From Clostridiaceae bacterium (GTDB lineage: Bacteria; Bacillota; Clostridia; Tissierellales; Sporanaerobacteraceae), in assembly GCA_019391515.1 (NCBI GenBank), contig JAHXQP010000011.1:1-64000 (forward strand): a stretch of 64,000 nt of DNA, written 5' to 3'. Of this stretch, positions 1-64,000 are shown in pieces (the first letter of the stretch is position 1; the number at the start of each line of letters is the position of its first letter). The translations under genes and the position numbers were made by a program. The notes beneath the pieces were generated by a model that saw nothing but the letters and a program-made list of their open reading frames with translations, made no database searches and was not told the origin of the DNA.

Positions 1-141
1 GCATTAGGAGCAGAAGGAGTAGGTAAAGATGTAGACATGGTAGTAGGAAATGGGTATACTAAAGGTCATGCAGAAATTTCACTACAAATCATGAGAGAAT
101 CAAAAGCACTAAGAGACATCTTTGAAAAACTATATGCTTAA
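1..141 (+). CDS. kdd: L-erythro-3,5-diaminohexanoate dehydrogenase, C-terminal fragment
   Basis: The window opens inside a gene: the first 47 codons, ending in TAA, are in frame and contain the phrase VVGNGYTKGH followed by an amphipathic tail ending KLYA. This resembles the C-terminus of 3,5-diaminohexanoate dehydrogenase, which oxidatively deaminates the product of lysine 5,6-aminomutase with NAD(P)+. The position directly before kamA, with a 91-base gap and no terminator, matches lysine-fermentation clusters of anaerobes. Only about one seventh of the protein is visible, so the name rests mostly on context. A different dehydrogenase of the same cluster is the main alternative. Confidence 0.6.
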   Translation, partial: ALGAEGVGKDVDMVVGNGYTKGHAEISLQIMRESKALRDIFEKLYA

Positions 142-232
142 AGTAAACTCTAAGTTAACTTAAATATTATATTAATGTTGACTTAAATAAATATATTTAA
201 ATTCACATAATAAAAAAGGAGGATTTTTTAAG

Positions 233-1495
233 ATGAGATCATATAAAGATATTGAACTTTGGAAAGATGTTACAGAAGAACAATGGAACGACTGGCATTG
301 GCAAGTACAAAATAGAATCAATGATGTAGAAGATCTAAAGAAAGTTATTAACTTAACTGATCAAGAAGCAAAAGATATTGGAGAAGTATTAAAGAAATTT
401 AGAATGGGTATTACTCCATACTATGCTTCATTAATGGACCCAGAAGATCCAAACTGTCCAGTTAGAAAACAAGCAGTTCCAACTATAATGGAAACTCATG
501 CTGGATTTGGTGATATGGAAGACCCACTACACGAAGATGCAGATTCACCAGTACCAGGACTTACTCATAGATATCCAGATAGAGTACTTTTCTTAATAAC
601 AGACCAATGTTCAATGTATTGTAGACATTGTACAAGAAGAAGATTCGCTGGACAAAATGACTCTGGAGTACCAATGGAAAGAATCGATGCTTGTATAGAA
701 TATATCAGAAATTCTCCTGAAGTAAGAGATGTATTACTTTCAGGTGGAGACTGCTTATTAGTAGAAGATGATAAATTAGAATACATCTTCAAGAAATTAA
801 GAGAAATCCCACACGTTGAAATAGTTAGATTGGGTTCACGTACACCAGTAGTTATGCCTATGAGAATTACAGATGATTTAGTAAATATGCTTAAAAAATA
901 TCATCCAGTTTGGTTAAATACACACTTCAACCATCCAAAAGAATTTACTCCTGAAGCAGCAGAAGCTTGTAGGAAATTAGCAGATGCTGGTATTCCACTA
1001 GGAAACCAAACTGTACTTCTAAGAGGAGTTAACGACTGTCCAAATACTATGTTAGAATTAATGCATGGATTAGTTAAGATGAGAGTAAGACCTTACTACA
1101 TCTACCAATGTGACTTATCCATGGGTATTGAACACTTTAGAACTAAAGTTTCAAAAGGATTAGAAATCATGGAATCATTAAGAGGACATACTTCAGGATA
1201 TGCAGTACCAACATTTGTTGTTGACGCTCCAGGTGGAGGAGGAAAAACTCCAGTTATGCCACAATACCTAATCAGTATGTCACCATCAAAAGTTGTATTA
1301 AGAAACTTTGAAGGTGTTATTACAACTTATACAGAACCACAATATATAGAAGAAGAATGTAACTGTGAAGCATGTAGAAAAGAAAAAGAACAATATTCTA
1401 CTGGAGTAGCAGGATTATTCGAAGGTAAAGATGTAAAAGTATTAGAACCTACAAGATTATTAAGAAGAGAAAGAGCAGAAAAAAGAAATAAGTAA
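233..1495 (+). CDS. kamA: L-lysine 2,3-aminomutase
   Basis: The 420-residue enzyme moves the alpha-amino group of L-lysine to C3, giving L-beta-lysine, the first step of lysine fermentation. It is a cytoplasmic radical-SAM, PLP-dependent enzyme. The radical-SAM cluster motif CSMYCRHC supplies Cys126, Cys130 and Cys133. The stretch GGGGKTP carries Lys338, the expected Schiff-base lysine for PLP; both sites sit one residue later than in the classic clostridial enzyme. Length matches the family (about 416). Further cysteines near the C-terminus (CNCEAC) fit the zinc-binding tail of the family. A strong SD (AAAGGAGG) precedes the ATG. It heads the kamABCDE run and is probably co-transcribed with the upstream dehydrogenase gene. 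Confidence 0.97.
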   Translation: MRSYKDIELWKDVTEEQWNDWHWQVQNRINDVEDLKKVINLTDQEAKDIGEVLKKFRMGITPYYASLMDPEDPNCPVRKQAVPTIMETHAGFGDMEDPLHEDADSPVPGLTHRYPDRVLFLITDQCSMYCRHCTRRRFAGQNDSGVPMERIDACIEYIRNSPEVRDVLLSGGDCLLVEDDKLEYIFKKLREIPHVEIVRLGSRTPVVMPMRITDDLVNMLKKYHPVWLNTHFNHPKEFTPEAAEACRKLADAGIPLGNQTVLLRGVNDCPNTMLELMHGLVKMRVRPYYIYQCDLSMGIEHFRTKVSKGLEIMESLRGHTSGYAVPTFVVDAPGGGGKTPVMPQYLISMSPSKVVLRNFEGVITTYTEPQYIEEECNCEACRKEKEQYSTGVAGLFEGKDVKVLEPTRLLRRERAEKRNK

Positions 1496-1546
1496 TTAAT
1501 AAATAGTCAGTTAATTGATTTCAAATAGAAAGAAGGGGTGTTCTAA

Positions 1547-2581
1547 TTGTCTTTATTAAAGCTGATAAGAGGAAAGTATGAAACTGTATCTATAGTAGGA
1601 ATGGCTAAAAACGTAGGAAAAACTATGACATTGAACCATCTTATAGGAGAAGCTATAGATGAATCGGTAGTAGTTGGAATTACGTCTATAGGTAGGGACG
1701 GGGAAAGTTTAGACCTAGTAACTGAAACGGAAAAACCAAAGATATTTGTTGAAGAAGGGACTTTGGTTGCAACTACTTCAGATATGCTTCTTTTAGGGGA
1801 TGCAAAAATAGAGATTATCAGCGTAACAGACTATAGAACCCCCCTTGGTTCTATAATCATTGGACGTGTAAAGGATAGCGGATATGTTCAAATAGGAGGT
1901 CCCCAAACTGTAAAAGAGACTAGAGAAGTTGCCAATATAATGTTAGAACTTGGGGCGGAATTTGTAATAATTGATGGAGCCCTAGATAGGATATCCTCAG
2001 CAGCCCCCTCTGTTTCGGAAGGAACTATCCTGTCTACAGGTGCTACATTGAGCAGAAATGTAAATAAAGTTATAGAAGAAACACTACATGTAGTGAACCT
2101 TTTAAAATTACCAGAAATTAAAGATGAAAAAGCAAGACCTTTAATTGAAGAGATAATTGGGTCTGGGAAAGTTTGCTTAATAAACGAAGACTATGAAATA
2201 CAACCATTAAAAGTGAGAACGGCTTTAAGTTGTGGTAATATCATTGGAGATCATATAAGTGAAGATACTAAATACGTAGTAGTATCTGGCTCTCTAGTGA
2301 AAAACACAATAGAAGACATGATTAAAACTACAAGAAAATATAAAGATGTAAAGATAATAATAAGTGACGGTACTAAAGTATTTATTAAACCAAAAGACTG
2401 GCTTAGATTTCAGCGATACGGTGTTAAAATAGAAGTATTGAACAGTATAGAGCTTGTAGCTATTACAACAAACCCTTATGCTCCTCAAGGATATTATTTT
2501 GATCCAAGGGAATTTTTAGAAAAAATGAAAGGCTACGTAAAAGAAGTACCAGTCATAGACGTAGTTCTTGGTGGTGAATAA
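1547..2581 (+). CDS. kamB: KamB, lysine 5,6-aminomutase partner/reactivase subunit
   Basis: This 344-residue protein has a P-loop near the N-terminus (GMAKNVGKT, residues 18-26), so it should bind a nucleotide. Its place between kamA and the MutS-like kamC is the standard arrangement in lysine fermenters, where KamB and KamC are annotated as the reactivating factor that exchanges damaged cobalamin on lysine 5,6-aminomutase. That role is taken from the family, not visible here. The start is TTG at 1547, preceded by a good SD (AGAAGGGG). The reading frame ends two bases before the kamC ATG, so the pair is translationally coupled. Confidence 0.88.
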   Translation: MSLLKLIRGKYETVSIVGMAKNVGKTMTLNHLIGEAIDESVVVGITSIGRDGESLDLVTETEKPKIFVEEGTLVATTSDMLLLGDAKIEIISVTDYRTPLGSIIIGRVKDSGYVQIGGPQTVKETREVANIMLELGAEFVIIDGALDRISSAAPSVSEGTILSTGATLSRNVNKVIEETLHVVNLLKLPEIKDEKARPLIEEIIGSGKVCLINEDYEIQPLKVRTALSCGNIIGDHISEDTKYVVVSGSLVKNTIEDMIKTTRKYKDVKIIISDGTKVFIKPKDWLRFQRYGVKIEVLNSIELVAITTNPYAPQGYYFDPREFLEKMKGYVKEVPVIDVVLGGE

Positions 2582-2582
2582 T

Positions 2583-4214
2583 ATGGAATTTATGAATGAA
2601 TTGACAAGAAAAAGTTTGGACTTTGATTATGTGTTGAGCAGGATAAAGACATATACCCCTTATGGCAAAGGATATAAGGAAAATATGAGACCTTATTTAC
2701 CTGGTGAAGAAGAAAGGCTAGAAGAGGAGCTACAAAGAATAGAACAATTTTTAAAATATGCAAAAGATCATGACTTTTCAAGAGAAATAAATGATATATT
2801 TGCACATGTAAAAGATTTAAGAACTTCAGTTAGAAGGACTATGGAAGGCTGTGTTCTATCTGAAGTAGAGTTATTTGAAATCAAAACTTTTCTTTTCTTA
2901 ATAAGGGATTTAGATAAAATTTTGAAAGAGTACGGAATGGATAATTGGAACGATATAGAAATAGAGCCTGTAGAAAAGTTAGAAAAATTATTAGATCCAG
3001 ATGATACAAAGATTGCTACGTTTTATATATATGATTCTTATTCTAAAAAACTTAAAAACATAAGAAAAGAAAAAAAAGATGTAGATAGAGAAATAAAAAA
3101 AATAAAAAAAGAAATAAAAGATAAGGTTAAAGAAGATTTAAATATGAGATTTCATCCAGATGGTTCTATAGTTGTCCCTAAAGAGAATCAAAGTGTGTTA
3201 GAAAAAATTGACACTAACCCCTATTTGACTTATGTTTCGGAAACCTATATGAACGTGAAGTTTACTATAAAATCAACGGAAGAAATTTCTGATTTAGAGA
3301 GAAAACTTTTTAATCTCAAAGAAAGAGAAGAAGAAGAAGAGTACAAGGTGCGTGAAGAAATAAGTAAGCAAATAGCTAGTTCTAGAAAAAAACTTTTTAG
3401 AAATATGGCTAGTATTGGTAAACTGGATTTTATCCTAGGAAAAGCTCAGTTTGCTATAGAGACTAATGCAGTTAAGCCAGAGATTGTAAAGGAACATTGT
3501 TTAATCATTAAAGAAGGCAGACATCCAAAAGTAGAAGAATTTTTAAATAAAAAGGAATTAGAATTCACTCCAATATCTATAGATTTACAAGAAGGTGCTG
3601 CTTGTATTACAGGAGCTAATATGGGTGGGAAAACTGTTAGTTTAAGACTAGTAGGACTTCTTGCAGCAATGGCCCAACATGGTTTATTTGTACCAGCAAA
3701 TAGTATGAAACTCGGACTAAGTAACTTTATATGTACATCTATAGGAGACATGCAATCTACAGATAAGGGTCTTAGTACCTTTGGTGGAGAAATAAAATTG
3801 GTCCAAGAAGCTATAGAGATAGCTCATAAAAAAGGGATTATCCTTATAGATGAACTGGCTCGTGGAACCAATCCACAAGAAGGATATGCTATATCCAAAG
3901 CACTTATAAAATTTTTAAAAGATAAAAATTCAATAACATTAGTAACAACACATTATGATAATATTGCAGATATGGAAGGAGTAGCCCATCTTCAAGTAGT
4001 AGGGCTTTCAGATATAGAGTTTGAAGAACTTAACGAAGAATTGAAGGATAAAGAGTTAGATAAAATGGATATAATAAATAGATATATGGATTATAGACTG
4101 GTAGAAGTAAAAAGTAAAAAAGAAGTTCCAAAGGATGCACTAAATATTGCAAGACTGATGGGACTAGATGAAAAAATTATATTTGAAGCAGAAAATATAT
4201 TAGAAGAAAAATAA
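2583..4214 (+). CDS. kamC: KamC, MutS-like ATPase, lysine 5,6-aminomutase reactivase
   Basis: The 543-residue protein is related to the MutS ATPase domain but lacks mismatch-recognition domains. It has a charged helical middle (Lys/Glu-rich, about residues 140-190 and 235-285), a Walker A of the MutS type (GANMGGKT, residues 344-351), a Walker B region (IILIDELARGTNP) and a threonine-histidine switch (VTTHYDN). I chose the ATG at 2583, which directly follows the kamB stop and has GGTGG upstream. An in-frame TTG five codons earlier overlaps kamB and is less likely. The family role is ATP-dependent reactivation of the B12 aminomutase encoded by the next two genes. Despite the homology it should not be annotated as a DNA repair gene. 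Confidence 0.88.
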   Translation: MEFMNELTRKSLDFDYVLSRIKTYTPYGKGYKENMRPYLPGEEERLEEELQRIEQFLKYAKDHDFSREINDIFAHVKDLRTSVRRTMEGCVLSEVELFEIKTFLFLIRDLDKILKEYGMDNWNDIEIEPVEKLEKLLDPDDTKIATFYIYDSYSKKLKNIRKEKKDVDREIKKIKKEIKDKVKEDLNMRFHPDGSIVVPKENQSVLEKIDTNPYLTYVSETYMNVKFTIKSTEEISDLERKLFNLKEREEEEEYKVREEISKQIASSRKKLFRNMASIGKLDFILGKAQFAIETNAVKPEIVKEHCLIIKEGRHPKVEEFLNKKELEFTPISIDLQEGAACITGANMGGKTVSLRLVGLLAAMAQHGLFVPANSMKLGLSNFICTSIGDMQSTDKGLSTFGGEIKLVQEAIEIAHKKGIILIDELARGTNPQEGYAISKALIKFLKDKNSITLVTTHYDNIADMEGVAHLQVVGLSDIEFEELNEELKDKELDKMDIINRYMDYRLVEVKSKKEVPKDALNIARLMGLDEKIIFEAENILEEK

Positions 4215-4228
4215 AGGAGGTAGATATT

Positions 4229-5785
4229 GTGGAAAGCAAATTAAATCTTGATCCAAAAATAATTGACAGTGCTAGAACAGCAGCTGCAAATATTGCAGAT
4301 GATGTTCAAGACTTTATAGATGCACATACTACTACAGCTACAGAAAGAACAGTTACAAGACTTCTTGGAGTTGATGGAGTTGACGAAATTGAAAAACCAC
4401 TACCAAACGTATTGGTAGACAACATAAAAGAAGGTGGCGGATTACCAAGAGGAGCATCATTCTGGATTGGAAATGCTATCGTTCAAACAGGAGATGATCC
4501 ACAAACTATAGCAGAAAAAATCTCAAGAGGCGAATTAGATATAACTAGATTAGAAATAGCTAGTGAAGAAAAAATTAGAGAAGCTATTTATCCAATAGCA
4601 GAAAAATATGTAGCAAAAATTAAAGCTAATAGAGATAAAAGAAATGAATATTTAAATACAATAGGTGAAGGTGAAAAACCTTATATCTATGTTATAGTTG
4701 CTACAGGAAATATCTACGAAGACATAATCCAAGCTAAAGCAGCAGCAAAACAAGGTGCAGATGTTATAGCTGTTATTAGAACTACAGGTCAAAGTTTACT
4801 TGACTATGTTCCTTATGGTCCAACAACAGAAGGATTTGGTGGAACTTATGCAACACAAGAAAACTTTAGACTAATGAGAAAAGCATTAGACGAAGTAGGA
4901 GAAGAAGTAGGAAGATACATTAGACTTTGTAACTATTGTTCAGGACTTTGTATGCCAGAAATTGCAGCTATGGGAGCAATGGAAAGACTAGACATGATGT
5001 TAAATGACGCTCTTTATGGAATACTATTTAGAGATATCAACATGCAAAGAACATTAGTTGACCAATACTTCTCAAGAGTTATAAACGGCTATGCAGGAAT
5101 TATTATAAACACTGGTGAAGATAACTATCTAACTACAGATGATGCAGTAGAAGCAGCTCATACTGTACTTGCTAGTCAATTTATAAATGAACAATTTGCA
5201 TTAAAAGCAGGACTTCCAGAAGAACAAATGGGACTTGGTCATGCATTTGAAATGGACCCAGATGTAGAAAATGGATTCTTATATGAACTTTCACAAGCTC
5301 AAATGGCGAGAGAAATATTCCCTAATGCACCATTAAAATACATGCCTCCAACTAAATTTATGACAGGTAATATATTCAAAGGACATGTACAAGACGCATT
5401 ATTCAATATGATATCTATAATGACTAACCAAGGAATTCAACTTCTTGGAATGCTTACTGAAGCAATCCATACTCCACATTTACATGATAGATTCTTATCA
5501 ATCGAAAATGCAGAGTATATCTTTAACAATGCTAGAGATTTAGGAAATGAAATCACATTTAAAGATGGTGGAATCATTCACAAGAGAGCACAAAAAGTAT
5601 TAGGAGATGCAGAAGAGCTTCTAAGACAAATTGAAAAAGAAGGATTATTCCCAACTATTGAAAAAGGTAAATTTGGTGGAGTTAAGAGAGCTAGAGATGG
5701 CGGAAAAGGACTTGAAGGTGTAGCTAAAAAAGATGAAGGATACTTTAACCCATTCATTGAACTAATGCTTGGAGGTGAAAGATAA
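4229..5785 (+). CDS. kamD: Lysine 5,6-aminomutase alpha subunit
   Basis: The 518-residue subunit forms, with KamE, the adenosylcobalamin- and PLP-dependent lysine 5,6-aminomutase. This enzyme converts beta-lysine to 3,5-diaminohexanoate (and D-lysine to 2,5-diaminohexanoate). Length and sequence match the TIM-barrel alpha subunit, including the conserved segment RLCNYCSGLCMPEIAAMGA near residues 230-250. Translation starts at GTG 4229, with a strong SD (AAAGGAGG) eight bases before it. The stop codon overlaps the kamE ATG by one base, which fits equimolar synthesis of the two subunits. Confidence 0.96.
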   Translation: MESKLNLDPKIIDSARTAAANIADDVQDFIDAHTTTATERTVTRLLGVDGVDEIEKPLPNVLVDNIKEGGGLPRGASFWIGNAIVQTGDDPQTIAEKISRGELDITRLEIASEEKIREAIYPIAEKYVAKIKANRDKRNEYLNTIGEGEKPYIYVIVATGNIYEDIIQAKAAAKQGADVIAVIRTTGQSLLDYVPYGPTTEGFGGTYATQENFRLMRKALDEVGEEVGRYIRLCNYCSGLCMPEIAAMGAMERLDMMLNDALYGILFRDINMQRTLVDQYFSRVINGYAGIIINTGEDNYLTTDDAVEAAHTVLASQFINEQFALKAGLPEEQMGLGHAFEMDPDVENGFLYELSQAQMAREIFPNAPLKYMPPTKFMTGNIFKGHVQDALFNMISIMTNQGIQLLGMLTEAIHTPHLHDRFLSIENAEYIFNNARDLGNEITFKDGGIIHKRAQKVLGDAEELLRQIEKEGLFPTIEKGKFGGVKRARDGGKGLEGVAKKDEGYFNPFIELMLGGER

Positions 5786-6549
5786 TGGCAATAATAGAAA
5801 CTGAAAAAGTGGATTTAACAAAAGTAAAACCTTATGGGGATACAATGAACGACGGAATGATGCAACTTGGATTTACATTGCCAGTACCAGACGGAGACGA
5901 AGCAGTTGAAGCAGCAAAACAATTATTAAAGAAAATGGGATTAAACGAACCAAGTGTAGTTTATCACAAAGATTTAGGCATAGGATATACTTACTTTGTA
6001 GCTTACGGAAAATGTCAACATACTGTTGACTATTCAAAGATAGAAGTACCAAAAGTTGAAGTAGATACTATGAGTAAAGAAGAAGTACAAGAATATATAG
6101 CAGAAAATATAAAAAGAGAAGTAGTAGTAGTAGGAGCTTGTACAGGTACAGATGCTCATACAGTAGGTATAGACGCTATTATGAACATGAAAGGCTATGC
6201 AGGCCATTTCGGACTTGAAAGATATGAAGGAATGGAAGCAGTAAATATGGGAAGCCAAGTACCTAATGAAGAATTAGTAGCAAAAGCAATAGAATTAAAT
6301 GCAGATGCAATATTAGTTTCCCAAGTAGTAACTCAAAAAGACGTTCATATACCAAATTTAACAGAATTAGTTGAACTATTAGAAGCAGAAGGATTAAGAG
6401 ATAAAATAGTTCTTTGCTGTGGTGGACCAAGACTAAGCCATGAATTAGCAAAAGAACTTGGTTATGATGCAGGATTTGGAACAGGAAGCTTTGCAGAAGA
6501 CGTGGCTAGCTTTATAGTTACAGAAATAGTTAACAGAGACCTTATATAA
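5785..6549 (+). CDS. kamE: Lysine 5,6-aminomutase beta subunit
   Basis: The 254-residue subunit carries the Rossmann-type cobalamin-binding domain. The base-off/His-on motif DxHxxG is present (Asp123, His125), and the PLP lysine of the family corresponds to Lys136. Both are shifted by eight residues from the classic clostridial enzyme (His133, Lys144), which agrees with its shorter length. The ATG overlaps the kamD stop (TAATG). It is the last gene of the operon, and two hairpins follow within 110 bases. Confidence 0.96.
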   Translation: MAIIETEKVDLTKVKPYGDTMNDGMMQLGFTLPVPDGDEAVEAAKQLLKKMGLNEPSVVYHKDLGIGYTYFVAYGKCQHTVDYSKIEVPKVEVDTMSKEEVQEYIAENIKREVVVVGACTGTDAHTVGIDAIMNMKGYAGHFGLERYEGMEAVNMGSQVPNEELVAKAIELNADAILVSQVVTQKDVHIPNLTELVELLEAEGLRDKIVLCCGGPRLSHELAKELGYDAGFGTGSFAEDVASFIVTEIVNRDLI

Positions 6550-6572
6550 GACTATAACAATATAAAATATTA

Positions 6573-6610
6573 AAAAAATGGATAGACGTCCGGAAGTTTA
6601 TCCATTTTTT
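6573..6610 (+). terminator. Terminator of the lysine operon
   Basis: A 12-bp stem (AAAAAATGGATA / TATCCATTTTTT) with a 14-base loop ends in six T. It lies 24 bases after the kamE stop. Confidence 0.85.
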
Positions 6611-6612
6611 AA

Positions 6613-6660
6613 AAATCAGGAGAGGACAGTATTTTAATATACTTTTGCCTCTCCTGATTT
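6613..6660 (+). terminator. Second hairpin between kam and suf operons
   Basis: A 13-bp perfect stem (AAATCAGGAGAGG / CCTCTCCTGATTT) is separated by a 22-base AT-rich loop. It follows the first hairpin directly and precedes the suf promoter, so it probably acts as a back-up terminator insulating suf from kam. Its T tract is interrupted. Confidence 0.65.
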
Positions 6661-6672
6661 TATTTTATATAG

Positions 6673-6700
6673 TTGACTTTTTAGGTAGTAGATATATAAT
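6673..6700 (+). promoter_or_regulatory. Sigma-70 promoter of the suf operon
   Basis: The -35 TTGACT (6673-6678) and the perfect -10 TATAAT (6695-6700) are 16 bp apart. Transcription should start near 6707, about 37 bases before the sufC ATG. Confidence 0.8.
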
Positions 6701-6706
6701 GTTATT

Positions 6707-6725
6707 AATAATGAAAATCATTATC
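6707..6725 (+). promoter_or_regulatory. Fur-box-like operator of suf
   Basis: AATAATGAAAATCATTATC matches the 19-bp Fur consensus at 17 of 19 positions and lies at the expected transcription start, where a bound repressor would block RNA polymerase. This suggests iron-dependent repression of Fe-S cluster assembly. It is inferred from sequence only; no fur gene is in the window. Confidence 0.65.
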
Positions 6726-6743
6726 AAATGGAAGGAGATAGTT

Positions 6744-7487
6744 ATGAATAATGATCTACTATTAAAAATAGATGAATTGAAAGTTTCAATAGGAGATAGA
6801 AATATATTAAAAGGACTTAATCTAGAAATAAATGAAGGGGAAACCCATATAATAATGGGGCCAAATGGAGCAGGAAAATCTACTCTTGGCAATGTATTGA
6901 TGGGACATCCAGAATATAAGATAGATAGTGGAAATATTTATTTTAATGGTGAAGACATAAATGGGCTTTCAGTAGATGAGAGGGCTAAAAGAGGATTATT
7001 CCTTTCTTTTCAATATCCAGAAGAAATTTCAGGAGTGACGGTAGAAAATTTTTTAAGGACTTCAAAAATGGCTGTTACAGGGGAGAATGTACCGATATTG
7101 GAATTTCAAAAACAGCTTAAAGAAAAAATGGACTTATTACAAATTCCAGAAGAATATAAAGAAAGGTATTTAAATGTAGGATTTTCAGGAGGAGAAAAGA
7201 AAAAGAATGAAATACTTCAGATGGCTATTCTAGATCCTAAATTGGCTATATTAGATGAAACTGATTCTGGATTAGATGTAGATGCTATAAAGGTTATATA
7301 TGAAGGTATAAAGATTTTAAAAGAGGGGAAAAAATCTTTCTTGGTTATAACCCATTATAATAAGATATTAGATTATTTAGCTCCTGATTTTGTTCATATA
7401 TTGGTAGATGGAAAGATAGTTGAAACAGGAAGTGCAGACCTTGCCAATAGGATAGAAGAATTAGGTTATGAAAACTTCAAGAAGTAA
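6744..7487 (+). CDS. sufC: Fe-S cluster assembly ATPase SufC
   Basis: This 247-residue ABC-type ATPase powers the SufBCD scaffold that builds Fe-S clusters in the cytoplasm. It shows Walker A GPNGAGKST (about residues 38-46), signature FSGGEKKKNE and Walker B LAILDETDSGLD, all typical of SufC. I chose the ATG at 6744 because GGAG stands seven bases before it and the promoter and Fur box lie immediately upstream. An in-frame ATG 33 codons further up would precede the promoter. It is the first gene of sufCBDSU. Confidence 0.95.
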   Translation: MNNDLLLKIDELKVSIGDRNILKGLNLEINEGETHIIMGPNGAGKSTLGNVLMGHPEYKIDSGNIYFNGEDINGLSVDERAKRGLFLSFQYPEEISGVTVENFLRTSKMAVTGENVPILEFQKQLKEKMDLLQIPEEYKERYLNVGFSGGEKKKNEILQMAILDPKLAILDETDSGLDVDAIKVIYEGIKILKEGKKSFLVITHYNKILDYLAPDFVHILVDGKIVETGSADLANRIEELGYENFKK

Positions 7488-7508
7488 TTTGAAGGAGGAG
7501 AGATAATA

Positions 7509-8918
7509 ATGAAATCTAGGAAGAAGACTTATGTAGAGGACATAGATAGGACTATTTATGATATATCTAATAAAGAGAGGCATAGATTTGCAACTATAAA
7601 AGGTTTAAATGAAAGTATAATAAAAGAAATATCTAAAGAGAAAGATGAACCTAAATGGATGTTAGATCTTAGATTGAATTCTTTAGAAATATATAATAGT
7701 AAGCCTGTACCTACTTGGGGACCAAATCTTTCTGAACTTGATTTGGATAATATAGTCCACTATATCAGACCAGATACAGATATGAGCCATAGTTGGGAGG
7801 AAGTACCAGAAGACATAAAGGATACCTTTGAAAGACTTGGAATACCTCAAGCAGAAAGAGAATCCTTAGCAGGTGTAGGTGCTCAATATGATTCAGAAGT
7901 TGTCTATCACAATACTAAAGAAGAACTAACTAGACAAGGTGTAGTATACCTTGATATGGAAACTGCTGTTAAAGAGTATGAAGATATAGTGAAGAAATAT
8001 TTCATGACTCTAATACCCCCATCATACCATAAGTATGCTGCCTTGCACGGTGCAGTATGGTCTGGTGGTTCTTTTGTATATGTACCAAAGGGTGTAAAAG
8101 TAGATATACCTATTCAATCTTATTTTAGGCTTAATGCAAAAGGGGCAGGCCAGTTTGAACATACATTGATTATAGTAGATGAATGTGCAGAACTCCATTT
8201 CATAGAAGGTTGTTCAGCACCAGTGTACAATGTTCAAAATGTCCATGCTGGAGCAGTAGAGTTATTTATAAAAAAGGGTGCCAAACTTAGATATTCTACA
8301 ATAGAAAATTGGTCAAAAAACATGTACAATCTCAATACTAAGAGAGCACTAGTTGAAGAAGAAGGAACAATAGAATGGGTATCTGGTTCTTTTGGTTCCA
8401 GAATATCTATGCTATATCCTATGAGTATTTTGAAAGGAAGAAGAGCTAAATCAGAATTTACAGGAGTGACTTTTGCAGGTGAAGGTCAGATATTAGATAC
8501 TGGAGCAAAAGTATTATTAGCAGCCCCCGAAACTTCTTGCATTATAAATTCAAAGTCCATATCAAAATCAGGAGGAGTTGCAATGTATAGAGGACTTCTT
8601 CAAGCAACCAAAGAAGCCAGTGGAGCTAAAGCTGCAGTGAACTGCGAGTCATTAATGTTAGATAATGATTCAAAATCAGATACTCTCCCTATTATGGAAT
8701 TTAAAAATGACAATATAGATATAGGACATGAAGCAAAAATTGGAAGGATACCTGACGAAAGTATATTCTATCTTATGAGTAGAGGAATGAGTGAAGAAGA
8801 GGCTAAGGCCATGATAGTAAGGGGATTTGTAGAACCTATTACAAAAGAGTTGCCTCTAGAATATGCTGTAGAACTAAACAACCTTATAGATATTGAATTA
8901 GAAGGCACAATAGATTAG
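7509..8918 (+). CDS. sufB: Fe-S cluster scaffold protein SufB
   Basis: The 469-residue protein has full family length and the beta-helix core of SufB, including the conserved stretch HGAVWSGGSFVYVPKGV near residues 180-200 and the C-terminal SRGMSEEEAKAMIVRGF helix. SufB is the main scaffold on which the nascent cluster forms, in a SufBC2D complex. A strong SD (GAAGGAGGAGA) stands before the ATG, 21 bases after sufC. Confidence 0.95.
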   Translation: MKSRKKTYVEDIDRTIYDISNKERHRFATIKGLNESIIKEISKEKDEPKWMLDLRLNSLEIYNSKPVPTWGPNLSELDLDNIVHYIRPDTDMSHSWEEVPEDIKDTFERLGIPQAERESLAGVGAQYDSEVVYHNTKEELTRQGVVYLDMETAVKEYEDIVKKYFMTLIPPSYHKYAALHGAVWSGGSFVYVPKGVKVDIPIQSYFRLNAKGAGQFEHTLIIVDECAELHFIEGCSAPVYNVQNVHAGAVELFIKKGAKLRYSTIENWSKNMYNLNTKRALVEEEGTIEWVSGSFGSRISMLYPMSILKGRRAKSEFTGVTFAGEGQILDTGAKVLLAAPETSCIINSKSISKSGGVAMYRGLLQATKEASGAKAAVNCESLMLDNDSKSDTLPIMEFKNDNIDIGHEAKIGRIPDESIFYLMSRGMSEEEAKAMIVRGFVEPITKELPLEYAVELNNLIDIELEGTID

Positions 8919-8928
8919 GAGGATTAAT

Positions 8929-10032
8929 ATGTTAAAAAATTATAGGGCTCAGAATATAAAAGAATATGAAATGCTTCCTAATCCATATTGGAAGAGAATA
9001 AATGAAGAGATACTATTCCCAGAAAAGGTGTTGGATTACAATAAAGATATTATAGCTGAAAAGAATTTTGACAATGTAATGGATGTAGATGAAGAGCTAT
9101 GCTTTAAATATATAAAGTATTTAGAACTAGATAGAAACTATGGATTAGGAGAGAAGTTTTTAAGATTTTCAGAAGGTCTTTCCAATACTGGCCTTTTTAT
9201 AGATATTGAAGCTGGAGATAAAGGAAATAGGGCAAGAATAGATTTGAATATAGATTCAGAAAACCCTATTTTAGTAGATCATAACCTTATTATATGTAGA
9301 GAAAATAGCGAGTTAGATATATTTATAAATTATGAAGACGATAAAAAGACTAATGGCTTTCATAATGGATTTACAAAGATATATGTAGAAAAAGGGGCAA
9401 AATTAAATCTATACAAAATACAGAACTATTCTCAAGAAATTCAACATTTTGATTCTAGTGTAATATTTGTAGATGAAGATGCAGAAGTAAATATAATAGA
9501 TGTTCAACTAGGCTCTAAACTAAAAGGGGTTAATTATGATGTAGGGCTTAAAGGGGATAGGAGTTTTTGCGATATAAAGAACGTATATCTAGGAACAGAT
9601 AAGGATAAAATGGATTTTAATTATGATATTAACTTTTTAGGTAGAAATTCTAAAGGTTATGTAGAATCAGTAGGGGCCCTAACAGATAAGGCTTGGAAAG
9701 TATTTAGGAGTACAGAAAACTTTATAAAAGGTTGCAAAAAATCAGAAGGCAGTGCTAAAGAATATGTAATCTTATTGAATAAAGATGTAAAAAGCCATGC
9801 TATTCCAGCACTATTCTGCACAGAAGATGATGTAATAGGGGATCATGCAGCTAGTGCTGGTCAATTAGATGGAAATAAAATGTTTTATCTGATGAATAGG
9901 GGATTGGATAAAGAAGCAGCTAAAATCCTAGTAGTAGAATCATCCTTTGTCCCAATATTAGAAGGCTTACCTGAAGAGAATATGAAAAAAACCATAATAA
10001 ATCTTGTAAAGGATAGGTTAGGAGGGGATTAG
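8929..10032 (+). CDS. sufD: Fe-S cluster assembly protein SufD
   Basis: This 367-residue SufB paralogue shares the beta-helix and the C-terminal helix (MNRGLDKEAAKILVVESSF, corresponding to SRGMSEEEAKAMIVRGF in SufB). The likely heterodimer-face histidine lies in the segment GDHAASAGQLDG near residue 300. It is shorter and more divergent than SufB, as usual. It starts eleven bases after sufB with SD TAGGAGG, and its TAG stop directly abuts the GTG of sufS. Confidence 0.92.
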   Translation: MLKNYRAQNIKEYEMLPNPYWKRINEEILFPEKVLDYNKDIIAEKNFDNVMDVDEELCFKYIKYLELDRNYGLGEKFLRFSEGLSNTGLFIDIEAGDKGNRARIDLNIDSENPILVDHNLIICRENSELDIFINYEDDKKTNGFHNGFTKIYVEKGAKLNLYKIQNYSQEIQHFDSSVIFVDEDAEVNIIDVQLGSKLKGVNYDVGLKGDRSFCDIKNVYLGTDKDKMDFNYDINFLGRNSKGYVESVGALTDKAWKVFRSTENFIKGCKKSEGSAKEYVILLNKDVKSHAIPALFCTEDDVIGDHAASAGQLDGNKMFYLMNRGLDKEAAKILVVESSFVPILEGLPEENMKKTIINLVKDRLGGD

Positions 10033-11256
10033 GTGAAAGATTATAAAGCAGATTTTAAAATTCTCAAGCAAAAAATAAATGGTAGTACTATAGCCTATTT
10101 AGATAATGGGGCTACTACTCAAAAGCCTTTACAAGTAATAAAAGCTATAGAAGAATACAATAAACTTTATAATGGGAGTCCTCATAGAGGAGCCCATTAT
10201 TTGAGTGTAAATGCAACTAAAATATATGAAGATACAAGGGGAAAGGTAGCTAAGTTCATAGGAGCAAGGAATTCAAGAGAAATAATATTTACTAAAAATG
10301 CTACAGAAGCTCTAAATCTTATAGCTTATTCCTATGGCATGAATAATTTAAATGCTGAAGATGAGATTCTTTTAGCAATTACTAATCACCATAGCAATAT
10401 AGTTCCATGGCAGATAATAGCTAAAAAAACTGGTGCCAAAATCATATATTTAGATTGTGATAAAAATGGACAGATATATAAAGAAGATATAGATAAAAAG
10501 ATAAATAAAAACACAAAGATTATAAGCTTGTCCCATCTAACCAACGTATTTGGAATGGTTCATCCTATAGAATATATAATAGGAAAGGGAAGAGAATATT
10601 CAGCAATTACTATAATAGATGGAGCCCAAAGTGTGCCTCATATGAAAGTAGACATAGGAAGCTTGAAACCAGATTTTTTAGTATTTTCAGGTCATAAGAT
10701 GTTAGCTTCTATGGGTATAGGAGTACTTTATGGAAAGCTTGAAAAATTAGAAGAAATGGAACCTTTCCTATCAGGTGGAGATATGATTGAATATGTAGAC
10801 CTTTATGAGACAAGCTTTCATGAAGTTCCATATAAATTTGAAGCAGGGACTCAAAATGTAGAAGGGGTAGTATCTCTGTCAGCTGCTATAGACTATATTG
10901 AAAATATAGGAATTGAAAACATAGAGACCATCGAGGAAGAACTATTAAAATACGCATTGAAAAAATTAAAAGAAAATAAATATGTAGAAGTTTATGGAGG
11001 AGAAGATTTAAGCAATAGGAAGAGTCTATTATCCTTCAATGTTAAAGACGTTCATTCTCATGATGTAGCAACTATATTAGACAATAACAATGTAGCGATA
11101 AGGGCAGGTCACCACTGTGCTCAACCGTTTATTAAACATATGGGCCTTAATTCAACTTGTAGAGCTAGTTTCTATTTTTACAATACTTTTGAAGATATAG
11201 ATAGATTAGTAGATTCTCTTGGAGGAGTAAGGGGGGTTTTAGGATATGGATCTTAA
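10033..11256 (+). CDS. sufS: Cysteine desulfurase SufS
   Basis: The 407-residue PLP enzyme takes sulfur from cysteine, leaving alanine and an enzyme persulfide. Lys222 in SGHKML is the expected PLP Schiff-base lysine. Cys376 in NSTCRAS is the persulfide-forming cysteine of the group II (SufS) loop. Translation starts at GTG 10033, directly after the sufD stop, with SD GGAGGGG at 10021. The 3' end overlaps sufU by 11 bases, fitting the known SufS-SufU sulfur relay. Confidence 0.95.
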   Translation: MKDYKADFKILKQKINGSTIAYLDNGATTQKPLQVIKAIEEYNKLYNGSPHRGAHYLSVNATKIYEDTRGKVAKFIGARNSREIIFTKNATEALNLIAYSYGMNNLNAEDEILLAITNHHSNIVPWQIIAKKTGAKIIYLDCDKNGQIYKEDIDKKINKNTKIISLSHLTNVFGMVHPIEYIIGKGREYSAITIIDGAQSVPHMKVDIGSLKPDFLVFSGHKMLASMGIGVLYGKLEKLEEMEPFLSGGDMIEYVDLYETSFHEVPYKFEAGTQNVEGVVSLSAAIDYIENIGIENIETIEEELLKYALKKLKENKYVEVYGGEDLSNRKSLLSFNVKDVHSHDVATILDNNNVAIRAGHHCAQPFIKHMGLNSTCRASFYFYNTFEDIDRLVDSLGGVRGVLGYGS

Positions 11257-11686
11257 TCAAATATATACAGAGCTTATAAGGGAGCATAATAAAAATCCTA
11301 TAAATAAAATAAAAATGCTAGATGCTACTATTTCAGAAAAAGGACATAATCCTAGCTGTGGAGATGAGATAATACTCCATTTAAAAGTAAAAGAAGATAC
11401 AATAGTAGATGCCTCTTTTTCAGGAATAGGATGTGCAATATCACAGGCTTCTACTTCTATGATGATAGACTTGATAAGAGGTAAAAAAATAGATGAAGCT
11501 GAAAAAATTGTAGATATATTTTTGAAAATGATAAGAAAAGAAATAGATAATAAGGAAGAGCTAGAGAAATTAGGAGATGCTATATTTTTAAAAAATATCT
11601 CTAATATGCCAGTGAGGGTTAAATGTGGAGTACTATCTTGGCATACATTGAAAATAGCCTTAGAAAAAGTTAAAGAAGATAACTAA
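11246..11686 (+). CDS. sufU: Zinc-dependent sulfurtransferase SufU
   Basis: The 146-residue IscU-like protein has the three conserved cysteines (NPSCGD, GIGCAIS, VKCGVLSW) and the aspartate of the first motif that bind zinc in SufU. The insertion before the last cysteine is SufU-like rather than IscU-like. SufU accepts the persulfide from SufS and hands sulfur to SufB. It is the last gene of the suf operon. No strong terminator follows it, so read-through into the next small genes is possible. Confidence 0.92.
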   Translation: MDLNQIYTELIREHNKNPINKIKMLDATISEKGHNPSCGDEIILHLKVKEDTIVDASFSGIGCAISQASTSMMIDLIRGKKIDEAEKIVDIFLKMIRKEIDNKEELEKLGDAIFLKNISNMPVRVKCGVLSWHTLKIALEKVKEDN

Positions 11687-11791
11687 AAGGAACATATCCA
11701 TTTGAAAAGTTAAAGTCGACTATGCTTTTAAATTGTAGGATTATTTGATATTATAGTCTATATAGACATAAAACTAGAAGAAGGTGAGGAT

Positions 11792-12064
11792 ATGGACGAT
11801 AATATGAGGATGGAAATTTCTCAGCTCAGAAGGGATATTTTAGGATTAAGATCTGAAGTTTCTGGAATAAAAAATGATATAACATCTTTAAAAGGGTATG
11901 TTCTCAGATTGGATAGCAAAATAGATAAGGATTTAAAGACAATTTGTAGTGGAGATAGGGAAGGTATAGAATCTATTGAAAGATTAGCAAAAGAAGTAAA
12001 GGAATTAAATAGAAGAATGGAAAGAGAAATAAATAAGCTAGAAAGGTTTGGGGGAATTGAATAG
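11792..12064 (+). CDS. Small coiled-coil protein of unknown function
   Basis: This 90-residue protein is almost entirely predicted helix with heptad-like spacing of Leu/Ile (LRRDILGLRSEV, LKGYVLRL, VKELNRRMEREI). It has no signal peptide or membrane segment. SD AAGGTGAGG precedes the ATG. It lies 105 bases after sufU; a perfect 12-bp palindrome (GTCTATATAGAC) lies between them, about 25 bases before the start. I do not recognise a family. Confidence 0.65.
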   Translation: MDDNMRMEISQLRRDILGLRSEVSGIKNDITSLKGYVLRLDSKIDKDLKTICSGDREGIESIERLAKEVKELNRRMEREINKLERFGGIE

Positions 12065-12067
12065 TAG

Positions 12068-12181
12068 ATGTCAGAAGTTATAAACTTTTCCAAAGAAACA
12101 TCACTTTCAAAGTTAATTATAGATACAACCAAAATGGAATGGGACAGATATATTGAGGAAATAGAAGGCTTTATACTATAA
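12068..12181 (+). CDS. Possible 37-residue protein
   Basis: A short frame from ATG 12068 to TAA 12181 follows the previous stop by three bases and ends exactly at a terminator stem. The product (MSEVINFSKETSLSKL at its start) has no recognised family. The only SD-like run (GGGGG) is 14 bases upstream, which is far. It could be coupled to the upstream gene or be untranslated 3' sequence. Confidence 0.35.
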   Translation: MSEVINFSKETSLSKLIIDTTKMEWDRYIEEIEGFIL

Positions 12182-12215
12182 ATCCATCTATATAAGCATT
12201 TATATAGATGGATTT
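12180..12215 (+). terminator. Terminator after the coiled-coil gene
   Basis: A 16-bp perfect stem (AAATCCATCTATATAA and its complement) with a 3-base loop overlaps the last codon of the 37-residue frame. It is AT-rich, with TTATTATTTT following. Confidence 0.75.
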
Positions 12216-12234
12216 ATTATTTTAAAATACAAAA

Positions 12235-12256
12235 CTAGCGAGAAAAGTCTCACTAG
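12235..12256 (-). terminator. Terminator of the ECF S-component gene
   Basis: On the minus strand an 8-bp stem (CTAGTGAG / CTCGCTAG, one G-U pair) is followed by TTTTGTATTTT. It overlaps the stop codon of the minus-strand gene. Confidence 0.6.
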
Positions 12257-12774
12257 CCTAGGATGCTCCTATTTTTGTTAGAATAGAATTTAACTAAAAT
12301 AGGAATAATTAAAATTTGAATTATAATTCCTGGTACTGCAGTAATAGTTGCTCCCTTAAGAAAAAGTATAGGAGAGGGTAACTTTAGTCCAAATACTGAA
12401 GTAAAAAGCATTATTGACAAGGTTCCTCCTATTCGTCCTATAATCATAGAAAATATTAAAGATGGCATAAGTTTCATTCCTATTTTTTTATACAATAATC
12501 CAGATATAAGTCCATAAAATCCTAGTTCTACAACCATTATCCAAAGAAATGGTACTTGAGGCATACCAGTTATTAAAGAGTTAAGTATTGGAGCAAGTAT
12601 CCCTACGATTAATCCTAAAGATGGGCCTAGTATAAGTCCTGCAAGTAATACTGGTAGGTGCATAGGTGAAAAAATAGATCCTTTAATTCCAGACATATGA
12701 AAAGCTATTGGTAGTATAATACCTATTGCAAGTAGTACAGCAGCCATAACTAAGTCCTTTGTTTTGTACTTCAT
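12253..12774 (-). CDS. ECF transporter S component, substrate unknown
   Basis: The 173-residue membrane protein has about six hydrophobic helices and the typical S-component layout: a short N-terminus (MKYKTKDLVMAAVLLAIG), a membrane-embedded loop (SPMHLPVLLAGLILGP) and a glycine-rich third helix. S components bind a vitamin or similar micronutrient and share an ECF ATPase/T module encoded elsewhere. None of those modules is in the window. No riboswitch-like leader is visible in the 45-base gap to the preceding gene, so the substrate cannot be assigned. SD AAGGAG is present. Confidence 0.8.
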   Translation of the reverse strand: MKYKTKDLVMAAVLLAIGIILPIAFHMSGIKGSIFSPMHLPVLLAGLILGPSLGLIVGILAPILNSLITGMPQVPFLWIMVVELGFYGLISGLLYKKIGMKLMPSLIFSMIIGRIGGTLSIMLFTSVFGLKLPSPILFLKGATITAVPGIIIQILIIPILVKFYSNKNRSILG

Positions 12775-12819
12775 ATAAATTCTCCTTCCTGTATTGTTTA
12801 ATATCCCATCTTAATTATA

Positions 12820-14112
12820 CTACTTTATCTTGAATTCTTCTAACTCTTTTTTCAAGTTTCTGGATAGGCAGAATAAATCTTTAGAATAATCTTTTATTTT
12901 CCATGTGTTTTTTAGTTGTTTATCAACAATAGAAGAAATGTTTTCTACCTTCCCAGTTATACAAATATTTGCATTAGAAATATTTTCTCTAAAAGTAAAT
13001 ATTTCTTCCTTGCTATCTACAATTTCTTTTAATACTTCCAAGTTTTTATCCATATTATATTGACTATATTTTAAAAACTCATCAATTGCATAACTATATT
13101 TATTAATATTATCAAATCTTTTATTTTGATTGTGAAGAGTATCCTTAGTTTCTTTTACATCATGATGCAAATTTCTTAGATCCTTATCCATATCTTCAAA
13201 AGTAGTAGCAATAGACTTTATAGATACTTCAATTTCGTCGCTTAAGGCTTTGATCTCTTTATTAGCTTCAGGTTGTTTAGCGTTATCATCTTCTACATTT
13301 GCAATTAAAGTTAAGAGACCAACTTTTTCATTTGCATTTTCAACATTTTCAACAAATTTTTTTAAACTGTCAATGTGAAGTTTTAAATTATCCATTCTAC
13401 TTATATTTTCTTTTAATAAGCTAACTAAATTGTTGATTTCACAGTTTAAATAGTTAAGAGAATCTTTTCCTATTAAAGCTATTTTAATCTTTTCTTCTAT
13501 ATCATCTTTCATAATCGGAAGAGATTTATCTACTATATCAACCTTTTCATAAACATCAGAAAGTCCATTAAAGGTATCATCTAAATACTCACTTTGAGCT
13601 TCTAAACTAAGCTTAATATCTTCAGTCATATAGTTTAATTTTCCACCATTTATTTCTTCTTCTCTTGATATCAACTCTAAGGTTTTAGAATGATGTTTTA
13701 CATTATTGGTCATATTCACAACATCTTTAATAGTATTGTTTAACTTATTGCTCATAACATTAAATTCTCTGGCGGTATTATATAATTTGCTGTTTTTATG
13801 AATTTTATCTACATCAATTTGTTCTGTAAGATCTCCTCTTCTCACTTTCCTAATATGAGAGGAAATGCGACTAAAGTCCTTATGAAAAGAGAATAAAAAT
13901 ATGATTAAAACAATTGCAACGGATAGGCTAATTGTGAAACTATTTATGTATTTGCTTAAACCTGTAAGTTGAAGATTATTGTTTTTAAGTAAACTTGATA
14001 TTTCATAGTATGAGGTATAGAATAGTCCAGCCGTTAAAATACCTACCAATATAAGTAGAATAATAAACTTCCATCGTCTTACTTTAACTGTTTTTAAGGT
14101 TTTTTCCTTCAT
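12820..14112 (-). CDS. Receptor-like membrane protein with HAMP and a decayed chemoreceptor hairpin
   Basis: This 430-residue protein has two membrane helices (about residues 14-36 and 57-79) with only some 20 residues outside, then a HAMP-like segment (VRRGDLTEQID) and a long cytoplasmic coiled coil. In the place of the highly conserved chemoreceptor tip it has LLTLIANVEDDNA (from residue 266), which aligns with [13 protein letters not shown] of true receptors but has lost the CheA/CheW contact residues. No PAS, kinase or GGDEF domain follows. It is probably derived from a methyl-accepting chemotaxis protein that no longer signals through CheA. It may be co-transcribed with the ECF gene 45 bases downstream. 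Confidence 0.7.
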   Translation of the reverse strand: MKEKTLKTVKVRRWKFIILLILVGILTAGLFYTSYYEISSLLKNNNLQLTGLSKYINSFTISLSVAIVLIIFLFSFHKDFSRISSHIRKVRRGDLTEQIDVDKIHKNSKLYNTAREFNVMSNKLNNTIKDVVNMTNNVKHHSKTLELISREEEINGGKLNYMTEDIKLSLEAQSEYLDDTFNGLSDVYEKVDIVDKSLPIMKDDIEEKIKIALIGKDSLNYLNCEINNLVSLLKENISRMDNLKLHIDSLKKFVENVENANEKVGLLTLIANVEDDNAKQPEANKEIKALSDEIEVSIKSIATTFEDMDKDLRNLHHDVKETKDTLHNQNKRFDNINKYSYAIDEFLKYSQYNMDKNLEVLKEIVDSKEEIFTFRENISNANICITGKVENISSIVDKQLKNTWKIKDYSKDLFCLSRNLKKELEEFKIK

Positions 14113-14197
14113 TAAATATCCCCCTTAATCTTGTTCTAAAAATTTCTATTTTTTTCCCACTATTGCTATCTTATTTGACATATAGACAAAAAACAAG

Positions 14198-14248
14198 GAG
14201 ACAAAAGACTCATTTTTACTAGTCTTCATGAGACTTTTGTCTCTTTTT
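14198..14248. terminator. Hairpin flanked by A and T runs between divergent genes
   Basis: The arms GAGACAAAAGACTCAT and ATGAGACTTTTGTCTC pair over 16 positions with one mismatch. T5 follows on the plus strand and T6 on the minus strand. It resembles a bidirectional terminator but lies upstream of both flanking genes, so it may stop antisense transcripts or act as a leader attenuator. Confidence 0.55.
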
Positions 14249-14293
14249 AAGATAAAAATCCAATCTTCTCAAAATAGGTTAAAAAACTATTCT

Positions 14294-14309
14294 AAAATGT
14301 CAGAAAATT
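14294..14309 (+). promoter_or_regulatory. CodY-like motif upstream of the first subtilase
   Basis: AAAATGTCAGAAAATT contains a 13/15 match to the CodY consensus AATTTTCNGAAAATT. The identical 16-mer occurs at the start of the other subtilase gene (24422-24437). CodY represses exoproteases in many Bacillota when branched-chain amino acids and GTP are plentiful. The assignment is inference. Confidence 0.5.
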
Positions 14310-14388
14310 TAGAACGATTTTCATTGTAGATAAAGTAGACAAGTGCTATAATCTTATATAAGGAAAATCCTGTAAAATAAATAAGAAG

Positions 14389-14418
14389 TTGACAATACAA
14401 AAGATATACAAATATATA
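14389..14418 (+). promoter_or_regulatory. Probable promoter of the first subtilase gene
   Basis: A perfect -35 TTGACA (14389-14394) is followed 18 bp later by TATATA (14413-14418), about 70 bases before the start codon. Confidence 0.6.
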
Positions 14419-14491
14419 TAAGGCGGTGAGATAAGGACAAATAATAGGTATATCTTTTATATTTAATATAAAACAGGGGGTAGAAGGATAT

Positions 14492-17400
14492 ATGAAAGGG
14501 AGAAGAGATATTAGAAAGATACTTTCAACTTTGCTTGTATTTATACTTTTGTTTAGTTCTTTTACAACATTTGCCCAGAAGAATTTAAATGAAGGTGTAA
14601 ATAGTTTAAAAGAAGAATTAGAAGAACAAGCAAAGAAAAAGATCCACCCAGATGTACAGAAGGCCATTGACAAAAATGAAGCTGTAGAGGTCCTGGTCTA
14701 TTTAAAAGATAGAGTAGAGCCAGATAAGGTAGCAAAGGCAAATGTAGAAGGAAAAACTCCTTATGAAAGGAAATTATCAGGTAGAAAAGCTCTACTAAAT
14801 ACTCTAAAGGACAAAGCAGAGACCAGCCAATTAGATTTAATAAAATATTTAGAGCAGGAAAAAGGAAAAAAAAGAATATCAGATTTTGAGTCCTACTATA
14901 TAGTAAATATGGTATATGTAAAAGGACATAGAGATGTTATAAAAAATATATCCTATATGGACGAAGTAGAAAAAGTCTATCCAAATAGAAAAATTGATAA
15001 TAATAGACCTAATCCTAAAAATATGAAAGGTATATTGGAAAGTAATAATGAAATAGAATGGAATATAGAAAAAGTAGGAGCACCACTGGCTTGGGATCTA
15101 GGTATAGATGGTTCAGGTGCAGTAGTAGGATTGATTGATACAGGAGCAGATTGGACCCATGAAGCTTTAAAAAAGAGTTGGAGAGGATATGATCCAAACA
15201 ATCCAGAAAAACCAAATTCAGAAGGCAACTGGTTTGATGCTGTAAACAATAGGAATATGCCTTATGATGAAGCTGGTTCACCTCATGGCAGCCATGTTCT
15301 AGGAACTATACTTGGACAAGGGCCAGAAGGAAAAAACAAAATAGGCGTAGCTCCAGGAGCTAAATGGATTGCAGCAAAAGCTTTTAGTGAGGAAGGAGGA
15401 TATGATAACTGGCTTCTAGCAGCAGGAGAATGGATGTTGGCACCAGGTGGAGATCCATCTTCGGCACCAGATGTAATAAATAACTCTTGGAGTAGTGGTG
15501 GCGGAGATACCCTTGATGAATGGTATAGGGACATGGTTAAAGCTTGGAGAGCGGCAGGCATACTTCCAGTATTTGCAGCAGGGAATGAGAGACTTGGTCC
15601 ATCACAACCTGGCTCAATTCCTAACCCAGCTAACTATCCAGAAAGTTTCGCAGTAGCAGCTACAGACAAATCAAATAAAAGAGCAAGTTTTTCCAAACAA
15701 GGTCCAGGACCTTATGGTGAGGATATAAAACCAGAGATATCGGCACCAGGAGTAGGTATACGGTCTTCAGTACCAGGAGGATATGAAGGAGGATGGAATG
15801 GTACAAGTATGGCAACTCCACATGTAGTAGGAGCTACAGCCTTGTTATTATCAGCAAATAATTCTCTTTCACCAGATGAGATAGAAAATATTATTCAAGA
15901 GACAGCTACTCCACTTACAGATACTCAGTATGAAGAGTCACCAAACTTTGGATATGGTTATGGACTTTTAAATGTATTTGACGCAGTTTCAAAAGTTTCA
16001 ACAGGAAGTGGAACTATTAAAGGAAGAGTTTCAATAGATGGAGAAGATTTAGATGATCCAGAAATAGAACATAAACCTATAAAGGAAACCTTTATAGGCT
16101 CAGATATATCTATAGAAGCTAAGATAAAAGATGATGTGTCTATAGTAGAATCTCAACTATATGTAAAACAGGATTCAAGTAAATATTGGATAGTACTACC
16201 TTTAAAATTAGAATCGGGAAATGAAAAAGAAGGTATATATAAAGGAACAATACCTGCAGATTTAGTTAAGGAACCAGGTATTTCATATAAAATTAAGGCA
16301 AGAGACTTTGGGGGAAATATAGTAAAGACAGAAGAGTATAAAATAGAGGTGAAGTTTGGTATACTTCCAGATGAATATGAAACCAATTTTGATGATTATC
16401 CATTAGGTTGGAAAATGGCTGGAGAATGGGAGTGGGGAACTCCTTCAGATGGTGGAGGACCAAAGCCATATGTTGGAGAAAAGCTAATAGGTACAAAATT
16501 AGATGGAAAATATTCTAACAAGCAAGACAGTTTGCTTATTACTCCACCTATAGATTTAAGGAATGAAAATTTAGAATCGGCTTCTTTAAATTTTTTCCAT
16601 TGGTATGAGACAGAGGCTAGATATGATAAAGGACAGGTTCTTATAACCAATGACTATGGGGAAAACTGGACAAAAATAGGCCCAGAATATTCGGGAGATG
16701 GGAGGAATTGGGAAGAAGTATCTATTGATTTAAATGATTATATAGGATCAAAAGATCCAGTGTTTATAGGATTTAGATTTACATCAGATATATCTATAAA
16801 TAAACTTGGATGGTATATAGATAGTGTATCTTTAAAATCAGTAGAAGCCAATGAAAATATTGAAATTGAGAAAGAAGAAATGGAAAATAATGAAGAATTG
16901 GAAGACAAAGAAGAAATAAAAGAAGGTTATGTAGAACCTGGAGATTTAGAATATAAAATTGAAAAAAGTAATAAAAAAACTATAGGCAAATATGAAAAGA
17001 TATTAGACCAGGCTAAAGATAGAGAAATAAAAACATCAAGCCTTCCAATAGATGCTGTAGTAACCGTTTTAGAAACAGGTAAAAGTATAAGGACCAATCC
17101 AGCAGATGGAAGCTATATGTTGAAACACGCTGCCAATAAAGCTGGAGAAAGTTGGACCCTTAGAGCAGAAGCTTATGGATATTATCCCAAAGAAGCAAAA
17201 GTACAACTAAAAGATGGGGAAACTATAAAGCAAAACTTTAAGCTAGATCCAATACCTACAGGAAGAATAGTAGGAAAAGTATTTGATAGACATTCAAAAG
17301 AACCAGCTAAAAATGCAAAAATTAGGATTAAAGAAGATTCAAGAATTGAGGAAGTAGTAACAGATGAAAATGGAAGGTTTATAATGCCAGATGTATTTGA

Positions 17401-18850
17401 AGGAAGCTATACATTAAAAGTCATAGCTGATGGATTTGAACCTGGAGAGGTATCTATAAAGGTAGAGCCAAATAAAGATAATGAAGTAGAGATACCCCTT
17501 AAAAGATTTGTAGGCTATGAAGAAGATCTAGCCTATGATGATGGAACAGCTGAAAATGCATTGGTATTGAAATCTGCTGATGGTGGACTGGCAACTAGGA
17601 TGACCCCTTCAGAATATGGAAAAGTAAAAGGAGCAAATATATATTTCTGGGATAACTCTTGGCCAAGTCCTGGCGGCAATGAAATAGGTGTAGTGTTATT
17701 TGATAGCAAATCAGATGGAGAACCAGGAAAAATGATAGGAAAACCTAAATATGTAACTATTGAAAGAGGCAAATGGAACTATATAGAACTATCAGATTTT
17801 GGTTTTGCTACAGATAGGGATTTCTATATAGCTACATTCCAAAATAAAATTGGAGATGAATCACCAGGAACAGGAATAGATGAAAATGGTAAATTTGAAG
17901 GTAGATCCTATCTACATTCAGACGGCAGCTTCCAAAAGCTAACAGAAGACTATGGAAATGTAATGATTAGGGGAATAATGGAGTACTCTCTAGAAGCACC
18001 AGATATAACCAACCTTAAAGAAATAAATTATGTAAATAAGGATAGTATAAAAATTGAAGGTTCAGTAATAAAAGATGCCCAGGTGAATATATATATTAAT
18101 GGGGAAAAAGCACAGGAAGTACAGTCAAAGAACAAGATGTTTTCAGGAGATGTAAAGCTACCAGAAGATGAAAACAATATTACTGTAACGGCGGCAGCGA
18201 ACGGGAAAGAAACAGAACCGTCAACCCCAGTAAAAGTTATTAAAGATAAAACTCCTCCCGAATTAAATATACTATCGCCAGAAGAAGGCATGAAGACAAA
18301 TAAAGAGGTAGTTCATGTAGTAGGATCGGTAAAAGATGAACACTTCAGTAAATTGTTTGTTAATGAAAAAGAAATAAAAGTAAATGAAGATGGAACATTT
18401 GAAGAAAGGGTACTGATAAATTCAGGTGAAAACAATATAGTTGTTAAAGCTACAGATTTGGCGGGAAATGAAACTGTAGTGGAAAGAAAGGTATATCTAA
18501 GTAATGATGTACCAACTATAACAGATATTAAACCAAATAAAAATATAAAAGTTAGATCAGGGGGTAAAGTAGAGGTTAGTTTCAGGAGTGAAACAACAGG
18601 AGGAAAAGGTGAATTCAGGATACTACTTCCAGCTACATTGCAAGGTAGCAATGGATCAGGAATAGAAATGGTAGAAGAAGAGCCGGGATTCTACAAGGGA
18701 ACCTGGACTGTACCAAAAGGAGTATCTATAAAAGAAGCCATAGTAGAAATTCAATTTACAGATACCTATGGAAATACTGTAGTAGAAGCAGCTGAAGGAA
18801 GGATAAGTACAAGAGGCGGAATATTGTGGTTTCTTAAAAAACTTTTCTAA
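14492..18850 (+). CDS. Secreted multidomain subtilase, bacillopeptidase F type
   Basis: This 1452-residue exported S8 serine protease starts with a signal peptide (MKGRRDIRKILSTLLVFILL, cleavage near FAQ) and an inhibitor/propeptide region (about 50-160). The catalytic domain follows (about 190-500) with Asp216 (LIDTGAD), His265 (SPHGSHV), Asn in AAGNE and Ser439 (GTSMATPHV). The C-terminal half holds a MAM/jelly-roll-like domain (about 625-790, ending GWYIDSVSLKS), an acidic linker (about 790-820), two carboxypeptidase-regulatory-like beta domains (about 845-1010), another beta domain, and Ig-like modules. Length and architecture resemble Bacillus bacillopeptidase F (Bpr). There is no LPXTG or S-layer anchor. 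It probably supplies peptides for the transporters nearby. SD AGAAGGA is present. Confidence 0.9.
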   Translation: MKGRRDIRKILSTLLVFILLFSSFTTFAQKNLNEGVNSLKEELEEQAKKKIHPDVQKAIDKNEAVEVLVYLKDRVEPDKVAKANVEGKTPYERKLSGRKALLNTLKDKAETSQLDLIKYLEQEKGKKRISDFESYYIVNMVYVKGHRDVIKNISYMDEVEKVYPNRKIDNNRPNPKNMKGILESNNEIEWNIEKVGAPLAWDLGIDGSGAVVGLIDTGADWTHEALKKSWRGYDPNNPEKPNSEGNWFDAVNNRNMPYDEAGSPHGSHVLGTILGQGPEGKNKIGVAPGAKWIAAKAFSEEGGYDNWLLAAGEWMLAPGGDPSSAPDVINNSWSSGGGDTLDEWYRDMVKAWRAAGILPVFAAGNERLGPSQPGSIPNPANYPESFAVAATDKSNKRASFSKQGPGPYGEDIKPEISAPGVGIRSSVPGGYEGGWNGTSMATPHVVGATALLLSANNSLSPDEIENIIQETATPLTDTQYEESPNFGYGYGLLNVFDAVSKVSTGSGTIKGRVSIDGEDLDDPEIEHKPIKETFIGSDISIEAKIKDDVSIVESQLYVKQDSSKYWIVLPLKLESGNEKEGIYKGTIPADLVKEPGISYKIKARDFGGNIVKTEEYKIEVKFGILPDEYETNFDDYPLGWKMAGEWEWGTPSDGGGPKPYVGEKLIGTKLDGKYSNKQDSLLITPPIDLRNENLESASLNFFHWYETEARYDKGQVLITNDYGENWTKIGPEYSGDGRNWEEVSIDLNDYIGSKDPVFIGFRFTSDISINKLGWYIDSVSLKSVEANENIEIEKEEMENNEELEDKEEIKEGYVEPGDLEYKIEKSNKKTIGKYEKILDQAKDREIKTSSLPIDAVVTVLETGKSIRTNPADGSYMLKHAANKAGESWTLRAEAYGYYPKEAKVQLKDGETIKQNFKLDPIPTGRIVGKVFDRHSKEPAKNAKIRIKEDSRIEEVVTDENGRFIMPDVFEGSYTLKVIADGFEPGEVSIKVEPNKDNEVEIPLKRFVGYEEDLAYDDGTAENALVLKSADGGLATRMTPSEYGKVKGANIYFWDNSWPSPGGNEIGVVLFDSKSDGEPGKMIGKPKYVTIERGKWNYIELSDFGFATDRDFYIATFQNKIGDESPGTGIDENGKFEGRSYLHSDGSFQKLTEDYGNVMIRGIMEYSLEAPDITNLKEINYVNKDSIKIEGSVIKDAQVNIYINGEKAQEVQSKNKMFSGDVKLPEDENNITVTAAANGKETEPSTPVKVIKDKTPPELNILSPEEGMKTNKEVVHVVGSVKDEHFSKLFVNEKEIKVNEDGTFEERVLINSGENNIVVKATDLAGNETVVERKVYLSNDVPTITDIKPNKNIKVRSGGKVEVSFRSETTGGKGEFRILLPATLQGSNGSGIEMVEEEPGFYKGTWTVPKGVSIKEAIVEIQFTDTYGNTVVEAAEGRISTRGGILWFLKKLF

Positions 18851-18871
18851 AACTGAGGAAGATTAAGTATT

Positions 18872-18904
18872 ATAAATAAGCGGAGAAATTCTCCGCTTAT
18901 TTAT
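18872..18904 (+). terminator. Terminator of the first subtilase gene
   Basis: A 14-bp perfect stem (ATAAATAAGCGGAG and complement) with the loop AAATT lies 22 bases after the stop codon. Confidence 0.8.
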
Positions 18905-18910
18905 ATCTTA

Positions 18911-18939
18911 TTTACATTATCATGATAAAGTGCTATAAT
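18911..18939 (+). promoter_or_regulatory. Upstream promoter P1 of the OPT operon
   Basis: TTTACA (18911-18916), a 17-bp spacer and TATAAT (18934-18939) make a good sigma-70 promoter. The spacer contains the perfect palindrome TTATCATGATAA (18917-18928), a likely operator. Confidence 0.6.
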
Positions 18940-18952
18940 TTTTTATTATATT

Positions 18953-19072
18953 GAATATTTAGATCAAATATTTTCCTAGTTAAAGTCATTAAAGTAAAAC
19001 TATAGATTTATTTCAAATTAAAGTTGACTAGGAAAATAAATTGTCATATAATAAAATTACATCTAAATATTC
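18953..19072. repeat. Nested inverted repeats before the OPT gene
   Basis: Outer arms GAATATTTAGAT (18953-18964) and ATCTAAATATTC (19061-19072) are perfect complements. Inner arms ATTTTCCTAGT (18970-18980) and ACTAGGAAAAT (19027-19037) are also perfect. The inner right arm overlaps the -35 of promoter P2. The repeat could fold in RNA made from P1 or be a bipartite operator. Confidence 0.7.
19024..19052 (+). promoter_or_regulatory. Main promoter P2 of the OPT operon
   Basis: TTGACT (19024-19029), a 17-bp spacer and TATAAT (19047-19052). The leader that follows contains a further perfect palindrome, ATAAGTTTGT...ACAAACTTAT, about 50 bases before the start codon. Confidence 0.75.
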
Positions 19073-19151
19073 AGATAAGTCCCATAAGTTTGTAATTTAC
19101 AAACTTATACTTATCAATAATATTAAAATAATTTAATAAGGAGGGAAGACT

Positions 19152-21080
19152 TTGAGTGACAATGTAAAAAAATCAAAGGAGTTTAAACCTTATATACCAG
19201 CAGATAAGGTAATGCCAGAAATGACTGCAACATCTATTATTATTGGAATCTTAATGTCTGTAATATTTGGAGCAGCAAATGCTTATATAGGGCTTAGAGT
19301 CGGTATGACTATAAGTGCTTCTATACCAGCAGCTGTAATATCTATGGGAATTATACGTGGTATTTTAAAAAGAGACTCTATATTAGAGAACAATATGGTT
19401 CAAACTATTGGTTCTGCTGGAGAATCATTGGCAGCAGGTGCTATATTTACATTACCTGCATTATTTATTTGGTCACAAGAACTAGGAATGACCCCACCTA
19501 GCATGTTAAATATAATAGTCATAGCATTAGTAGGTGGAGCATTGGGAGTATTTTTAATGCTTCCTCTTAGGAAGGCATTGATAGTAAATGAGCATGGGGT
19601 ACTACCTTATCCTGAAGGAACAGCTTGTGCAGAAGTATTGATGGCAGGTGAAAAAGGTGGTAGTCAAGCTAAGACTGTATTTCAAGGATTGGGAATTGGT
19701 TCATTGTTTAAGTTTATAACTGATGGAATCAAGCTTTTCCCAAGTGAAATAGAATATGGTTTAAAGGGCTATAAAGGTGCTGCTATAGGGATGGATACTC
19801 TTCCAGCACTATTAGGAGTTGGATTCATAGTAGGTCCTCAAATTTCAGCATATATGTTATCTGGTGCTGTACTTGGATGGTTAGTTATTATTCCACTAAT
19901 GACCCATTTAGGACAGTTTATACCAGATATAATATATCCAGCAGTTAAACCATTAAGCCAATTAGGATATTGGGATATATGGTCTAATTATTTAAGATAT
20001 GTGGGAGCTGGAGCAGTTGCTTTTGGAGGAATATTTAGTTTGATCAAGTCGTTACCTTTAATATTTAGAACTTTTAAAGAAGCGTTAGGTGGATTTAAAG
20101 AATCAAGAGGTACTGGTGGAAATGTTAGAACCGATGAGGATATGTCAGGGAAAATTGCACTTATAGGAATTATAGTTTTAGTTGTATTTATAGCAAGTAC
20201 ATCTATTATACCAGTAGGATTAGCAGGTGCTATAATAATTGCAGTATTTGGGTTTTTCTTTGCCACAGTATCAGCTAGACTAGTAGGACTTGTAGGAAGT
20301 AGTAACAACCCAGTTTCAGGAATGACTATAGCTACACTTTTAATAACAAGTGCTATATTTAAAGCAATAGGTTTTGATGGAGAAGCAGGAATGATTGGAG
20401 CCTTATCTGTAGGAACTGTAATCTGTATCATATCAGCAATGGCAGGAGATATGTCCCAAGACCTAAAAACTGGATTCTTAGTAGGGGCTACACCTAAAAA
20501 ACAACAATATGGAGAACTTATAGGAGTATTAGCTTCTGGACTTGCTATAGGTTTTGTATTAGCATTATTAAATAAAGCTTGGGGATTTGGTTCATCACAA
20601 CTTCCAGCACCACAAGCTACCCTTATGAAATTAGTTATAGAAGGGGTTATGAGTGGAAACCTACCCTGGGTATTAGTTTTTGCTGGAATAGGAATAGGTA
20701 TTGTAGTTGAACTTCTAGGTATTCAAGTTCTTCCATTTGCAGTAGGACTTTATCTACCAATCCATTTAAGTACACCTATAATGGTAGGTGGAGTTTTAAG
20801 AGGTCTTCTAGAAAGAAGAAAAGAAGATGGATTAACTATTAGAAAGAAAGTTGATAGTGGAGTACTATACTCTTCTGGATTAATAGCTGGTGAGGGACTA
20901 ATAGGTATATTACTTGCAATACTTGCTGTAATACCTACAGGAATACCTAAAAAATCTGTTGGGGATGCAATTGCCTTTGGTAACAATATATTAGGCCAAT
21001 GGGGTTCACTTATATTCTTTGCATTACTATGTATAACCCTTATAAGACGTTCTTTCTGGTTAAAGACAGATAAAGAGTAA
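19152..21080 (+). CDS. OPT-family oligopeptide transporter
   Basis: The 642-residue polytopic protein has about 14-16 hydrophobic helices and the N-terminal OPT signature (GAANAYIGLRVGMTISASIPAAV), plus the conserved GNNxxQTIGSAGES-like stretch (ENNMVQTIGSAGES). OPT proteins import peptides or metal chelates with protons. Translation starts at TTG 19152 with a strong SD (AAGGAGGGA). It lies between two exported protease genes and is followed after 22 bases by a PqqD-like gene, so it probably imports protease products or a modified peptide. The regulatory region is unusually elaborate. Confidence 0.9.
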   Translation: MSDNVKKSKEFKPYIPADKVMPEMTATSIIIGILMSVIFGAANAYIGLRVGMTISASIPAAVISMGIIRGILKRDSILENNMVQTIGSAGESLAAGAIFTLPALFIWSQELGMTPPSMLNIIVIALVGGALGVFLMLPLRKALIVNEHGVLPYPEGTACAEVLMAGEKGGSQAKTVFQGLGIGSLFKFITDGIKLFPSEIEYGLKGYKGAAIGMDTLPALLGVGFIVGPQISAYMLSGAVLGWLVIIPLMTHLGQFIPDIIYPAVKPLSQLGYWDIWSNYLRYVGAGAVAFGGIFSLIKSLPLIFRTFKEALGGFKESRGTGGNVRTDEDMSGKIALIGIIVLVVFIASTSIIPVGLAGAIIIAVFGFFFATVSARLVGLVGSSNNPVSGMTIATLLITSAIFKAIGFDGEAGMIGALSVGTVICIISAMAGDMSQDLKTGFLVGATPKKQQYGELIGVLASGLAIGFVLALLNKAWGFGSSQLPAPQATLMKLVIEGVMSGNLPWVLVFAGIGIGIVVELLGIQVLPFAVGLYLPIHLSTPIMVGGVLRGLLERRKEDGLTIRKKVDSGVLYSSGLIAGEGLIGILLAILAVIPTGIPKKSVGDAIAFGNNILGQWGSLIFFALLCITLIRRSFWLKTDKE

Positions 21081-21102
21081 AACTAACTTAGGAGGGAAAA
21101 AC

Positions 21103-21441
21103 TTGGCTAAAAAGAAAGAAAACTATTTAGACTATATCCCTTTAAAATCTGAAAAAATAGATTGGAGAAAAAGAGAGGATGGTCTTACTCAGCTTATTAT
21201 ATATAGGGATTCCCTTCTAGATAAAATTGTAAGAAAGTTATTTTTTACTTCAGATAAATATGTAGTTGATCTAGATAGTCTAGGGAGCTTCGTTTGGGAC
21301 TCTATAGATGGGAAAAAATCTGTATACGAAATATCAAAACTTGTAAAAGCTGAATTTGGAGAAGATGCAGAGCCAATATATGATCGGCTTATAGAATATA
21401 TGATTATACTGAAAAATAACAAGTTTATAAAATTAACATAA
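21103..21441 (+). CDS. PqqD-like protein
   Basis: The 112-residue protein has the PqqD-type fold signature: a basic N-terminal strand region, then VDLDSLGSFVWDSIDGKKSVYEIS and a C-terminal winged helix (LVKAEFGEDAEPIYDRLIEY). PqqD proteins bind precursor peptides and present them to radical-SAM enzymes. No radical-SAM maturase or precursor peptide is visible nearby, only the OPT transporter 22 bases upstream, with which it is co-transcribed. Start is TTG 21103 with SD GGAGGGA. The function of such stand-alone PqqD proteins is not known to me. Confidence 0.75.
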   Translation: MAKKKENYLDYIPLKSEKIDWRKREDGLTQLIIYRDSLLDKIVRKLFFTSDKYVVDLDSLGSFVWDSIDGKKSVYEISKLVKAEFGEDAEPIYDRLIEYMIILKNNKFIKLT

Positions 21442-21473
21442 AAAAGCGGAGAGTTTTCTCCGCTTTTTTATGT
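21436..21473 (+). terminator. Terminator of the OPT operon
   Basis: A 17-bp perfect stem, with core AAGCGGAGA / TCTCCGCTT and a 4-base loop, overlaps the stop codon of the PqqD-like gene. The core resembles that of the terminator at 18872, so the two terminators bracketing the OPT operon share the GCGGAG/CTCCGC element. Confidence 0.85.
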
Positions 21474-21608
21474 TTTAATTAGGTTTCTTTTTATATTGTA
21501 GAAATAGATAAAAATAAGTTGAAAGTTTAATAAAATAGTTAAAGGGTAAAAGATATCAATGTGACTTAATTTTAGTTTGAAACATAATTAAACGAAGGAG
21601 GAATTAAT

Positions 21609-22403
21609 TTGTTTAAATTAGTAGCTATAGATATAGACGGTACTCTTATAGATGATGACTTTGAAGTTTCAAAGCGAACTATAAATAAAATAAGAGCTTT
21701 AAGGAATAAAGGGATAAATATAACCCTTGCTACTGGGAGAACCTATAGTTCAGCAAAACAATATGCGGATTTATTAAATATAGATGACCCAATTATTTGT
21801 TATAACGGAGCACTAATTAAAGATAATTCTAATGGCAATATTATATATGATGCTAGACTACCATTAGATATATCAAAGAGAATAATAGAATTTGGAGAAA
21901 AAGAAAAATTGAATATAAAGGTCTATACAGATGATATACTTTATGTGGAAGAAGATGATGAAAGAACAAGGGAAATATGTAGAAATCATAAAATTGGCTA
22001 TGAGGTTATTGGAAGGTTAAGTGAGAATATAGGAAAAGGAGCTCAAATGATTATTTTGATAGAAGATGAAGAAAGGATAGGAGAAATACGTAAAAAAATT
22101 GATAGTATAAATATAAAAAATATTTCTTATACAATGTCTACTCCTAGATCCTTAGAATTTGGTGCTCCAGGAGTTAATAAGGGGAATGCTTTAAAGGTAT
22201 TGGCTGAAAAATATGGTATCGAAAGTAAAGAAATATTGACAATAGGGAATAGCTTAAATGATTTAGGTATGTTCAAATATGCTGATACTGGTATAGCAAT
22301 GAAAAATTCAGATAGAATTCTTTTGGAAGAATGGGACAAGATATCTAAGTATGACAACAATGAAGAAGGAGTATTTCATATATTAGACAAATATTTTGAC
22401 TAA
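21609..22403 (+). CDS. HAD-superfamily (Cof-type) phosphatase
   Basis: The 264-residue cytoplasmic enzyme has the four HAD motifs of the Cof/IIB subfamily: DIDGTLID (nucleophile Asp8 and acid/base Asp10), TGRTYSS, a lysine near residue 195 (NKGNALKVL) and GNSLNDLGM. The C2 cap domain lies between about residues 85 and 185. Such enzymes dephosphorylate sugar phosphates, flavin or PLP; the substrate cannot be told from sequence. Start is TTG 21609 after the SD AAGGAGG. It appears monocistronic, between terminators. Confidence 0.88.
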   Translation: MFKLVAIDIDGTLIDDDFEVSKRTINKIRALRNKGINITLATGRTYSSAKQYADLLNIDDPIICYNGALIKDNSNGNIIYDARLPLDISKRIIEFGEKEKLNIKVYTDDILYVEEDDERTREICRNHKIGYEVIGRLSENIGKGAQMIILIEDEERIGEIRKKIDSINIKNISYTMSTPRSLEFGAPGVNKGNALKVLAEKYGIESKEILTIGNSLNDLGMFKYADTGIAMKNSDRILLEEWDKISKYDNNEEGVFHILDKYFD

Positions 22404-22434
22404 AAAGGCCTTTGGTTATTTCAAAGGTCTTTTT
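22402..22434 (+). terminator. Terminator of the HAD gene
   Basis: A 13-bp stem (AAAAAGGCCTTTG / CAAAGGTCTTTTT, one G-U pair) with a 7-base loop directly overlaps the stop codon. Confidence 0.85.
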
Positions 22435-22537
22435 TATACGAATATATCTATATTATCCTATTAGATGACAAGAAATATTTCTCGGGAAATAATAAGGTTA
22501 TTTCATTTCCTATTTTGTTGAAAGATGATATAAAAAT

Positions 22538-22570
22538 AAGAAAGCTACTCAATTATTGAGTAGCTTTCTT
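22538..22570 (-). terminator. Terminator of the coiled-coil envelope gene
   Basis: A 15-bp perfect stem (AAGAAAGCTACTCAA and complement) with loop TTA is followed on the minus strand by ATTTTTATATC. Confidence 0.8.
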
Positions 22571-22595
22571 ATGGGGTCATGAATAAAGTTTATAA

Positions 22596-23279
22596 TTAAA
22601 TATTTTCAAGTATTATCTTAAGTTGTCCAATATCTTCATTTACACTTTTTAATAAATTTATTTGTTCATTTTGGAGTGACAATATTCTCTGGAAACTTTT
22701 TGATGCTTCTTTAAACTGTTTATTTTTTAGATACCCTGCATAATTTCTGGTTTCACGTAATATACTTCCAGCGATATACTCACTTTCCTTTATAGAAGAA
22801 CTAATATGGCTAGTTATTTCTCTAATTTCTCCATATGTTTCTTTATCTATAGTCTTATCCTTATCTTTTATTATATTTTTTATCTCTCCATTTACTTCAT
22901 TTAAATTGTTTTTTAATTGAATAGTTAGATTATAGGCATCTTTAGAATTATGAACAAATTGTCTTTTCAGATTATATTGATTTTCAATGGTATCTAGAAT
23001 AAGTCTACCTTTCTTTATGCTATCTTCAATTTTATCTCCAAGTTCAGTTAGATTTTCGATCTCTTCTAATTCTTCTTTAATCTCTTCTTCTTCGTTTATA
23101 ATTTCTTGATGTTCTTCAATGATTTCATCGACTTCTTCAATGAGATCTTCGATTTCCCCTTCTAACTTTAGTACCTCTACTTCATCTGTTGCGATAACAT
23201 CATCACTACTAGCTAGAACATGGCTTGTACTAAATGTGATAAGTAATAATGAAAGTAAAAATAAACTTTTCTTTTTCAT
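22596..23279 (-). CDS. Exported coiled-coil protein of unknown function
   Basis: This 227-residue protein has a clear signal peptide (MKKKSLFLLSLLLITF, cleavage near VLASS) followed by a very acidic helical segment (about residues 33-75, Glu-rich with Leu/Ile heptads) and further helices. There are no cysteines for lipid attachment and no wall-anchoring motif. It has its own terminator and a typical SD, so it is probably a real single gene. No family was recognised. Confidence 0.7.
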   Translation of the reverse strand: MKKKSLFLLSLLLITFSTSHVLASSDDVIATDEVEVLKLEGEIEDLIEEVDEIIEEHQEIINEEEEIKEELEEIENLTELGDKIEDSIKKGRLILDTIENQYNLKRQFVHNSKDAYNLTIQLKNNLNEVNGEIKNIIKDKDKTIDKETYGEIREITSHISSSIKESEYIAGSILRETRNYAGYLKNKQFKEASKSFQRILSLQNEQINLLKSVNEDIGQLKIILENI

Positions 23280-23402
23280 TAAATATTCCCCCTTTATGTT
23301 TTTTTGGTGCTTATTATATATATCGGAAGATTATATAGATTTTAACATAAAACCCAGAAAAGTCAATAAAAGTAAGAAAGATATATTAAAATTTTCATAA
23401 AA

Positions 23403-23440
23403 ACAATTATCTCTAGTATGTGTATACTAGAGATAATTGT
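23403..23440 (-). terminator. Terminator of the small membrane protein gene
   Basis: A 17-bp perfect stem (ACAATTATCTCTAGTAT and complement) with a 4-base loop is followed by TTTTTATG on the minus strand. Confidence 0.8.
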
Positions 23441-23470
23441 AGGTTCTTTAGTTTTATAATCTATATTATT

Positions 23471-23695
23471 TTAATTAATAATATGTAGAAAGTTATAATC
23501 TATAGTTGTTGAATCCCTTTTTATATTTATAGAGCTAAAATAAGTTGGTGTGTTTTTTCTATATTCAAAGTTTTCAGATCTGGTGAAACCGTTTTCCATC
23601 AAGCAAAAACTTATTATTAAAGCTATCATTACAAAAGCTATAATCAAACTAGTCATTCTAAATTTTTTGTATTGTGGTCTTTCATTATACATCAT
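23471..23695 (-). CDS. Small single-pass membrane protein
   Basis: The 74-residue protein has a short basic N-terminus (MMYNERPQYKKFRMT), one hydrophobic helix (about residues 17-36) and a polar tail. I chose the start at 23695 because GGAGG stands seven bases before the double ATG; a GTG further up lies ahead of the SD. A clean terminator follows. The function is unknown. Confidence 0.6.
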   Translation of the reverse strand: MMYNERPQYKKFRMTSLIIAFVMIALIISFCLMENGFTRSENFEYRKNTPTYFSSINIKRDSTTIDYNFLHIIN

Positions 23696-24417
23696 AAATA
23701 CCTCCTCCACTCCCGGATAGTTAAAAATATAACGTTCTATGTGAATATTATATCATAGTACTTTATAAAATGATAGAGTAAAATTAAAAAAACTGCAAAA
23801 ATTTACAAAAAATAATATTTTAAAAGTCTATAAAATTATTTAATGTACCTATAATGCACTAGTTAAAGAATTTATAAGGAATAAGTTGTTTTAAAATCAT
23901 ATTTGAATTTATCCAATACTTGTATGTATATTTATTAACAAATGAATTCATACTATTAAGCAGAAATATTTACCATATAGTTTTTTATTTAAGCATAAAA
24001 GAATAAAGTTGGTAACAATTATCTTTAGCATAAATTGATTTTGTAATATAATATTCCATAAACGTTTAATTTAATATCATTGCAAATAAAAACTCTAGTA
24101 ATAGAGTAGGATAAAAATGGTGAATCCATCCTATTCCATTTTTGTATTATTTATGATATATTGTTGTAGTATAATGAAGTTTAGTTAGGATTTGTGAATA
24201 TATCAATATCAATATAAATATAATAATGTATAAATAGTTCCAAAGGGGTAGGGTTAGCTATTTATAAATGATTATTATTTTTAAATAAGACAACTAGATT
24301 AATAAAAGGCCGCAACTTTTAAAGATAACCTCTTTAAGATAGTTGCGGCCTTTTTATATTTAAAATGATAGGAAAGGGGGATAGTCTGTATTTTTAAAAA
24401 AATAAGGGGGAGATCTT
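23696..24417. other. 722-base AT-rich intergenic region
   Basis: No open frame is convincing here. Notable elements are a hairpin near 24106-24147 (outer arms AAAAATGG / CCATTTTT), a TATAAT box at 24172-24177, a 9-bp hairpin (TATAAATAG 24229-24237 / CTATTTATA 24257-24265) with a G-rich loop, and a strong terminator at 24304-24355. The arrangement suggests a short non-coding transcript or an attenuated leader of the downstream protease gene. Confidence 0.5.
24304..24355 (+). terminator. Strong terminator with no upstream gene
   Basis: A 14-bp GC-containing stem (AAAAGGCCGCAACT / AGTTGCGGCCTTTT) has a partly paired internal loop and T5. It lies 63 bases before the subtilase start codon. The nearest plus-strand gene upstream is almost 2 kb away, so it must end a non-coding transcript or act as an attenuator. 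Confidence 0.75.
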
Positions 24418-27400
24418 TTGGAAAATGTCAGAAAATTCTTATCTATTCTTATTATCTTAACATTGCTTTTACCTGGTTTAGTATTTGCGGAAGGAGAAGG
24501 AAAGCTTTTAGATGAATTTCCAGATAGGAATAAGTTTGGAGGCAGTACTACAGAAGAATTTAAAGATGAAGATGAGATAAGGGTTATTGTAGAATTAAAG
24601 GAAGATCCAGTAGTTGTCAAGGCTACAAAATCTAATAAAAGATACTCTAAAATGTCTGTGAAAGAAAGAAAAAATGAAGAAAAGAAATTACTAAATAATC
24701 AGGAGAGAATTAAAAGAGATATTCAATCTAAAAGGATAGATTTTAAAAAAATGACTAATTATACTACAGCATTTAATGGATTTAGTGGAAAGACTAAATT
24801 TAAAAATATAAAGGCTATAGAAAAATTTCCAGGGGTTAAAAAGGTATATATATCTAAAGAGTATAAACGTCCTATAGCTAAACCAGATATGAGTTCTAGC
24901 AACAGTATGGTAGGATCTGAACTTCTCTGGGATATTGGTTACGAAGGTGAAGGGGTGGTTGTGTCTATTATAGACTCTGGTATAGATCCTAGCCATAAGG
25001 ATTTTGTAATAAGTGAAGGAGTGGAGACTAAGTTAGATGAAGATAATGTAAATAAACTTATAGGAGAAAAGAATTTAAAAGGAAAATATTATACAGAAAA
25101 AGTACCATATGGATACAATTATTTTGACAGGAATAATGAAATAGTGGACAAGAGCAAAACTGGTGGTGCCCATGGCATGCATGTGGCAGGAACTGTTGCA
25201 GCCAATGGAAATATAGAAGACAAAGGTATCAAGGGAGTTGCTCCAGAAGCACAGGTTTTGGCTATGAAAGTTTTCAGCAATAGAATTGATATAGGTACTT
25301 TTGATGATATATATTTAGATGCTATAGAAGAGTCAATAGTACTTGAATCTGATGTTATAAATATGAGTTTAGGTAGTCCAGCAGGATTTTATCAAGAGGA
25401 TAGTGCTGTAAATGTAGGTATTACAAATGCTGTAAACAATGGGATAGTATGCTCTATTTCTGCAGGGAATGAAGGATACTCTACCTGGGGATGGGAAGGA
25501 CATGGTGGTCTTCCTTTCAAAGAAAATCCAGATATAGGCCTTGTAGGGACACCAGGACTAGCTTATGAGTCTATTCAAGTAGCATCTGTTGAAAATACTG
25601 ATATAACTACTCCTTATTTAACCTATGAGATTGAGGGAAAGAAAGAAAAAGAAAGAGGTTTTATTAGAAATGGAATAAGGAAAAGAAAAAATAAAGGCAA
25701 GGAAGTAGAAGAGGTTATAGTTCCGATGGTATTAGCTAGTACAATAGAGCCATCAGATGTATTTGATGGACCAGTAGAATATATAGACTGTGGTCTTGGT
25801 AAGAAAAATGAAATAAATAGAAAGAAAGTTAAAGGAAAAGTTGCTCTTATTGAGAGAGGAGAATTAGCTTTTACAGACAAGATAATGAATGCTCAAAAAG
25901 CAGGAGCTGCAGCAGTTATTATATATAACAATGAAGCAGGTGGAGAAGAGTTAATCAATATGAAGTATCCTAATAAAGGGAAAATTCCAGCTGTATTTAT
26001 AGGACATGGCTATGGGTCTGAAATGATTAAAAAAGGGAAAAAATTTGTTACCTTTAGCAAAGATACTATCAATATTCCTAATCCTGAAGAATGGCAAATG
26101 TCTGATTTTACATCTTGGGGTACTACACCAAGTCTAGAGTTAAAACCTGAAATTACAGCACCAGGAGGAAAGATATATTCTACATTAAACAATAATAAAT
26201 ATGGAAGTATGAATGGGACTAGTATGTCAGCGCCTCATGTAGCAGGTGGATCTGCATTGGTAATGGAGTATATAAAAGAAACCCCAAAATACGGAAGACT
26301 AAATCCAAAGTTACAATCTAGAATTGCAAAACAACTTATGATGAATACAGCTAAAATATTGGAAGATGAAAATGGAATACCTTATTCACCAAGAATACAA
26401 GGTGCAGGTATTATGAATCTAAATGGGGCAGTAAATACCCCTGTAAGGGTAGTTAATAGGGCTGATAATGAAGCAAAACTCGAATTAAAAGACTTTAGTA
26501 GCAAAGAAATTAGTGTAGAGCTTAGTATTTTCAATGATTCTGAGGAAGATATAAGCTATAAAATAGATGGGGTTGTACTTGCAGATGATATTCAAGAGGT
26601 AGAAGGTAAAGAGGTAAATACTTTAAAATCTAGGGTTGTAGATTCCAATATTTCATCAGAAGAAACTATTACTGTTCCAGCAAGTGGATCTAAAAACTTG
26701 AAGTTTAATATAGATTTTTCAAAGGATTCAAATATATATGAAGATATGTTTATAGAGGGGTTTGTTAAATTAGAAGAAATAACAGATACTTATCCAGAGC
26801 TAAGTATTCCATTTGTAGGGTTCTATGGTGATTGGAATGGACCAGAAATATTAGATGGTATGAAGGATTTAAACGAAGAGTCTTATTATAATATATCTGG
26901 AATGGTAAATGGTAAGGATTATTATATGGAGCCAGAAAAAGCTGCTATAAATCCAGGAACGAAGACAGGTAGAAAGAATAGGACAGATTCTATAACTCCT
27001 ATACTGTCTTTCTTAAGGAATGCAGAAGAAGTGAAATATAGTATAGAGGACAAAGAGGGAAATCTTGTTAAAAATATTAGGAATGAAAGTTTTGTAAGGA
27101 AGCACTATGTAGGAGGAGGACAAAACACACCTTATTCTTATAGCATATTGAGAAGATGGGATGGTAGAAGCAAGCTACGTATAGTAGAAGACGGATTGTA
27201 CTATTATAAAATAAAATCCAAGATTCATTATGGCAATAAGGCTAAGTGGCAAGAAAAATCTATACCAGTATATGTAGACACGAAAGCTCCAGAAATAACA
27301 GATGTAGTTTTTGATAAGGAAAGTGGAGATTTGACTTGGAAAGGGAAAGATGAAGGCAGTGGAATAAGATATTTCACTATATGGTCCAATGACAAGAAAA

Positions 27401-27861
27401 CAGTAGAATATATAGAAGCAGAAGAGGGCATGGAAGATTATAAGTATAATATAGGAGAATTTATTGAAGAAGGCAATGAATACAATATAGAGGTAGTAGG
27501 ATTTGACTATGCTTCCAATGCAGGTATATCAGAAGTATTGACAGTTAATACAGTTGATGAAGAAGTTGACGAGACTGAAGAAGATTTTAATATAGAAGTA
27601 TCTTTTGATTGGGAAAAAGTAGCTGAAGATATAGAACTTCCAGTATCTACATTAGAGGGATATGATATTTTAAATTGGACTACAGAAAATGAAGAGCTAA
27701 TAACTATAGAGCCTATTAAGTCAGAAGATGGAAGTATAATTAATTATATAGCCAAAATAGAGCCAGTAGATGAAGATGTGGGAGTGAAATTTTTTGCACA
27801 TGTAGAGAAAGATGATAAAGTCTATATTAAGGAATTTAAAGGACTCATAAAGAAAGACTAA
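24418..27861 (+). CDS. Secreted subtilase with PA domain, lactocepin/Vpr-like
   Basis: This 1147-residue exported S8 protease has a signal peptide (ending LVFAEG near residue 27), a propeptide region (about 50-150) and a catalytic domain with Asp186 (IIDSGID), His252 (AHGMHV) and Ser602 (GTSMSAPHV). A protease-associated domain is inserted between His and Ser (about 430-545, VALIERGELAFTDKI), as in Vpr and lactocepins. Fn3/Ig-like beta domains follow (about 690-1060), then an acidic linker and a final beta domain. There is no wall-sorting motif. It starts at TTG 24418 with SD AGGGGGA. A CodY-like 16-mer overlaps its first codons, which would permit repression by roadblock. Confidence 0.9.
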   Translation: MENVRKFLSILIILTLLLPGLVFAEGEGKLLDEFPDRNKFGGSTTEEFKDEDEIRVIVELKEDPVVVKATKSNKRYSKMSVKERKNEEKKLLNNQERIKRDIQSKRIDFKKMTNYTTAFNGFSGKTKFKNIKAIEKFPGVKKVYISKEYKRPIAKPDMSSSNSMVGSELLWDIGYEGEGVVVSIIDSGIDPSHKDFVISEGVETKLDEDNVNKLIGEKNLKGKYYTEKVPYGYNYFDRNNEIVDKSKTGGAHGMHVAGTVAANGNIEDKGIKGVAPEAQVLAMKVFSNRIDIGTFDDIYLDAIEESIVLESDVINMSLGSPAGFYQEDSAVNVGITNAVNNGIVCSISAGNEGYSTWGWEGHGGLPFKENPDIGLVGTPGLAYESIQVASVENTDITTPYLTYEIEGKKEKERGFIRNGIRKRKNKGKEVEEVIVPMVLASTIEPSDVFDGPVEYIDCGLGKKNEINRKKVKGKVALIERGELAFTDKIMNAQKAGAAAVIIYNNEAGGEELINMKYPNKGKIPAVFIGHGYGSEMIKKGKKFVTFSKDTINIPNPEEWQMSDFTSWGTTPSLELKPEITAPGGKIYSTLNNNKYGSMNGTSMSAPHVAGGSALVMEYIKETPKYGRLNPKLQSRIAKQLMMNTAKILEDENGIPYSPRIQGAGIMNLNGAVNTPVRVVNRADNEAKLELKDFSSKEISVELSIFNDSEEDISYKIDGVVLADDIQEVEGKEVNTLKSRVVDSNISSEETITVPASGSKNLKFNIDFSKDSNIYEDMFIEGFVKLEEITDTYPELSIPFVGFYGDWNGPEILDGMKDLNEESYYNISGMVNGKDYYMEPEKAAINPGTKTGRKNRTDSITPILSFLRNAEEVKYSIEDKEGNLVKNIRNESFVRKHYVGGGQNTPYSYSILRRWDGRSKLRIVEDGLYYYKIKSKIHYGNKAKWQEKSIPVYVDTKAPEITDVVFDKESGDLTWKGKDEGSGIRYFTIWSNDKKTVEYIEAEEGMEDYKYNIGEFIEEGNEYNIEVVGFDYASNAGISEVLTVNTVDEEVDETEEDFNIEVSFDWEKVAEDIELPVSTLEGYDILNWTTENEELITIEPIKSEDGSIINYIAKIEPVDEDVGVKFFAHVEKDDKVYIKEFKGLIKKD
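24422..24437 (+). promoter_or_regulatory. CodY-like motif at the start of the second subtilase
   Basis: AAAATGTCAGAAAATT, identical to 14294-14309 and 13/15 to the CodY consensus over its last 15 bases, lies within codons 2-7. Being coding sequence, it could be coincidence, but the exact match to the motif before the other subtilase is striking. Confidence 0.45.
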
Positions 27862-27887
27862 TAATCTAATTATATTAGAAGGATATT

Positions 27888-27935
27888 AAGAAGGTTTGTA
27901 TCAAGAAGGCTTTTGCTCTTGGTACAAACTTTCTT
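27888..27935 (+). terminator. Terminator of the second subtilase gene
   Basis: A long imperfect stem (AAGAAGGTTTGTATCAAGA pairs with TCTTGGTACAAACTTTCTT) with an 11-base loop lies 26 bases after the stop codon. Confidence 0.8.
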
Positions 27936-28224
27936 CTATAGTATGATTATTATTTGAAGTTATATATAATAGATATAACTGTTCTTAGATTTCCATAGAC
28001 AAAAAAGGAATTTAGTATATTTTTTAGTATGACATAATTTTTAAATAAACTACTATAATATGATAAAATATATGGGTAAAATCCTTCTTATGTGTCTAAA
28101 AAGACAGGTTTCCTATTTACAAGCATTTTTTCATGAACTTTTGTGTAAAATTCTACTTTCTAGGACAGATGTCCTTAATGCAAATGTTATATATATATAT
28201 ACTTAAAAGGAGAGTTGATTTGCT
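27936..28224. other. Leader region of the Crp/Fnr-type gene
   Basis: With the terminator before it, this makes a 363-base gene-free stretch. It is AT-rich and has two short palindromes: TGTCTaaaaAGACA near 28092-28106 and AGGACAGATGTCCT at 28162-28175. The second lies about 50 bases before the start codon and may be an autoregulatory operator. No -35/-10 pair stands out. Confidence 0.45.
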
Positions 28225-28911
28225 TTGGAGATTAGAGAGATTGTTGAGACAAATCAAGTTTTAAAGGAAATGTTAAAGGATTGTCCCTATAGTATATTAA
28301 AACGTTGGGAACTGAAAAGCTATCCAGAAGGATATATAGTATGTCATCAAAATATGGTTTATGAATATTTCTATGTGATTATAGAAGGACAAGCCAATAT
28401 ATATGTAATGGCTGAAAATGGAAAAAAATATTCTCAATCTATATATAAAAAAGGAGCTTATTTTGGGGAGTTAGAAATATTTGACAATAAGCCTTATATA
28501 TGTTCTGTAGAAGCAATAACAGATTTAAAAGTTTTAAGAATACATAGAAAATATTTTTTACAATGGATTGAAAAGGATAGGCATTTTTCTCTGTATATGA
28601 CAAGAACTTTATGTGATGGATTCTATAAATTGTCTAAAAAAGCAGGAGAAGACACCCTCTATTCCTTAAAGTATAGGGTTTGTAATTATTTGCTCCTATG
28701 TATAGATAGCGGGATCAGACGTCCTAATGGAATAGAAATAGAAGTAAATAAAGATCAATTAAGTGAACAGTTTGTAGTTACACAAAGGAGTATAAATAGG
28801 ATACTTCAACAATTGAAGGAGAAAAATCTTATTGAAGTAGAAAGCAACTCAATATTGATAATAGATTTAGAAGGACTGAAAGAAGAAAGAAGAATCAGTC
28901 AAAATGAATAG
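28225..28911 (+). CDS. Crp/Fnr-family transcriptional regulator
   Basis: The 228-residue protein has an N-terminal cyclic-nucleotide-type beta barrel (about 20-115, with GAYFGELEIFDNKPY), a long dimerisation helix and a C-terminal winged helix (KDQLSEQFVVTQRSINRILQQLKEKNLI). Its few cysteines are not arranged as the Fnr iron-sulfur motif, and the barrel lacks the full cAMP-binding Arg-Ser pattern, so the signal is unknown. Start is TTG 28225 after the SD AAAGGAGAG. It precedes the nucleoside uptake operon and may or may not control it. Confidence 0.85.
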   Translation: MEIREIVETNQVLKEMLKDCPYSILKRWELKSYPEGYIVCHQNMVYEYFYVIIEGQANIYVMAENGKKYSQSIYKKGAYFGELEIFDNKPYICSVEAITDLKVLRIHRKYFLQWIEKDRHFSLYMTRTLCDGFYKLSKKAGEDTLYSLKYRVCNYLLLCIDSGIRRPNGIEIEVNKDQLSEQFVVTQRSINRILQQLKEKNLIEVESNSILIIDLEGLKEERRISQNE

Positions 28912-28916
28912 TGAAA

Positions 28917-29014
28917 TAAAGCAGGCTTGGTAGGATCTTGATTGAAATAGCCCTATCTCCCAGATAGTATATTTTACTTATTTCCTCATAAGTCAAGATC
29001 CCCAAACTGCTTTA
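28917..29014 (+). other. 98-base extended hairpin between the Crp-type gene and the nucleoside operon
   Basis: Paired segments are TAAAGCAG / CTGCTTTA, TTGG / CCAA and GGATCTTGA / TCAAGATCC, with small bulges. Inside are GAAATA / TATTTC and a short hairpin CTATCTcccAGATAG. It is longer than a usual terminator and lacks a clean T tract, so it could be a terminator, a leader element of the next operon, or a structured small RNA. Confidence 0.55.
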
Positions 29015-29088
29015 ATTAATAAAATAGTGATTAAAAACTTTTTAAATATTTACATATAAAAAATTTAAAATTAAGGAGGCATTATAAT

Positions 29089-30138
29089 ATGAAAAAAAGA
29101 TTATCATTATTACTTGTGCTTGTCTTAGCTGTTTCTAGCTTATTAGCAGGTTGTGGAAAAGGTAATGAGGGAAAAGAAGAAACAAAACCTGCTACAGAAG
29201 AAGCTAAGGAACAAAAGGTAGGCTTAGTAGTAGCAGGAGGATTAGGAGACCGTTCTTTTTATGATTCATCTAATGAAGGTGTAGAGAAAGCTAAAGAAGA
29301 CCTTGGAATTGAATACAAGGTATATGAATGTAGGAATGACCCGCAATTATACAAAGATCAATTAATACAAGCTTCAGAATATGCACCTATAGTAGCAGTT
29401 GTAGGACTTGAATTTTACGATGCAGTACAAGAAGTAGCAAAAGAATTTCCGAATGTAAATTATATATATGTAGATACTGAAATAGAAGGTATTGACAATT
29501 TAACAACTATTAGTTATGTAGAAAATGAAGGTTCTTTCCTAACGGGAGCATTGGCTGCTATGCTAACTCAAGAAACTTCTATAGAAGGTATTGATGAAGG
29601 AAAGGTTATAGGAATGGTTGGGGGTAAAGATATACCAGTTATTAGAAACTTTAAAGCTGGATATGAAGCAGGAGCAAAGTATATCGACCCAGAAGTAAAG
29701 GTTGAAACAATATATGCAGGAGATTTTGAAGACCCAGCTAAAGGAAAAGAAAGTGCTTTAGCTCTTTATTCAAGAGGAGCAGACATAGTTTATTCTGTAG
29801 CAGGAAAGACTGGAGAGGGAGTTTTTGAAGCTGCAAAAGAATCAGGTAAATATGCTATTGGAGTAGATACAGACCAAAGATATATAAATCCAGATGTAAT
29901 AGTAGCTAGTATGGTAAAAAGAGTAGGTATGTCCATATATGATACTATAGAAAGAATACAAAAAGATACTTTAGAACCAGGAAAAGTTTATTACTATGGA
30001 TTAGAAGAAAATGGTGTTGAACTATCCTTTGGTGAACCAGGTATGAAACAATTTGCAACAGATGAAATGATTGAAAAATTAACAGATATTAAGAAAAAGA
30101 TTGTAAATAATGAAATAGAAGTTCCAACAGGGAAATAA
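29089..30138 (+). CDS. BMP-family nucleoside-binding lipoprotein
   Basis: The 349-residue protein has a lipoprotein signal with lipobox LLAGC (Cys22), an acidic linker and a BMP/PnrA-like periplasmic-binding domain (GLGDRSFYDSSNEG, later GKTGEGVFEAAKESG and VDTDQRY). It is the extracellular substrate receptor of the ABC transporter encoded next. The family binds purine or pyrimidine nucleosides. A hairpin follows before the ATPase gene, which usually gives more receptor than membrane components. SD AAGGAGG. Confidence 0.92.
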   Translation: MKKRLSLLLVLVLAVSSLLAGCGKGNEGKEETKPATEEAKEQKVGLVVAGGLGDRSFYDSSNEGVEKAKEDLGIEYKVYECRNDPQLYKDQLIQASEYAPIVAVVGLEFYDAVQEVAKEFPNVNYIYVDTEIEGIDNLTTISYVENEGSFLTGALAAMLTQETSIEGIDEGKVIGMVGGKDIPVIRNFKAGYEAGAKYIDPEVKVETIYAGDFEDPAKGKESALALYSRGADIVYSVAGKTGEGVFEAAKESGKYAIGVDTDQRYINPDVIVASMVKRVGMSIYDTIERIQKDTLEPGKVYYYGLEENGVELSFGEPGMKQFATDEMIEKLTDIKKKIVNNEIEVPTGK

Positions 30139-30155
30139 TAGTTTATTATTTTGTC

Positions 30156-30186
30156 AAAGGAGAAGCGATAGGACTTCTCCTTTTTT
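30156..30186 (+). terminator. Partial terminator between receptor and ATPase genes
   Basis: AAAGGAGAAG / CTTCTCCTTT with an 8-base loop and T6. The genes downstream lack their own clear promoter, so this probably acts as a leaky terminator that lowers expression of the ATPase and permeases relative to the receptor. Confidence 0.75.
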
Positions 30187-30222
30187 AGATAAATATTATG
30201 GATAGAGAGGTGAAAATACTAG

Positions 30223-31764
30223 ATGGGAGAAAAAATTATTCAGCTCAAAGGGATTACAAAACAATTTCCTGGTGTGCTGGCTAATGACAATATAGATCTA
30301 GATATAGAAAGTGGGGAGATTCATGCTATTATCGGAGAAAATGGGGCAGGAAAATCTACACTTATGAAGATATTATATGGTTTAAATGAACCAACTAGTG
30401 GAGAAATACTTTTCAAAGGAAAACCTATTAAAATAAATAATCCAACCAAGGCTATAGAACTGGGCATTGGTATGGTCCATCAACATTTTATGCTTGTTCC
30501 ATCTTTTACAGTAGCGGAAAATATAGTCTTGGGTATAGAACCAAGGAAGAATAAAGTTTTTATGGATTTTAAAAAAGCTGTAGATATAACAGAAGAGCTT
30601 TCAGAAACCTATGGATTAAAAGTAGATCCACATTTAAAAGTAGAGTCTGTTTCTGTCGGTATTCAACAGAGGATTGAAATACTCAAAGCTCTATATAAAG
30701 GTGCGGATATACTGATATTAGATGAACCAACAGCAGTTTTAACCCCTCAAGAAACAGAGGAATTATTTAAAGTTATTAGAAGATTGGTAGAAGAATTAGG
30801 TAAAACAGTTATAATAATTACCCACAAACTTCAAGAAGTATTAAGTTTATCTGATAGGGTAAGTGTGATGCGACAGGGAAAAATGATAGGCACTATAGAT
30901 ACCAAGGACGCCAATGAACAGATGTTGGCAGAGATGATGGTTGGTAAAGAAGTATTATTTGATGAATTAGAGAAAAAACCTATTTCCAATAAGGAAATTT
31001 TAAGGGTTGAAAATATAAAGACTAGAGATAATAGAGGATTGCCAGCATTAAAAGGTATCGACTTCAATATAAAGTCTGGGGAAGTACTTGGAGTTGCTGG
31101 AGTAGAAGGAAATGGACAATCAGAACTTGTAGAGCTGCTTACTGGGCTAAGGGAAATGGAAGGTGGAAGCCTATATATAAATGGTGAAAAGGTAGAACCT
31201 AAAAGTCCAAAACATATGAGAGATTTAGGTATAGCCCATGTACCAGAAGATAGGCTTTCAACTGGTCTTAGCGCAGAAGCTACTATAACTGAAAATATGA
31301 TGATGGGTCTTCAGTACAAAGAGGAATATGCAAAGAAAAAGATTCATTTAGACAAGGAAAAAATAAGGAATAGGACTAAAAAGCTTATAGAAGATTTTGA
31401 TGTTCGTACCCCTTCCCAAGATGTCCACCTAGGCAATCTATCTGGTGGAAATATGCAGAAGGTAGTTATAGCTAGAGAATTTGCTTTTAATACGCCGATT
31501 TTAATTATATCCCAGCCTACTAGGGGAGTAGATATAGGGGCTATAGAATTTATTCATAGTCAGATAATAGAAAAAAGGAATGAAGGATGTGCAATATTAT
31601 TGGTTTCGGCAGAACTAGATGAGATATTCCGTCTTTCAGATAGAATTATAACTGTTTATGAAGGAGAAATAACAGGAGAATTTAAAAATGGTGAAATAAC
31701 AAAAAGTGAAATAGGTCTTTATATGACAGGAAAACATAAGAGCAATGTAGGAAGGGGTGTATAG
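30223..31764 (+). CDS. Nucleoside ABC transporter ATPase (double domain)
   Basis: This 513-residue protein has two ABC domains in tandem, as in RbsA and nucleoside importers of the BMP type. The first half has an intact Walker A (GENGAGKST) and Walker B (ILILDEPTAV). The second has a degenerate Walker A (GVEGNGQSE) but a canonical signature (LSGGNMQK). This asymmetry is normal for the family. It energises uptake with the two permeases downstream; its stop lies one base before the permease ATG. Confidence 0.93.
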   Translation: MGEKIIQLKGITKQFPGVLANDNIDLDIESGEIHAIIGENGAGKSTLMKILYGLNEPTSGEILFKGKPIKINNPTKAIELGIGMVHQHFMLVPSFTVAENIVLGIEPRKNKVFMDFKKAVDITEELSETYGLKVDPHLKVESVSVGIQQRIEILKALYKGADILILDEPTAVLTPQETEELFKVIRRLVEELGKTVIIITHKLQEVLSLSDRVSVMRQGKMIGTIDTKDANEQMLAEMMVGKEVLFDELEKKPISNKEILRVENIKTRDNRGLPALKGIDFNIKSGEVLGVAGVEGNGQSELVELLTGLREMEGGSLYINGEKVEPKSPKHMRDLGIAHVPEDRLSTGLSAEATITENMMMGLQYKEEYAKKKIHLDKEKIRNRTKKLIEDFDVRTPSQDVHLGNLSGGNMQKVVIAREFAFNTPILIISQPTRGVDIGAIEFIHSQIIEKRNEGCAILLVSAELDEIFRLSDRIITVYEGEITGEFKNGEITKSEIGLYMTGKHKSNVGRGV

Positions 31765-31765
31765 C

Positions 31766-32863
31766 ATGAAGCGATCCTTATTTAAAGACAATCTTAAATA
31801 TCTAACTTCTGTATTTCTTTCCATAGTTGCCGCCCTAATAATTGGAGCTCTAATAATGGTAGCCAATGGAAGAAGTCCCGGAGTAGGATATATGGCTTTG
31901 TTAAATGGAGCCTTTGGCTCTAAATATAATCTAGCAAATACCTTTGCAAAGACTGTACCCCTAATACTTACAGGACTTGCTACAGCCATATCTTTTGAAA
32001 GTGGAATATTCAATATAGGTGGAGAAGGACAACTATATCTAGGGGCTTTTGCTGCAGCGTATATAGGATTTACATTTCCAAGTTTGCCTAAAGGAGTAGG
32101 AATAATTTTAGCTATACTATTTGCCGCTGCAATTGGAGGATTATATGCTTTAATTCCAGCTATACTAAAAATTAAATATAAAATAGATGAAGTTATTACA
32201 ACCATAATGTTAAATAGTGTAGCAGTACTTTTAACAGATTATCTAGTTAATTATCCCTTTGCTGGTACAGGGCAAGGCAAAATGGGTGCGACTGAAATGA
32301 TTGCAGATAAATATCAATTTACTAGATTAGTAAGGTTATCTACTTTAAATACAAGTATTTTTTTCATGCTTGGAATATCAATTGTTATGTACTATATTAT
32401 GAAGAAAACTTCTTGGGGATATGATTTCAAAATGACTGGACAAAATGAAAGATTTGCTAAATACGGAGGGGTGAAGACTAAGAAACAAATGATAATTGCT
32501 ATGGTTATATCAGGTGCATTATGTGGTATTGCAGGAGCTTTTGAAGTGCTTGGAATTCACTATCGTTTCTTACAAAATATTTCTCCAGGATATGCTTTCG
32601 ATGGTATGTTAGTAGCTATGATAGTTAAAAATAGTCCACTAGGTATTTTAATAATGTCTATATTTTTTGGAGGGCTTAAGACTGGTTCAATATCTATGGA
32701 AAATGCAACTTCCATTCCTTCAGAGCTAGTACTTGTTATACAGTCTATAATCATACTGTTCCTTGCAGGAGAAACTGGATTTAAAAAGAAGATTAAGGAA
32801 ATGATGTTGAAGAGGAAGAAAAGTGAAAAGGCGGTGAAAGACAGTGCTAAGTCAGCTTTTTAA
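31766..32863 (+). CDS. Nucleoside ABC transporter permease 1
   Basis: The 365-residue membrane protein (about 9-10 helices) belongs to the BPD-transport-2 permeases, with the typical segment ESGIFNIGGEGQLYLGAF and an EAA-like loop (GQNERFAKYGGVKTKK). I chose ATG 31766, eight to nine bases after GGAAGGGG; a GTG nine bases further up overlaps the ATPase stop. Its 3' end overlaps the next permease by 20 bases. Confidence 0.9.
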   Translation: MKRSLFKDNLKYLTSVFLSIVAALIIGALIMVANGRSPGVGYMALLNGAFGSKYNLANTFAKTVPLILTGLATAISFESGIFNIGGEGQLYLGAFAAAYIGFTFPSLPKGVGIILAILFAAAIGGLYALIPAILKIKYKIDEVITTIMLNSVAVLLTDYLVNYPFAGTGQGKMGATEMIADKYQFTRLVRLSTLNTSIFFMLGISIVMYYIMKKTSWGYDFKMTGQNERFAKYGGVKTKKQMIIAMVISGALCGIAGAFEVLGIHYRFLQNISPGYAFDGMLVAMIVKNSPLGILIMSIFFGGLKTGSISMENATSIPSELVLVIQSIIILFLAGETGFKKKIKEMMLKRKKSEKAVKDSAKSAF

Positions 32864-33776
32864 TTTAACACTTATACAACATACTATTAGAACAGCTACT
32901 CCCTTAGTTCTTGCAGCACTGGGAGGACTTTTAACAGAGCATGCTGGTATTTTAAATATAGGAATGGAAGGTATGATACTACTTGGTTCCTTCTTTGGTA
33001 TAGTAGGAAGTTATTTCTTTTCAAGTTCTTTAATGGGCGTATTATTAGCAGTTGTAGCAGGTATAATTATAGGAATAATATATGGTTTTTTCGTAGTAGA
33101 ATTAGGATCAGATGAGTTTATAATAGGTATTGCTATAAATATATTTGCCAGTGGACTTACTGTATTTTTACTTAGAAGTATATTTGGAGTTAAGGGAGCT
33201 TTTTCTTCTCCAGATATAGTACCACTGCCAAAACTTAGTTTTCCAGGACTAGATAATATACCAATTTTAAATGTGATATTCAATAACCATTCAATATTTG
33301 TATATATATCCTGGATTTTAGTAGCTCTTATCTATATTTATTTATATAAAACTCCTAAGGGAATATGGCTTAGGGCTTCTGGTGAATATCCTGAAGCATT
33401 GGAAACAGTAGGAGTTAGCTCTAAAAAGATGAAGTATACAAGCTCTATTGCTTGTGGTGTACTTTGTAGCTTCGCAGGGGCTCATCTTTCCTTAGGATAT
33501 TTAACACTTTTCACAGAAAATATGAGTGCTGATAGAGGATTTATTGCAGTAGCTGCTATTATTTTCGGTGGAGCCAATCCTATTAAGACCTTTGCTGCAG
33601 CCATGATGTTTGGATTCTTTGATGCACTAGGTATAAGGATGCAGGTAATGGGGGTTCCTTCTCAGTTTACTCAAATGATTCCATATGTAGTTACTATAAT
33701 AGCACTTGTTATTGTAACTAAAAACCATATGAATAAAATTAAGAAGGGAAAAGAAAAAGAAGAAGGAGCTTATTAG
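32844..33776 (+). CDS. Nucleoside ABC transporter permease 2
   Basis: The 310-residue permease has about eight to nine helices and the paired family signature EHAGILNIGMEGMILLGSFF. It starts with GTG 32844 inside the end of permease 1, so the two are translationally coupled and form the heterodimeric channel. The flavoprotein gene begins one base after its stop codon. Confidence 0.92.
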   Translation: MLSQLFNLTLIQHTIRTATPLVLAALGGLLTEHAGILNIGMEGMILLGSFFGIVGSYFFSSSLMGVLLAVVAGIIIGIIYGFFVVELGSDEFIIGIAINIFASGLTVFLLRSIFGVKGAFSSPDIVPLPKLSFPGLDNIPILNVIFNNHSIFVYISWILVALIYIYLYKTPKGIWLRASGEYPEALETVGVSSKKMKYTSSIACGVLCSFAGAHLSLGYLTLFTENMSADRGFIAVAAIIFGGANPIKTFAAAMMFGFFDALGIRMQVMGVPSQFTQMIPYVVTIIALVIVTKNHMNKIKKGKEKEEGAY

Positions 33777-33777
33777 T

Positions 33778-35088
33778 ATGAAGAATTATGATGTATTAAT
33801 AGTTGGAGGTGGATTAGCTGCCTATTATTCTTCACTTTCATGTAGAAAGAGAGGATTAAAAGTAGCTTTAGTAGAGAAAGCCTTATTAGGAGGCACAGGA
33901 ATTAGAACAGGAGCTTTGCCAGTAAAGAAGTTATTAGATAGTTTTAAAGGAAGAGAAAAGGATAGGGAAAGTATAAAACTAGATTTAATTAAAAACTGGA
34001 ATAAAGATATTAAGTCTTTAGAAAATAGGATAGAAAATGACCTTATAATATCTGGAGTAGATCTATACTTTGGTGATGGAGAGTTTTTAGATGAACATAG
34101 ATACAAAGTAGAAGATAATATATTATATGGAAGATATATTATCATAGCTACAGGTACTGAGGCATCTAGTATAGGAAAAATTGAAATAGATAATGAAAAG
34201 ATCATAACTCACAAAGAGGCAATAGATTTAAACAATATCCCAAAGAAAATAATAATATTAGGAGGCAATGTAGAAGGAATAGAATTTGCCTCCATATATG
34301 CTAATTTAGGAATAGAAGTAGTTGTTGTAGAAAAAGAAAAAACTGTGCTTATGGGAAATGATAAAGATCTAGTTAAACCAATAGAAGATAAGCTAGTGGA
34401 AAATAAGGTCAAGATTATAAAAGGCATAGGGGCTAGAGAAGCCTATATAGATGGAGAAAAAGTGAAAGTAGTACTAGAAAATGGACAAGTATTAGAAGGG
34501 AATAAGGTACTGGTTACATTAAATAGGAAACCAAATTTTCCTAAAGGTATAGAAAGACTAAATATATTGAAAGACGAAACGAAGATAATTGTAGATGAAA
34601 ATTTAAGGACCAATATAGAGCATATCTATGCTGTCGGAGATATAAATGGTATATTGGGAATGGCCCATGTAGCTATTCAACAGGGAATAGCAGTTAGTGA
34701 GCGTATTTCAAAAAATAAACCAGTATATAAGTATTATAAATCCTTGCCAAGGGCTGTTTATACCCTTCCAGAAATGGCTGGAGCTGGTTATCAAGAAGGG
34801 GATTTGATAAGGGAAGGAATAGATTATATAAAAGGATATTCTTACCTTTCAAATACTTGGAGAGGATGGGCAAAAGATATAGAAGAAGGATTTGTAAAGG
34901 TGCTTTTTCATAGGAGTGGAAAATTGTTAGGAATATGGATGGTAGGAGAAAGTGTATCGGAGTATATAGGACTTTTAGGAGTACTACTTGAAAAAAATAT
35001 AACTGTAGATGATATAAAGCATAATTTAATTATTCATCCAACACTATGGGAATCTATATTAGATGCAATTTTAAATGCTGAAAGATAG
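33778..35088 (+). CDS. Dihydrolipoamide-dehydrogenase-like flavoprotein lacking the redox cysteines
   Basis: This 436-residue protein has the full fold of pyridine nucleotide-disulfide oxidoreductases: FAD GxGxxG at the N-terminus (IVGGGLAAYYSS), an NAD(P)-binding GGxxEG motif (ILGGNVEGIEFAS), the second FAD motif (IYAVGDINGI) and the C-terminal interface with HPTLWE, equivalent to the His-Glu dyad. Where lipoamide dehydrogenase has GGTCLNxGCxPSK, it reads GGTGIRTGALPVKK, so both active-site cysteines are missing. It probably binds FAD and NAD(P)H but cannot do disulfide exchange. It lies inside the nucleoside operon, with SD GAAGGAG and a one-base gap, so its substrate may be nucleoside-related. 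The true reaction is unknown. Confidence 0.82.
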   Translation: MKNYDVLIVGGGLAAYYSSLSCRKRGLKVALVEKALLGGTGIRTGALPVKKLLDSFKGREKDRESIKLDLIKNWNKDIKSLENRIENDLIISGVDLYFGDGEFLDEHRYKVEDNILYGRYIIIATGTEASSIGKIEIDNEKIITHKEAIDLNNIPKKIIILGGNVEGIEFASIYANLGIEVVVVEKEKTVLMGNDKDLVKPIEDKLVENKVKIIKGIGAREAYIDGEKVKVVLENGQVLEGNKVLVTLNRKPNFPKGIERLNILKDETKIIVDENLRTNIEHIYAVGDINGILGMAHVAIQQGIAVSERISKNKPVYKYYKSLPRAVYTLPEMAGAGYQEGDLIREGIDYIKGYSYLSNTWRGWAKDIEEGFVKVLFHRSGKLLGIWMVGESVSEYIGLLGVLLEKNITVDDIKHNLIIHPTLWESILDAILNAER

Positions 35089-35101
35089 GAGCGTGGTTTT
35101 A

Positions 35102-35842
35102 ATGTTGCAACCTCATATACTATGTAATAATGAAGATATATCAGAATATGTAATACTTCCAGGAGATCCCCAGAGGGCAACTAGAGTAGCAGAAGGCTTT
35201 TTGGAAGATTGGGAAGAAATAGCTTTTAATAGAGAATTTAAAACTATAACAGGAAAATATAAAGGAGTTTTAGTCACAATTACCTCTACGGGAATTGGAG
35301 GACCCTCTACAGCAATAGCTATAGAAGAGCTCATTGCCTGTGGAGCAAAATACTTCATAAGGATAGGAAGTGGAGGCGCTGTTCAATCTAATATTTCTCT
35401 AGGAGATCTGATAATAGCTACTGCGGCAGTAAGGGAAGATGGAGCTTCTAAGATGTATGTAGAATCAGAATATCCAGCAGTATCAGATGTACTATTTACA
35501 AATCATTTAATAGAAACCTGTAAAGAATTAAAATTTCCATACCACTATGGAATTGTAAGGAGCCATGATTCTTTCTACACTGATAGTGAAGATGAAATAA
35601 TGGAGTATTGGAATGAAAAAAAAGTTCTTGCATCAGATATGGAAACTTCAACCCTCCTTTCATTAGCTCAACTAAAAGGGGTGAAAGCAGCTAGTGTATT
35701 GAATACAGTAGTAGAGTATGAAAGTGATTTAAAAGATGGAGTTGCAGATTATGTAGCTAAAGAAAATATCTGTATAGAAGGAGAAAAAAGAGAAATAAAA
35801 TTGGCTTTAGAAACTATTTATAAAATAGACAAGTTAAAATGA
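35102..35842 (+). CDS. Nucleoside phosphorylase (uridine/purine phosphorylase family)
   Basis: The 246-residue enzyme belongs to the trimeric/hexameric NP-I family: phosphate-binding GDPQRA near the N-terminus, GIGGPSTAIAIEEL, RIGSGGAVQ and the substrate glutamate in SDMETSTLLSLA. It splits imported nucleosides with phosphate into base and ribose 1-phosphate. Uridine-type substrates are suggested by the overall motif set but purine nucleosides are possible. I chose ATG 35102, with AGGAG overlapping the preceding stop; an upstream in-frame TTG lies within the flavoprotein gene. It is the last gene of the operon. Confidence 0.88.
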   Translation: MLQPHILCNNEDISEYVILPGDPQRATRVAEGFLEDWEEIAFNREFKTITGKYKGVLVTITSTGIGGPSTAIAIEELIACGAKYFIRIGSGGAVQSNISLGDLIIATAAVREDGASKMYVESEYPAVSDVLFTNHLIETCKELKFPYHYGIVRSHDSFYTDSEDEIMEYWNEKKVLASDMETSTLLSLAQLKGVKAASVLNTVVEYESDLKDGVADYVAKENICIEGEKREIKLALETIYKIDKLK

Positions 35843-35843
35843 G

Positions 35844-35892
35844 AAAAAAGGCAATAGATTAAAATAGGAGATTTTAATCTATTGCCTTTTTT
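35844..35892 (+). terminator. Terminator of the nucleoside operon
   Basis: A stem of more than 20 bp (ends AAAAAAGGCAATAGATT / AATCTATTGCCTTTTTT) starts two bases after the stop codon. Confidence 0.9.
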
Positions 35893-36003
35893 ATTACCAT
35901 TTTAAGACTAAAGAGTAAAAAAGAAAGATAATTTTTCACTAATAATGTATAATGTAGAGGGGAGTCTTTTTATTATGTTTATAAAACTATGAAGGTGGTT
36001 TAT

Positions 36004-36411
36004 ATGAATAAAAAACTTGAGGTTTTTATTAAGGCAAAATTAAATTTAGTTGAGGAAGAAGAGAGGGTTAAATTTCTAGAAGAAGAACTAGAAGACTTGA
36101 ATATGAAAAGACCAATAAAAGATGGAGAGGTATCTATAAATACTACCCATATTCAAGATGAGCAAGATTATACAAAAATAGGTTTTTTTATAAGGAATGC
36201 AACCCATGAAGTTATAGTTTTAAATCAGATACCAGTAAAATTTATAGCAAAAGAAGGATATATATTAGATATGAAAGGGTACAAGCTTAAGTCACCATTA
36301 GAAATTCCCTCTTATTCGGCCATGCCTTGCAGTATTGATGTGGATAAGGAAAGTTATCCGGATTTTACTTATAGAGTAGTAGTAGATAGTCGAATTGGAT
36401 TTAATAAATGA
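36004..36411 (+). CDS. SLAP-domain-like protein
   Basis: The 135-residue protein ends in a compact beta domain (IGFFIRNATHEVIVLNQIPV to SYSAMPCSIDV) that resembles the small SLAP domain found in many Bacillota. It lacks a signal peptide. I chose ATG 36004 because GAAGGTGG stands six bases upstream; an ATG five codons earlier precedes that SD. It has its own terminator. No pathway link is visible. Confidence 0.6.
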   Translation: MNKKLEVFIKAKLNLVEEEERVKFLEEELEDLNMKRPIKDGEVSINTTHIQDEQDYTKIGFFIRNATHEVIVLNQIPVKFIAKEGYILDMKGYKLKSPLEIPSYSAMPCSIDVDKESYPDFTYRVVVDSRIGFNK

Positions 36412-36413
36412 GT

Positions 36414-36460
36414 AAAAGAAACAAACTTTTGATATTTCTCAAGAGTTTGTTTCTTTTTTT
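36414..36460 (+). terminator. Terminator of the SLAP-like gene
   Basis: AAAAGAAACAAACT / AGTTTGTTTCTTTT with a small inner TGA/TCA pair and a run of seven T. Confidence 0.88.
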
Positions 36461-36612
36461 ATGAAAAAACGTGTGGAAAATGTTAGTATGTATGGACATA
36501 TAGGGAACTCAATACATTATTTTTATAACTTATAAAGAATTTTTAATCTGTATATAAGAAAAAATAAAGATATGCAGAATAATATACTATTTGCATCAGA
36601 GGAGGCAAAAAA

Positions 36613-37752
36613 TTGGCTTTTATGTATAAGAAAAGATTTAGCCTAATATTGTTGCTCATATCTATACTAGTTATATTTTCATTAAATAATAAAATTTTTG
36701 CTGAAGAAAATAGAATAAAAAAAATAGGAATAAATAAGATAACTATTCTTCATACTACGGATATGCATGGAAGAATACTGGAGGAAGATGGTGGAATGGG
36801 TTTTGCAAAGTTAAATACAAAGATTGGAGAGATGAAAAAAGAAAATCCAAATACAATATTATTAGATGTAGGAGATGCTATTCAAGGCTCTGAAATAGCT
36901 AAATTTTCTAAAGGAGAAAGTATTATAAAACTTATGAATGCTATGAAATATGATGGAATGGCAGTTGGCAATCATGAATTTGACTATGGATATGAGAGAC
37001 TTCTAGAACTAAAAGATATTGCAAACTTTCCAATGATATCGGGAAATATTTCAAATGAATATGGAAAGAAAGATTTTAAGCCTTATATTATAAAAGAAGT
37101 GGACGGTATAAAAATAGGGATATTTAGCGTTATTACTCCAGACACCCAATATGCAACTAGTCCTAAAAACATAGAAGGAATAACATTTTTAGATCCTGCC
37201 ATAGCTTCTAGGGAAATAGTAAGACAACTAAAAGACAAAGAAGTAGATATGATTGTAGGATTAACCCACATAGGTATAAGTAAAAGAGGAAACTACTCTT
37301 CTATAGATATAGCTAAAAATGTAAAAGATATAGATATAATAGTAGATGGTCACAGCCATAAGGAATTGGATAAAGGATTGAAAGTAGGAAATACTTTAAT
37401 AGTCCAATCAGGAAAATATACTGAAAACCTAGGTATGGTAGATATTAAATTTCTAGGCAGTAGAATAATATCTAAAAATGCTAGATTGTTTGGTAAAGAT
37501 GAGGCAGTAGAATTAGAAGAAGATAAGGCGATTAAAAAGTTAATAGATGAGATAATAGAGGAAAACAAGCAAAAATCAGCAGAAGTCATTGGGAAACCAA
37601 GGGAAAAAACATATATGGTAAAGCCAGGAGATGTACTATTTAGAATAGGAAAAAAATATAATGTAAGATGGAGTGAACTAGCTAAGTATAATGAAATAGA
37701 AAATCCAAATAAAATCTATCCAGGAGATAGGATAAAAATCCCTGTAAAATAA
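36613..37752 (+). CDS. Secreted metallophosphatase (5'-nucleotidase-like) with LysM
   Basis: This 379-residue exported protein has a signal peptide (about residues 1-30, cleavage near IFAEE), then a calcineurin-like phosphoesterase domain with all metal motifs: HTTDMHG, DVGDAIQGS, GNHEFDYG, THIG and DGHSHKE. UshA-type 5'-nucleotidases continue with a large C-terminal substrate domain. Here that is absent and a single LysM domain (about 335-379, VKPGDVLFRIGKKYNVRW) takes its place, which should bind it to peptidoglycan. It could release nucleosides from nucleotides for the ABC importer 4 kb upstream. Start is TTG 36613, eight bases after GAGGAGG. Confidence 0.85.
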   Translation: MAFMYKKRFSLILLLISILVIFSLNNKIFAEENRIKKIGINKITILHTTDMHGRILEEDGGMGFAKLNTKIGEMKKENPNTILLDVGDAIQGSEIAKFSKGESIIKLMNAMKYDGMAVGNHEFDYGYERLLELKDIANFPMISGNISNEYGKKDFKPYIIKEVDGIKIGIFSVITPDTQYATSPKNIEGITFLDPAIASREIVRQLKDKEVDMIVGLTHIGISKRGNYSSIDIAKNVKDIDIIVDGHSHKELDKGLKVGNTLIVQSGKYTENLGMVDIKFLGSRIISKNARLFGKDEAVELEEDKAIKKLIDEIIEENKQKSAEVIGKPREKTYMVKPGDVLFRIGKKYNVRWSELAKYNEIENPNKIYPGDRIKIPVK

Positions 37753-37753
37753 G

Positions 37754-37779
37754 TATAGACGTGGATTTCCACGTCTATA
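37754..37779. terminator. Bidirectional terminator between convergent genes
   Basis: A 12-bp perfect stem (TATAGACGTGGA and complement) with a 2-base loop lies between two convergent genes. Confidence 0.75.
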
Positions 37780-37782
37780 TCT

Positions 37783-38727
37783 TTACTTATTTATAATTAA
37801 AGTTCCAGTTTTACCTTCTATTCCTTCACTTGCATTTTCAAGGGAAGTTATGAGAGATTTTCTACTTGGATTATTTTTTACGAATTTTATTGCAGCTTTA
37901 ATCTTAGGTAACATAGAGCCAGCAGCAAAATGGCCTTCTTCCATAAGTTTTTCTGCTTCAGCTACTGTTAAATTATCTAGTCCTCTTTGTTCCGGCTTAT
38001 TATAATTTATATAAACTTTTTCTACTGCCGTAAGTATTATTAGCATGTCTGCTTCTAATATTTCACCTAATTTCGCAGCAGCAAAATCCTTGTCTATAAC
38101 GGCTGGTATGCCTTCTATATGGTTATTTCCCTTATCTATAACGGGAATTCCTCCACCCCCAGCAGCAATTACAATATTACCTGCTTCTACAAGGGATTTA
38201 ATAGTAGAAGATTCAACTATATCTATAGGTTCTGGAGAAGGGACTACTCTTCTAAAGCCCCTGCCAGCATCTTCTCTCATAGTATATCCATTTATTTCTT
38301 CTAATCTTTTAGCTTCTTCTTCTGTGAAAAAGGAGCCTATAGGTTTTGTTGGATTTAAAAAGCCTGGATCATCTTTATCTACTAATACCTGTGTAACTAT
38401 TGAAGCTATACCCTTATCTATACCCCTACTTCTCATTTCTCCTCCTATAGCTTGTTGAAGATGGTATCCAATATAGCCTTGACTCATAGCTCCACATTCA
38501 GGAAAAGGCATTTCTCTATTTTCAGTTTCTTCATAAGTCGATACTATCTGACCTACTTGAGGACCATTTCCATGTACTATAGCTATTTCATGTCCAGCTG
38601 CTATCAGGTCTACAACAGATTTAGCTGTAAGCCTTGCCATTTCAAGTTGGGTTCTTGCAGAACTATCCTTTGTATCTTTTTGAAGTGCATTTCCTCCTAA
38701 AGCCAATATAATTCTCTTTTTCTCCAT
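37783..38727 (-). CDS. arcC: Carbamate kinase
   Basis: The 314-residue amino-acid-kinase-fold enzyme makes ATP from carbamoyl phosphate and ADP. Conserved features are LALGGNALQ at the N-terminus, VHGNGPQVGQ, the family segment RRVVPSPEP, VIAAGGGGIPV and VIDKDFAAAKL. No arcA, arcB or carbamoyltransferase gene lies nearby, so the source of carbamoyl phosphate (arginine, purine or agmatine breakdown) is not visible. ATG with SD AAAGGAAG. Confidence 0.95.
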   Translation of the reverse strand: MEKKRIILALGGNALQKDTKDSSARTQLEMARLTAKSVVDLIAAGHEIAIVHGNGPQVGQIVSTYEETENREMPFPECGAMSQGYIGYHLQQAIGGEMRSRGIDKGIASIVTQVLVDKDDPGFLNPTKPIGSFFTEEEAKRLEEINGYTMREDAGRGFRRVVPSPEPIDIVESSTIKSLVEAGNIVIAAGGGGIPVIDKGNNHIEGIPAVIDKDFAAAKLGEILEADMLIILTAVEKVYINYNKPEQRGLDNLTVAEAEKLMEEGHFAAGSMLPKIKAAIKFVKNNPSRKSLITSLENASEGIEGKTGTLIINK

Positions 38728-38826
38728 TATATACGCTTCCTTTCATATAATTTGCTTTTTATATTATAGCATAAAGTTTATAATTATATTTATAATACAA
38801 AGACATTTTAAAAGGAGGTTTTTTAG

Positions 38827-39468
38827 ATGAAAGTTTTAGTAACAGGTTTTGATCCTTTTGATGGAGAAAAAGTGAATCCTGCTTACGAAGCGGTTAAAAG
38901 ATTGGATGACAATATAAATGGAGCGGAAATAATTAAACTAGAAATTCCTACAGTATTTCAAAAGTCAATAGAAGTCCTTGATAAGACTATAGATAGAGAA
39001 AAACCAGATATTGTACTGTGTATAGGTCAAGCTGGTGGAAGATATGATATAACTGTAGAAAGAGTAGCTATAAATATAAATGACGCTAGAATTGAAGACA
39101 ATGAAGGTAATCAACCTATAGATAAACCTATATTTGAAGATGGAGATGCAGCCTATTTTTCAAATCTTCCTATAAAAGCTATGGTTAAAAATATAAGGAA
39201 GGGAAATATACCTGGAAGTATATCCAACTCAGCGGGTACTTTTGTATGCAACCATATCATGTATGGTCTCCTCTACCTAATAGATAAAAAGTATCCAGAT
39301 ATAAGAGGTGGGTTCATCCATGTACCTTTCTTGCCAGAACAAGTAATTGATAAAAACAATACACCAAGTATGAATCTAAAAGATATAACAAAGGCCTTAA
39401 CTTTAGCCATAGAAGCAGCAATAGATAATAAAAAAGATATAAAAACAGTAGAAGGAAAAATTTATTAA
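38827..39468 (+). CDS. pcp: Pyrrolidone-carboxylate peptidase
   Basis: The 213-residue cytoplasmic cysteine peptidase removes N-terminal pyroglutamate from peptides. The catalytic triad of family C15 is in place: Glu78 (ERVAINI), Cys141 ([10 protein letters not shown]) and His165 ([10 protein letters not shown]). Length matches the family. SD AAAAGGAGG precedes the ATG. It is divergent from arcC and probably single. It fits a peptide-scavenging lifestyle with the exported proteases. Confidence 0.95.
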
Positions 39469-39586
39469 TAAGTAAAAAACTTAACATTATTATAAAATAA
39501 TGAAAAAACTATCTTGAGTTAACACAATGCTTCCAAAATAGCCAGTCTAATTAATTAAAAAATAGATTATGAAAAAAGATTTCAAA

Positions 39587-39637
39587 AAATTAAGATGCAT
39601 GGTTTTTTTAGAATATGGAAACCATGCATCTTAATTT
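39587..39637. terminator. Long hairpin after pcp
   Basis: A 19-bp perfect stem (AAATTAAGATGCATGGTTT and complement) with a 13-base loop, A-rich before and T-rich after. Probably the pcp terminator. Confidence 0.7.
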
Positions 39638-39706
39638 ACATAATATTTTAATTAAGGTATCTGTTTACTTTGATATAGGTAGTTTATTTCGAGACTCTTT
39701 TATTAT

Positions 39707-39752
39707 GAGTAAACTTGCTTATAAATAATATGCTTTATAAGCAAGTTTACTC
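39707..39752 (-). terminator. Hairpin at the end of the sugar operon
   Basis: GAGTAAACTTGCTTATA and TATAAGCAAGTTTACTC pair over 17 bp, directly after the hydroxyacid dehydrogenase stop. The T tract is poor. Confidence 0.65.
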
Positions 39753-39758
39753 CATTGA

Positions 39759-40772
39759 TTAAGAAAACATTTTTTTATGACTAATTATATTATTTAATAT
39801 ATTTGCCATCATTTTTGGACTATTAGAGAAAGCATCTTTTGTAGAGCCAGCAATATGAGGCGTTATTGTTATATTATCTAGTTTTAGTATTTCATCATCT
39901 TCGGGGATTGGCTCATTATCAAATACATCTATTGCTGCTCCAAATATCCTATGTTCTTTTAAAGCTTCTACTAGTGCATCTTGATTTACCAATCCAGAAC
40001 GAGCTGTATTTATCAAAACAGCATTTTTTTTCATTAGAGACAACTCTCTTTCATCAATTAGGTGATGAGTATCTTTAGTATATCTTGCGTGGATGGTTAC
40101 TATATCGGAATTTCTTAAAAGGGTGTCTAAGTCTACTATTTCCACACCTTCAAAATTTCCTTTAAAGAAAGGATCATAAGCTATGATGTTGCTGCCAAAT
40201 GCTTTTAAATATCCTGCTACAAGTTGTCCAATGTGACCAAATCCTACTAGGCCTACAGTTTTTCCATTTAATTCAGGTATATAACTGTTGTTTGGAAAGT
40301 CTTTCCTCCATTCATTATTTTTTAAAGCATAGTGTGATCTGGCTATATTTCTTACTTCACTTAATATCATACCCATAGTAAATTCAGCTACAGCTCTGGC
40401 ATTTCTTCCAGGAGTGTTTAAAACTTTTATATTGTTTTGTTTTGCATAGTCTTTGTCGATATTTTCAGTTCCACCCCTTAAAACTCCTATAAGTTTTAAA
40501 TTTTTAGCCTGTGACATTAATTTTTTAGATACTGGTGCAAATTGTACTATTATTATATCAAATTTATCTAAATCATTTAACAGTTTATCAGGTAACTCTA
40601 CAGCTTCTGGACCATTCTGTTCTATGAGTAGATTATCCCTTTGAAGGTCTTCTTGATTTTCATGATACCAATTTCTTATTTCAATATTAACTCCAATTTT
40701 TTCTAAATCTTTAAGTCCATTATACATAGTTTTTTCATCGATGAAATTGTCAGCAATTGCTAATAAATTCAT
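39759..40772 (-). CDS. D-isomer-specific 2-hydroxyacid dehydrogenase
   Basis: The 337-residue NAD-dependent dehydrogenase has the central Rossmann motif GLVGFGHIGQLVAGYL (about 170-190) and the catalytic set Arg (HARYTKDT), Glu in the DVFDNEPIPEDDEILKL segment and His (ITPHIAGST). I chose ATG 40772, preceded by GAGAGGTG; an in-frame GTG at 40787 overlaps the aldolase stop. It is the last gene of the operon and probably reduces or oxidises the short-chain product of the aldolase step. The exact substrate is unknown. Confidence 0.85.
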   Translation of the reverse strand: MNLLAIADNFIDEKTMYNGLKDLEKIGVNIEIRNWYHENQEDLQRDNLLIEQNGPEAVELPDKLLNDLDKFDIIIVQFAPVSKKLMSQAKNLKLIGVLRGGTENIDKDYAKQNNIKVLNTPGRNARAVAEFTMGMILSEVRNIARSHYALKNNEWRKDFPNNSYIPELNGKTVGLVGFGHIGQLVAGYLKAFGSNIIAYDPFFKGNFEGVEIVDLDTLLRNSDIVTIHARYTKDTHHLIDERELSLMKKNAVLINTARSGLVNQDALVEALKEHRIFGAAIDVFDNEPIPEDDEILKLDNITITPHIAGSTKDAFSNSPKMMANILNNIISHKKMFS

Positions 40773-40786
40773 TTTATCACCTCTCA

Positions 40787-41641
40787 CTAGTCTGCCTTAT
40801 TTTCTGAAAATGTCATATTTATTTTGTTTATTATAGTTTTTCTTAATTCCTCTTTCATTGGTTCAAACATTTCATCTGGTAGAGGATCTATTCTTTTTTG
40901 ATATTTAGCTGAGGATTTTAATCCTTTAAACATAGCTATTCTCAAATCAGCATATAGATTTACTTTTGCAATACCATTTTTTATAGCTTCCTGTACTTGA
41001 TCAATAGGGGTTCCAGAACCACCATGTAGAACTAATGGTACAGGGCTTATATCATTTATTTCTTTTAATCTCTCTATATTTAAATTAGGTTCTGAAACAT
41101 AAACACCATGAGATGTACCTATTGAAACAGCTAGAGCATCAACTCTTGTTCTATTTACAAATTCTAAAACTTGATTACATTCTGTTAGTTTAGTATCTCC
41201 AGTGTAGGAACCATCTAGTTCGTTACCACCTACATATCCTAATTCAGCTTCTACAGTTATATTTTTAGGATGAGCTATTTCTACAACTTTTTTAGTATTA
41301 GCTATATTTTCTTCAAAGGATAACATAGAACCATCATACATTACAGAAGTGAATCCATGTTCTATAGCTCTTTCGATTAACTCTATATCAGTTGCATGGT
41401 CTAAATGCAGTACAATAGGTATATTGTACTTTTCAGCAACTCCTTTAACCATAGATGTTATATAATCCATGCCTCTTCCATTTAAATCATGTTCCAATGC
41501 CATTAGAACAACAGGAGATTTTTTTTCTTCACAAGTATCTAATATTGTTCTGATAAGAATATCTTCTGTACAATCAAAAGCGGGTACTCCATATTTTCCT
41601 TTTCTTGCTTTTACTAAAACTTCATTTAAGTTAACTAACAT
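40787..41641 (-). CDS. Class II ketose-phosphate aldolase
   Basis: The 284-residue enzyme is of the fructose/tagatose-bisphosphate aldolase class II family. The zinc and substrate motifs are visible: HLDHATDIE, the YDGSMLSFEEN segment, EAELGYVGG and VLHGGSGTP, with KVNLYADLR for phosphate binding. Such enzymes cleave a ketose 1-phosphate or 1,6-bisphosphate to dihydroxyacetone phosphate and an aldehyde. Within this operon a ketose 1-phosphate made by the FGGY kinase is the most likely substrate. SD AAGGAGG. Confidence 0.85.
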   Translation of the reverse strand: MLVNLNEVLVKARKGKYGVPAFDCTEDILIRTILDTCEEKKSPVVLMALEHDLNGRGMDYITSMVKGVAEKYNIPIVLHLDHATDIELIERAIEHGFTSVMYDGSMLSFEENIANTKKVVEIAHPKNITVEAELGYVGGNELDGSYTGDTKLTECNQVLEFVNRTRVDALAVSIGTSHGVYVSEPNLNIERLKEINDISPVPLVLHGGSGTPIDQVQEAIKNGIAKVNLYADLRIAMFKGLKSSAKYQKRIDPLPDEMFEPMKEELRKTIINKINMTFSENKAD

Positions 41642-41653
41642 TTTTTTTCCTCC

Positions 41654-42412
41654 TTATCTCATCAACATTCCGCCAGTAGCATCTATTGTAGCTCCAGTTA
41701 TATAAGAAGAAGGTTCAGATACCAAGAATAATGCTATATTTGCTATATCTTTTGGAGTTGCAACTCTTCCAACAGGTATCCTATTCAAATAATAATCTTC
41801 TTTTTCTTCTAAAGCTTTCTTTGTCATGTCTGTTTCAACAATACCTAGAGCTATAGCGTTAATATTTATATTATGTTTAGCCATTTCTCTAGCCATAGAT
41901 ATAGTTAGAGAAACTACACCAGCTTTACTTGCGGCATAATGAGCATGACCAGTTGTAGAGCCATTAAAAGCTGCTTGAGATGTTACATTTAATATTTTTC
42001 CTGGTTTATTTTTCTCAATATTTTTTCTTACAAAAGCTTGACTAGTTAGAAAAACAGAAGTTAAATTTACATCAATAGTTTTGTTCCATTCTTCTAGTGA
42101 AATGTCTTCAACCCAGTTTTTAGGCCATATACCTGCATTGTTGACAAGAATATCTACATTTCCAAAAGCTTTTTCACCTTCATCTATTAATCTTTTACAA
42201 TCTTCTGGATTGCCTAAATCAGCTTTTATAGCTATAGCCTTTCCACCCAATTTTTCTATCTCTTCTTTCAGTTCTAGCGCAGCTTTACTACTAGAGTTGT
42301 AATTGATAACAACATTAACACCTTCTTTTGCTAATGCTAAACATATTCCTCTGCCCACACCTCTAGATCCTCCAGTGACAACAGCACATTTTCCACTTAT
42401 TCTTAAATCCAT
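41654..42412 (-). CDS. Short-chain dehydrogenase/reductase (sugar or polyol type)
   Basis: The 252-residue classical SDR has the cofactor motif TGGSRGVGRGI, structural NNAG and the catalytic Ser-Tyr-Lys set with HYAASKAG, and ends with the tetramer segment YITGATIDATGGML. In the operon it is placed to oxidise a polyol to a ketose (or reduce the reverse) before phosphorylation. SD GAGGTGA; twelve bases separate it from the aldolase. Confidence 0.85.
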   Translation of the reverse strand: MDLRISGKCAVVTGGSRGVGRGICLALAKEGVNVVINYNSSSKAALELKEEIEKLGGKAIAIKADLGNPEDCKRLIDEGEKAFGNVDILVNNAGIWPKNWVEDISLEEWNKTIDVNLTSVFLTSQAFVRKNIEKNKPGKILNVTSQAAFNGSTTGHAHYAASKAGVVSLTISMAREMAKHNININAIALGIVETDMTKKALEEKEDYYLNRIPVGRVATPKDIANIALFLVSEPSSYITGATIDATGGMLMR

Positions 42413-42428
42413 CTTAAATCACCTCAAT

Positions 42429-43934
42429 TTATTCTTGTAATTCGTCCCATAAAGGGCTTAATATATTTATAGATTTTTTATATAAATTATATTTTTTGTC
42501 ATATATATCTTTATTATCCTTATTTGGATAACAAGTATAAGCTACATTTACCATAGAATTAGATGCTGATTCATAGGACTCAAAGTTTTTAGTAGCTATT
42601 CCAGCACATATAGCAGCTCCAAGAGCACCTAATTCAGTGCTTGTAGTGACTTCTATAGGGGTTTGAAGTACATCAGCAAATATTTGAACCCAAACTTTAG
42701 ATTTTGCAGCTCCACCAGCTATTCTTATAGCTTTGGGTTTTTCCCTATATTTTAATAACTTATCAACATGAGCCCTATGACAGAAAGCTACACCTTCATA
42801 TATAGCTCTCAATAAATGAGCTTTTGTATGCCATCCACTTAAACCAATGAAAGAAGCTTTAGCATTGGCATCTACATTTGTTCCATATAGGAAAGGTAAA
42901 AATATAATATTACTTTCTCCAGGAGACACACTATTAACTAAGTTATTTGTCTCTTCATAAATATTTGTGCTATCAGATTTTCCATCTTTCATAAATTCAG
43001 TTACAAACCATTCTAAATTGCTAGCCGATGTAGGACTGGCTTCTGTAGTTAACCAATAACCTTTCATACAATATATAGAAGTCATGAATAGATCTTTTGA
43101 TATAACTGGTTCTTTGCTAATATATTCATTTATACTCCAAGTACCAGCTACCATACAAAGCTTTTCTTCTTCTGTAAGTCCAGTAGCTATAGCAGAGGCA
43201 TCTATATCAAAGAGACCACCGGCTACAGGAGTACCTTCTACAAGTCCAGTTTCTTTAGCGGCTTCTTTAGTTACATATCCACATATTTCTGAAGAATATT
43301 TTAAAGGTGCTAGTTTATCTATAACTTCTTCTATGCCAAATTCTTTCAATAAATCTTTGTCATATTTAACATCTCTAACATTCATTAAATTGGTTCCAGA
43401 CATATCGGTTATTTCAGCATAGGCTTTATTAGTTAATCTATACCTTATATAATCTTTACACATGAAGATCCATTTTGTTTTTTCCAATACTTCTGGATTA
43501 TTGTCTTTAAACCAAGCAAGTAAAGGAACCGGTTGACCAGCCCATATGGATTGCATAGTTTTAAGAAGTACCTTTTCAAATGTAGTATCACTATACCATT
43601 TTTCTACGTAATTCTTTGCCCTAGTGTCTGTAGATATAATTCCATTATAAGCAGGATTTCCATTATGATCTACCAGATACATTCCATTTCCATGACCAGT
43701 TGTTGCAATTCCTACTATATTTTTAGGATCTACTTTACCTATGCTTATTACGTCTTTTATAGATTTTACATTAGCTTGCCACATTTCTTCCATATTTCTC
43801 TCAGTAAATCCAGGCTTAGGCATCATGGTTTCTGTTTTATATCCAGATACTGCTATTTCATTTCCATGCAAATCGTATAATGCTGCTTTAGACATAGTGC
43901 CACCATTGTCAATACCAATTAAATATTTTTCCAT
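42429..43934 (-). CDS. FGGY carbohydrate kinase, L-xylulokinase-like
   Basis: The 501-residue kinase has the two FGGY actin-like domains: the N-terminal phosphate loop (GIDNGGTMSKAALYD), the segment KPGFTERNMEEMW, and the C-terminal FLPFLYGTN and GGAAKSKVW motifs. It resembles E. coli L-xylulose kinase LyxK throughout, including ASPTSASNLEWF. The substrate is probably a ketopentose or ketohexose, phosphorylated for the aldolase. SD GGAGGGA. The presence of a kinase suggests that the sugar enters unphosphorylated although the transporter is of PTS type. Confidence 0.88.
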   Translation of the reverse strand: MEKYLIGIDNGGTMSKAALYDLHGNEIAVSGYKTETMMPKPGFTERNMEEMWQANVKSIKDVISIGKVDPKNIVGIATTGHGNGMYLVDHNGNPAYNGIISTDTRAKNYVEKWYSDTTFEKVLLKTMQSIWAGQPVPLLAWFKDNNPEVLEKTKWIFMCKDYIRYRLTNKAYAEITDMSGTNLMNVRDVKYDKDLLKEFGIEEVIDKLAPLKYSSEICGYVTKEAAKETGLVEGTPVAGGLFDIDASAIATGLTEEEKLCMVAGTWSINEYISKEPVISKDLFMTSIYCMKGYWLTTEASPTSASNLEWFVTEFMKDGKSDSTNIYEETNNLVNSVSPGESNIIFLPFLYGTNVDANAKASFIGLSGWHTKAHLLRAIYEGVAFCHRAHVDKLLKYREKPKAIRIAGGAAKSKVWVQIFADVLQTPIEVTTSTELGALGAAICAGIATKNFESYESASNSMVNVAYTCYPNKDNKDIYDKKYNLYKKSINILSPLWDELQE

Positions 43935-43961
43935 ACCTATCCCTCCTAAAATTAGTATTAT

Positions 43962-45224
43962 CTATTTAAAAAATGTTGAAATTTTTATTAAAATCCAACC
44001 AAGAGGAGTAGTTGCGCCTCCAACTAAATTAGCCATTTCTGTATTAGGACCAATACCCTCAGGTAATGTCACGTTGGCTAATTCTGCAGCCTTTGTATAG
44101 TAAGGAGCTACACTAGAACCCGCATATAATACTAAAGTAATAATAACTAAACCAGTTATAAATATTCTAACCATATTTTTTTTGCAATATGGAGATACCA
44201 TAGAAATTAAGAATACTATTGAAGCCAAGTCAACAAAAGGCAAAACCTTATTTCCTGGGAGTATAACTGCTAATAGTAACGCAGCTGGTATCATTAATAA
44301 TCCTGTAGCTAAAACTGCTGGATCCCCAACAAGTAAAGCAGTATCAAGTCCAATATAAAATTCTCTATCTGGGAATTTTTTCTTCAAGGTTTTTTCTGCG
44401 GCATCTCTAACAGTCACTAATCCTTCTACTAATACATTAATCATTGCTGGAAGAAGTACCATAACTGCAGCAACTTTTACTGCTAATCCTAAGATATCTG
44501 TCAAATTCCATCCTGCTAGTATTCCAAGAATCGCTCCAAGAATTGTTCCAAGAGTTAAAGGTTCTCCCATAACTCCAAATTTTTCAGTTATAACGTCTGG
44601 ATTAGCATCGACTTTATTTAATCCAGGGATTTTCTCAATAATCCAGTTTACTCCTATTCCAATAGGGACATACATAGCTGAAGTAGCATGGGCAAAGGAA
44701 ACACCTTTCAAATCATAAGCTTTTTGAACTGTAGGAGCTGTTTTATCAGCTATTATTAAAGCGATTAAGAAATGAATAAGTGCTCCAATAGATGAAATAG
44801 CTATACTTCCTGTAACTGCATACATAACTCCCCCAGTAAGGAGAAAATGCCAATAATTAAATATATCTATATTTACCGTTTTTGTTAGATTTAAAACTAA
44901 TAGAATTAAATTCAAAAATAGACCTCCAAATACTACAAAAGGTACTATTGGAGAACCCCAACCTATAGTAGCTGCTACAGGCCATCCAGCATCTACTACA
45001 GTTAAATTTAAGCCAAATCTTTCTACCATAGCTTCAGCAGCAGGCCCTAAACTATTTAATAAAAGACCAATTACAAGGTTAATGCCTTCAAAGCCAATTC
45101 CTACTAGCATTCCAGCTTTAAAAGCTTTTCCTATCTTTACACCAAAAATCAGTGCTAGTATGAAAAATATTATTGGCATCATTACAGATGGTCCCATATT
45201 GATAATTCCATTAATGATACTCAT
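43962..45224 (-). CDS. PTS IIC component, galactitol (GatC) family, without IIA/IIB
   Basis: The 420-residue membrane protein (about 10-12 helices) belongs to the galactitol IIC family, with NMGPSVMMPIIFF at the N-terminus and MLVGIGFEGINLVIGLL. No IIA or IIB gene lies in this operon or elsewhere in the window. Either the partners are elsewhere or the IIC acts as a phosphorylation-independent carrier, which the FGGY kinase next to it would make sensible. It is the first structural gene after the antiterminator gene and a strong terminator. Confidence 0.85.
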   Translation of the reverse strand: MSIINGIINMGPSVMMPIIFFILALIFGVKIGKAFKAGMLVGIGFEGINLVIGLLLNSLGPAAEAMVERFGLNLTVVDAGWPVAATIGWGSPIVPFVVFGGLFLNLILLVLNLTKTVNIDIFNYWHFLLTGGVMYAVTGSIAISSIGALIHFLIALIIADKTAPTVQKAYDLKGVSFAHATSAMYVPIGIGVNWIIEKIPGLNKVDANPDVITEKFGVMGEPLTLGTILGAILGILAGWNLTDILGLAVKVAAVMVLLPAMINVLVEGLVTVRDAAEKTLKKKFPDREFYIGLDTALLVGDPAVLATGLLMIPAALLLAVILPGNKVLPFVDLASIVFLISMVSPYCKKNMVRIFITGLVIITLVLYAGSSVAPYYTKAAELANVTLPEGIGPNTEMANLVGGATTPLGWILIKISTFFK

Positions 45225-45261
45225 AAAAATTCCCCCTTATTATTTTTTTATTAATACAAAA

Positions 45262-45308
45262 AAGTCCTGCTAAGGAGAATTTTGAAAAATTCTCCTTAAG
45301 CAGGACTT
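45262..45308 (-). terminator. Leader terminator, probable target of the GlpP-like antiterminator
   Basis: A 22-bp stem with one bulge (AAGTCCTGCT...AGCAGGACTT) and T6 on the minus strand stands between the antiterminator gene and the IIC gene. All five catabolic genes lie downstream and no promoter is obvious between, so read-through must be regulated here. Confidence 0.85.
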
Positions 45309-45337
45309 CTTCTATTCACTATCCTACAAGTTCTATT

Positions 45338-45907
45338 TTATTGTAAATTCCAAAGGTCTTTAGTACTAGTCGTTACCCCATTAAATCCTAGTTTCTTAAA
45401 TTTTTCTATGCTGTTTTTATTATCTACAAAGCCTCCGGCTAAAATAGGTATATTCTTATTTTTTGCTATTTCATCAGCAAATTTAGGAGCTAGTGGAGAA
45501 GGTAGAAGTTCTACAGCATCTGCCTGTGAATTCTTAAAAGATTTCAAACTCGAATCAACGGCTTTTGAATCCATTAGGAAAAATCTTTGAATCGTGAATA
45601 AGCCTACAGATTTACACATATTTATTGTAATCATATTTGAAGTTAGTATTCCATCGACTTTAAATAAATCTTTTAATAATTTAACTCCCATTCTATCAGG
45701 GGAGAAACCTCCTACTAAATCTACATTTACAAGAACTTTCTTATTTTGTCTTTGACATAATTTTACTAAACTTGTCAAATTACCTATATGAACTTCTGAT
45801 AATAGTATAATAGGTAATGTACTTTTTAAAGCATAATCCAAGTCTTTTAAGACTCTAACGGATGGTATAATAGTAAAGGTATTAAAAATGTTTTTCAAGC
45901 TAATCAC
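45338..45907 (-). CDS. GlpP-family transcription antiterminator
   Basis: The 189-residue protein matches GlpP: a TIM-barrel-like fold with VNVDLVGGFSPDRMGV (KMFVHVDLIHG in Bacillus GlpP), IQRFFLMDSKAVDSSLK and AVELLPSPLA. Bacillus GlpP binds mRNA leaders in the presence of glycerol 3-phosphate and prevents termination. Here no glp gene is near; the gene heads a sugar operon and is followed by a strong terminator, so that operon is the probable target. The start is GTG 45907; a TTG three codons later with GGTGA upstream is an alternative. Confidence 0.85.
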   Translation of the reverse strand: MISLKNIFNTFTIIPSVRVLKDLDYALKSTLPIILLSEVHIGNLTSLVKLCQRQNKKVLVNVDLVGGFSPDRMGVKLLKDLFKVDGILTSNMITINMCKSVGLFTIQRFFLMDSKAVDSSLKSFKNSQADAVELLPSPLAPKFADEIAKNKNIPILAGGFVDNKNSIEKFKKLGFNGVTTSTKDLWNLQ

Positions 45908-45913
45908 CTAAAC

Positions 45914-45927
45914 TGAAAACGTTTTGA
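45914..45927 (-). promoter_or_regulatory. cre-like site of the sugar operon
   Basis: TGAAAACGTTTTGA departs from the CcpA cre consensus at one conserved position and sits at the expected transcription start of the minus-strand operon, a classical position for catabolite repression. Confidence 0.55.
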
Positions 45928-45932
45928 TTTTA

Positions 45933-45960
45933 ATTGTAGCATAAATATATTTAATGTCAA
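45933..45960 (-). promoter_or_regulatory. Promoter of the GlpP-like gene and sugar operon
   Basis: On the minus strand TTGACA (45960-45955), a 16-bp spacer and TACAAT (45938-45933). Confidence 0.75.
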
Positions 45961-46053
45961 TATGGAATTTTTTCTAAATATAGCATATAAAAAATGAATG
46001 AATTGAAAATACTGCACTTCGAGCTTCAAATTTTTAAAAATAAAATTCTTATA

Positions 46054-46082
46054 TTGACAAAAGATATGGATAATATTACTAT
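46054..46082 (+). promoter_or_regulatory. Promoter of psuK-psuG
   Basis: TTGACA (46054-46059), a 17-bp spacer and TACTAT (46077-46082), about 50 bases before the psuK ATG. It excludes an in-frame ATG further upstream as the start. Confidence 0.7.
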
Positions 46083-46131
46083 AGACATAAGCAGTTGTTT
46101 ATACAATAAGCAAATATTAAGGAGCTATTTT

Positions 46132-47223
46132 ATGACTAAAAGAGAAAAAGAAATATTAGAGCTTATATCTAAAAATCCAATGATATCTCAAAAAGAAGTA
46201 GCAGATATTTTAGGTATTAGCCGTTCTTCTGTAGCAGTACATATTACAAATCTAATGAAAAAAGGCTATATTCTTGGGAAAGGCTATATTGTAAAGACAA
46301 AGCCTTATGCAACTGTTATAGGAGGGGCTAATGTAGATATAATAGGTTTTCCTTATAATAAAATTATAAGGAAAGATTCAAACCCAGGGAAAACTAGTAT
46401 TTCACTAGGTGGAGTAGGTAGAAACATAGGTGAAAATTTAGCTAGATTAGGAATAGATACAAGGCTTATAACGGTCCTTGGCAGGGATGATTATGGAAAG
46501 CTTATTATGGAAGAAGGCTTAAAGGTAGGGTTAAATATGTCTGATTCATTAGTAATTTCAGATGAACAGACTTCTACTTATCTAGGTATATTAGATGAAA
46601 GGGGAGATATGGCCTTGGCCCTTTCTTCTATGGACATATTTGAAAAGATGACTATATCTTTTATAGAAGAAAAAAGAGGTTTAATAGAAAATTCCATACT
46701 TTGTATAGTAGATACCAATATAAATATAAAGACATTGGAATACATGGTTACTAATTTTAAAGTGGATTTTTTTCTAGATACTGTATCTACATCAAAGGCT
46801 AAAAAGGTAAAAGATATAGTAGGGTATTTTCATACTATAAAGCCAAATAAGCTAGAGGCAGAAATATTATCAGGTATTGAAATAAATAATGAGGAAGATT
46901 TGAAAAGAGCTTCTTATTATTTTATCGATAAAGGTGTAAAAAGAGTATTTATCTCTCTAGGAGGGAAGGGAATATATTATTTCGATGGAAAGGTAGAAAG
47001 GCATTTTGCTTCACCAAAAGTAAAGGTAATAAATGCAACTGGAGCAGGGGATGCCTTCCTTGCAGGATTAGCTTATTCATATTTTAATGATTTTTCTAGA
47101 GACAAAACCTTAGCCTTTGCAACAGGTGCCTCTATCATTACCTTAGAAAATGAAAATACTATAAACCCTAATATTTCACCTGAAAAAATTGAAAAGAAAA
47201 TAGAGGAGATGGGAATATGTTAG
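46132..47223 (+). CDS. psuK: Pseudouridine kinase with N-terminal winged helix
   Basis: The 363-residue protein begins with a winged-helix DNA-binding domain (about 1-60, SQKEVADILGISRSSVAVHI) followed by a PfkB-type sugar kinase (GGANVDIIGFP, catalytic NATGAGDAF). This fusion and the overlap with psuG define pseudouridine kinase of the YeiC/YeiI type. It phosphorylates pseudouridine at the 5' position, and the helix domain may make it autoregulatory. I chose ATG 46132 because AAGGAGC precedes it and the promoter lies just upstream. Its last seven bases overlap psuG. Confidence 0.88.
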   Translation: MTKREKEILELISKNPMISQKEVADILGISRSSVAVHITNLMKKGYILGKGYIVKTKPYATVIGGANVDIIGFPYNKIIRKDSNPGKTSISLGGVGRNIGENLARLGIDTRLITVLGRDDYGKLIMEEGLKVGLNMSDSLVISDEQTSTYLGILDERGDMALALSSMDIFEKMTISFIEEKRGLIENSILCIVDTNINIKTLEYMVTNFKVDFFLDTVSTSKAKKVKDIVGYFHTIKPNKLEAEILSGIEINNEEDLKRASYYFIDKGVKRVFISLGGKGIYYFDGKVERHFASPKVKVINATGAGDAFLAGLAYSYFNDFSRDKTLAFATGASIITLENENTINPNISPEKIEKKIEEMGIC

Positions 47224-48128
47224 AAAAATATATGGAAATCAAAGAAGAAGTAAAAAAGGCTCTAGATGAAAATAAAGCTGTAGTAGCCCTTGAGTCTACT
47301 ATAATAGCTCATGGTATGCCTTATCCTAAAAATGTAGAAACAGCTTTGGAAGCAGAAAGGACAATCAGAGATAGAGGAGCTATACCAGCCACTATTGCTA
47401 TACTTGATGGTAAGATCAAAGTAGGACTTTCAAAAGAAGAGATAGAATATCTAGGAAAGGCAGAAAATGTATCTAAAGTTAGTAGAAGGGATCTACCTTT
47501 CATTGCAGCAAAAGGATTAAATGGTGCTACTACTGTAGCCAGCACCATGATAGTAGCTAAAATGGCTGGAATAAAGGTATTTGTAACTGGAGGAATAGGT
47601 GGAGTTCACAGAGGGGCTGAGGAATCTTTCGATATTTCAGCAGATCTTCAAGAACTTGCTAAGACCAATGTAGCAGTAGTATGTGCAGGAGCTAAATCTA
47701 TTTTAGATATAGGTCTTACATTAGAATATCTTGAAACTTTTGGAGTGCCAGTTGTAGGATTTAAGACAGACGAATTTCCAGCTTTCTTTACAAGAAAAAG
47801 TGGCTTTGGAGTAGATTATAACGTAGATAGTGAAGAAGAACTGGCAAAGGCTATAAAGACTAAATGGGATCTAGGTCTTGATGGTGGAATAGTAGTTGCT
47901 AATCCAATTCCAGAAGAATATGAAATGGATGCAGATATAATAAACAGAGCTATTTCAGAGGCATTAAATGAAGCAGAAAAAAAAGAAATTAAAGGTAAGA
48001 AAGTAACCCCATTTTTACTTGAAAATGTAAAAGAAAAAACGGGGGGAAACAGTTTAGAATCCAATATTAGATTGGTATACAATAATGCATTAGTTGGAGC
48101 AAATTTAGCTATAGAATTGGAAAAATAA
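47217..48128 (+). CDS. psuG: Pseudouridine-5'-phosphate glycosidase
   Basis: The 303-residue enzyme splits pseudouridine 5'-phosphate into uracil and ribose 5-phosphate. Conserved features include ALESTIIAHGMPYPKN at the N-terminus, GATTVASTMIVA, FVTGGIGGVHRGAE, CAGAKSILDIGLTLEYLET and the C-terminal SLESNIRLVYNNA. Length matches the family. It overlaps psuK by seven bases and is followed by a terminator. The pair recycles pseudouridine from RNA turnover, in line with the nucleoside uptake operon upstream. Confidence 0.96.
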   Translation: MLEKYMEIKEEVKKALDENKAVVALESTIIAHGMPYPKNVETALEAERTIRDRGAIPATIAILDGKIKVGLSKEEIEYLGKAENVSKVSRRDLPFIAAKGLNGATTVASTMIVAKMAGIKVFVTGGIGGVHRGAEESFDISADLQELAKTNVAVVCAGAKSILDIGLTLEYLETFGVPVVGFKTDEFPAFFTRKSGFGVDYNVDSEEELAKAIKTKWDLGLDGGIVVANPIPEEYEMDADIINRAISEALNEAEKKEIKGKKVTPFLLENVKEKTGGNSLESNIRLVYNNALVGANLAIELEK

Positions 48129-48131
48129 TAT

Positions 48132-48171
48132 AAAAAATAGTGAGTCAAACCAAGTTGATTCACTATTTTTT
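48132..48171 (+). terminator. Terminator of psuKG
   Basis: AAAAAATAGTGA / TCACTATTTTTT with inner CAA/TTG pair, three bases after the stop. Confidence 0.88.
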
Positions 48172-48182
48172 TGCCTTATTTA

Positions 48183-50207
48183 TTAAAATTTAATTTTTGA
48201 AAGGAATTCTTGCAGTTCTCCAGCTATTTCTGCTAATGATTCAGTAGAAGATGCAATCTCTTCCATGGAAGCTGTTTGCTCTTCTGTAGCAGCTGAAATA
48301 TTTTGAATTTGACTAGATACATTTTTACTATGCTTTTCCATAGACTTAGAAGAATTTATTACATTGGTATTTACTTCAGCTACTTGATATATGGCCTGAG
48401 TAATTTTTTCTATTTGATTATTTACATTTTTAATTAAATCATCAATTTTTTCAAAAGTGTCTTTAGCTATATTTACTGTGTTCATACCAGTATCTACATC
48501 TTTTTCATTAGAATCCATATTAATATTTGCTTCTTCTATGATATTTTGATTTTCCTTTATTAAAACACCTATTTTTTCAGTAGATTTTTGAGTTTCTTCA
48601 GCAAGCTTTCTAATTTCTTCAGCTACAACAGAAAAACCTCTACCAGCTTCTCCAGCTCTAGCTGCTTCTATAGCGGCATTTAGTGCAAGGAGATTTGTTT
48701 GTTCAGCAATAGCCTCTATTACATCTATTATGGCAGTCATTTGACTAGAACTATTATTTATATCTGTTAAAGAACCTCTAACTAAATTTGTACTTCTAGA
48801 GATATTCACCATTTGGTTGAGAGTTTCTCCTATTATCTTCTTTCCTTCGCTGGTTTCTCCTAAAACCTTGTTACTTAAATCATTTGCATCATGGGAAAGG
48901 CTAAATATACTATCTATCTCTTTAGTAACATTTTCAATATCAGAAGTTACATTTAAAACTTCTTCTAAGTGCTTATCAGAGCTATTAGCTATATCATTTG
49001 CAGATTCTGCAATATTTGTAGCAGCTGCTGTAGATTCTTGTGAGGTTGCAGCCAGTTCTTCAGATGAAGCTGCAACGTTCTCTGAAGTTTCAGTAATATG
49101 TTTTGCCAAATCTCTAAAATTGTTTAATATACTGTTAAAGGAATTAGCAATATGTCCTATTTCATCTTTTTTGTTTAAAAAGCTTTCATCTATATTTCCT
49201 GATAAATCTAAATTAGCAATCTTTTTTGCCCTATTTGTTATAGTAATTAAAGGTTTAGCAATATTTTTACTGAATATGAAAGAAAAAATAATTCCTATAA
49301 CTACCGCACCTAAGGTTAAAATAAGTACTGTATTTTTTAAACTATTAAGATTAACTAGAGCTTGTTCTTCTGGTACAGATACTGCTATAGACCAGTTAGT
49401 AGATTTAATAGGAGCATATCCTATTAGCTTTTCCTGATTTTTATGGTTATATTTTCCTGAGCCTGCTTTACCTTTAATCATATTTTCAAAAATACTTGTT
49501 AATTCTTTGTTTTTTCCTTTTATCTTGTCCAAGTTTAACTCTTTATTGTCTATAACTTTTTTATCTGGATGATATACTATATTTCCATCTTTATTCATTA
49601 ATATTGCATAGCCAGATTTTCCAACTTTTATATCACTAGCAATATTGTAAAAATCTTCTACCCTTGCATATCCTGCCAATACTCCTATTATTTTTCCTTC
49701 GTGTTTAATCGGAGCAGATATGACTATTTGCATCATACCATTGGTTTTATTCCTTATAGGTTCTGAAAAATAAGTATTCCCATTTCTTGAAGAATTAAAA
49801 TATTCTTGCTCACTTATATCTGCTTTTACCCCATCAATGAAAGTTATTTTTCCTTTTGTATCTGCTATTCCAAAGTTTGCATATCCGAGCCTTTCTTTCT
49901 GTGCTTTCAATGTTGAGGCTTTTTCATTCCAAGGAACTTCAGGGTCAGAGATACTCTCAAAATTACTTAAGGTGTTGAGGGTTACTATGTATCTTTTTAT
50001 CCTTTCATCAATAAGTTTGGAAGCATCTTGAGAAGTTGTTTGTAAATTGTTATATGTATCTGACAGCATAAAGTTTTTAGAAATAACAAAGGTTATAGCT
50101 CCTAAAACCAAGCATAGAATTACAATTACAGCAGTAACAGAAATCATTAGTCTAGTACGAATAGTTTTAGATTTTATTTGATCTCCTTCCTTTTTAGTTT
50201 TTTCCAT
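48183..50207 (-). CDS. Methyl-accepting chemotaxis protein with dCache sensor
   Basis: This 674-residue receptor has two membrane helices (about 20-42 and 290-312) enclosing a dCache-type extracellular sensor (with [15 protein letters not shown] and [17 protein letters not shown]), then HAMP and the full signalling domain. The tip is canonical ([20 protein letters not shown]). I chose the second ATG at 50207, seven bases after AAAGGAGG; the first ATG abuts the SD. The pattern in the sensor suggests a small amino-acid-like ligand, but this is inference. It could signal to the CheY/CheC pair 7 kb away. Confidence 0.93.
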
Positions 50208-50430
50208 AATCATCCTCCTTTATATATTTTAATATTTTACTTATAAGTGGAAAATAAATATGATAAATATGAGAATAGTAGTATTATAGTATGTATTATA
50301 TCATATAGAAGGGAAAACGGACTATATATTATAGTAATAAAGACCTATACATATGTATTTACTAAAGTTATAATTAAATTTAGTTATATTTGATAAAAGT
50401 TGGGTTCAAATAAGTAAAGATGAAGATAAA

Positions 50431-50471
50431 ATAAAGAACAATGGAAATTGATTTTTTCCACTGTTCTTTAT
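50431..50471 (-). terminator. Terminator of the hydrolase-permease operon
   Basis: ATAAAGAACAATGGAAA / TTTCCACTGTTCTTTAT pair over 17 positions with one mismatch; TTTTATC follows on the minus strand. Confidence 0.8.
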
Positions 50472-50498
50472 AATTATTAGAAGTATATTCAGTATGAA

Positions 50499-51854
50499 TT
50501 ATTCATCGTGATTTTTAATATCTTCTGGTCCAAGAACTACAGGTTTCCATTTTTCTGGTTCTTTCTTCTGCATTATTTTAGCATAGATATGGAAAGCAAC
50601 ACCTATTGTAAAATATGCTCCCAATAAATAAAGTGAAGAGATAGCAATTTCTGATAAGGAAGCAATAATGACCCAAATAGTGAATGCTAATGCAAGTAAA
50701 CCCATTAACATTCCATGTTTTATTTTAAATGGTCTTTCCCATTCAGGATGTTTCTTTCTCAAGATTAAATATGAGAGTACAACCATAAAATAAACCACTC
50801 CAGCTACAAAGGAATATATAGTATAGATATATTCAACCCATTCTTCAGGAGCAAAAACTGTAAAGTATATAGCAAATATACCGACAACTATATTTCCTAA
50901 AATGGGCTGTCCATTTTTATTTAGTTTTGCAAAAGCTGGGGATAATTGACGTTGTTGTGCAGCTCCATAAAGACATCTTGAAGCACTAAGCCAAAAGCCA
51001 CTGAGAGTAGTAATGGTACCTAAAATTCCAGCTATTACTACTAAGATAGCAAGATAATGTTTTCCAATAAAATCTGCAACTCTAGGATCAACAATATCAG
51101 ATTTTATAATCCAATCTACTGAAACAATTCCACCATTTCCTATAATTGCAAGACCATAGATTAAAAATGTAAGTCCAATAGCTCCTGCATAGGCTTTCCA
51201 TTGATCTTTTCTTTCATAATTAGCTTCTTCAGATAATTGAGGAATTAAATCAAAACCTATATATTTAAAAATAAGTATTCCTACTGCTGCACTATAGCCA
51301 GAGAATCCTTTTGGAAACCAAGGTCTAAGATTTTGAAGACTCCAATTTCCACTAAATATAAAATTAGCAGAAACAAATATAGATGCAAAGATCATTATCC
51401 AAAACAATAGATTTTGAATTTTTCCAAGAATTTTAATCTCCATATTGGTTATAAAATACCATAGGATTAGCATAAATAACGCAATATATTTTGTTTGTTC
51501 AAAAGTAAGAGGATGAAAATAGTTGGACATAGTTACCAAACCATAAGCTACTGTAGGTATGGCTAGAACATATAATAAAAACTGAGCCCAATCAAAATAC
51601 CATCCTAGATCCCAATTGAATGCATTGGAAATCCAAATATTAGCTCCTCCAGCAAAAGGAAGCATACTTGATAATTCAGAATAAACTAGCCCTAAAGGTA
51701 TAACTAAAATTGCAGTGGTAAATAGTGCCCAAAAGCTTCCTGTACCACTTAATTCAAACCAATAGCGAATTTCAACCATCCAAGCTGCAATCATACCTCC
51801 AGCAGCCATAGCGATTACTTGGGATAGGGTTAATTCTTTTTTTAACTTACTCAT
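50499..51854 (-). CDS. APC-family amino acid/amine permease
   Basis: The 451-residue membrane protein has about 12 helices and the APC signature region (SQVIAMAAGGMIAAWMVEI near the N-terminus, PLGLVYSELSSMLPFAGGANIWIS). The charged C-terminal tail is cytoplasmic. It is the second gene of an operon with a cysteine hydrolase behind a sigma-54 promoter, so it probably imports that enzyme's substrate, an amide- or ureide-like nitrogen compound. SD GGAGG. Confidence 0.88.
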   Translation of the reverse strand: MSKLKKELTLSQVIAMAAGGMIAAWMVEIRYWFELSGTGSFWALFTTAILVIPLGLVYSELSSMLPFAGGANIWISNAFNWDLGWYFDWAQFLLYVLAIPTVAYGLVTMSNYFHPLTFEQTKYIALFMLILWYFITNMEIKILGKIQNLLFWIMIFASIFVSANFIFSGNWSLQNLRPWFPKGFSGYSAAVGILIFKYIGFDLIPQLSEEANYERKDQWKAYAGAIGLTFLIYGLAIIGNGGIVSVDWIIKSDIVDPRVADFIGKHYLAILVVIAGILGTITTLSGFWLSASRCLYGAAQQRQLSPAFAKLNKNGQPILGNIVVGIFAIYFTVFAPEEWVEYIYTIYSFVAGVVYFMVVLSYLILRKKHPEWERPFKIKHGMLMGLLALAFTIWVIIASLSEIAISSLYLLGAYFTIGVAFHIYAKIMQKKEPEKWKPVVLGPEDIKNHDE

Positions 51855-51896
51855 AGTTTTTCTCCTCCAATTTTAAAATAGGCTATTATAAAGTTG

Positions 51897-51920
51897 CCAA
51901 CTCCTATTGATAGGAGTTGG
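51897..51920 (-). other. Intercistronic hairpin
   Basis: An 11-bp perfect stem (CCAACTCCTAT and complement) with a 2-base loop lies between the hydrolase and permease genes. No T run follows on the minus strand, so an mRNA stabilising or processing element is more likely than a terminator. Confidence 0.6.
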
Positions 51921-51952
51921 ACTTTGAATTTATTTATTATTAATGGCGTTAT

Positions 51953-52657
51953 CTATTTTAAGTTTTCAGAAATCAATTCTATGACTTCATCGGTACTCAT
52001 AACTTGGCAATATATTATGTTCATAATTTCCAGCTCATTATCATGCAGTCTTTTAGTAGCAGCTGCACAACAATCTTCTACAACAATTACTTCAAATCCT
52101 TCATCAGCTAATCCCCTTACTGTAGCAGCTACACATTGGTCAGTGACTACTCCAGTTACTACTACGGTTTCAATTCCCATATTTCTAATAAGACTAGTAT
52201 AGTTTGTTCCAGCTACAACACTATCTGTAGTTTTGTTAACAACGATTTCATCATCTAAAGGTTTTAGCTCATCAATTATCTGTGCACCATGTGAATTTAT
52301 TGGGATCAATATGTCGTTCCATCCTGGTTTTCTTTGAACTAAACATCTATCACTTCCATCTTTTTTAAGGGAAGCTATTCTACCATGAGTTACTTCAATA
52401 TTATTTTGTCTAAAGAATTTTAAAAGTTTTTGGTTGTTAGGAATTGTTACATCATAAAGCCTTTCATAGAATGGAGCCCATCTTTCCCATTCATTATTTT
52501 CTTTGTGCTCAATAGCATCACCGCAATCCTTTTTTACAAATTGATTTTGCATATCCACTATTAATAATGCTGTTTTTTCAGGATTTACTTTTATTGGTTC
52601 AGGTTCACCTGCATTTTCATAATAGAAAGAAATATACTTTTCCATAGTTTTACTCAT
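51953..52657 (-). CDS. Isochorismatase-family cysteine hydrolase
   Basis: The 234-residue enzyme has the family catalytic triad: Asp in LLIVDMQNQF (about residue 35), Lys in VVNKTTDS (about 142) and nucleophile Cys175 in VTDQCVAATVRG. Members hydrolyse amides or ureides such as nicotinamide, N-carbamoyl compounds, biuret or ureidoacrylate. The substrate is not identifiable here. It is the first gene after a sigma-54 promoter and is divergent from an NtrC-type regulator, which suggests use as a nitrogen or carbon source on demand. Confidence 0.88.
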   Translation of the reverse strand: MSKTMEKYISFYYENAGEPEPIKVNPEKTALLIVDMQNQFVKKDCGDAIEHKENNEWERWAPFYERLYDVTIPNNQKLLKFFRQNNIEVTHGRIASLKKDGSDRCLVQRKPGWNDILIPINSHGAQIIDELKPLDDEIVVNKTTDSVVAGTNYTSLIRNMGIETVVVTGVVTDQCVAATVRGLADEGFEVIVVEDCCAAATKRLHDNELEIMNIIYCQVMSTDEVIELISENLK

Positions 52658-52707
52658 ATATATCAGTCTCCTTTTTAAAAAATTAATTTTACTTTAATTT
52701 TATATAG

Positions 52708-52723
52708 TGCAATAGTCATGCCA
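52708..52723 (-). promoter_or_regulatory. Sigma-54 (-24/-12) promoter of the hydrolase-permease operon
   Basis: On the minus strand TGGCATGACTATTGCA has the invariant GG and GC exactly 10 bases apart and matches the sigma-54 consensus TGGCAC-N5-TTGCA at all but one position. It lies about 50 bases before the hydrolase start, next to a sigma-54 activator gene pair. Confidence 0.85.
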
Positions 52724-52774
52724 TATATCTAAAGGCTGAAATTGCAACTTTTTAAAACTAAATGAAAAATAATA

Positions 52775-52800
52775 GTTACATAAAGGTAACAAAATGTTAC
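52775..52800. promoter_or_regulatory. Probable upstream activator site for the NtrC-type regulator
   Basis: GTTAC-N6-GTAAC-N5-GTTAC forms overlapping inverted repeats about 80-100 bp upstream of the sigma-54 start site, the right distance for enhancer binding. A related site occurs downstream of the regulator gene at 56624-56641. Confidence 0.6.
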
Positions 52801-52826
52801 TTTTAACCGACAAAAATATAAAGTTT

Positions 52827-52855
52827 TAGACAATATATAAGCTATTTGCTATACT
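52827..52855 (+). promoter_or_regulatory. Sigma-70 promoter of the two-component genes
   Basis: TAGACA (52827-52832), a 17-bp spacer and TATACT (52850-52855), about 60 bases before the kinase ATG. The activator site lies directly upstream, so autoregulation is possible. Confidence 0.6.
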
Positions 52856-52915
52856 AAAGGTAGAAAGTTATCTAAAAAGTCTGTAATTGAGATGATACTA
52901 TAAGGGGAGAAAACT

Positions 52916-55246
52916 ATGGAAAAAAGCTCTTTTGGTTCAAGGGTCATATTGGTGTTTTTTAGTTTTATAATATTTTTATTATTTTTATTTACACTAATAC
53001 AAATAGTTAGCAATAATAAGACCGTAGAAAGTATCATGGAAGAAAATTTAGACAAGCTAGTAAATGAAAAGAAAGAATTTTTGGATTTAAGAATGAAAGG
53101 AATAGAAAGGACAGTAGAAGATTTAGGTTATATAATCTATGAATATTCAAAAGAAAACTTACAACTATCAGATGAAAGGTACATGGTTCACAATGGCATG
53201 GTTGTAGATTATAAAGATGAGGATAAAACTAGTCTATTTATTCCTAAAGATATTGAAATAAATGAAAAAATAAAAGAACAAATAAATTTTACTAAAAGAA
53301 TAGAAGACAATCTTGAACGAATTATAGAGAGAAATAAAGATATTTCTTGTGTATATCTTCTTTCTGTAGATGGAGTTTTAAGAGTATACCCTTATATGAA
53401 TTTAAATGATTTAGAACCTTGCCATGATTTTAGAGATGATCATTATTTTAAAATAGCAAATGAAAAGTTAGATCCAAATAGAAATGTAGTCTGGACTAAA
53501 CCTTATTATGATTGGGCTGGAAGGGGTTGGATAGTTACTTGTGTTTATCCTGTATATATAGATAACGAGCTTTCATATGTGGTATTTGCTGATGTAACTC
53601 TTAAATGGCTTCAAGAAACTATAGCTGATTTCCAAATAGAAGAGTTTGGATATAGCTTTCTCATAGATTATGATGGTGAAATAATATATCATCCTAATCA
53701 TAAGTTTGAACCTTTGGGAAAAGGTGAGCGTCTTTATGAAAATATATTTGTTTTAAATCAAAACAATCAATATAAAAATATTTTGAAAAACATGGTAAAG
53801 GGAGAGAAAGGCAAGGGAACTTATTATAGCTCAAAGGATAAAAAATACAATTTGGTTTCCTATGAGTCCATAGAAAGACTTAAGTGGAGTATAGGGTTTG
53901 ATGTAAATAAGGATGAATATGCACTTAATTCAAAGAAATATATTAGCCAATATTTTATATTTCCTATAATTATGGCCTCTATTATATTGGCATTAGGTTG
54001 TTATTTATTGAAGAAAATATCTGAACCTATCCAAGCTCTTTCTACTAGTGCAGAAAAAATGGCTTCAGGAGAGTTTCTAGAGTTGAAGGATATTAAAGGA
54101 GGAAAGGAAATTGAAATTTTAGCAAACTCCTTAAATACTATGAGCTGGACCTTAAAAGAATATATGAATGATTTAATAAGGACTAACATGAAATTGGAGG
54201 CATTATTTAATAGTATAAAAGGACTTCTCTACACTGTAAATGAGGATTACGAGATAGTTTCTATTAATAGTTATGGAAGGGAAATAACTAAAACTTTAAA
54301 AAAGGATCCTATAGGGTGTAAATGTTATGAATTTTTTAAGAATAGTGAAAAGCCTTGCCAGGATTGTCCTATAAAAGAAACAATGAATACCTATAAAGAA
54401 TCTTTTAGAGAAATGAAATTTAAACAAGATATTCTCCATGTTTGGACCTTTCCAATATTTGATGATGAAGGTAAATTAGATGAAATAGTAGTTTACAGTA
54501 TGAAGGCTACAGAAAAAGCAATTCTTGAAAGGGAATTTTACCAAAGAGAAAAACTAGCAAGTATAGGACAAATGGCTGCAGGGGTTACCCATGAGTTAAA
54601 AAATCCTTTGTCTGTAATAAAGGGATGCAATTATTTATTAAAAAGTGTCATAGAAGTTGAAGATATAGAAGAAGAAAACAGAAAAGAAATAAAGGAAATA
54701 ATCGATGAAATAAATAATAGTATAGATAGATCAGAAAATATAATATATAATTTATTAGATTTTTCTAGAAAATCTAATAAAGAAAAAGAAGAAATAAATT
54801 TGGAAGGCCTTATAAATCAACTATTTATTTTAAATAAGAAATATATAATTGAACAGGATATAGAAATATATTTAAACTTTCATTCTAGACCTTTAAATAT
54901 ACAGGCTAACCTAGATTCTATGAAACATGTTTTCTTAAATATTATTGAAAATGCAATTCAAGCTATGCCTGATGGAGGTAAGCTAAAGGTAGAAGGACAA
55001 GAGTTTAAGAATAAGGTCCAAATAATCATAGAAGACTCTGGATATGGAATAAAAGAGGAAGTACTAAAAGAGATATTCAAACCTTTTTTCACAACTAAAC
55101 CTAGAGGAATAGGTACAGGAATAGGTCTTTGGATTGTAAAAAATGAGTTAAAAGAAAACAATGGAGATATAGAGGTTTCAAGTACTATTGATAAAGGCAC
55201 AAAGGTTATAGTATACTTTTCAAAAGATTATAAAGGGAACAATTAG
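52916..55246 (+). CDS. NtrB-type sensor histidine kinase with dCache and PAS domains
   Basis: The 776-residue membrane kinase has helix 1 (about 10-32), a dCache-type extracellular sensor (about 35-340), helix 2 (about 345-365), HAMP, a PAS domain with clustered cysteines (CKCYEFF, PCQDCPI; about 465-490), a HisKA box with His559 (GVTHELKNPLS) and a HATPase domain (NIIENAIQAMPDGG, DSGYGI, GTGIGLWI). It should sense an extracellular compound, and the cysteine cluster may add redox or metal sensing. Its partner is the response regulator starting 12 bases downstream. Confidence 0.92.
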   Translation: MEKSSFGSRVILVFFSFIIFLLFLFTLIQIVSNNKTVESIMEENLDKLVNEKKEFLDLRMKGIERTVEDLGYIIYEYSKENLQLSDERYMVHNGMVVDYKDEDKTSLFIPKDIEINEKIKEQINFTKRIEDNLERIIERNKDISCVYLLSVDGVLRVYPYMNLNDLEPCHDFRDDHYFKIANEKLDPNRNVVWTKPYYDWAGRGWIVTCVYPVYIDNELSYVVFADVTLKWLQETIADFQIEEFGYSFLIDYDGEIIYHPNHKFEPLGKGERLYENIFVLNQNNQYKNILKNMVKGEKGKGTYYSSKDKKYNLVSYESIERLKWSIGFDVNKDEYALNSKKYISQYFIFPIIMASIILALGCYLLKKISEPIQALSTSAEKMASGEFLELKDIKGGKEIEILANSLNTMSWTLKEYMNDLIRTNMKLEALFNSIKGLLYTVNEDYEIVSINSYGREITKTLKKDPIGCKCYEFFKNSEKPCQDCPIKETMNTYKESFREMKFKQDILHVWTFPIFDDEGKLDEIVVYSMKATEKAILEREFYQREKLASIGQMAAGVTHELKNPLSVIKGCNYLLKSVIEVEDIEEENRKEIKEIIDEINNSIDRSENIIYNLLDFSRKSNKEKEEINLEGLINQLFILNKKYIIEQDIEIYLNFHSRPLNIQANLDSMKHVFLNIIENAIQAMPDGGKLKVEGQEFKNKVQIIIEDSGYGIKEEVLKEIFKPFFTTKPRGIGTGIGLWIVKNELKENNGDIEVSSTIDKGTKVIVYFSKDYKGNN

Positions 55247-55258
55247 GGGGTGGAAAAT

Positions 55259-56602
55259 ATGACAAAAATCCTTCTTGTAGATGATGAAATAAGTTTTCTA
55301 AATATATATAAGAAGATACTGAAAAAGAATGGATATGAAGTTGTTACTGCCAATAATGGATTAGAGGCATTGGATATTTTCAAAAAACAATCATTTAATT
55401 TGATCATATCAGATATGGTGATGCCTAAAATGGATGGACTACAACTTTTAAAAGAAGTAAATAAACAAGGTACTGTACCAATGATTATTCTTACTGGAAA
55501 AGGTAGTATAGAATTAGCGGTAAAAGCAATAAAAGAAGGGGCTTATACTTTTCTATCTAAACCTGTAAATATAGATGAATTTTTAATAGAAATAGAAAAA
55601 TGCTTGAACCATCAAAACCTTAGAGATGAAAATCAATATTTAAAGGAACAAATATTGGAAGGACAAAATGAGTTTCTTGGTGAAACCGAAAGTATAAAAG
55701 ATATAAAAGAGAGAATAAACATAGTAGCAAAAACAGATTCAACAGTGCTTATTAGGGGAGAAAGTGGGACAGGTAAGGAGCTCGTTGCAGAACTTATTCA
55801 TAAAAATAGTTTGAGAAAAGGAAAACCTTTTATTAAAGTGAATTGTGCTGCTTTAAGTGAAAATGTACTGGAAAGCGAATTATTTGGTCATGAAAAAGGT
55901 GCTTTTACTGGTGCCTTATATGAAAGGAAAGGCAGATTCGAGTTAGCCAATAAAGGTACTATATTTTTAGATGAAATAGGAGATATATCCTTAGATATGC
56001 AGACAAAGTTACTTAGGGTTATTCAAGAGAAGGAATTTGAAAGGGTAGGTAGTAGCAAGACTATAAAAACAGACTTTCGATTAATAGCAGCTACAAATAG
56101 AAATTTAGAAAAAGAAATTGAAAAAGGTAATTTTAGGGAAGATCTTTATTATAGAATTAATGTGATCCCTATATGTGTTCCACCACTAAGAGAAAGAAAA
56201 GGAGATATAACACTACTTTTCAATTATTTCATAGGAAAGTTTTCTAAAGAAATGAGGAAAGATATATCTAATATATCTCAAAAAGCTAAGGAACTTCTAA
56301 TTTCCTATAATTGGCCTGGAAATGTAAGAGAGCTAAGAAATATTTGTGAAAGGTTAGTGGTTTTTACCCAAGGTGATACTATAGATGAAAGCTATTTACC
56401 TATGGAATTTTTCCATAAAGATAAATTTTTAAACAATAAAAAAACATTGGATTTTAAAAAAGCTAGAGATAACTTTGAAAAAGATTTTATTCAAAAGGCA
56501 TTAATAAGAAATAAGGGAAATGTATCTAAAACAGCAGAAGAAATAGGAATAGCAAGGAAAAATTTATATGAAAAAATAAATAAATATGATGTAAAAAAAT
56601 AG
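55259..56602 (+). CDS. NtrC-family sigma-54-dependent response regulator
   Basis: The 447-residue activator has a receiver domain with phospho-acceptor Asp52 (LIISDMVMPKMDG), an AAA+ domain with Walker A GESGTGKE, the sigma-54 contact loop GAFTGA and Walker B (GTIFLDEIGD), and a C-terminal Fis-type helix-turn-helix (GNVSKTAEEIGIARKNLYEKI). I chose ATG 55259, eight bases after AGGGGG; an in-frame GTG nine bases earlier overlaps the SD. It most likely activates the divergent sigma-54 promoter at 52723. Confidence 0.94.
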   Translation: MTKILLVDDEISFLNIYKKILKKNGYEVVTANNGLEALDIFKKQSFNLIISDMVMPKMDGLQLLKEVNKQGTVPMIILTGKGSIELAVKAIKEGAYTFLSKPVNIDEFLIEIEKCLNHQNLRDENQYLKEQILEGQNEFLGETESIKDIKERINIVAKTDSTVLIRGESGTGKELVAELIHKNSLRKGKPFIKVNCAALSENVLESELFGHEKGAFTGALYERKGRFELANKGTIFLDEIGDISLDMQTKLLRVIQEKEFERVGSSKTIKTDFRLIAATNRNLEKEIEKGNFREDLYYRINVIPICVPPLRERKGDITLLFNYFIGKFSKEMRKDISNISQKAKELLISYNWPGNVRELRNICERLVVFTQGDTIDESYLPMEFFHKDKFLNNKKTLDFKKARDNFEKDFIQKALIRNKGNVSKTAEEIGIARKNLYEKINKYDVKK

Positions 56603-56623
56603 TGTAATTTAAAGATAAGGGAA

Positions 56624-56641
56624 TGTAACATAAAGTTAACA
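56624..56641 (+). promoter_or_regulatory. Second copy of the possible activator site
   Basis: TGTAACATAAAGTTAACA lies 22 bases after the regulator gene. It shares 13 of 15 bases (TAACATAAAGTTAAC) with the site near 52776. No sigma-54 promoter is visible beside it. Confidence 0.4.
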
Positions 56642-56652
56642 CTTCTTTTAGA

Positions 56653-56694
56653 AAAGGTATAGATTAGTTTTTAAAATGGCTAATTTATACCTTA
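56653..56694 (+). terminator. Terminator of the two-component operon
   Basis: AAAGGTATAGATTAG / CTAATTTATACCTT with one mismatch and a 12-base loop. Confidence 0.75.
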
Positions 56695-56777
56695 TTTAAT
56701 TTATTAATATCCTTAAAAAACAATGATTAATAAGGTGAAATAGTATATAATATTTGGTACATGAGAGGAGAATATAT

Positions 56778-57104
56778 ATGTCTGAAAAAACTATACCTTT
56801 TAAAATAAAAACTGTAGAGCAGGCCTATAGTTCTATAGCAGAGGGAATTGTTTTAAAAGAGTTAGATGACTTTATAGAAATCTCTATAACAAAGGAGTTT
56901 CCAACTCCAGGCTATGATATGAAAATAAAAGAAATAATAGAAGAAGATAAAGGAAAATTTGAGATAATTGTTTCTATTATACCGCCTATAAAAGATAGTA
57001 TTCTCTTGCAAGTAATAACATATAAAACTATACTTATTGAAGTAGATAGATACCATTTAGGAAATGAGCCTTGTACATTTGATTATAAAATAGACAATTT
57101 TTAG
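56778..57104 (+). CDS. PrcB C-terminal-domain-like protein
   Basis: The 108-residue protein has the pattern of the PrcB C-terminal domain (TPGYDMKIKEI, then VSIIPPIKDSILLQVITYKT and a final valine/aspartate strand). It has no signal peptide. I chose ATG 56778, six bases after GAGAGGAG. The gene lies directly before the CheY-CheC-cyclase genes, with a 53-base gap, and could be co-transcribed. Its function is unknown. Confidence 0.6.
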   Translation: MSEKTIPFKIKTVEQAYSSIAEGIVLKELDDFIEISITKEFPTPGYDMKIKEIIEEDKGKFEIIVSIIPPIKDSILLQVITYKTILIEVDRYHLGNEPCTFDYKIDNF

Positions 57105-57157
57105 AGATTAGACCTAGAAAAGAACAATGTTAAAGATAGACTTGAGGAGGAAGAAAA

Positions 57158-57517
57158 TTGAAAATACTTATAGTAGATGATTCAAGATTTACTCAAAAAA
57201 TCGAAGGCAATCTTTTGAAAAAAAACATGCCAAAATCAGAAATATATTATGCCAATAATGGGGAAGAAGGCTTAGAAAAATATAAAGAGTTAGGACCAGA
57301 TTTTGCTATTATCGACTTATTGATGCCTGGCATGTCAGGTCTAGAGCTTATAGAAAAAATAAAAGGATATGACGAAGAGGCAAAGCTTGTAGTAGTATCG
57401 GCAGATGTACAGGAAAAAGTAAGAGAAGAAGTTGAGGATTTAGGAACAAATGGATTTATAAACAAACCTTTAAATGAAGAGAAGGTGGCAGAAATTTTAA
57501 AATGCATAGGGGTGTAG
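57158..57517 (+). CDS. CheY-like single-domain response regulator
   Basis: The 119-residue receiver has the acidic pair (IVDDSRF), phospho-acceptor Asp53 (AIIDLLMPG), the switch Ser (VVVSADV) and conserved Lys (FINKPL). There is no output domain. It starts at TTG 57158 after GAGGAGGA and is followed after four bases by cheC, so it is probably the chemotaxis or motility output regulator handled by that phosphatase. Confidence 0.9.
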   Translation: MKILIVDDSRFTQKIEGNLLKKNMPKSEIYYANNGEEGLEKYKELGPDFAIIDLLMPGMSGLELIEKIKGYDEEAKLVVVSADVQEKVREEVEDLGTNGFINKPLNEEKVAEILKCIGV

Positions 57518-57521
57518 GACA

Positions 57522-58148
57522 ATGTACTATAAAGGAGATATGAAAGAAGATATACTAAAAGAGCTTATAAATATCTATGTTGGACAAGCAGCTAGTTTAC
57601 TATCAGAAATAGTAAACAATAAAATAGAATTAAGGGTTCCAGTAATAAAAATATTGGACAATGAATATGGATTAGAAAGTGGAGAATATCCCCACCTTTT
57701 AAAAGGTGCCCTAATGGTATCCAGTATGAGATTTGAAAATGAGCTAAAAGGAAGGGCAGAACTTATATTTCCAGCTAATCATATAAAGGAATTAACTTCT
57801 ATTTGTATGGGAGAAGAAATAGAAGAAGTTCATGAGTTAGCAGAATTTACAGATGCAGATTTAGATATAATAAAAGAGATAGGAAATATAGTTTTAAACG
57901 CAGTAATAGGAGGTTTGGGTAACTTTCTTCAAATGAAAATTGACTATTCCATGCCTGAAGTTAGAATATTTGACAATATCGAAGTAGAAAAACTTTGGGA
58001 TAGTAGAAAAAGAATGAACATGCTTATCTTATTTGTTACCTTCAAAATTGGGGGAGCAGAGATAGATGGTGCACTAATAATAAACTTTACTCTAGATTCA
58101 ATGAAAGAATTGATGAGCAAAGTAGAGGAGATAGAAAGTAATTTGTAG
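57522..58148 (+). CDS. cheC: CheC-family phosphatase
   Basis: The 208-residue protein has two CheC/FliY-type active-site helices, each with the Glu-x-x-Asn signature (KELINIYVG at the N-terminus; KEIGNIVLNAVIGG near residue 125), consistent with dephosphorylation of CheY. CheD is not adjacent. Of two possible starts, ATG 57522 follows the cheY stop and has AGGGG upstream; ATG 57540 has AAAGGAG very close to it. The next gene starts eight bases after the stop. Confidence 0.85.
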   Translation: MYYKGDMKEDILKELINIYVGQAASLLSEIVNNKIELRVPVIKILDNEYGLESGEYPHLLKGALMVSSMRFENELKGRAELIFPANHIKELTSICMGEEIEEVHELAEFTDADLDIIKEIGNIVLNAVIGGLGNFLQMKIDYSMPEVRIFDNIEVEKLWDSRKRMNMLILFVTFKIGGAEIDGALIINFTLDSMKELMSKVEEIESNL

Positions 58149-58156
58149 GTGATAAA

Positions 58157-59464
58157 GTGGAAATTTATACAAGTATGTTAGATAATATAAATGAAGGGAT
58201 TATACTAATAGATGAAAGTTTGTCTATTAGGTTTTGGAATAAATATATGGCAAATACTACAGATTTGTCTAGAAAAGATGTTGAAGGAAAGTATATCTAT
58301 GAAATTCTTCCTAGGTTCAAAGAAACAATATTTTTAAAAACTTTCCGTACAATGATTAGAGAAAATCAAAAACATTTTTTTTCTGCAGCCCTTCATAAAA
58401 ACTTTGTCTATGATAAAAATTATGGAGACCATAATTTAAGACAGAATTTAAAAGTAAGCACCATATCTATAGATAAAAAAAATTATATTTTAATGGAAAT
58501 AATTGATGTAACAGGGGAGTATATTAGAGTAGAAGGATATAAAGATTATATTAAGAAATTTAGGGATATTGAAAGAAGCTTAAATAAAAGTGAACTTAAA
58601 TACAAAATTTTATTTGAAAATATGATTAAAGGATTTTTATATACAAAGATTGTGAAAGATGATAATGGGGACATTAAAGATTTACTTATACTAGATGTAA
58701 ATAAAGCTTTTTTAAATTTTTTCAAAATAGAAAAAGAGGATGTCTTGCATAAGGAATTGTTTACTAAACTTAAACATTTAGTTTGTAAAAGGAGCTTTAT
58801 AGATGAAATTAAAAAACATGCATTGGAAGGAGATACACTAAAGATTGATGAAATGCATATTCCAAAACTAGATAAAACAATTGAAATACTAGGTTATAAA
58901 ATGGGGAAAGATAGCTATGCTCTCATTTTTGATGATATAACTGAGAAAAAGAATAATGAAAAAGCTATAATAAACCTAGCCTATTATGACCAATTAACCA
59001 ATCTTTACAATAGGAAAATATTTATGGAAAGAGTAGAGAAGGAAATTTTAGGCGCTAGAAGCAATAAATCTAAATGTGCTTTAATTATGCTAGATTTAGA
59101 TAAATTTAAGGATATAAATGATACATATGGTCATTATTATGGTGATGAAGTGCTTAAGATATCTTCAAAAAGGATTAAAAATATTATTAGAAAAGGAGAT
59201 TTTGCAGGAAGATATGGAGGTGATGAGCTTTTAATTTTCATTTCCAACATCAAAAAAGAATCTAATATAGAAATAATTGCAAGGAGAATAATAAGGTCTT
59301 TAAAAATTCCAATAGATGTTGAGGGAGTTGTTATTTGTCCTTCTGCAAGTCTTGGAATAAGTATTTATCCAAATGATGGTTCAAATGTTGATGACCTTTT
59401 AAGAGTTGCCGACAAGAATTTATATAAAGCCAAAGTAAAAAGAGGGGGCTACTGTTTTAGGTAG
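58157..59464 (+). CDS. PAS-domain diguanylate cyclase (GGDEL)
   Basis: The 435-residue protein has two PAS-like domains (about 1-120 and 145-270) and a C-terminal GGDEF domain (about 270-435). The active-site motif reads GGDEL, and the inhibitory site RxxD (RKGD) lies five residues before it. Thus product inhibition by c-di-GMP is likely conserved and activity probable. No membrane helix is present. It starts with GTG 58157. The operon CheY-CheC-cyclase links chemotaxis and c-di-GMP signalling. Confidence 0.88.
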   Translation: MEIYTSMLDNINEGIILIDESLSIRFWNKYMANTTDLSRKDVEGKYIYEILPRFKETIFLKTFRTMIRENQKHFFSAALHKNFVYDKNYGDHNLRQNLKVSTISIDKKNYILMEIIDVTGEYIRVEGYKDYIKKFRDIERSLNKSELKYKILFENMIKGFLYTKIVKDDNGDIKDLLILDVNKAFLNFFKIEKEDVLHKELFTKLKHLVCKRSFIDEIKKHALEGDTLKIDEMHIPKLDKTIEILGYKMGKDSYALIFDDITEKKNNEKAIINLAYYDQLTNLYNRKIFMERVEKEILGARSNKSKCALIMLDLDKFKDINDTYGHYYGDEVLKISSKRIKNIIRKGDFAGRYGGDELLIFISNIKKESNIEIIARRIIRSLKIPIDVEGVVICPSASLGISIYPNDGSNVDDLLRVADKNLYKAKVKRGGYCFR

Positions 59465-59497
59465 TCTTTTTCGTAATAAAAAATATTTATAATCATA

Positions 59498-59526
59498 TTG
59501 AAAATATTTTTAAAATTAACTATAAT
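59498..59526 (+). promoter_or_regulatory. Promoter of murJ
   Basis: TTGAAA (59498-59503), a 17-bp spacer and a perfect TATAAT (59521-59526), 35 bases before the TTG start. Confidence 0.8.
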
Positions 59527-59560
59527 GTATTAGTTTAAATATATTTGGGAGGTCTTAAAC

Positions 59561-61108
59561 TTGAGCAGCAAAAATACAGCAGCCCAATCAGCAGCTATGA
59601 TTGCAGCAGTTACATTATTTAGTAAGTTTTTAGGGTTTTTAAGAGAAGTGCTTATTGCTTCAAAGTTTGGTTCTGGTTATGAAACAGATACCTATTTTGT
59701 TGCCATGACGGCAACAGTTTTGATAATGACTACTATTGGAGCAGCACTTAAGACTACTCTTATTCCAATTTTTTCTGAAATAAACGAGGTAAAAGGTAAA
59801 GAAAGAAAATTAAAATATATGAACAATGTACTAAATGTTATATTTTTAATAACAGTTGGACTAGTTATTATAGGTTATTTTGCTTCTCCTCTTGTAGTGA
59901 AAGTTTTAGCTAAAGGATTTACAGGAGAACAATATGACTTGGCTATAAAACTTAACAGAATTGGTCTTCCTATAATCATATTTATGGGACTTACTTATGT
60001 CTTCTCAGGTTTTCTTGAAAGCAGTGAAATATTTGGACCACCAGCTATAGCAGGTATTCCATTTAACTTAGTATATATAGGATATCTTTTAACAGTCTCA
60101 AAAAAATTTGGAATTATAGGGCTTATGGTAACAAGTGTCATAGCAGCAGTAGCCCAATGGTTAATTCAAATACCAGCTGCCAAAAGATTAGGTTTCAGAC
60201 ATTCTTTTGAAGTAGATTTAAAAGACAGATATGTTGAAAAAGCTTTAGTTCTAGTAGCTCCAGTGTTATTAGGCTCTGCTGTTCAGCAAATAAATGTAAT
60301 AATAGATAGAACTTTAGCTTCTAGTTTGAAAGAAGGAAGTATTTCAGCATTAAATTATGCATCAAGGGTGAACGACATTATTATATCTGTATTTGTAATG
60401 GCAATAACGACAGTTATATTCCCTATGCTTTCTAAAGCTTTTACGAGGGATGATCTAAATGAGGCTAGAAGCATAATGGAAGAAGGCATAAATATTATTT
60501 TGATAATAACTGTACCTGCTACTATGGGAATAATGATACTTGCAGGACCAGCTATAAAAGTATTTTTTGAAAGGGGAGCTTTTAATAGAGAGGCAACCCT
60601 TATGACATCAAGTGCATTAGTATTTTACTCCATAGGTCTTATTGCAAGTTCTTTAAGACTTATGTTAAACAAGGTATTTTATTCAATTCAAGATACTTCT
60701 ACTCCAATGATCAACGGTGTAATAGCGGTAGTAATAAATGTAGTATTCAACTATATATTAGTAAGATACATGGCTCATTCAGGACTAGCATTGGCTACAA
60801 GTATTTCCTCTATAATGACTACTATACTCTTGTTTATAGCTTTAAGAAGGAAGATAGGAAGAATAGGTATGAAATCTTATTTTATCTGCTTTATAAAAAC
60901 CTCAATAGCTTCAATAATAATGGGATTATCAGTATATATGTTATACTATGGTTTTGGAGGATTGTTACCAAATAAAACCATTGTAGAACTTTTATTACTT
61001 GTACTAGCAGTAGTTATAGGTGTATTAGTTTATTTTGTTCTATGCTGTTTGTTGCAGGTAAAAGAAATTAGAGTACTTTTGAAAAGGGTAAAAAAGACTA
61101 GACGATAG
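59561..61108 (+). CDS. murJ: Lipid II flippase MurJ
   Basis: This 515-residue membrane protein has about 14 helices and the MviN/MurJ signature: KFLGFLREVLIASKFGSGYETDTYFVA at the N-terminus, the cytoplasmic loop LNYASRVNDIIISVF and FERGAFN in the middle. It flips the peptidoglycan precursor lipid II across the membrane. It starts at TTG 59561 after GGGAGG. Some Bacillota have several MurJ paralogues, so the exact substrate may be another polyprenyl-linked sugar. Confidence 0.9.
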   Translation: MSSKNTAAQSAAMIAAVTLFSKFLGFLREVLIASKFGSGYETDTYFVAMTATVLIMTTIGAALKTTLIPIFSEINEVKGKERKLKYMNNVLNVIFLITVGLVIIGYFASPLVVKVLAKGFTGEQYDLAIKLNRIGLPIIIFMGLTYVFSGFLESSEIFGPPAIAGIPFNLVYIGYLLTVSKKFGIIGLMVTSVIAAVAQWLIQIPAAKRLGFRHSFEVDLKDRYVEKALVLVAPVLLGSAVQQINVIIDRTLASSLKEGSISALNYASRVNDIIISVFVMAITTVIFPMLSKAFTRDDLNEARSIMEEGINIILIITVPATMGIMILAGPAIKVFFERGAFNREATLMTSSALVFYSIGLIASSLRLMLNKVFYSIQDTSTPMINGVIAVVINVVFNYILVRYMAHSGLALATSISSIMTTILLFIALRRKIGRIGMKSYFICFIKTSIASIIMGLSVYMLYYGFGGLLPNKTIVELLLLVLAVVIGVLVYFVLCCLLQVKEIRVLLKRVKKTRR

Positions 61109-61172
61109 GTATGGCCTATTAAATTTAAAAAAGTGATTATACTAACATGTAAGGAGTGGCCAATTATAGAAA

Positions 61173-61367
61173 ATGATGGAGATATTTAAAAACTTTCTGA
61201 GCCAGGAAATGGAATTAGAAGGTGTAACGGATGAAGAATTAAAAATTGCACTGGATCAGATTGGGAGAGATTTAGTTTATAATTATCTTTTATTTGGACA
61301 AGATGTAACAGTGGATATATTTATAAAGAATTTAAAAAGATATTTATATCTTAACAGCCATTTATAG
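61173..61367 (+). CDS. Small protein of unknown function
   Basis: A 64-residue, mostly helical protein without signal or membrane segment (MMEIFKNFLSQEMELEG at its start). There are two adjacent ATG codons; AAGGAGTGG lies 15 bases upstream, rather far. It ends five bases before a strong terminator, which supports expression, perhaps with murJ. No family recognised. Confidence 0.5.
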   Translation: MMEIFKNFLSQEMELEGVTDEELKIALDQIGRDLVYNYLLFGQDVTVDIFIKNLKRYLYLNSHL

Positions 61368-61371
61368 AATT

Positions 61372-61407
61372 AAAAATAAGAGCCAGAAAATCTGGCTTTT
61401 ATTTTTA
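61372..61407. terminator. Terminator between convergent genes
   Basis: AAAAATAAGAGCCAGA / TCTGGCTTTTATTTTT with a 3-4 base loop. It serves the plus-strand small gene and probably the minus-strand symporter. Confidence 0.88.
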
Positions 61408-61410
61408 TGT

Positions 61411-62574
61411 TTATCTTTCAGGTTTGTGAATAGTATCTACAATAACAGCTATGGCATTGTCACCAGATATATTGCATGCAGTTCCAAAACTATCTTGTGT
61501 AATGTACAATGCTATCATAAGTGCTATTTGAGCATCGGTAAAATGTAGTATAGATTGGATAACTCCAAGAGCAGCCATTACAGCACCACCAGGAACACCA
61601 GGAGCAGCTACCATAGTAATACCTAACATAGCTATAAATCCAAACATTTGGCTAGGAGTAAAAGGTATACCATTTAACATCATTACAGCAATAGCACAAC
61701 TAGTCAAGGTAATAGCGCTTCCAGATAGATGTATAGTTGCACAAAGTGGAATTACAAATTCCCTTATACCTTGAGATACTCCATTATTTTCTGCAACCTT
61801 TAAATTAACTGGAATAGTAGCGGCAGAAGATTGAGTACCAATAGCAGTTATATATCCAGGTACTTGATTTTTTAGCATTCTTGGGAGACTCCTTTTTCCA
61901 ACAGCAGAAGCAATTGAAAATTGTATTAATATAATTACAAAGTGAGTAGCTATAACTATTAAAAATACTTTCCAAAAGACTGATAGAATTCTAGCTACTT
62001 CACCAGCATAAGTCATATTGGCAAATATACCTAATATGTGAATAGGTAGTAGTGGTATAATTACTTTGCTAATAGTTTTTTCCATAATCTGTTGAAACTC
62101 TGAAGCAGCATTGTAAAGGGTTCTTCCCTTTATAGCAGATATACCTAATCCTAATAAGAATGCTAAGATCAATGCAGTCATTACATTCATAAGAGGAGGT
62201 ATCTCTATTTCAAAGAAAGCTTGCAAAAGTTTATCTTCTGGATTAGCTGCCTTTGAAAGGACATTTGATGTATGAATAAATAGTGGGAAAATATTAGTTG
62301 AAACAATATAAGCTAAAGATCCAGCAACTAAAGTAGAACCATAAGATATAGCAGTAGTAATTCCTAGTAGTTTTCCAGCCCCTTGTCCTAAATCAGCGAT
62401 GCCTGCTACAACAAATCCTATAATAATAAAAGGTATAGCAAAATCTAAAAAATTGCTAAAAATTGAATTGAATGTAACAAAGATTCTTACTATTGGTGCA
62501 GGAAAAATATTTCCTATAATAATACCTAATATAATAGCAATAATTAGCTTAGGAACTAATCCTAACTTTTTCAT
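61411..62574 (-). CDS. Dicarboxylate/amino acid:cation symporter
   Basis: The 387-residue membrane protein belongs to the DAACS (GltP/GltT/SstT) family: helices with two re-entrant loops, SAATIPVNL (first loop serine-rich motif) and the GATIHLSGSA/ITLTSCAIAV region, and AAPGVPGG (second loop). It imports glutamate, aspartate, serine/threonine or C4-dicarboxylates with Na+ or H+. The substrate is not resolved. SD AAAAGGAG precedes the ATG. It appears monocistronic. Confidence 0.88.
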   Translation of the reverse strand: MKKLGLVPKLIIAIILGIIIGNIFPAPIVRIFVTFNSIFSNFLDFAIPFIIIGFVVAGIADLGQGAGKLLGITTAISYGSTLVAGSLAYIVSTNIFPLFIHTSNVLSKAANPEDKLLQAFFEIEIPPLMNVMTALILAFLLGLGISAIKGRTLYNAASEFQQIMEKTISKVIIPLLPIHILGIFANMTYAGEVARILSVFWKVFLIVIATHFVIILIQFSIASAVGKRSLPRMLKNQVPGYITAIGTQSSAATIPVNLKVAENNGVSQGIREFVIPLCATIHLSGSAITLTSCAIAVMMLNGIPFTPSQMFGFIAMLGITMVAAPGVPGGAVMAALGVIQSILHFTDAQIALMIALYITQDSFGTACNISGDNAIAVIVDTIHKPER

Positions 62575-62607
62575 AATAAATATCCACTCCTTTTTATTTA
62601 TTTTATA

Positions 62608-62650
62608 TTTTAACTCCTCTTAGCAAGAATTCTCCTTTATCCTATAAATG
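62608..62650 (-). pseudogene. Remnant of a second DUF2935-type gene end
   Basis: The segment repeats the 3' end of the gene at 62972: 23 of 25 bases are identical from TTTTAAC onward, and the minus strand reads AAT TCT TGC TAA against AAT TCT TGT TAA, keeping the final codons with a silent change. A small insertion follows and then similarity is lost. It suggests a decayed tandem duplicate. Confidence 0.4.
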
Positions 62651-62884
62651 GTGGTGGTTCACTAGAAGAAATTATGTAAGCTTATGACTATATAATTCCC
62701 ATTTTTTTAAAAAATAATTACTAGTTTGACAATAAGGCATTATTAAACCGATATAATAATAACTTACATATTTGAAAAAGGGTAGAATATAAGGAAAACT
62801 TATTTAGATTATACAATAAATATTGTAAAAATCAACCATAACTTATTAAATTTTGCAAAAATAACAAAAAGTATCCCACGAAAA

Positions 62885-62941
62885 ATACTTCCAAGTAGAT
62901 AGTCTATCTTTAATTAATTAAACTGTCTACTTTGGAAGTAT
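62885..62941 (-). terminator. Terminator of the DUF2935 gene
   Basis: ATACTTCCAAAGTAGACAGT-like arms pair imperfectly with ACTATCTACTTGGAAGTAT on the minus strand, followed by TTTTTC. Confidence 0.75.
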
Positions 62942-62971
62942 CATATCAAACTGGCTGCTTTTTAACCCCTC

Positions 62972-63895
62972 TTAACAAGAATTCCCTTTCATAAATGAAT
63001 TCAATAACCTTATATAATGGTTGGCTTCCCTTAAAATATGGTCTCCCAATAATGGATAAGCAATAGATTTAATTTGACAATTAATAATTCCCTCGGTTCC
63101 TTCACGCTTAAAGTCTCTTATTCCAATAGTAGCTTCTAAACTTTCTTCTGTAATCTCTGGAATTGAAGAATCATTTTCGGTAGCTTCTTCAACTAGTTCA
63201 TTAAAGATATTGGCATATTCATTAGAAGTATTAAATAGTTCTACTTCAGTAGGATCCAATAGACCCCTTATAAATAGTGCATGTTCCCCCATTATTGTAT
63301 TCCAAAATATTTCTTGTTCAAGTATTGTATCCCTAGTTTTATCCTTACATGGACTTTGTAAATTCATTAGCATTTTTAAATAAAGTTTTGCTTCTCTTAA
63401 AATATGGTCTATAAGCAAATAATATAAGTTTATAAATATACTACAGTTCAATATATTGTTAATAATCTTTTCTTTAAAGTCTATTACTGCAGAAACTAGA
63501 GTTATAGCTCTTTCATTTAAGCTATATACTTCTTGTTCTAGTTTAGGAGTAAAGCAAAAGTTTTGATCTGATACTAAAAGATTTTCAAGTTTTGTAATAT
63601 TAGTATCTATACAGATGCCGGTATCAAATTCAGATATTTTTTCAGATTTTAACGTAATTGGAGTGATTAACTCCCCAGAGTCTAATACTTCACTGCTTAA
63701 TGGGCCATTAGATATTGAGACAACTTCCATTAACAGCTTTTCAATCTCTTCTTTAAGGGTATCAGCTTCCAGTATATTATCACTGTTTTTCATCATAAAT
63801 GCTGCTTCCATAAAAATTAAATGCTCTTTCATTATTCTGCCAAAAAATAGATTAAGTTCTAAGGACATTCTTATATAATCTTTCCGAGACAACAA
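62972..63895 (-). CDS. DUF2935-family protein with two repeated domains
   Basis: The 307-residue protein consists of two helical repeats: LFFGRIMKEHLIFMEAAF...LLIDHILREAKLYL (about 16-175) and IFWNTIMGEHALFIRGLL...LLGDHILREANHYI (about 195-300). The repeated EH and HILREA motifs could bind a di-metal centre as in ferritin-like four-helix proteins. The family is common in sporulating anaerobes; its biochemical role is unsettled. Start is TTG 63895, six bases after AGGAGGG. Confidence 0.8.
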   Translation of the reverse strand: MLSRKDYIRMSLELNLFFGRIMKEHLIFMEAAFMMKNSDNILEADTLKEEIEKLLMEVVSISNGPLSSEVLDSGELITPITLKSEKISEFDTGICIDTNITKLENLLVSDQNFCFTPKLEQEVYSLNERAITLVSAVIDFKEKIINNILNCSIFINLYYLLIDHILREAKLYLKMLMNLQSPCKDKTRDTILEQEIFWNTIMGEHALFIRGLLDPTEVELFNTSNEYANIFNELVEEATENDSSIPEITEESLEATIGIRDFKREGTEGIINCQIKSIAYPLLGDHILREANHYIRLLNSFMKGNSC

Positions 63896-64000
63896 ATTAT
63901 CCCTCCTAATTTATTTATAATCATACTAGAATATATTAATTTATTTTTATATTTATTACCATTTCACTAAAGTAGAAAATAGAGAAATAAGAACTAAGTT
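63896..64000. other. End of window, upstream region of the DUF2935 gene
   Basis: AT-rich sequence containing the SD of the minus-strand gene; nothing else is recognisable. Confidence 0.6.

Follow-up and report, generated by a model that had tools for sequence, protein, structure and literature searches.

GlpP is known as a regulator of glycerol genes that is induced by glycerol 3-phosphate, the product of glycerol kinase, itself an enzyme of the FGGY class. The GlpP of Bacillus subtilis acts by antitermination through the leader terminators of glpD, glpFK and glpT (PMC9604022). The locus described here lies in a window of 64,000 nucleotides (the whole stretch analysed, positions 1 to 64,000 of contig JAHXQP010000011.1 from a Clostridiaceae bacterium). 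It resembles the B. subtilis system in the PF04309 fold of its regulator, in a leader site ahead of an intrinsic terminator and in the antitermination that it would use, but it serves other genes, its regulator has lost a Lys or Arg at position 91, its leader carries another element than the glycerol leaders compared, and its regulator gene is on the same transcript, directly upstream of the terminator. We regard it as reasonably probable that the locus is a self-contained sugar or sugar-alcohol operon under an antiterminator of the GlpP type that belongs to a separate branch.

Profile searches placed five closely packed catabolic genes downstream of the glpP-like gene and its terminator. After the PF04309 gene, these follow in the order EIIC-GAT, FGGY, SDR, F_bP_aldolase and 2-Hacid_dh, and the intergenic gaps from the glpP-like gene to the last gene are 113, 27, 16, 12 and −1 bases. 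The features of the locus are:

45933 to 45960, minus strand: sigma-70-type operon promoter TTGACA-16-TACAAT, 11 of 12 matches; box and spacing kept in L035, L036 and L037
45914 to 45928, minus strand: cre-like site close to the transcription start, matching the consensus at 14 of 15 positions
45338 to 45898, minus strand: glpP-like gene, counted from the likely TTG start; PF04309 1.2e-50; predicted model matches 3kts and 1vkf
45335 to 45342, minus strand: AAYAAAAT box, which overlaps the stop codon of glpP; in 13 of 14 branch leaders against 0.62 expected, the pattern having been picked after the leaders were read
45321 to 45327, minus strand: proposed antiterminator 5' strand GUAGGAU, from pairing counts and refolding (weak)
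45300 to 45306, minus strand: proposed antiterminator 3' strand GUCCUGC, within the terminator 5' arm, from pairing counts and refolding (weak)
45261 to 45309, minus strand: leader terminator hairpin with a T run behind it; 22 pairs, −30.5 kcal/mol, z −5.4
43962 to 45224, minus strand: GatC-like EIIC permease; PF03611 3.8e-82; sole EIIC-GAT in the genome
42429 to 43934, minus strand: FGGY carbohydrate kinase; PF00370 and PF02782; best NCBIfam model XylB, 280 of 380 bits
41654 to 42412, minus strand: short-chain dehydrogenase (SDR); PF13561 1.5e-59
40787 to 41641, minus strand: class II ketose-bisphosphate-type aldolase; PF01116 4.5e-90; TIGR00167 above cut-off
39759 to 40787, minus strand: D-2-hydroxyacid dehydrogenase family protein; PF02826 1.4e-60

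The glpP-like reading frame extends over 45338-45907 if counted from a GTG at 45907, and its product scored 171.7 bits with PF04309 against a curated cut-off of 27. The true start is probably the TTG at 45898, which is preceded by AGGTGA, and the same arrangement occurs in L035, L036 and L037. The first-pass annotation had stated that no glp genes are present. This holds within the window, where the profile search found no glpF, glpK or glpD in the operon, but not for the genome, because it contains two ordinary GlpPs, one encoded beside glpF and the other beside a glpD-like gene.

The promoter and the cre-like site on its start point, both proposed earlier, were recovered. The promoter scored highest among 48 promoter-like sites in 38500-46800, a region for which shuffles gave a mean of 41.6 sites, and TTGACA-16-TANAAT was present upstream of glpP in all three close orthologues (L035, L036 and L037) with 11 of 12 matches each. 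When a 141-base region was shuffled 300 times, 3 shuffles reached the score of the cre-like site; for a longer region, 9 of 300 did. CcpA would probably repress the promoter while preferred sugars are available.

The comparative search for GlpP beside GatC-type genes, suggested by the same annotation, yielded the same six genes in the same order, together with the leader terminator, in four other species (L035, L036, L037 and L041), and a genus-mate (G013) has a decayed copy of the cassette at the same place. The comparison supports a conserved unit made up of the glpP-like gene, its leader terminator and the catabolic genes.

The window protein falls into a separate GlpP branch comprising 15 of 47 sequences and defined by one split with support of 100/99, a branch label that is partly circular and comes from a tree with a warning of long branches meeting. 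Two of the 15 members count in the tree and the residue tallies without contributing a leader, L067 (G502) because the genes downstream of glpP are lost and L074 (G764) because there is no leader-sized gap beside glpP; L064, L065 and L066 were similar enough to be selected but were placed outside the branch by the tree. The predicted model of the window protein adopts the GlpP fold, with TM values of 0.89 against 3kts and 0.85 against 1vkf. Position 91 is Lys or Arg in all 36 other GlpPs (Arg in 3kts and Lys in 1vkf according to the alignments) and neither in any of the 15 branch members; this criterion, a Lys or Arg behind strand 4, was observed in the present comparison and is not a published one. 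In the confident structure model, the residue is predicted to sit right after strand 4. Further branch-specific changes are found at positions 15, 16, 37, 39 and 40.

The ligand of the window protein has probably changed and may be what the cassette kinase produces instead of glycerol 3-phosphate; as inducer, the kinase product is no weaker a candidate than the end product of the pathway or glycerol 3-phosphate. The alternative is antitermination with glycerol 3-phosphate or dihydroxyacetone phosphate as inducer, in which case the end product or glycerol would induce the operon. We consider this rather unlikely. It can draw on the GlpP family name and fold, on barrel residues common to both groups such as Arg108, Glu133, Gly159 and Ser181, and on the class II aldolase, which would give dihydroxyacetone phosphate, but it has to accommodate the loss of the Lys or Arg at position 91 in the whole branch, the changes at the other five positions and a genome already equipped with two ordinary GlpPs that have a different leader element. 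The idea of induction by the pathway's own end product via glycerol 3-phosphate, as originally put forward, fits poorly with the diverged branch, the residue at position 91, the different leader element and the FGGY kinase alongside. In favour of an end-product inducer, the operon of L069 encodes a GlpA-like dehydrogenase with 41% identity to the glpD-like protein of the genome analysed here, and a GlpA-like dehydrogenase is also present in the operons of its four family-mates as judged from the layout of their reading frames.

The 22-bp terminator reported between the glpP-like gene and the five catabolic genes was borne out, as the 116-nt leader folds 5.4 standard deviations below shuffles, and none of 200 shuffles folded as low; a simple terminator scan had missed it. 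In the four closest members, the box shares sequence with the stop codon of glpP, and L043 is counted among the leaders despite its imperfect box. The leader element is more conserved than glpP in two of three orthologues and more conserved than the remaining leader in all three, which supports the view that the RNA immediately upstream of the terminator shows the conservation expected of a binding site. The AAYAAAAT box lies ahead of the terminator, whose 5' arm may alternatively pair upstream. The covariation of this hairpin was matched by 31 of 500 shuffles, and refolding against shuffles gave no single leader with p < 0.05 and a combined p of 0.02 across related rows, with L042 (both leaders), L069, L070 and L071 performing no better than shuffles; we therefore retain the antiterminator hairpin as a weak proposal. 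A known riboswitch or Rfam leader was ruled out, since no Rfam model reached its gathering threshold in the window or on the leaders of nine loci, and the loci themselves matched none apart from two TPP hits. The most likely mechanism is antitermination of the GlpP type at an RNA site of its own.

There is a slim chance that the hairpin is a mere 3' terminator of the glpP-like gene, with the protein acting elsewhere and the operon having its own promoter. Terminators after genes are common, but the noncoding element is conserved, one of the two such leaders in Virgibacillus precedes an aldolase gene instead of following glpP like the other, and in L072, whose leader was missed by the terminator script and found by reading, a promoter-like sequence appears to precede box and terminator. 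The search for a strong promoter between 45337 and 45225, also proposed earlier, listed a single weak promoter-like site on the minus strand (9 of 12 matches, at 45347-45318) in a scan limited to sigma-70-type sites.

Equally improbable is a reading of the operon as part of the glycerol regulon, in which the window leader is an additional target of the cell's ordinary GlpPs. The glycerol leaders are similar in layout, with an A-rich stretch, a purine-rich stretch and a terminator, but they contain GAGA...GAGAG, none of the five has AAYAAAAT within 55 nt, and a search with the cassette leader model listed none of them. Trained without the two Virgibacillus leaders, this model ranked them at 2 and 5 and the L072 leader at 1 of 12 (E values of the held-out matches 0.34 to 2.1) and missed the leaders of L043 and L073. 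Within the own genome, it gave one site of 59 bits, followed by one of 18.8 bits (E 1.25), with 150 of 1702 first-look candidates scored. The second place does start with AATAAAAT, but this is the stop codon of a gene containing a PTS EIIB, and the terminator behind it also serves a convergent gene, so the place was taken as a chance match. A wider regulon in this genome was therefore rejected, as the window site is the only strong one among the candidates scored. Searches of eight other genomes gave five matches with E < 0.01, all of them leaders used in training, and missed the leaders already known from G451 (L072) and G957 (L043). An ordinary glycerol GlpP lying by chance beside an unrelated operon was dismissed in view of the conserved unit and the separate branch.

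In the mechanism we favour, GlpP-type antitermination by a diverged regulator, transcription would begin upstream of the glpP-like gene and, without inducer, stop at the terminator just behind it, giving a short regulator mRNA. When an inducer is present, a phosphorylated intermediate that most likely comes from the FGGY kinase of the cassette, the protein would bind the leader RNA with the AAYAAAAT box and stabilise a hairpin that uses the terminator 5' arm, so that the polymerase would continue into the genes for permease, kinase, SDR, aldolase and dehydrogenase. Gene identities, the conserved unit, the conserved leader element and the separate branch are established by the analysis; RNA binding, ligand, read-through, substrate and control by CcpA are what we infer. 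A wider reading, to which we give slightly less than an even chance, is that an old second GlpP branch swapped ligand and RNA site and became the dedicated antiterminator of a ketose or polyol pathway in several Bacillota families and one actinobacterium, with protein and leader paired orthogonally to the cell's glycerol GlpPs. The EIIC of gatC-bearing cassettes would then act as a plain permease, leaving phosphorylation of the cargo to the kinase. The pathway set consists of an FGGY kinase, an SDR, an exchangeable aldolase of class II or DeoC/LacD type and often a hydroxyacid dehydrogenase. Searches of the open-access full-text literature, judged from their listings, turned up no paper on a non-glycerol GlpP branch. 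The RNA code of GlpP is little defined so far, and two branches with two leader types in one cell would allow protein-RNA specificity to be mapped comparatively and might provide a pair of orthogonal antiterminators. Annotations of genomes that contain this branch probably list extra glycerol regulators, and the cassette points to a sugar pathway lacking assignment.

Neither family models nor solved structures identified a substrate, and literature searches on it were equally uninformative. The kinase has both FGGY domains, as do LsrK, xylulokinase and glycerol kinase, but stays below every named NCBIfam cut-off, and its relatives of solved structure are glycerol, autoinducer-2 and xylulose kinases. 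The earlier label LyxK is unsupported, because no FGGY model reaches its cut-off. The permease resembles the galactitol PTS protein GatC in a PF03611 match over almost the entire profile, but reaches only 433 of the 542 bits set for TIGR00827; unlike in the galactitol PTS, there is no GatA or GatB in the operon, and a kinase gene comes after the permease. An EIIA or EIIB partner was absent from the operon, and none of the seven EIIB and four EIIA places in the genome adjoins the EIIC-GAT gene; a free EIIB of 97 amino acids on C8 may serve as partner. For E. coli, GatC mutants transporting xylose or glucose are reported (PMC12089948).

All of the parts that the first-pass annotation had listed for the operon are present, and the operon with its GlpP-like regulator is real, conserved and coherent. 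The regulator is encoded by the following ORF:

45338–45907, minus strand: glpP-like ORF (PF04309, 1.2e-50, full profile covered)

Behind it follow the five predicted catabolic genes, coding for an EIIC-GAT protein (gatC), an FGGY kinase, an SDR, a class II aldolase and a D-2-hydroxyacid dehydrogenase in this order, with gaps of 113, 27, 16, 12 and −1 bases between successive genes from the glpP-like gene on. The TTGACA-16-TACAAT promoter was recovered, and a box of like type, spacing and score is also located upstream in the three close orthologous loci L035, L036 and L037. The leader terminator behind the glpP-like gene proved to be strong. Scored against a cre consensus, the upstream regions of 13 branch members contained cre-like sites with 14 of 15 matches in eight cases and 12 or 13 in five; the site is on the opposite strand in the family-mate loci L069, L070 and L071.

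Relatives were found at 70% identity or more in 4 of 199 genomes of the order, and at E 1e-33 or better in 7 of 391 genomes of the class and 6 of 398 of the phylum, with the own genome counted in each scan. When 84,980 species, each represented by a single genome, were scanned for two exact peptide patterns from the branch, five loci came up, in Anaerosalibacter massiliensis, Tissierella simiarum, Clostridium simiarum, Virgibacillus sp. and the actinobacterium Ancrocorticia populi. In C. simiarum, all six cassette genes recur in the same order; this locus (L041) also carries a tandem pair of TPP riboswitches on one strand at 3664–3955. No class II aldolase was seen at the Virgibacillus locus (L042), and the locus of Ancrocorticia (L043) is without gatC and shows the order glpP-like gene, kinase, hydroxyacid dehydrogenase and SDR. 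In both loci, where the class II aldolase is absent, an aldolase-type reading frame lies upstream of the glpP-like gene:

L042, 9047–9907: DeoC/LacD-type aldolase gene
L043, 9138–9995: ORF resembling a DeoC/LacD-type aldolase gene (by reading only)

Judged from the sequences, this appears to be a swap of unrelated aldolases in one pathway. Five genomes of one family (L068–L072) have kept the glpP-like gene, the kinase (61–62% identical) and the SDR. Behind these come two larger ORFs, one small ORF and a distant aldolase; in L069, the ORFs behind the SDR code for GlpA-like, Pyr_redox_2 and DUF1667 proteins. In a genus-mate of the own genome, G013, the cassette has decayed in place (L038, 6222–6638), leaving just glpP fragments and 33 residues of gatC between the unchanged flanking genes arcC/pcp and psuK/psuG, as in the window. 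Directly upstream of the glpP-like gene of L036 (1807–3604, genome G012), an IS607-type recombinase-like and a TnpB-like ORF were recognized by reading.

In a tree of 47 GlpP sequences, a single branch with support of 100/99 separates the 15 cassette-type proteins from the rest. The program warned of possible long-branch attraction between L065 and this group, and the cassette-type label, given by neighbor genes, was assigned once the window protein had been used in similarity searches and is partly circular. Several inner forks are weaker, and L063, L043 and L062 are long. The labeled proteins include L062 (G649), which has a different kinase and an aldolase 64% identical, and L055 (G502), which has only a dehydrogenase remnant. 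In G502, the glpP-like gene of L067 (1580–2390) is nearly solitary, with about 60 residues of dehydrogenase behind it and a AACAAAATA box past the stop codon. Alignment position 91 is Asn, Asp or Ser in 15/15 cassette-type proteins vs. Lys or Arg in 36/36 other GlpPs, few of which are from Bacilli and only part of which have glycerol-gene neighbors shown; the solved GlpPs 3kts and 1vkf align with Arg and Lys, respectively. Positions 15–16 are Pro-Ser in 15/15 vs. mostly Ala-Ala in the others. The structure model of the window protein (mean pLDDT 93) places residue 91 directly after strand 4, on the side of the barrel that usually binds the ligand in TIM barrels.

Of the 15 branch members, 13 have a readable leader; Virgibacillus has two, which brings the total to 14. 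Thirteen of these leaders have an AAYAAAAT box no more than 55 bases from the terminator arm (0.62 expected from dinucleotide shuffles) and eight have AACAAAATA (0.06 expected), with the pattern picked after the leaders were read and the leader rows being related. The four closest members have the box overlapping the stop codon of glpP. Between the window and L035, L036 and L037, identity in the element is 0.95, 0.86 and 0.67, compared with 0.85, 0.73 and 0.69 in glpP and 0.60, 0.59 and 0.50 in the remaining leader. The glycerol leaders read contain a GAGA...GAGAG stretch, and none of these five has the box within 55 nt. The two Virgibacillus leaders (8995–9090 and 10541–10628), one preceding the aldolase gene and the other between the glpP-like gene and gatC, share a AACAAAATAG box and similar loop letters within one locus.

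The 5′ arm of the terminator can, by its predicted base pairing, alternatively join with the stretch that follows the box. For this pairing, 87% of cells pair vs. at most 50% in slid versions, but its covariation was equaled by 31 of 500 shuffles. Refolding leader by leader gave none at p < 0.05 and five no better than shuffles; all leaders combined gave p = 0.02, the leaders being non-independent. A model built from nine leaders and tested on 207,007 bases produced 12 matches, with L072 at rank 1 and the Virgibacillus leaders at ranks 2 and 5 (E 0.34, 1.2 and 2.1), and did not find the leaders of L073 and L043 there. In the own genome it scored the window at 59 bits and the next site, a convergent terminator at a stop codon that carries the box, at 18.8 bits. 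This box-bearing site and the five leaders without hairpin support slightly lower our confidence.

According to PMC9604022, GlpP of B. subtilis overcomes leader terminators once it has bound glycerol 3-phosphate. The window layout fits this type of action with an RNA site distinct from that of GlpP. The glpP-like protein would lift the leader terminator as GlpP does, via an RNA site of its own; the system is, as far as sequence can tell, a new form of GlpP-type antitermination. The own assembly (2.84 Mb) contains three PF04309 proteins above the cut-off, and the other two, with 36% and 29% identity to the window protein, adjoin glpF and a glpD-like gene; the earlier remark that no glp genes are present therefore holds for the window alone and fails for the genome. 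The window EIIC is the sole EIIC-GAT found in the own genome, where none of seven EIIB and four EIIA places adjoins an EIIC-GAT; the scanned places have other EIICs or else PRD regulators as partners, and a stand-alone EIIB of 97 aa adjoins HPr and EI genes (by reading). This suggests transport without phosphorylation, after which the FGGY kinase acts, a point limited to the window genome because A. massiliensis, T. simiarum and Virgibacillus have 6, 2 and 4 EIIC-GAT genes in all.

Glycerol 3-phosphate itself, the inducer originally proposed, gains some weight from the GlpA-like gene in the operons of relatives (41% identity between the L069 protein and the glpD-like protein encoded in the own genome), and we consider it rather unlikely. 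In the glycerol system, an FGGY kinase makes the inducer. The cassette kinase belongs to this class, and by analogy the inducer here would be what it produces, our first candidate. Adjacent to the operon, a divergent pair at 45994–48128 codes for an Indigoidine_A (PsuG-type) protein and for a PfkB kinase that carries a winged helix-turn-helix at its N-terminus; the position of this HTH match suggests a probable kinase start near 46132, later than that of the listed ORF.
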